Source: Clostridia bacterium
GTDB lineage: Bacteria > Bacillota > DSM-521 > Neomoorellales > Neomoorellaceae
DNA length: 17,726 nt
NCBI GenBank assembly: GCA_030445875.1
Contig: JASUSX010000011.1
Span: 1-17,726 of the forward strand
Reading direction: 5' to 3'
Shown: piece by piece, positions 1 through 17,726 of the stretch
Position numbering within the stretch: the stretch's first letter is position 1
How the letters are laid out: the number at the start of each line of letters is the position of its first letter
Translations under genes and position numbers: made by a program
The notes under the pieces: generated by a model
What the model was told of the DNA's origin: nothing
Databases searched by the model: none
The model's input: the letters and a program-made list of their open reading frames with translations, nothing else

Positions 1-7
1 TACCTTA

Positions 8-1159
8 GTTTCAATCCCTCATAGGTAGGCTGGTAACAAAATGGTAAGCGTACCTATGATCAAGAACAAGAAGTTTCAATCCCTCATAGGTAGGCTGGTA
101 ACGCGGGTAGGGGAGAATTGTCGGGATAGGCTCCCGGGTTTCAATCCCTCATAGGTAGGCTGGTAACCTTCGGTGGTCACTTCAGCATCGGGGAAAGAGA
201 TGGTTTCAATCCCTCATAGGTAGGCTGGTAACCCGGGTTGGTCCGGCCTTGCGGAAAGCCCTGGCGGGTTTCAATCCCTCATAGGTAGGCTGGTAACATG
301 GACTTCCCCTTTCATCCTGCCACTGGCCGTTTGTTTCAATCCCTCATAGGTAGGCTGGTAACGTGAGGTGGCGGCAACCGGAGGTAGCAGCGATTTTAGT
401 TTCAATCCCTCATAGGTAGGCTGGTAACCTTACCAGCGAGCATGTTTTCATAGCCGGTCGGACCGGGTTTCAATCCCTCATAGGTAGGCTGGTAACGTAT
501 GAAAGAGAATTTGAAAAGGATTATGAGTGGATGTTTCAATCCCTCATAGGTAGGCTGGTAACTTAAGAGGAGCCTCCGCGCGAACACCTCGCCATTGGGT
601 TTCAATCCCTCATAGGTAGGCTGGTAACAAAACGGAAGCTAGGCGTTGGCAGAGGTATCTATTGTTTCAATCCCTCATAGGTAGGCTGGTAACGGAAGGA
701 GGTAAGGTGGGCATGTAGAACGCCTCCTGTTTCAATCCCTCATAGGTAGGCTGGTAACGCGATCATCCTAACCAGCATTTTTCCTCAGTCCCTGTTTCAA
801 TCCCTCATAGGTAGGCTGGTAACCCTGGAGTGCCCCGTTTTGCTTCTTGCGCCAGTCGTGTTTCAATCCCTCATAGGTAGGCTGGTAACCCGGCAGCACT
901 GGCAAGACCTTGCCCCGGTGAATTTTGGTTTCAATCCCTCATAGGTAGGCTGGTAACAAATTTGCTTATAGCGCATCATCACCTCACCGCCCCTGGTTTC
1001 AATCCCTCATAGGTAGGCTGGTAACCCTAAAATCCTTTGTGTCAACCCTTGAAACAAATCACAGTTTCAATCCCTCATAGGTAGGCTGGTAACGGCCAGC
1101 AGTACCGAATCCGATGAAGAGCTAGACCTGTTTCAATCCCTCATAGGTAGGCTGGTAAC
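8..1159 (-). CRISPR. CRISPR array, 18 repeats and 17 spacers, type I-B repeat
   Basis: Eighteen copies of a 30-bp repeat start at 8, 73, 138, 203, 268, 333, 399, 467, 533, 599, 664, 729, 794, 860, 928, 996, 1064 and 1130, and all look identical. The 17 spacers are 35-38 bp. On the plus strand each repeat begins GTTTCAATCC and ends GGCTGGTAAC. On the minus strand it ends GGATTGAAAC, which contains the ATTGAAAC handle known for type I-B crRNAs, so the array is transcribed leftwards in the same direction as the cas genes. The leader and newest spacer are then on the right (1094-1129). Bases 1-7 are probably the tail of another spacer, so the array continues past the left edge. The repeat can form only a short CCT/AGG stem around the cut site. 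Confidence 0.99.
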
Positions 1160-1190
1160 CTAATTTATACGGCATTTTTGCTCATATTTT

Positions 1191-1199
1191 ATTCTACCA
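1191..1199 (-). promoter_or_regulatory. Probable pre-crRNA promoter, extended -10
   Basis: Read on the minus strand the bases are TGGTAGAAT, an extended -10 element (TGn before TAGAAT). Transcription would start near 1184, about 25 bases before the first repeat. The -35 is poor: the hexamer at a 17-base spacing is ACCTTT. The extended -10 may compensate. Confidence 0.5.
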
Positions 1200-1267
1200 C
1201 AAACAGGGGCAGAAAAGGTGTTATTTTATCAAACCCAGTAAAATCAATATCCTACGCCATCTGCTTC

Positions 1268-1313
1268 TGTCGTCGACCTCCGGGGGTTTTTGCACTATTG
1301 ATGGTCGACGACA
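1268..1313. repeat. 11-bp inverted repeat in the leader
   Basis: TGTCGTCGACC at 1268-1278 is the exact reverse complement of GGTCGACGACA at 1303-1313, with 24 bases between them. No run of T follows either arm, so it does not look like an intrinsic terminator for cas6. A protein-binding site or a structured leader element is more likely. It sits about 110 bases upstream of the first repeat. Confidence 0.85.
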
Positions 1314-1333
1314 TTTTTCCCCGGTTATTTTTG

Positions 1334-2098
1334 TTAACCCACAGGTTCCAGCATACCAAAGCCCTGGGAGTTTTTAGCCCCAATCCCGGCGCTAAACGCC
1401 AATCGCAGCAGCTGCGGTTCTCCAGATAGTACATACTGACCCATCCAGCCCTTAACTACCGTATCCTTATAATACACTACTTTGAGGTCATTACTTCTAA
1501 CGTTAACCGGTTGTAACTCCAGCTGGGCCTCGGGTGGAAATTCAATTCCCAGGGCAGCGGCCTTTTTAAGCAAGTTGGCCTTAACCTGCTGCCCGAATTC
1601 CTTCTCCTGCGGATGATAGTAATAGGTTTTCTTCTTTCCTTCTGCATTCTGTAGAGTAGAATAAACCGTTATCGGTGATAGAGCTCTGCCTCTGGCTTTA
1701 CCGCTGCTGAAATCCGGTAAAGGGGTTAAAGCCAGTGCCCCGGTCCAGATCACGGTACTTCCCAAACGCATCTCTTCTACCGTCAGAAAGGCTTCCGCCA
1801 GTGCCTCGATAAACTCCTTTAATGGGCTACCAACTTTAAACTTTACCGGTGCATGAAAGGTTATATGCCCATCTCTTATCTCTTTAACCCGACCCATAAG
1901 GCGCGAAAATACAAAAAGGCGGAAGGTCCTTTCCCCGCCTACATAACCCTGCTTGTGGATTTGGGGCATCCGCTCTTTTACCAGGTTATAAATAAGGCCC
2001 TGCATCAAGTTGTTATAATGTACAGGTAAGGTTAAACTATCGCCTCCAGCCGGGGTCAGTTCAACCTGAAGGTGCATATCCATATTACCCTTTAACAT
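1334..2098 (-). CDS. cas6: CRISPR-associated endoribonuclease Cas6
   Basis: Cas6 cuts the pre-crRNA within each repeat and leaves the ATTGAAAC 5' handle. The 254-residue protein has the usual RAMP layout of two ferredoxin-like folds. The C-terminal glycine-rich loop, AGIGAKNSQGFGM near residues 239-251, is the best family mark. His48 in PQIHKQGY, followed by the RTFRLFVFS strand, is the likely catalytic histidine. Start choice is open: ATG at 2098 has a distant AAAGGGTGA, while an in-frame ATG at 2083 has AAAGGG four bases upstream. It follows cas2 by 17 bases and is the last gene before the array. In many I-B loci cas6 comes first instead. It is AT-richer than cas3 to cas8b. Confidence 0.95.
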   Translation of the reverse strand: MLKGNMDMHLQVELTPAGGDSLTLPVHYNNLMQGLIYNLVKERMPQIHKQGYVGGERTFRLFVFSRLMGRVKEIRDGHITFHAPVKFKVGSPLKEFIEALAEAFLTVEEMRLGSTVIWTGALALTPLPDFSSGKARGRALSPITVYSTLQNAEGKKKTYYYHPQEKEFGQQVKANLLKKAAALGIEFPPEAQLELQPVNVRSNDLKVVYYKDTVVKGWMGQYVLSGEPQLLRLAFSAGIGAKNSQGFGMLEPVG

Positions 2099-2115
2099 GG
2101 CCTATCAATCACCCT

Positions 2116-2379
2116 TTAATAAATATTACTCTCGCCGCCCTTAACAACACCGAGGGCTTCCCTCTGAGAGTATCTGGTAGTCCGAAAGGTGTAGAACAGC
2201 ACCGAATCTTCCTCGGCGACAATAATCCGCTTCAGCTCCATCTTTAGCTTTTTGTAATTAGCTTCAGAAATGTCACCCTCCAGGACGGAGTTCTGGACCC
2301 AGTACAGGTATTTACGGCTTACTTTTAATACTTTGGACACTCTCTTTTCATTAACGTCGTAAACCTCAATAACAAGCAT
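2116..2379 (-). CDS. cas2: CRISPR-associated endonuclease Cas2
   Basis: Cas2 forms the Cas1-Cas2 integrase core that inserts new spacers next to the leader. It begins MLVIEVYDVNEKRV, the first ferredoxin-like strand with the conserved Asp at residue 8, followed by the typical helix (SKVLKVSRKYLYWVQNSVLEG). With the ATG at 2379 it has 87 residues, a normal length. This start is preferred over an upstream GTG at 2388 because AGGTGG lies at the right distance before it, inside the end of cas1. The cas1 stop is only two bases upstream, so translation is probably coupled. Confidence 0.96.
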   Translation of the reverse strand: MLVIEVYDVNEKRVSKVLKVSRKYLYWVQNSVLEGDISEANYKKLKMELKRIIVAEEDSVLFYTFRTTRYSQREALGVVKGGESNIY

Positions 2380-2381
2380 CT

Positions 2382-3374
2382 TTACCACCTGGCCTGAAAG
2401 GGTTCGTATTCCTTTTCCGCTATAAGGTGTTTTTCCAATTTATAAAGCTCCATCCTGATCAGGCGCCGGTAGGAAACGTTACGCCCCAGATCCCGATGCT
2501 GGATAGTGGTGGCGATTTTATCCTCATATTCTTTGATAAAAAGCATCCGACCACTATCGTTTAAGATTATGCCCCCCAATTTCTTTTGAAAATGGTTCTT
2601 TTTAATCATGTTTCTGCCGATGAGGCTGAAGATTAACCGATCAACGATTATGGGCTTAAATATCTCCGCTACGTCCAGGTTTAGTGAAAAGCGGCGAAAA
2701 TTGGACGTATGCAGGAATCCTATCCGGGGATCCAGGTGGGTACGGTAAATTTCGCTTAATGCCGTGGTATAAAGGAGGGTATTGCCGAAACTAATCAAGG
2801 CGTTCAACTGGTTCTGGGGCGGCCGCCGGCTTCTTTCCTTAAAAGTAAAGTCAGGGTCCCCGATAATTATATCGAAGGCTTGATAATACCTCTCCCTGAT
2901 ATTGCCCTCGATAGCCATGAGTTCTTCAATACTACCCACCCGGTCAATTGACGCAGCCAGGGAATCAATATGATCCAGGGTAACGCTTAATTCTTTACCG
3001 CGATTCTTATAATAGGTAAGCACCTGCCTGATATTCCTGGCAGCCCCGTTAACAAAGGCCCTGGCGATCTTCATCCTCTGTCCCGCTACCAGGTAATGTT
3101 CAGCCTGTTTGATAATCATAAAACCGGAGTTGTAGTGCTCGCGGGGATAATAGCTGCCGACATAATAGTTATAGTGGTTATAAAAATGAAGAATTATCTC
3201 TTTCTCCGCCAGGAACTCCAATAAGCGTTTATTAATGTCTATTTCCCCGAAGATGTGAATCTCGCTCACATCTTCCACCGGGATAAATCTCTTACCCTCT
3301 GCCATTATCAGGCAAAGGGTATTGCTTTCCCTTTTTAGTTCCCCGTCGTTCACAACATAGATCGATTTTTTCAT
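2382..3374 (-). CDS. cas1: CRISPR-associated integrase Cas1, type I-B
   Basis: Cas1 is the metal-dependent integrase of spacer acquisition. The 330-residue product (start ATG 3374) has the N-terminal beta domain followed by the helical catalytic domain. The catalytic triad is visible as Glu156 in MAIEGNIRERYY, His222 in GFLHTSNFRRFSL and Glu237 in LDVAEIFKP. An open frame continues upstream to 3410, but AAAGGTGAT lies six bases before the ATG at 3374 and the protein then starts MKKSIYVVNDGEL, as other I-B Cas1 proteins do. It lies 13 bases after cas4 and just ahead of cas2. It is AT-richer than the interference genes upstream. Confidence 0.97.
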   Translation of the reverse strand: MKKSIYVVNDGELKRESNTLCLIMAEGKRFIPVEDVSEIHIFGEIDINKRLLEFLAEKEIILHFYNHYNYYVGSYYPREHYNSGFMIIKQAEHYLVAGQRMKIARAFVNGAARNIRQVLTYYKNRGKELSVTLDHIDSLAASIDRVGSIEELMAIEGNIRERYYQAFDIIIGDPDFTFKERSRRPPQNQLNALISFGNTLLYTTALSEIYRTHLDPRIGFLHTSNFRRFSLNLDVAEIFKPIIVDRLIFSLIGRNMIKKNHFQKKLGGIILNDSGRMLFIKEYEDKIATTIQHRDLGRNVSYRRLIRMELYKLEKHLIAEKEYEPFQARW

Positions 3375-3387
3375 GCTTACATCACCT

Positions 3388-3897
3388 TTAAGCCCAGCAA
3401 TACTCAGCATAGGCGCAGGGCCGGCACCGTTTTGTCTTTACCGGTGGCGGGGGGGAAGGCAGAGATACAATTGCACGGACGCCGGCGATGGCCTTTTCTA
3501 CTGCCTCTATCCCCACTACATCGAGGACTACTTCTTCTCTTTGTTTTTCTAAAGGGAAAAGTAAAACCCCCTTTAAGTCGAGACCGTAACCTTTAAGGAC
3601 ATAGAGATAATATAGCAATTGTAGGCGGGCGCTTTCCCTGGTATGGCTGGACTTTTTAATCTCGCCGATGACAACTTCCCCCCGGGCACCATGGACCAGA
3701 TCAATCTTGATATTGCCGACCAGGACTTCATGCCGGTCGCGGTTGTAGGCCCTCTCGTGCAGGAAGCGCCCCAGTACTACATTATCATCGTTTTCATCTG
3801 GGGTCATCTGCCGCGCCATTAACCAGACCTGGCGGGGACAGATGGTATAGTACCAGATCAGGGTGCCATTCACCGGCGGCTGGTTAGCATCCAGCAT
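3388..3897 (-). CDS. cas4: CRISPR-associated exonuclease Cas4
   Basis: Cas4 is a RecB-like iron-sulphur nuclease that trims prespacers and selects those with a PAM during adaptation. Counting from the GTG at 3906, the four cluster cysteines are Cys23 (ICPRQVW) and Cys161, Cys164, Cys170 (CRPCAYAEYC). The nuclease core shows His50 in GRFLHE, Asp69 in KIDLV, Glu82-x-Lys84 in GEIKKS and Gln96 in the QLLYYLYVL helix. The ATG at 3897 is the likelier start (169 residues), because a GGAGG lies about nine bases upstream. It overlaps the end of cas3 by 14 bases. The proline run SPPPP before the last cysteines is a linker. Confidence 0.95.
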   Translation of the reverse strand: MLDANQPPVNGTLIWYYTICPRQVWLMARQMTPDENDDNVVLGRFLHERAYNRDRHEVLVGNIKIDLVHGARGEVVIGEIKKSSHTRESARLQLLYYLYVLKGYGLDLKGVLLFPLEKQREEVVLDVVGIEAVEKAIAGVRAIVSLPSPPPPVKTKRCRPCAYAEYCWA

Positions 3898-6160
3898 CCT
3901 CCCCACCCTCCATCAGGGTCGCAATCTTTACCGGAACAAATCCCGTTTCCCGCCGGTAAATCCGCCCGATGCCTTTATCCTGCACCAGCCACAGGTCGGG
4001 GAAGATCTCCCGGATGGCCGGCTCCTTCAGGCCATAAATCATGCCCCCTTCCCGCTGGTACCATTCATCGAGGTGCTTTTTGGGAACAGAGATTGCGTGC
4101 CTGGTAATTTCCCTGAAGGCCTGGCGTCTTTTTTCGAGCCTGGCATAATCACCCTTATCCTCCGGCGTTAAGGGTGCACTAATCGTCCCCAGCAGCCGGG
4201 AGACCCTCGCCTCTGCCCCCTCCACGGCACCCTGCACCACAAGCATTACTTCATCGGGCCGCTTGTCCGTATACAGGTCGACATACTCCCCCCAGCGGCC
4301 TTCGATTATATTACGCCATAGTTCGGAATCTTGAATGGCCCCCTGCAAGGCCCGAAAATAGGCCCGGATTATTTCCCGGCAGTCCTTTTCATCGAAATAC
4401 TCCCTTAAGACCTGACGGGTCAGGTTGAGCAGGGTCGAATCATAAACATAAGAAGCGAAATTCCGGCCCCTCTCGTCTACCAGTTCCGCCAGGTAGATTT
4501 GCCCGCGCCAGGGTCCGGCATGACGGTTGCAACGGCCGGCCACCTGGACGATGCTGTCCATGGGGCCAAGGTCACGAAAAACTATGGCAAAATCCAGGTC
4601 CATGCCCGCTTCGATTACCTGGGTGGCCACCAGACAGCGCGGCTCGCCCCTTTGCTCTTTGGCTTTTAATTGCCGGAGTATCTCCTCCCGGTGTACCGGT
4701 GCTACCCAGGCTGAAAGGAAGAGCGGTTCCGCCCCCCTGGCCTTCATGGCCAGGTACATACGCAGGGCCGCCTCGCGGGTATTTAAGACGATCAGGCAGT
4801 CTTTATGCAGGGCTCCCTTTGCTGCCAAAAAAGCGGCTGCTTCTTCAATGGTCATCCGGCGGTTCAACCAGTGAAACTCGTGCCTGACGGCAGGGAAAGA
4901 AACTGGTTCCGGGGCCAGTTCCAGCCCTGTCGCCAGGCCGGGCTGGGTGGCGGTCATGAGGATAAAGGTAGTCCCCAGGCGTTCTTTCAATAGCTCCAGG
5001 GTTTTTCCAAAGCCCTGCCAGCACCTGACCGGTATGGACTGGGGCTCATCCAGGATAACGATGGCCCGGCTCAAGCGGTGGAAGGACATGGTATCATTTA
5101 CCCGGGGTGAGTAAAGCACTTCCCACAGTTTGGCCAGGGTGGTCACAATCACCGGTTCCTGCCAGTAACGGTAAAAGGCTATAAAGCGCCGGTTGGCTTC
5201 ATCCTCCTCGGTTTCTTCATCAAGGGCTCCATCCGTAAAACTGAGATGGTGATCCTCCATGACGGCAGGGAAGACCTCGCGGGCTACTGCCGCGTTTTGT
5301 TCCACCAGGCTGACAAAGGGGAGCACATAAATGATCCCGGTTGCCTCCAGCCTGGCAGCATTTTCCAGGGCCACTTGCAGGCCGATTAAGGTTTTACCAG
5401 CGCCGGTCGGCAGGGTGAGGGTGTATATCCCCGGGGCTTGAATAATCTGCGAAGCTGCGGTTATTACTTTTTGCCGCACCTGGCCGCGCCATGCCGCCAG
5501 TTTTTTACCCTGCAAAGAGGTGATATAGTTATTTATTTTCTGCCGGTCTACCATCAGGGGCGGGCAGGCTATATCGCCGCCCATGGCCTCCAGGCGGTCG
5601 GCAGTCACCAGTATAGAAGTAAATAGACGCAGCCGGAGCCAATCCGACAATGCGCCCTCACTATCCGGGGTATAAAGATCGATGGTACCGAAAATGAGAT
5701 CCTCCCACGCATCGGTCCCGGGCAACAGGTCCGACCAGTGGCAAATATCGGCCCCCAGTTTCCCGGCTAGCCTGGCGGCACCCGGCCACCAGGGTAACCG
5801 GCCGATGGTCTTCTGCCATTCAGCATAAGGATGGTTGCCCCAGAGGTGTTTGATGTCCGCCAGGTTCTCCAGGGTTGTATGGTGGCGGCGCACGGCTTCG
5901 GCGCAAATGAGGTTACCGGTACGGGCGAGCACCAGGACGGCCGAGGGTTCGGCATGGTTAAAGCGCCGCCGTTCCCCCTCTAGCTTCTTTTGAAAGATAG
6001 GGTGGGACTTGGCCAGGTCATGGAGGAGCAGGGCTTCCTCCATGACCTGATCAAGGTTGAGCCGGCACCAGGCCGCTATCTTAACGGCTATATTCCAGGT
6101 ACGTAGTAGATGATCCTCCAGTCTTTTGCCCGGATGGCTGTAAATTTCACCAGGGCTCAA
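3884..6160 (-). CDS. cas3: Cas3 nuclease-helicase (HD plus DExH)
   Basis: Cas3 is recruited to Cascade R-loops, then unwinds and degrades the target. The 758-residue protein is a full fusion. The N-terminal HD nuclease has His17, His47-Asp48 (LLHDLAK), His69, His93-His94 and Asp187 (TADRLEA). The superfamily 2 helicase has Walker A PTGAGKTL at 251-258, motif II DEPQ at 371-374 (Pro and Gln in place of the more usual Ala and His), motif III TAT at 403-405, motif V QVIEAGMDLD at 514-523 and motif VI QVAGRCNRHA at 539-548. No key residue seems lost. The start is a TTG that overlaps the end of cas5 by 14 bases, with AAAGGGTGG five bases upstream, which suggests coupled and reduced translation. 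Confidence 0.97.
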   Translation of the reverse strand: MSPGEIYSHPGKRLEDHLLRTWNIAVKIAAWCRLNLDQVMEEALLLHDLAKSHPIFQKKLEGERRRFNHAEPSAVLVLARTGNLICAEAVRRHHTTLENLADIKHLWGNHPYAEWQKTIGRLPWWPGAARLAGKLGADICHWSDLLPGTDAWEDLIFGTIDLYTPDSEGALSDWLRLRLFTSILVTADRLEAMGGDIACPPLMVDRQKINNYITSLQGKKLAAWRGQVRQKVITAASQIIQAPGIYTLTLPTGAGKTLIGLQVALENAARLEATGIIYVLPFVSLVEQNAAVAREVFPAVMEDHHLSFTDGALDEETEEDEANRRFIAFYRYWQEPVIVTTLAKLWEVLYSPRVNDTMSFHRLSRAIVILDEPQSIPVRCWQGFGKTLELLKERLGTTFILMTATQPGLATGLELAPEPVSFPAVRHEFHWLNRRMTIEEAAAFLAAKGALHKDCLIVLNTREAALRMYLAMKARGAEPLFLSAWVAPVHREEILRQLKAKEQRGEPRCLVATQVIEAGMDLDFAIVFRDLGPMDSIVQVAGRCNRHAGPWRGQIYLAELVDERGRNFASYVYDSTLLNLTRQVLREYFDEKDCREIIRAYFRALQGAIQDSELWRNIIEGRWGEYVDLYTDKRPDEVMLVVQGAVEGAEARVSRLLGTISAPLTPEDKGDYARLEKRRQAFREITRHAISVPKKHLDEWYQREGGMIYGLKEPAIREIFPDLWLVQDKGIGRIYRRETGFVPVKIATLMEGGEDAGC

Positions 6161-6878
6161 ACCACGCCACCCTTTCTTCGCCTACTTGGGAAACCGGCAG
6201 GTCACCCCGGTCTTTGAGCCACAGGCGTCCCTTATTCTTGAAGTCCAGGTAGATTACGTTGACTGTTTTCTTTAAGCGGCGTTCTGCGTCCAGGCGATAG
6301 GGTACCAGTTCCCGGTGGATGGCCCCGCTGCGCAGGACATCCACCCGGGCGCCCCCGTATACAGGCAGGACCGTCTGCACCCAGGTATCATTCTCTCTAA
6401 TTTCCTCTTCATTAAATTCACCGACATAAACAACATCAGCCAGGGCCCAGGCCACCCCCAGGTAAGGGGTATAGACAAACTCTTCCCGTTCCAGGCGCTT
6501 TTTCAGCTCGGTATAGATTGCGCCTCCCCGCAGGTAAATCCGGTAAGAGGGGTTCTTTACCAGCTGGTGTTTGGCCTGGATATGTTCGCTCATATCGCCG
6601 CTGGGGGTTTTGTATTTAATCATATTGATGGTCGTGGTCATGGGCACAGGTTCCCGGTTAAACCCCAGGGCGATCTGGGTCCCGGTCAGGTGTTGCCAGT
6701 ATTCAGCCCGCCAGGAACCCCGCGTGGCGCCGTGATCAAGGCCGGTTATGGCCCCTATAAGGCCGGCTATTGCCGTCGGCGGGGGGAAGGGAAAGGAAAC
6801 CAGGGAGGTGGTGGTGTATGGTTTCCTGAACATAGCCAGCGGAGCCTTAACATCAAAGACCAAAACCACCCTGATCAC
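6147..6878 (-). CDS. cas5: Cascade subunit Cas5, type I-B
   Basis: Cas5 caps the 5' handle end of the crRNA in Cascade and contacts Cas8b. The 243-residue protein begins with the RAMP strand MIRVVLVFDVKAPLAMFRKP. It is followed by the family segment TTSLVSFPFPPPTAIAGLIG at about 23-42, diagnostic of Cas5. It starts with GTG, and the cas7 stop overlaps it as GTGA, so the two are translationally coupled. Cas7 and Cas5 must assemble in fixed proportion. It shows no sign of damage. Confidence 0.95.
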   Translation of the reverse strand: MIRVVLVFDVKAPLAMFRKPYTTTSLVSFPFPPPTAIAGLIGAITGLDHGATRGSWRAEYWQHLTGTQIALGFNREPVPMTTTINMIKYKTPSGDMSEHIQAKHQLVKNPSYRIYLRGGAIYTELKKRLEREEFVYTPYLGVAWALADVVYVGEFNEEEIRENDTWVQTVLPVYGGARVDVLRSGAIHRELVPYRLDAERRLKKTVNVIYLDFKNKGRLWLKDRGDLPVSQVGEERVAWFEPW

Positions 6879-7789
6879 CTCAACTCGATGTTAGTGAAAC
6901 CGATAGCTTGCAGCCCTTCCTCCCCTTTCAGCCTGAGCTCACGGTCTTTGATAACCCTCACCGTCTCGATAGTATCCTGCTTATCTTTCAGGGCATTGAC
7001 CAGTGGGCTGACGTCTACCAGCACCTCATCCAGGCGCCGCAAGGCCTTCTGCCGGTCGCGGGTCAGCTCCTGACCATCGTCCAGGCAGAGGGCAACCTTT
7101 TCATCCAGGGCGCCTATCTTGCCATCGAAATCCGGGCGGTATTTTATTTCCAGGTAGAGGCGCGCTTTATGCTCGTTCTTGCTCCTGGTGATCAGGTTAT
7201 CAGTGCCCTGCCACAGGGCTGCCGCCAGGTCCTCCAGGTCAGCATCAGCGGCGCCGGTAAAGCCGGCTGCGTGCTGGTTGGCTATACCGTACACCGCGAT
7301 CAAGGCGAAGGGTACTTTATATTCATTGCGAAAGGAACGCTGGTCCTTCGCCTTACCGTCCTTGCCCTCTGTAGCAAAGGCCGAAGTCCCCTGGATAAAC
7401 TCAAAGGTGGCGGCGTGGAGGGAGCGGCCCCACTTAAACTGGACCGGTCCGGTCCAGGAGAAGGATTCATTGCCCAGGGCGAAGGTCACGCCGAAGAGCC
7501 TGGTGTCCAGACACTCCCGCATAACCTCTTCACCGCTGCCTTTACCGGTCTGCGCCTTTAATTCCTCAAACCGGTTCTTCAGCGTCTTGGGTTCACCGTC
7601 GACGAAGACCATCTTGCCCTGCCGCACCCATTCGTCCCGGATCGTCCGCTTAATGCGTACATCAGATACCAGCACCTGCTCCGTATCTTCATCGTAGCGG
7701 GGGTGGTTTTCGTTCAGGGGATCACCGTTGGGGTTGGCATCTTTGACGGTGTAAAGGAAAAGGATTTCGCGCCTGCTGATGAAAGACAT
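6875..7789 (-). CDS. cas7: Cascade backbone subunit Cas7, Csh2 family
   Basis: Cas7 forms the helical backbone that coats the spacer part of the crRNA and kinks out every sixth base. The 304-residue product carries the Csh2/Csd2 signature near the N-terminus: DANPNGDPLN at 18-27, then PRYDEDTEQVLVSDVRIKR. These mark a type I-B (or related I-C) Cas7, and the neighbours decide for I-B. The ATG at 7789 has a strong AAAGGAGG about ten bases upstream, so this abundant subunit probably has high translation. Sixty-one bases separate it from the small-subunit gene, the largest gap in the operon, and a heptamer repeat fills that gap. Confidence 0.97.
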   Translation of the reverse strand: MSFISRREILFLYTVKDANPNGDPLNENHPRYDEDTEQVLVSDVRIKRTIRDEWVRQGKMVFVDGEPKTLKNRFEELKAQTGKGSGEEVMRECLDTRLFGVTFALGNESFSWTGPVQFKWGRSLHAATFEFIQGTSAFATEGKDGKAKDQRSFRNEYKVPFALIAVYGIANQHAAGFTGAADADLEDLAAALWQGTDNLITRSKNEHKARLYLEIKYRPDFDGKIGALDEKVALCLDDGQELTRDRQKALRRLDEVLVDVSPLVNALKDKQDTIETVRVIKDRELRLKGEEGLQAIGFTNIELR

Positions 7790-7808
7790 GGTTATGTACC
7801 TCCTTTAT

Positions 7809-7843
7809 GAGATGTGAGATGTGGGTAGTGAGAGGTGGGAGAG
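7809..7843. repeat. Five tandem heptamers between cas11b-like gene and cas7
   Basis: On the plus strand the sequence splits into GAGATGT, GAGATGT, GGGTAGT, GAGAGGT and GGGAGAG. It lies right after the small-subunit stop codon and before the ribosome binding site of cas7. A second five-unit heptamer run is at 13573-13607. Confidence 0.7.
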
Positions 7844-7850
7844 CCGCGAG

Positions 7851-8291
7851 TTACCCTCTTGCATCAGGTACATCAGCAGTAACATCGCTTGCTTTTTCCT
7901 CTTCCGGTTTACCGAATACCTTCCAGAAGTATTTGCTGGCACCGGCAAAACCAGTGGTAAAGGCAAAGTTGCCCTCCACGCCCAGCTCCTGGTCCTCCCC
8001 TTTGAGGATCAACTCGTTCGCTTCGGCGGCCAGGCTGGCAATGTAACCGCTATACTTCATGCTTTCCCTGTAGGCTGCTAAGAGCTGGGGTACCCGCGCC
8101 AGGAGTTTTTTTAAGGCTTTCATGTTCAGGCGGCCGAACTCCAGCTGCTTAAACAACGGAGCAATGCTGATGTCCTTTTCTACCTGGCTGCGGGCCATAT
8201 AGCCCAGAACCACGCCGGCCAGAAAGACACCCCGCCCCAGGGGCGTCATCATGTAGGGGTCCTTAAATTCATCCAGAAACTCCAGCTTCAC
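7851..8291 (-). CDS. Cas8b C-terminal / Cas11b-like small subunit as a separate gene
   Basis: This 146-residue helical protein resembles the C-terminal region of Csh1 (TM1802-type) Cas8b proteins: a RGVFLAGVVLGYMARSQ segment near the start, a long helical middle and GNFAFTTGFAGASKYF near the end. In type I-B that region also works alone as the small subunit Cas11b, normally made by internal translation inside cas8b. Here it is in another frame and overlaps the end of cas8b by 23 bases. The GTG at 8291 is chosen because AGGAGGG lies six bases upstream; an ATG at 8309 has no such site. Together with cas8b the lengths sum to about 649, close to one full Csh1. The family call is by remembered pattern, so moderately sure. 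Confidence 0.75.
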   Translation of the reverse strand: MKLEFLDEFKDPYMMTPLGRGVFLAGVVLGYMARSQVEKDISIAPLFKQLEFGRLNMKALKKLLARVPQLLAAYRESMKYSGYIASLAAEANELILKGEDQELGVEGNFAFTTGFAGASKYFWKVFGKPEEEKASDVTADVPDARG

Positions 8292-9780
8292 GTTCTTCCC
8301 TCCTATCATTTACCCGTAGCATAAATTCGGCCAGGGCATGAGCGAAAAGAATATTCTTCTCGGCGTCGGACCACTTATCGCTATCAAAAATCAGTTTGCC
8401 CGTCCGGGCGTTGACCATCTTCTTATAGGCGGCTACCGGCAGCGTTTCACCCTGAAGCATCCGGGTAATAATTTTCAGGGCAAAATCGCGGCAAACTTTA
8501 CGATCAGCTTCACTCTTACCGGCCAGGCGGCTTAAGGTTACATATAAAGAGCGGACGGCCATATCCAGGGAACGCAATTGGGAAACCCCGGCGAAAAACG
8601 TTTCCATGGTTTCGTTCCAGCAACCTTCAAGAAAGGCCAGCCGTTCCGGCGGTACGTCCTCGACCATCATGTGCACAAGTTCCTGGGCATTGTTGCGTTC
8701 CCAGCAAACGAAGTGGAAAACCAGGCCGGTATTATCCTTACGGGCCAGCTGGCTGAAAAACCGTTCCTCGCTCTGTTCTCCTGGTGTTTGCAGATTGCCA
8801 TCCTTTAGATTAGCTTCGACATTATTGAGAAGGCTGACGAAGATATTTCCTTGTTCCTTGCCGCCTACTGCCTCAGGGATTGCCCATAACCGCATCCCCG
8901 GCAAAAGGGAGCTGCTGGTTAGCTTTCTTTCCGCATGATCCCGACCGCCGGAGATATCAGCCAGGCAGGTAAGGCAGATGGGGAACGTGGTCGCCGCCCG
9001 TTCTTTGGCCAGGCCGGGAACAAAGTTAACCTTATCGTCGGTTGCGAACTTAAAGATCTTCTTTAACCCGGTGAAAGCGCTGGCAGTTTGTCCGCAAACA
9101 GCGCAAATCTGCTCCCCATCCTGCGACCCGGATCGCAATCCCGATTTGCCGGCCTTCCCCTTAGGGCTGGTACCCCTTCCCTCCAGTGATTCCTTCAGCT
9201 TGCGCTGGAAATAGGCGACAAAGGCCGGGATATCCCCCGGGTAAAGGAACAGGTCCCCGTCAGCTGCACCGAAAAGGATAATATGGGACTGCTTGAGGTC
9301 CAGGTCATCCAGCACTATATCGATTTTTTTCTCCAGGTCGGCCATAATTATATCTACCGAACCTGCCACCAGGGTGCCGGTGGCTTCATACTCCAGAAGA
9401 AGTTTGTTGCGGATCTTGAAGAAGTGACTGTCTTTATCCTGGCGCCAGTCGCCGCTCTTGCCAAGCAGGTATTCCCTATTCTTTTCCCGGCTACTTTTGG
9501 GCCGGCCCAGTTTATGCAGGGGGGTAAAACCCCAGGTGGCGGCCGAACCCACCCGGTCCCGGTAAAGATATTTCACCTTCATCGCCGGATCGGACTGGAA
9601 GTGAGCGACATCGACCCTGCTTACCCCCCGGACCACCAGCACCTCCGCCCGGGTATCGGGAATATCCAGGTAAACCCGGATTACCCGACCTTCCTTTTCC
9701 AGGGGGAATTTCAGGTAGGGTTCCAGTCCTTCCCCCTCCTCCAGATCCCCCAGGGCTCTTACAGCTTGGAGAAAACCCAT
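8269..9780 (-). CDS. cas8b: Cascade large subunit Cas8b (Csh1), lacking the C-terminal part
   Basis: Cas8b reads the PAM and starts R-loop formation. The 503-residue protein is the first gene of the operon. It carries a Cys4 zinc site, Cys226-x2-Cys229 (ICAVCG) and Cys269-x2-Cys272 (ICLTC), that is usual in Csh1 proteins of type I-B. A charged low-complexity linker (about 200-222) precedes it. The ATG at 9780 has AAGGCGGTG close upstream. The protein is shorter than the 600 or more residues common for Csh1, and the missing C-terminal part is encoded by the overlapping downstream gene. Sequence similarity among Cas8 proteins is low; the call rests on the zinc site, size and position next to cas7. 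Confidence 0.9.
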   Translation of the reverse strand: MGFLQAVRALGDLEEGEGLEPYLKFPLEKEGRVIRVYLDIPDTRAEVLVVRGVSRVDVAHFQSDPAMKVKYLYRDRVGSAATWGFTPLHKLGRPKSSREKNREYLLGKSGDWRQDKDSHFFKIRNKLLLEYEATGTLVAGSVDIIMADLEKKIDIVLDDLDLKQSHIILFGAADGDLFLYPGDIPAFVAYFQRKLKESLEGRGTSPKGKAGKSGLRSGSQDGEQICAVCGQTASAFTGLKKIFKFATDDKVNFVPGLAKERAATTFPICLTCLADISGGRDHAERKLTSSSLLPGMRLWAIPEAVGGKEQGNIFVSLLNNVEANLKDGNLQTPGEQSEERFFSQLARKDNTGLVFHFVCWERNNAQELVHMMVEDVPPERLAFLEGCWNETMETFFAGVSQLRSLDMAVRSLYVTLSRLAGKSEADRKVCRDFALKIITRMLQGETLPVAAYKKMVNARTGKLIFDSDKWSDAEKNILFAHALAEFMLRVNDRREEREAGVSG

Positions 9781-9800
9781 ATCATCACCGCCTTCTGTAT

Positions 9801-9823
9801 TTAATTATATAAGTATAATTACC
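9801..9823 (+). promoter_or_regulatory. Putative Cascade target site in the cas promoter
   Basis: The bases from 9804 on, ATTATATAAGTATAATTA, match the pseudo-spacer at 9933-9950 in 15 of 18 positions, with mismatches at 6, 12 and 17. Beyond that the match ends. The preceding TTA (9801-9803) would be the PAM. The first six guide bases cover the TATAAT box of the cas promoter exactly. Binding here would block RNA polymerase. The limited match predicts binding without cleavage. The region is AT-rich, so chance agreement needs testing. Confidence 0.6.
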
Positions 9824-9832
9824 TTATGCGTA
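9804..9832 (-). promoter_or_regulatory. cas operon promoter
   Basis: On the minus strand a perfect TATAAT lies at 9809-9804. At a 17-base spacing the -35 is TACGCA (9832-9827), which is weak. Transcription would start near 9797 and give a leader of about 17 bases with the cas8b ribosome binding site. A good TTGACA lies at 9862-9857, but the hexamer 17 bases on is only TACTTT (9839-9834), so a second upstream start is possible. The weak -35 suggests moderate strength. The -10 lies inside the site matched by the crRNA-like element. Confidence 0.65.
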
Positions 9833-9866
9833 TAAAGTACCATGGCCTTCTTTTTTTGTCAAGGGG

Positions 9867-9895
9867 TTTACTAATACTATTTTGCTGGATAAAAT
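9867..9895 (+). promoter_or_regulatory. Promoter for the crRNA-like RNA
   Basis: TTTACT (9867-9872), exactly 17 bases, then TAAAAT (9890-9895). Transcription would start about seven bases on, near 9902-9903, which is the first base of the degenerate repeat. It diverges from the cas promoter. Confidence 0.65.
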
Positions 9896-9902
9896 AAAAT
9901 AT

Positions 9903-9981
9903 GCCACCAGGATTCCTATTAGGGATTGAAACATTATTTAAGTCTAATGAGAAAAATAGCCTACCTATAAGGAATATATCT
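9903..9981 (+). ncRNA. CreR/CreA-like crRNA gene (degenerate mini-CRISPR)
   Basis: The bases 9903-9932 align without gaps to the array repeat (minus-strand sense) at 24 of 30 positions, and the last 12 bases, ending GGGATTGAAAC, are identical. A second, weaker copy at 9952-9981 keeps AGCCTACCTAT and AAGGAAT but has lost the handle. Between them lie 19 bases (25 up to the conserved core). Both copies keep the CCT/AGG pair around a changed loop base, as needed for Cas6. Cutting at both would free about 49 bases (9925-9973). From memory, crRNA-like RNAs beside cas8 in Haloarcula I-B (CreA, CreR) share this layout and use Cascade as a repressor. Here the guide matches the cas promoter. A dead repeat remnant is the alternative. 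Confidence 0.7.
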
Positions 9982-10009
9982 CCCTGCGGCGGTATGACCA
10001 AGACGACCG

Positions 10010-10030
10010 GCTACCATTTTTCTTGGTAGC
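10010..10030 (+). other. Short hairpin after the crRNA-like gene
   Basis: GCTACCA (10010-10016) pairs with TGGTAGC (10024-10030) across a seven-base T-rich loop. It could end the divergent RNA, but no T-run follows on either strand, so an intrinsic terminator is doubtful. Confidence 0.4.
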
Positions 10031-10224
10031 TGATTACTAGCCTTTGTCGTTTATCTTACCCATGTGATACTTCGCCACCAGGGTAAAAGTTTCCTGCGCT
10101 TTCGTCAGAATTAACCAAAAATATCTCGCAGGGAACGGTAGGGAAATGGATTTGGGCCAGTTATTTTTCGTCAGCGTCAATTGGAGGTATATAGCTGGCA
10201 AATTAGGTAGCGTACATATATTAA
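10031..10224. other. Intergenic stretch with no gene seen
   Basis: About 190 bases between the hairpin and the tatD terminator. I see no start codon with a ribosome binding site on either strand. TTTCGTCAG occurs twice (10100-10108 and 10166-10174). No tRNA or other known RNA is visible. Confidence 0.5.
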
Positions 10225-10258
10225 AGACCCGCGGTGCTATAAGCAAAACCGCGGGTCT
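10225..10258 (-). terminator. Intrinsic terminator of metG-tatD
   Basis: AGACCCGCGGT (10225-10235) pairs perfectly with ACCGCGGGTCT (10248-10258) across a 12-base loop. On the minus strand it begins five bases after the tatD stop and is followed by TTTAATATAT. The stem is strong and the T-run short. Confidence 0.85.
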
Positions 10259-10262
10259 GATA

Positions 10263-11030
10263 TTAAATCCCAAACAGCCTTCTTGCATTAGCCGCCGTGG
10301 CGGCGGCGATATCTTCCGGGGCCAGGCCGCGGGCGGCGGCGATGGCCGCAGCCACCAGGCCCACATAAGCAGGTTCGTTACGCCGGCCGCGGTGGGGCTC
10401 CGGGGTGAGGTAGGGGCAGTCTGTCTCAATGAGCAGCCGCTCCAGGGGCACCCGGACAGCTATCTCCCTGAGCTTGCTGGCGTTTTTGAAGGTCACCGGC
10501 CCGGCAAAGGAGATATAAAAGCCCAGGTCCAGGCACTGCCGGGCCATCTCCCAGCTGCCGGAGAAACAGTGGAGGACGCCGCCGGCCGGCAGGGGGCCGG
10601 CCTTTTTCAAAATGCGTAAAGTGTCGCCGTGGGCGTCGCGGTCGTGGATAATCACCGGCAGGCGTAAAGTGCGGGCCAGGTCCAGGTGCCAGCGGAAGAC
10701 CTCTTCCTGGCGCTGCCGTGGGGAGAGGTTGCGGTAGTAGTCCAGGCCCGTCTCGCCAATGGCCACCACCCGGCCGTCCCCGGCCAGGCCGCGGATGGTG
10801 GCCCCGGCCTCATCGTCAAAGGTTACGGCGTCGTGGGGATGAACGGCCACGGCGGCATAGATGAAGGGCCAGGCGTGGGCCTGCTCCACCGCCCGCCGGG
10901 AGGAGGGCACGTCGTAGCCGACGTTGATGACTGCCGTGACGCCGGCCTCCTGCAGGCGCGCCAGGACCGCCGGCAGGTCGCCGGCCAAGTCCGGGTCATT
11001 CAAGTGGGTGTGGGAATCGATAAGTATCAT
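10263..11030 (-). CDS. tatD: TatD family deoxyribonuclease/hydrolase
   Basis: TatD proteins are metal-dependent nucleases of the amidohydrolase fold, active on DNA ends and linked to DNA repair and turnover. The 255-residue protein is full length, and all the metal ligands are visible: His7 and His9 (DSHTHL), Glu93 (IGETGLDYY), His129 (VIIHDRD), His154 (LHCFSGS) and Asp204 (IETDCPYLTP). The ATG overlaps the metG stop as ATGA, so it is coupled to metG. The same metG-tatD pair occurs in Bacillus (metS-yabD). It is the last gene of its unit and is followed by a strong terminator. Confidence 0.96.
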   Translation of the reverse strand: MILIDSHTHLNDPDLAGDLPAVLARLQEAGVTAVINVGYDVPSSRRAVEQAHAWPFIYAAVAVHPHDAVTFDDEAGATIRGLAGDGRVVAIGETGLDYYRNLSPRQRQEEVFRWHLDLARTLRLPVIIHDRDAHGDTLRILKKAGPLPAGGVLHCFSGSWEMARQCLDLGFYISFAGPVTFKNASKLREIAVRVPLERLLIETDCPYLTPEPHRGRRNEPAYVGLVAAAIAAARGLAPEDIAAATAANARRLFGI

Positions 11031-12988
11031 CTCACCTGGGCACCGTCCTGCACAGCCCGCTCCGGCGTTACCAGGCTTAAGGTCTCGCCGTCTACAGCCG
11101 CCAGGACCATACCCTGGGAGACAATGCCCCGCAGTTTGGCCGGCTTCAGGTTGGCGACGATGACCACCTTCTTGCCCACCAGCTCTTCCGGCTGGTAGTA
11201 GCGGGCGATGCCGGCCACGACGGTACGCCGTTCGTCGCCCACTTTAACCTCGAGTTTCAGCAGTTTATCAGCATTGGCCACCTTCTCCGCGGCCAGAACT
11301 TCGGCTACCCGCAAGTTGATACGGGCGAATTCGTCGATAGTTATTTCCTCAACCGTTGCTTCCTTCCGGTCTGCCGCCGGGGTTGCCTTTTCTGCAGTCG
11401 GCGCCGCCGGAGTTTCTGCTACTGTCACCGGTTCTTCTCCTTCCTGTGCGTTAGTTTCAATGCGTGGGAAGAGGGGCTCCCCCCGTCGCACCCTGGTCCC
11501 TGCCGGGAGCCCACCCCAGCCAGCCAGGCTCTCCCAGCTCAGGGCCGCCGGGGTATCCTGCAGGCCCAGTTGCTCCCAGACCCGGGCCGGAACGCCGGGC
11601 ATGAAGGGGCCTACCATAATGGTCACCTGGCGGATGGTTTCCGCCAGGTTGTACAGGACCGTCTGCAGGCGTTGTTTCTTAGCCGGGTCTTTAGCCAGGG
11701 CCCAGGGGGCCGTCTCTTCGATGTATTTGTTGGCGCGGTTGACCAGGCGCCAGATGGCGGCCAGGGCGCGGGCAAATTCAAAATTGCCCAGGGCCGCGTC
11801 CACCTCCCCTGGTACCTCCGCAGCTATGGCTTTTAGTTCTTCATCCAGGGGCTCTGAGGCAGCGGGCGCGTCAATCACCCCGCCGTTAAACCTCTCGATC
11901 ATGGCCATGGTGCGGCTCAAAAGGTTACCAAAGTCATTGGCCAGGTCGGTGTTGTAGCGGTTGATTAAAGCGTCCTCACTGTAATAGCCGTCGGCACCGT
12001 AGGGCATCTCCCGCAGCAGGAAATAGCGGATGGCGTCGGCGCCGTAGCGGTCGATGAGGACCATGGGGTCGACGACATTGCCCTTTGATTTGGACATCTT
12101 GCCGCCGTCCACCAGCAGCCAGCCGTGGCCGAATACCTGGCGCGGCGGCTCAATGCCGGCGGCCATGAGGATGATGGGCCAGATGATGGTATGGAAGCGG
12201 ACGATGTCCTTGCCTACCAGGTGTACAGCTGCCGGCCAGTACTTGCGGAAGAGGTGGTCATCAGCAGCACCGTACCCCAGGGCGGAGATATAGTTGGTCA
12301 GGGCGTCAAACCAGACGTAGATGACATGGCGGGGGTCCATGGGCACCGGGATGCCCCAGTCAAAGGTAGTCCGGGAAATACAAAGATCCTCCAGGCCGCC
12401 CTCGATGAAGCTGATCATCTCATTGCGCCGGGTAACCGGCAGGATAAAATCGGGGTGGTCTTTAATGTACTGCAGCAGCCGTTCAGCGTACTTACTCAGG
12501 CGGAAAAAGTAACTCTCTTCCTTAACCAGCTCTACTGGCCGGCCGCAGTCGGGGCAATTGCCGTCCACCAGCTGGCGTTCCGTCCAGAAGGTTTCGCAGG
12601 GGGTACAATACCAGCCCTCGTAAGTAGACTTATAGATATCCCCCTGGTCGTAGATCCTTTGCAGCAGTTCCTGGACCACCCGCATATGGCGGGGTTCGGT
12701 GGTGCGAATGAAGTCGTTATAAGAAATATTAAGCCGGCGCCAGAGTTCCTGGAAGGTAGCCACAATGCGGTCGACGTACGCCAGGGGCTGTAGCCCGGCC
12801 TCCCGGGCCTTGCGCTGGATTTTCTGGCCGTGCTCATCCGAGCCGGTCAGGAAATAAACGTCGTAACCCCGCAGGCGCTTGTAGCGGGCCAGGGTGTCGG
12901 CCATGGTGGTGGTCAGGGCGTGGCCGATGTGCAGTTTATCGCTGGGGTAGTAGATAGGGGTGGTGACATAAAAAACCTTTTCCCCCAT
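11027..12988 (-). CDS. metG: Methionyl-tRNA synthetase
   Basis: MetG charges tRNA-Met and initiator tRNA with methionine in the cytoplasm. With the ATG at 12988 it has 653 residues. The class I signatures are HIGH at 20-23 (KLHIGHA) and KMSKS at 297-301. The zinc knuckle has Cys128-x2-Cys131 and Cys145-x2-Cys148. A Pro/Ala/Glu-rich linker at about 505-545 leads to the C-terminal Trbp111-like tRNA-binding domain (about 550-653), typical of dimeric Firmicute and Thermus enzymes. An upstream in-frame TTG at 13012 would add eight residues, but the protein would then start inside the expected leader with no homologous start. Its promoter gives a short leader, so a T-box is not present. Confidence 0.98.
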   Translation of the reverse strand: MGEKVFYVTTPIYYPSDKLHIGHALTTTMADTLARYKRLRGYDVYFLTGSDEHGQKIQRKAREAGLQPLAYVDRIVATFQELWRRLNISYNDFIRTTEPRHMRVVQELLQRIYDQGDIYKSTYEGWYCTPCETFWTERQLVDGNCPDCGRPVELVKEESYFFRLSKYAERLLQYIKDHPDFILPVTRRNEMISFIEGGLEDLCISRTTFDWGIPVPMDPRHVIYVWFDALTNYISALGYGAADDHLFRKYWPAAVHLVGKDIVRFHTIIWPIILMAAGIEPPRQVFGHGWLLVDGGKMSKSKGNVVDPMVLIDRYGADAIRYFLLREMPYGADGYYSEDALINRYNTDLANDFGNLLSRTMAMIERFNGGVIDAPAASEPLDEELKAIAAEVPGEVDAALGNFEFARALAAIWRLVNRANKYIEETAPWALAKDPAKKQRLQTVLYNLAETIRQVTIMVGPFMPGVPARVWEQLGLQDTPAALSWESLAGWGGLPAGTRVRRGEPLFPRIETNAQEGEEPVTVAETPAAPTAEKATPAADRKEATVEEITIDEFARINLRVAEVLAAEKVANADKLLKLEVKVGDERRTVVAGIARYYQPEELVGKKVVIVANLKPAKLRGIVSQGMVLAAVDGETLSLVTPERAVQDGAQVR

Positions 12989-13022
12989 AATCCAGGTCGC
13001 CCCTTTCGGCAAATTCAGGAGT

Positions 13023-13052
13023 ATTATATTAAAAAAAGGAGCAAGCTGTCAA
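13023..13052 (-). promoter_or_regulatory. metG-tatD promoter
   Basis: On the minus strand TTGACA (13052-13047) is followed by 18 bases and TATAAT (13028-13023), both perfect consensus. Transcription would start near 13016, about 28 bases before the metG ATG. It diverges from the abrB promoter. Confidence 0.85.
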
Positions 13053-13101
13053 GTTTTGGCTATAATGGCGCCGGAAGGCTATTTTTTTGTCCAAAATATG
13101 G

Positions 13102-13130
13102 TTGACTTTTACTGGAAACCTTGGTATCAT
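13102..13130 (+). promoter_or_regulatory. abrB promoter
   Basis: TTGACT (13102-13107), 17 bases, TATCAT (13125-13130). The start would be near 13137, about 38 bases before the abrB TTG. The -35 elements of this promoter and of the metG promoter are only 49 bases apart, so one bound regulator could affect both. Confidence 0.8.
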
Positions 13131-13174
13131 ATAGCCAGGTTGTCGAAACGTGTTGAAATAAGGAGGGGAGAGAC

Positions 13175-13432
13175 TTGATTAAATCAACAGGCGTAGTACG
13201 TAAAGTGGACGAGCTGGGCCGGGTAGTCATTCCCATCGAGCTGCGACGTACCCTGGGTATCGATGAAAAGGACGCCCTGGAGATTTACGTCGACCATGAG
13301 AAGATTATCCTGAAAAAGTACGAGCCGGGCTGCGTTTTCTGTGGTAATGCCGAGGATATCGTCAATTTCCAGGGTAAAAACGTCTGCCGCTCCTGCCTGG
13401 AAGCCATGACCCACCACGCCCAGGCGGTTTAG
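13175..13432 (+). CDS. abrB: AbrB family transition-state regulator
   Basis: AbrB-type proteins are dimeric swapped-hairpin DNA-binding regulators of stationary-phase and sporulation genes. The first 50 residues (KSTGVVRKVDELGRVVIPIE and on to the YVDHEKIILKKY strand) are nearly the Bacillus AbrB DNA-binding domain. The C-terminal part differs: instead of the Bacillus tail it has CVFCGN at 54-59 and CRSC at 72-75, a likely Cys4 zinc ribbon, which I recall in other clostridial members. It starts with TTG after AGGAGGGG (seven to eight bases). It is monocistronic, with its own promoter and terminator, and divergent from metG as in Bacillus. Confidence 0.93.
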   Translation: MIKSTGVVRKVDELGRVVIPIELRRTLGIDEKDALEIYVDHEKIILKKYEPGCVFCGNAEDIVNFQGKNVCRSCLEAMTHHAQAV

Positions 13433-13492
13433 GTAAGGAAAGTTGCGATCAAGGGAAGAAACATACTTAAAAGCAAAGTGGGATGAGTAATC

Positions 13493-13513
13493 AGGCGCCT
13501 GCAGGCGCCTTTT
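13493..13513 (+). terminator. Intrinsic terminator of abrB
   Basis: AGGCGCCTGCAGGCGCCT (13493-13510) is a perfect 18-base palindrome, followed by TTT. A weaker CGGCC/GGCCG hairpin at 13521-13537 follows. Both lie between convergent abrB and rsmI. The minus strand has no T-run after the palindrome, so the rsmI unit may end less sharply. Confidence 0.75.
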
Positions 13514-13566
13514 CCTATTGCGGCCGTTTTTTGGCCGGCTAAATCAGGAACCGGCGTAGCCAGTCC

Positions 13567-14427
13567 CTACGGCGATTCCGACTTCCGGCTTCCTGCCTCC
13601 GACCTCCGTTCCAAGCAGGCGCGGTAGATCTCCCGGCGGGGCTGGCTGTACCGCCGCGCCACCCGGGCCAGGGCCTCTTTCCGCTCGAGGCCGGCCGCTT
13701 CCAGCTCGGCCACTTCCGCTGCCGCCCGCACCGGGTCGTATGCCGGCCGGGGCGCCGGGCCGGCGCCGGCTACCACCAGGGTGATTTCGCCCCGGGGCGG
13801 GTGGGCCTGAAAATACTCCCTGGCCTCCGTTAGGGTCCCCCGCCAGATGGTCTCAAACTTCTTGGTCAGTTCCCGGCCTATGGCCACCCGGCGTTCCCCC
13901 AGGCTGGCTGCCAGGTCGGCCAGGGTGGCTTCCAGGCGGTGGGGGGCTTCGTAGAAAACCAGGGTGCGTTCCTCCGCCGCTAAAGCTGCCAGGCGTTCCC
14001 GCCGCTCCCGGCCGGACCGGGGCAAGAAGCCCTCGAAGGCGAAGCGGCCGGCAGGCAGGCCGGAGGCCACCAGGGCGCTCAGGGCGGCGTTGGCCCCGGG
14101 AATGGGAACTACAGTGATGCCGGCGGCCACCGCCTGCCGCACCAGATCTTCCCCCGGGTCGCTGATCCCCGGCAGGCCGGCGTCGGAAACCAGGGCGACT
14201 TCCCGGCCTTCCTGGAGGAGCCTTAACAGGTACGGGGTTTTGCTGGCCTGGTTGTGGCGGTGGTAGCTGGTCAGGGTCGTGTGCAGGTCGTAGTGGGCCA
14301 GGAGTTCCCGGGTACGCCGGGTATCCTCAGCGGCAATCATATCGACTGACCTTAAAACCCTTAAGGCCCGCAAGGTGATATCCTCCAGGTTGCCAATAGG
14401 AGTGGCTACCAGGTAGAGGTTAGCCAT
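13567..14427 (-). CDS. rsmI: 16S rRNA (cytidine1402-2'-O)-methyltransferase RsmI
   Basis: RsmI adds the 2'-O-methyl of C1402 in the ribosomal P site with S-adenosylmethionine. The 286-residue protein has the tetrapyrrole-methylase fold with its usual marks: VATPIGNLEDIT near residue 7, AEDTRR near 34, VSDAGLPGISDPG near 99-111, PGANAALSALVASG near 129, FEGFLP near 150, and FYEAPHR and GRELTKKFE beyond. The ATG is eight bases inside the end of yabA, and a hairpin covers its ribosome binding site. The last twelve residues (RRSEAGSRKSES) are encoded by a heptamer repeat and are probably not conserved. Bacillus has yabB and yazA between yabA and rsmI; here they are absent. Confidence 0.96.
   Translation of the reverse strand: MANLYLVATPIGNLEDITLRALRVLRSVDMIAAEDTRRTRELLAHYDLHTTLTSYHRHNQASKTPYLLRLLQEGREVALVSDAGLPGISDPGEDLVRQAVAAGITVVPIPGANAALSALVASGLPAGRFAFEGFLPRSGRERRERLAALAAEERTLVFYEAPHRLEATLADLAASLGERRVAIGRELTKKFETIWRGTLTEAREYFQAHPPRGEITLVVAGAGPAPRPAYDPVRAAAEVAELEAAGLERKEALARVARRYSQPRREIYRACLERRSEAGSRKSESP
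13573..13607. repeat. Five tandem heptamers at the 3' end of rsmI
   Basis: On the minus strand: GGAGGTC, GGAGGCA, GGAAGCC, GGAAGTC, GGAATCG. It lies within the last codons of rsmI and resembles the purine-rich heptamers at 7809-7843 in length and base use. Confidence 0.65.
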
Positions 14428-14737
14428 GGGGTTTCAACCCCTTCTTTTCCAGGAAGCTCTGGCAAAAGAGGCAGCCCTCGTTGCCCCGGACCCGGGCGAA
14501 CTGGGGCGGGCAGACATGGAAGCCCTCTTCATAAAAGTGCAAAAGCTGCTCGTGGCCCCCGGACCCGCTCTGGTCGACCAGGATAATATTCCGCAGGCGC
14601 TGGTTTTCCTCTTCCAGTTCCCGTACCATCCCCCGCAGGCGGCGTACCTCTTTGACCACCTCGGCCAGGCGCCCCTCCAGCCCGGCCAGAACACCGGCCA
14701 GGGGGCCACCCGGCCCCTCGGGAAGATTAATGCTCAT
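14420..14737 (-). CDS. yabA: Replication initiation control protein YabA
   Basis: YabA restrains DnaA by bridging it to the sliding clamp DnaN. The 105-residue protein (ATG 14737) has a long N-terminal coiled coil (about 14-50, rich in Leu, Glu and Arg) that tetramerises. After a glycine-rich hinge comes the C-terminal zinc domain with ligands His74, Cys76 (GFHVCP), Cys89 and Cys92 (CLFC). The ATG at 14737 is chosen over a GTG at 14755 because AGGAG lies eight bases before it, and the start then fits family length. It overlaps the end of ricT by 11 bases and the start of rsmI by eight. Confidence 0.93.
   Translation of the reverse strand: MSINLPEGPGGPLAGVLAGLEGRLAEVVKEVRRLRGMVRELEEENQRLRNIILVDQSGSGGHEQLLHFYEEGFHVCPPQFARVRGNEGCLFCQSFLEKKGLKPHG
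14428..14441 (-). promoter_or_regulatory. Hairpin over the rsmI ribosome binding site
   Basis: On the minus strand GGGGTTGAAACCCC stands directly before the rsmI ATG. It can fold into five base pairs with a TGAA loop and would hide the AAGGGG that serves as ribosome binding site. Ribosomes ending yabA would open it, so rsmI translation would depend on yabA translation. Confidence 0.5.
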
Positions 14738-15545
14738 GTTCCACTCTCCTGACACTCTCCAGGGGAAATTCCAGTGTACCCTGTTCTGGTAGCTCTACCA
14801 GCACCTTTTTTTTGAGGATATTCTGGCCCGTTACCCGCCCTTCGCCGGCCGGGGTCTGGACCAGGGTCCCGCAGTGGGGGAAGTGGCGGCGGGCTTCTTC
14901 ATAAACCTCGTTCTCATAGCGCAAGCAGCACATGAGCCGGCCGCAAAGGCCTGAGATCTTGGTGGGGTTCAGGGACAGGTTCTGCTCTTTGGCCATGCGG
15001 ATGGAAACCGGGTCAAACTCACCCAGGAAAGTAGCACAGCAGACCGGTCGGCCGCAGCAGCCCAGCCCGCCCAGCATCTTGGCCTCATCCCGGACCCCGA
15101 TCTGGCGTAACTCAATGCGGGTGCGAAAAATAGCCGCCAGGTCTCTGACCAGCTCGCGGAAGTCCACCCGGCCCTCGGCGGTGAAATAGAAGATGATCCT
15201 GCTGACATCAAAGGTAAACTCCACGTCGATCAACTTCATGGGCAGGTTATGGGCGGCGATTTTCTCCTGGCAAATGGCGAAGGCTTCCTTCTCCTTCTGA
15301 CGATTGCTGTTTACCTGTTCGGTATCGGCCTCCGTCGCCCGGCGGATTACCGGGCGCAAAGGCGACACCACCTCGCCTTCCTCAACCTGGCGGGGCGGGA
15401 TAACTACTTCACCGTATTCCATGCCCCGAGCCGTTTCGACGATGACATGGTCGCCCGCAGCCAGTTCCAGGGTACCGGGGTCGAAGTAATAGATCTTGCC
15501 GGCCTTCTTAAACCTGACGCCAACGACGGTAATTATCTCTATCAC
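14727..15545 (-). CDS. ricT: PSP1-domain protein RicT (YaaT)
   Basis: RicT works with RicA and RicF in Bacillus as an iron-sulphur complex that helps RNase Y mature operon mRNAs and supports sporulation and competence. The 272-residue frame has the PSP1 domain: VVGVRFKKAGKIYYFDP near the start, and the cysteine clusters LGCCGRPVCCATF and ISGLCGRLMCCLRYE at about 161-205. The only in-frame upstream start is GTG at 15545, which overlaps the GGGAGG ribosome binding site and so seems unusable. Bacillus YaaT starts just before VVGVRFK, so the true start may be ATA 15536 or ATT 15533. It sits between holB and yabA, as in Bacillus. Confidence 0.93.
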   Translation of the reverse strand: MIEIITVVGVRFKKAGKIYYFDPGTLELAAGDHVIVETARGMEYGEVVIPPRQVEEGEVVSPLRPVIRRATEADTEQVNSNRQKEKEAFAICQEKIAAHNLPMKLIDVEFTFDVSRIIFYFTAEGRVDFRELVRDLAAIFRTRIELRQIGVRDEAKMLGGLGCCGRPVCCATFLGEFDPVSIRMAKEQNLSLNPTKISGLCGRLMCCLRYENEVYEEARRHFPHCGTLVQTPAGEGRVTGQNILKKKVLVELPEQGTLEFPLESVRRVEHEH

Positions 15546-15578
15546 CTCCCGGGTTACAAGTCAGGGGTCTGTAAACTC

Positions 15579-16457
15579 CTACCCCTCTACGGAAGCACCG
15601 GCGAGTTCCCGGTGCAGGTTAAACATCAGCACCTCCAGGGCCAGGCGGCGGTTAGCATTGCGTTCGATGGCCGCCCGGGCCGCCTGGATAAGCTGGAAAC
15701 AGCGCCAGATCTTCGCCGGGGGCAGGGGCGGCGCCAAAGGACAGCCCGGCTGCAATAATAGTTTTGCCGATCCGGTTAACTGCCAGACCAGCTGGTCGCG
15801 GCAGGCGAGGGCTATCGCCTGGAGGACCCCTGGCAGGTCCTCTTCCTCCTCCAGGCCAGGCAGGATCTCCTCCAGCAGCACCGCCAGGTCACCCCCGGCC
15901 AGGCGGCTCCAGTAATCAGCCCCGTTAGCAGGCACTATCCCGGCCGTGCCCAGGAGTACCTCCTGGCAACGGGAACGGATGGTAGGTAGAAGCAAATCTG
16001 GCTGGGCGGCCAGGAGGATAAAGTAGGTCCCCGCCGGGGGCTCTTCCAGGGTCTTGAGCAGGCAGTTGGCCGCTGCCTCCGTCAGGGTATCGGCTCCCTC
16101 CAGGACGGCGATCCGCGCCCCGCCCTGGAAGGAACGGTAGCCGAGCCGCCCCTCTAGTTCCCTGATCTGGTCAATCTTCAGGGTCGCGCCCCGGGGTCTA
16201 ATCAGGTGATAGTCCGGATGGTTACCCCCGGCCATTTGCCGGCAGGAGCGGCAGCGGCCGCAGGGTTCTCCCCCTTGCAGGTTCTGGCAGTTGAGGGCCG
16301 TGGCCAGGTAGCGGGCCAGTTCCAGCCTCTCCGCCTCCCCGCCCCCGGCCAGCAGGTAGGCGTGGGCCACCCTCCCTCCCAGGAGGGCCTGGCGCAGTTG
16401 CCGGCGGGCCGCCACCGACCCTGCGGCACCTGTCCCGGGCGAGTGCTCGGCTATCAT
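15579..16457 (-). CDS. holB: DNA polymerase III delta' subunit
   Basis: Delta' is the fixed stator of the clamp loader that puts the beta clamp on DNA. The 292-residue protein has the AAA+ fold with the zinc module Cys57, Cys66, Cys69, Cys72 (CQNLQGGEPCGRCRSC). It has NCLLKTLEEPPAGT at about 131-144 and the SRC motif in TIRSRCQ. The Walker A region reads LLAGGGEAERLELAR, so the GKT needed for ATP is missing; that is normal for delta' and separates it from the tau/gamma subunit DnaX. It begins four bases after the tmk stop. Bacillus has yaaQ and yaaR in this gap, and they are not present here. Confidence 0.93.
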   Translation of the reverse strand: MIAEHSPGTGAAGSVAARRQLRQALLGGRVAHAYLLAGGGEAERLELARYLATALNCQNLQGGEPCGRCRSCRQMAGGNHPDYHLIRPRGATLKIDQIRELEGRLGYRSFQGGARIAVLEGADTLTEAAANCLLKTLEEPPAGTYFILLAAQPDLLLPTIRSRCQEVLLGTAGIVPANGADYWSRLAGGDLAVLLEEILPGLEEEEDLPGVLQAIALACRDQLVWQLTGSAKLLLQPGCPLAPPLPPAKIWRCFQLIQAARAAIERNANRRLALEVLMFNLHRELAGASVEG

Positions 16458-16461
16458 CCCT

Positions 16462-17142
16462 TTACCTCGCCTCCCGCTGGATCGGACCCGCCGTTGCTGC
16501 CCTGGCGGCGGGGAGTGCCCCTGCCAGCCAGGGTACCACTATCCCTTCTACCTGTGCCCATACCGCGTCCGGGGTCCCGGTGCCATCGACGCGGCGCACC
16601 CGCCCCGGTTCCCGGCGGCTCAGTTCCAGGTAGCCCTGGCGTACCCGCTGGTGGAAGGCCAGTTCCTCCTGCTCCATGCGGTCGGCAGCCAGCCCGCGGC
16701 GCCGGGCCAAGCCCACCTCTACCGGTACGTCGATTAAAAGGGTGAGGTCCGGCTCAAGGCCACCCGTGGCCAGGTCATTAACCTGGTGCACCAGTTCTGC
16801 CCCCAGGCCGCGGCCGTAACCCTGATAGGCCAGGGTAGAATCGCTAAAGCGGTCGCATAAGACGATTTTCCCTGCTGCCAGGGCCGGCCGGATGCGTTCG
16901 GCTACATGCTGGGCCCGGGCGGCGGCGTACAGGAGGATCTCCGCCCGGGCGTCTACCGGGCCGTAGTGAGGCACCAGGAGCAGCCGGCGAATGGCCTCGG
17001 CCAGGGGCGTACCGCCGGGTTCCCGGGTACACTCAACGGCCAGGCCCTGCCGGCGTAAGAAAACCTCCAGCCGCTCCATCTGGGTGGTCTTACCGGAGCC
17101 GTCGGGACCCTCTATGGTAATGAACAGGCCGCTAGGCACCAA
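16462..17142 (-). CDS. tmk: Thymidylate kinase
   Basis: Tmk phosphorylates dTMP to dTDP for DNA synthesis. The 226-residue protein has the P-loop EGPDGSGKTT at 11-20, the TREPGGTPL motif near 39, the DRFSDSTLAYQGYGRG segment at about 97-112 and a LID region with RRR. The start is either TTG 17142 or the next codon, GTG 17139; the GTG has the better distance from AGGTGAT. The C-terminus ends in an Ala-rich tail that is probably flexible. It is followed closely by holB, as in Firmicutes generally. Confidence 0.96.
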   Translation of the reverse strand: MVPSGLFITIEGPDGSGKTTQMERLEVFLRRQGLAVECTREPGGTPLAEAIRRLLLVPHYGPVDARAEILLYAAARAQHVAERIRPALAAGKIVLCDRFSDSTLAYQGYGRGLGAELVHQVNDLATGGLEPDLTLLIDVPVEVGLARRRGLAADRMEQEELAFHQRVRQGYLELSRREPGRVRRVDGTGTPDAVWAQVEGIVVPWLAGALPAARAATAGPIQREAR

Positions 17143-17164
17143 GCATCACCTGCATTAATTCGGA

Positions 17165-17193
17165 ATTATATAGCTTACTCCTCTACCCCACAA
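17165..17193 (-). promoter_or_regulatory. Possible tmk promoter
   Basis: On the minus strand TTGTGG (17193-17188), 17 bases, perfect TATAAT (17170-17165). The start would be near 17158, about 16 bases before the tmk start codon. The -35 has only three consensus bases, and read-through from the gene upstream is also possible. Confidence 0.5.
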
Positions 17194-17726
17194 TCAGCAC
17201 TTTACCCTCCGGACCCCGGATGGCCTCCAGTCGAGCAATAACCTCCCCTGTCAGGACCTCGCCCGGTACGACCAGAGCCAGGCCCGGGGGACAGGGGGCC
17301 ACGAGTTCCGCCGCCACCTGGCCTTCCGCCTGCCAGAGGGGCACTTCCCGCCGGGGGGCCAGCCAGGCCTCCCGGGGTGAGAGGGCCTGGCGGGGCAGCC
17401 CGGTCAGGAACGCGGGGCCGGTCCCCCCCTGCCGGCCCGGCCCCGGTGGTGGCCAGGATGCGGCCGGCCGTGGCAGTGCCAGCAGGGAGGCCAGGAGGGA
17501 CTGGATTTTGGCCTCATTATCGCCCGGGGTGAGGATCAAGAGGATGTAATCCGGCCCGGCCAGCTCCACCTCCTGGCCGGCCTGGCGTAGAAAGGCGGCT
17601 ACCTGCGGCCCGCTGGCCCCCAAGGGGGCCGTTGGCAGAAGGAGCCGCGTGACATCCAGGCCAGCGGCCGCCGGACCCGTCACTTCCGCCGGCGCCAGGC
17701 AGGGGAGACCGGCGGCTGCCAGTTGC
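17183..17726 (-). CDS. Orn/Lys/Arg decarboxylase family protein, C-terminal part
   Basis: Only the last 180 or so residues are in the window; the frame stays open to the right edge. Near the end it reads ALSPREAWLAPRREVPLWQA and then AAELVAPCPPGLALVVPGE, the C-terminal domain of the PLP-dependent Orn/Lys/Arg decarboxylases, where PYPPGIP-PGE is typical. The PLP lysine domain is outside the window, so activity cannot be judged. Members next to tmk (yaaO in Bacillus) are common in Firmicutes. Codons here are very GC-rich, and the segment contains a Pro/Gly-rich loop (about 90-105 residues from the end). The substrate cannot be told from this part. Confidence 0.85.
   Translation of the reverse strand, partial: QLAAAGLPCLAPAEVTGPAAAGLDVTRLLLPTAPLGASGPQVAAFLRQAGQEVELAGPDYILLILTPGDNEAKIQSLLASLLALPRPAASWPPPGPGRQGGTGPAFLTGLPRQALSPREAWLAPRREVPLWQAEGQVAAELVAPCPPGLALVVPGEVLTGEVIARLEAIRGPEGKVLIVG

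What the first reader, a model, noticed from the sequence alone, without database searches (positions are those of the whole stretch)
9801..9823. Pseudo-spacer guide matches the -10 box of the cas8b promoter, with mismatches at 6 and 12
Guide ATTATTTAAGTCTAATGA (9933-9950) against promoter ATTATATAAGTATAATTA (9804-9821): 15 of 18 match. The mismatches are at 6, 12 and 17. In type I Cascade every sixth guide base is flipped out and unread, so the effective seed is perfect up to position 16. The first six bases cover TATAAT exactly. A TTA sits where a PAM would be; from memory TTA or TTN-type PAMs occur in clostridial I-B systems. Complementarity stops after about 18 bases, which predicts binding without Cas3 cleavage. 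Together this suggests a Cascade-dependent feedback loop on the cas operon. Caution: the region is AT-rich.
Basis: partly seen in the sequence, partly recalled or inferred. Interest (0 to 1): 0.92.

Follow-up and report, generated by a model that had tools for sequence, protein, structure and literature searches.

The report
Mini-CRISPR guide aimed at cas leader
Next to its CRISPR immune genes this bacterium carries a tiny, degenerate CRISPR unit whose guide RNA matches the start of the cas operon, so the immune complex very probably turns down its own production; this looks like a new example of a known type of self-control (CreR).

Summary
The guide (9933-9950) matches 9804-9821 at 15 of 18 positions, mismatched at 6, 12 and 17, beside TTA. 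In 20,000 dinucleotide shuffles of the leader, a 16-nt match perfect outside positions 6 and 12 arose twice, never with TTA. The guide sits between two degenerate array repeats (24/30 and 18/30): a 19-nt mini-CRISPR. Among 77 distinct cas8b upstream regions scanned, six including the window have a handle-anchored guide, each different, matching its own leader beside TTA. Over positions 1-15, 7 of 7 mismatches fall at 6 or 12 and 78 of 78 other cells match. Protospacers of the window array and of a same-genus relative's array give TTA 5, TTG 2, CTA 2, CTG 1 of 10. One correction: in all six loci the best predicted promoter lies upstream of the target, so the guide probably covers the transcription start and leader, not the -10 box. 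This is the anatomy of CreR, the cas-regulating RNA reported in 2023 for types I-B, I-E and V-A: a new member of a known kind. Expression, processing and repression are inferred, not shown.

The parts
9933..9951 (+). CreR pseudo-spacer (19-nt guide); its first 16 nt match the cas8b leader except at 6 and 12
   Evidence: Read; match; bounded by the two pseudo-repeats
9903..9932 (+). first pseudo-repeat (psiR1), 24/30 identical to the array repeat; last 8 nt ATTGAAAC identical (8-nt 5' handle)
   Evidence: best match of the repeat in 9781-10262; best identity in 3000 Markov resamples never above 20/30
9952..9981 (+). second pseudo-repeat (psiR2), 18/30 overall, 15/22 in the part that would form the 3' handle, core AGCCTACCTAT intact
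   Evidence: weak on its own (18/30 or more in 79 of 3000 resamples), but a similar core (AGCYTACCTA, then AAGG) follows the guide in relatives L010, L014, L009 and L016
9804..9821 (+). CreR target (protospacer) in the cas8b leader, 23 nt from the cas8b start codon
   Evidence: single site in the draft genome
9801..9803 (+). PAM TTA
   Evidence: TTA in 6 of 6 strict loci; protospacer flanks TTA 5, TTG 2, CTA 2, CTG 1 of 10
9834..9862 (-). best predicted cas8b promoter: -35 TTGACA (9862-9857), 17 nt, -10 TACTTT (9839-9834), with TG one base before the -10; start predicted near 9827
   Evidence: score 8.3; TATAAT alternative at 9809-9804 scores 7.5; TG read; prediction only, below the cut-off
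9867..9895 (+). predicted CreR promoter: TTTACT (9867-9872), 17 nt, TAAAAT (9890-9895), ending 7 nt before psiR1
   Evidence: prediction only (4 promoter-like sites found in the scanned region against 1.6 expected)
8269..9780 (-). cas8b (TM1802/Csh1-like, 503 aa), first gene of the operon and target of the loop
   Evidence: TIGR02556 2e-18, TIGR02591 1.5e-7, both below the curated cut-offs
7851..8309 (-). separate ORF matching the C-terminal part of Csh1/TM1802 (candidate Cas11b small subunit)
   Evidence: found next to cas8b in another frame in 13 of 13 close-clade loci tested
1334..7789 (-). rest of the type I-B operon: cas7, cas5, cas3, cas4, cas1, cas2, cas6
8..1159 (-). CRISPR array, 18 repeats (GTTACCAGCCTACCTATGAGGGATTGAAAC in crRNA sense), 17 spacers of 35-38 nt
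   Evidence: the contig begins at window base 1, so the array may continue beyond it

Best explanation
This is a CreR: a two-pseudo-repeat mini-CRISPR on the strand opposite to the cas operon. Its transcript would be processed by Cas6 into a crRNA-like RNA (8-nt handle, 19-nt guide, part of psiR2 as 3' handle). Loaded into the operon's own type I-B Cascade, it would bind the cas8b leader through PAM TTA and pairing at positions 1-5, 7-11 and 13-16 (6 and 12 are unread) and block transcription of cas8b and the genes behind it. The guide is too short to be expected to license Cas3 cleavage. When array crRNAs are abundant or phage proteins block Cascade, CreR occupancy should fall and cas expression rise. 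Shown by sequence: the element, its target, the flanking TTA, the pairing kept in relatives, the drift at 6 and 12. Predicted: promoters and geometry. Inferred: transcription, processing, binding, repression, relief.
For: 15/18 match with TTA; 0 of 20,000 shuffles equal it at the read positions with TTA. Six distinct loci among 77 distinct upstream regions have a handle-anchored guide matching their own leader with TTA: window, L007, L010 (=L018), L014 (=L026), L025, L120. Own-leader matches are 13-16 of 16, the other five leaders 9-12 of 16. Over positions 1-15, 7 of 7 mismatches sit at 6 or 12 and 78 of 78 other cells match; combinatorial probability 1.1e-7. Of 1865 handle-like strings in 960,610 nt of held DNA (157 records, overlapping copies counted), only these six loci plus one pair in L124, whose sequence looks like a CRISPR repeat, have a TTA-flanked target within 400 nt at >=13 of 14 read positions. 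PAM: 193 spacers (17 window, 176 from the array of G010, whose Cas8b is 73% identical) against 160 kb from two relatives; at >=85% identity 10 hits, TTA 5, TTG 2, CTA 2, CTG 1; background TTA 1.6%. Published: a Parageobacillus type I-B system prefers TTA, and crRNAs of 26 nt or less repress instead of cutting (PMC10551041, passages); in T. maritima I-B1 a mismatch at position 6 has no effect on binding (PMC13199841, passages); in haloarchaeal CreTA changes at 6 or 12 are tolerated while 1-5 and 7-11 are essential (PMC8501985, passages).
Against: No RNA or expression data. The cut at position 15 was chosen after seeing the data: going to 16 adds one mismatch at 16 in each of L007, L120 and L025. 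For L007 and L120 the raw match is weak on its own (>=13/16 in 30 and 84 of 4000 shuffles). Three other upstream regions with a psiR1-spacer-psiR2 unit, seen by eye, do not fit cleanly: L009/L029 (37-nt spacer) has no convincing target in 14 kb; L016/L033 has its best target of 18 kb inside its own leader with TTA, but on the other strand and mismatched at 7, 10 and 12; L027 aims at a small ORF with mismatches at 6, 9, 11, 14 and 18, and another site with CTA scores higher in total (14 against 13 of 18). Only the 31 regions printed were looked at by eye for such units; the others were scanned for pairs alone, so more units without a match may exist. The same-genus relative G010 shows no unit upstream of cas8b. 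71 of 77 regions have no strict pair. The protospacer PAM rests mostly on G010's array: 1 of the 10 hits is a window spacer (TTG). At >=80% identity 5 of 16 flanks are none of TTA, TTG, CTA, and one window spacer has a 28/35 match flanked by ACG. A survey lists CCA as a type I-B PAM in Moorella for some repeat cluster (PMC8482600, passages).
Confidence: 0.9

Rival explanations
1. Antisense RNA: the guide transcript pairs with the cas8b mRNA leader near the ribosome-binding site and blocks translation, without Cascade acting on DNA.
For: In the six strict loci the guide is antisense to the cas8b leader, close upstream of the start codon.
Against: 7 of 7 mismatches over positions 1-15 at the unread positions 6 and 12, and TTA flanking in 6 of 6, are expected for Cascade on DNA and not for RNA-RNA pairing; repeat-like flanks; the possible seventh pair, L016, lies on the other strand.
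Confidence: 0.04
2. CreTA-type module: the guide is an antitoxin RNA that keeps a nearby toxin silent.
For: Same two-pseudo-repeat anatomy and PAM-flanked partial target as CreTA (PMC8501985, passages). L027 has a comparable unit that may aim at a 27-codon ORF.
Against: In the window only 20 nt separate the PAM from the cas8b start codon, leaving no room for a toxin gene between target and cas8b.
Confidence: 0.03
3. Chance match of a decayed array remnant to an AT-rich leader (71% A+T).
For: The leader is AT-rich; >=14/16 matches occur in 46 of 20,000 shuffles when mismatch positions and PAM are ignored.
Against: Read positions perfect with TTA in 0 of 20,000; five further loci repeat the pattern with different sequences.
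Confidence: 0.02
4. Self-targeting spacer under decay (autoimmunity remnant) with no regulatory role.
For: Degenerate repeats and a target in the own genome.
Against: Read positions are kept while unread ones drift, in six loci: selection for pairing, not decay. The guide is 19 nt, against array spacers of 35-38 nt.
Confidence: 0.01

Closest known systems
CreR, cas-regulating RNA (Liu et al. 2023, Cell Host Microbe, doi 10.1016/j.chom.2023.08.005; not held; known to me here through passages of reviews, and recall)
   Same: mini-CRISPR whose guide is partly complementary to the cas promoter; reported for types I-B, I-E and V-A
   Different: another locus, here with comparative evidence of drift at positions 6 and 12. 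Whether this organism or clade is in the 2023 list could not be checked
CreTA (CreA antitoxin RNA of Haloarcula, type I-B; PMC8501985 passages; PMC9458426 abstract)
   Same: two degenerate pseudo-repeats, PAM-flanked target paired at 1-5 and 7-11, with 6 and 12 free
   Different: CreA represses a toxin RNA gene; here the target is the cas8b leader and there is no room for a toxin
Parageobacillus type I-B repression with short crRNAs (PMC10551041, passages)
   Same: PAM TTA; crRNAs of 26 nt or less make the system repress instead of cut
   Different: engineered guides against chosen genes

Membership tests
CreR | degenerate repeats around a short spacer next to the cas operon | tested here: met
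   psiR1 24/30, psiR2 18/30, 19-nt spacer; 122 nt between cas8b and psiR1
CreR | limited complementarity of the guide to the cas promoter/leader beside a PAM | tested here: met
   15/18 beside TTA; shuffle test and five further loci
CreR | flanking trinucleotide is a PAM used by this system | tested here: met
   TTA 5, TTG 2, CTA 2, CTG 1 of 10 protospacers at >=85% identity; 9 of the 10 from the array of the relative with a 73%-identical Cas8b, so met for the close relative and by extension for the window
CreR | cognate type I effector encoded next to it | tested here: met
   cas8b-like, cas7, cas5, cas3, cas6
CreR | guide RNA expressed, processed by Cas6 and bound to Cascade | not testable with these tools
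   only promoter-like hexamers were seen
CreR | Cascade-dependent repression of cas genes, relieved by crRNAs or anti-CRISPR proteins | not testable with these tools
   needs an experiment
CreTA | guide represses a toxin gene | tested here: not met
   20 nt between PAM and cas8b start codon; no room for a toxin transcript there. Other targets in the unassembled part of the genome cannot be excluded

The most novel reading that the evidence does not exclude
CreR guides and cas8b leaders of this phylum are co-evolving pairs with a fixed geometry (target just downstream of the -10, TTA facing the ribosome-binding site). Natural drift confined to positions 6 and 12 writes the read-out of Cascade into the genome, so autoregulation can be recognised from sequence alone. 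The same cassette can switch between guarding cas8b (CreR) and a small hydrophobic peptide (L027).
Probability: 0.35. Interest if true: 0.6.

Novelty: new member of a known kind. Interest (0 to 1): 0.42.

Why it matters
It adds a well-supported case of RNA-guided self-control of type I-B CRISPR. It also suggests a simple genomic test, covarying guide and leader with mismatches only at unread positions, that separates Cascade-mediated regulation from antisense pairing or chance. Cells with such loops may respond to anti-CRISPR proteins by making more Cas protein (as the reviews describe for CreR).

Tried and rejected
In six of six loci the best hexamer pair puts the -10 upstream of the target, ending 4-15 nt before the 16-nt core. 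In the window the call is not strong: TACTTT has 3 of 6 consensus bases and one search did not list it.

Close-relative search by single protein in genome contigs found nothing; with the alignment A1 it gave 23 loci, several of them the same loci as (grouped). Viral contigs gave none. No phage record matched the array. Six plasmid records matched it at 60-80% identity with no annotated feature under the match and were not pursued.

Protospacers: window spacer s890 matched G009, but inside another CRISPR array, so its flank was not counted. s103 matched G012 at 28/35 with flank ACG and was not counted. A search for a phage portal family in 18 genomes found one, in G017, used as a target. One search required an exact shared 10-mer and gave 8 hits at >=85% (TTA 5, CTA 2, TTG 1); the exhaustive recount gave 10 and is the one used.

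A no-handle control (4028 pairs) was not broken down; I take it to be swamped by CRISPR arrays and draw nothing from it. What was left out of the 77 regions: L019 and L049 (too little upstream sequence); L017, L021, L034 and L040 (cas8b start or upstream missing, not scanned); two partial hits (G095:C32, G109:C83), not fetched. Weak entries inside the 77: L102 has 80 nt upstream, and L111's region begins inside a cas8b cut by the contig end; for the 53 regions the stretch includes 60 coding nt. L007 first appeared in a scan that ignored positions 6 and 12, but passes the position-blind 13/16 filter. L025 fails the low-complexity filter but is seen. Counting L016 as a seventh pair would add mismatches at 7, 10 and 12.

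Full report
What is there. The window holds a type I-B cas operon on the minus strand (cas8b-like, a separate C-terminal cas8b ORF, cas7, cas5, cas3, cas4, cas1, cas2, cas6), followed at the window's start by an array of 18 repeats, GTTACCAGCCTACCTATGAGGGATTGAAAC in crRNA sense. Upstream of cas8b, on the plus strand, lies a degenerate copy of the repeat (9903-9932, 24/30, last 8 nt identical), a 19-nt pseudo-spacer (9933-9951) and a second degenerate copy (9952-9981, 18/30, core AGCCTACCTAT intact). The second copy is weak on its own (18/30 or more in 79 of 3000 resamples) but has counterparts after the guide in L010, L014, L009 and L016. The finding mentions no second copy.

The match. The guide matches 9804-9821 at 15 of 18 positions, mismatched at 6, 12 and 17, next to TTA; the second-best sites in the 125-nt region have 11 of 18. 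Shuffles of that region reach 14/16 in 46 of 20,000, a perfect match outside positions 6 and 12 in 2 of 20,000, and the latter with TTA in 0 of 20,000. The PAM+target pattern, with up to 2 mismatches, occurs once in the draft genome (58.8% complete).

Relatives. cas8b relatives were gathered from genome searches. 99 upstream regions were scanned; 97 had at least 130 nt, and these are 77 distinct ones, a few of them poor (L102 short, L111 misplaced). Six distinct loci show a strict guide-target pair: the window, L010 (=L018), L014 (=L026), L025, and two with more distant cas8b, L007 and L120. Their guides differ, and each fits its own leader (13-16 of 16) better than the other five leaders (9-12 of 16). 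All six targets are flanked by TTA. Over positions 1-15 the mismatches are: window 6 and 12; L007 6 and 12; L120 6 and 12; L010 6; L014 none; L025 none. So 7 of 7 mismatches fall in the 12 cells of positions 6 and 12, and 78 of 78 other cells match; combinatorial probability 1.1e-7. Two cautions: the loci were chosen because they match well (filtered on total matches without regard to position), and the cut at 15 was set after seeing the data (at position 16 L007, L120 and L025 mismatch). Own-leader shuffles (4000 each) reach the observed total in 30 (L007), 84 (L120), 2 (L010), 0 (L014) and 2 (L025). A scan of every handle-like string (1865 in 960,610 nt of 157 held records, overlapping records counted) found these six loci and one pair in L124 that looks like a CRISPR repeat.

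Results that do not fit. L009/L029 has two pseudo-repeats around a full-length 37-nt spacer and no convincing target within 14 kb. L016/L033 has its best target of 18 kb inside its own cas8b leader with TTA, but inverted and mismatched at 7, 10 and 12. L027's guide has its best seed match, with TTA and mismatches at 6, 9, 11, 14 and 18, in the leader of a 27-codon ORF upstream of cas8b, though another site (CTA) has one more match in total. L013/L023 shows a single repeat. The same-genus relative G010 shows no unit; its cas8b starts 26 nt after another ORF, in a run of genes that look type III-like by eye. Units were sought by eye only in the 31 regions.

PAM. The 17 window spacers and 176 spacers of G010 were compared with 160 kb from two relatives (100 kb of a G002 contig that looks prophage-bearing, 60 kb around a portal gene of G017). 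At >=90% identity there are 6 hits (TTA 3, CTA 2, TTG 1); at >=85%, 10 (TTA 5, TTG 2, CTA 2, CTG 1); at >=80%, 16 (TTA 6, TTG 3, CTA 2, and one each of CTT, TCA, GCT, CCA, CTG); background TTA 1.6%. The window's own clear hit (33/35) has TTG. This agrees with the Parageobacillus I-B system, where TTA is best and CTA, TCA, TTG and TTT are weaker (PMC10551041, passages), and with TTN/TNA for C. thermocellum as tabulated in PMC13199841 (passages). PMC8482600 lists CCA for type I-B in Moorella (passages); its repeat cluster was not visible to me.

Geometry. The best cas8b-sense hexamer pair in each of the six loci ends 4-15 nt upstream of the 16-nt target core (window 14, L007 10, L120 4, L010 15, L014 15, L025 12). 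In the window this is TTGACA, 17 nt, TACTTT, with TG one base before the -10 (my reading). The target therefore most likely covers the transcription start and leader, between promoter and ribosome-binding site, and not the -10 box. These are predictions; the strict consensus scan did not list this promoter. A promoter for the guide (TTTACT, 17 nt, TAAAAT, 7 nt before psiR1) is predicted too.

Mechanism. In T. maritima I-B1 a mismatch at position 6 does not affect binding, while mismatches at 1-5 and 7 give little or none (PMC13199841, passages). In haloarchaeal CreTA single changes at 6 or 12 are tolerated and changes at the other ten of the first 12 positions are not (PMC8501985, passages). 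In Parageobacillus I-B, crRNAs of 26 nt or less repress without cleavage (PMC10551041, passages). The window's unit fits all three: perfect at 1-5, 7-11 and 13-16, free at 6 and 12, guide 19 nt. The most likely working is transcriptional autorepression of the cas operon by Cascade carrying this RNA. Transcription, processing, binding and repression are inferred.

What it is called. This anatomy and target are those of CreR, cas-regulating RNAs reported for types I-B, I-E and V-A (passages of PMC12737573, PMC13131331 and PMC12948488; the 2023 paper itself is not held). The listings of three searches showed me no paper on this locus, but they were general, only a few papers were opened, and subscription journals are mostly missing. 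Verdict: new member of a known kind, with clear comparative support.

Noticed in passing
L027:5540-5815 (Desulfallas sp. Bu1-1): A two-pseudo-repeat unit whose guide has its best seed match, with TTA, in the leader of a 27-codon hydrophobic ORF with its own promoter-like and ribosome-binding sequences, upstream of cas8b: a candidate CreTA-like guard.
   Followed up: partly
window 7851-8309 and 8269-9780: Cas8b is split: a ~500-aa N-terminal part and a separate overlapping ~150-aa ORF matching the C-terminal part (candidate stand-alone Cas11b). Both parts are found in different frames in 13 of 13 close-clade loci tested, whereas many more distant relatives match the family nearly full length in one frame.
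   Followed up: partly
L009 (=L029), region upstream of cas8b: Mini-CRISPR with a full-length 37-nt spacer between degenerate repeats; no convincing target in 14 kb.
   Followed up: partly
L016 (=L033), region upstream of cas8b: Mini-CRISPR whose best target is in its own leader, but on the opposite strand (TTA, 13/16), with a duplicated handle before the guide.
   Followed up: partly
L013 (=L023), region upstream of cas8b: A single repeat about 30 nt from the cas8b start codon, directly followed by a terminator-like hairpin and T run (by eye): possibly the remnant of such a unit.
   Followed up: no
G002:C71 (L149, L150): A contig that looks prophage-bearing, matched by several spacers of the G010 array and one window spacer.
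   Followed up: partly
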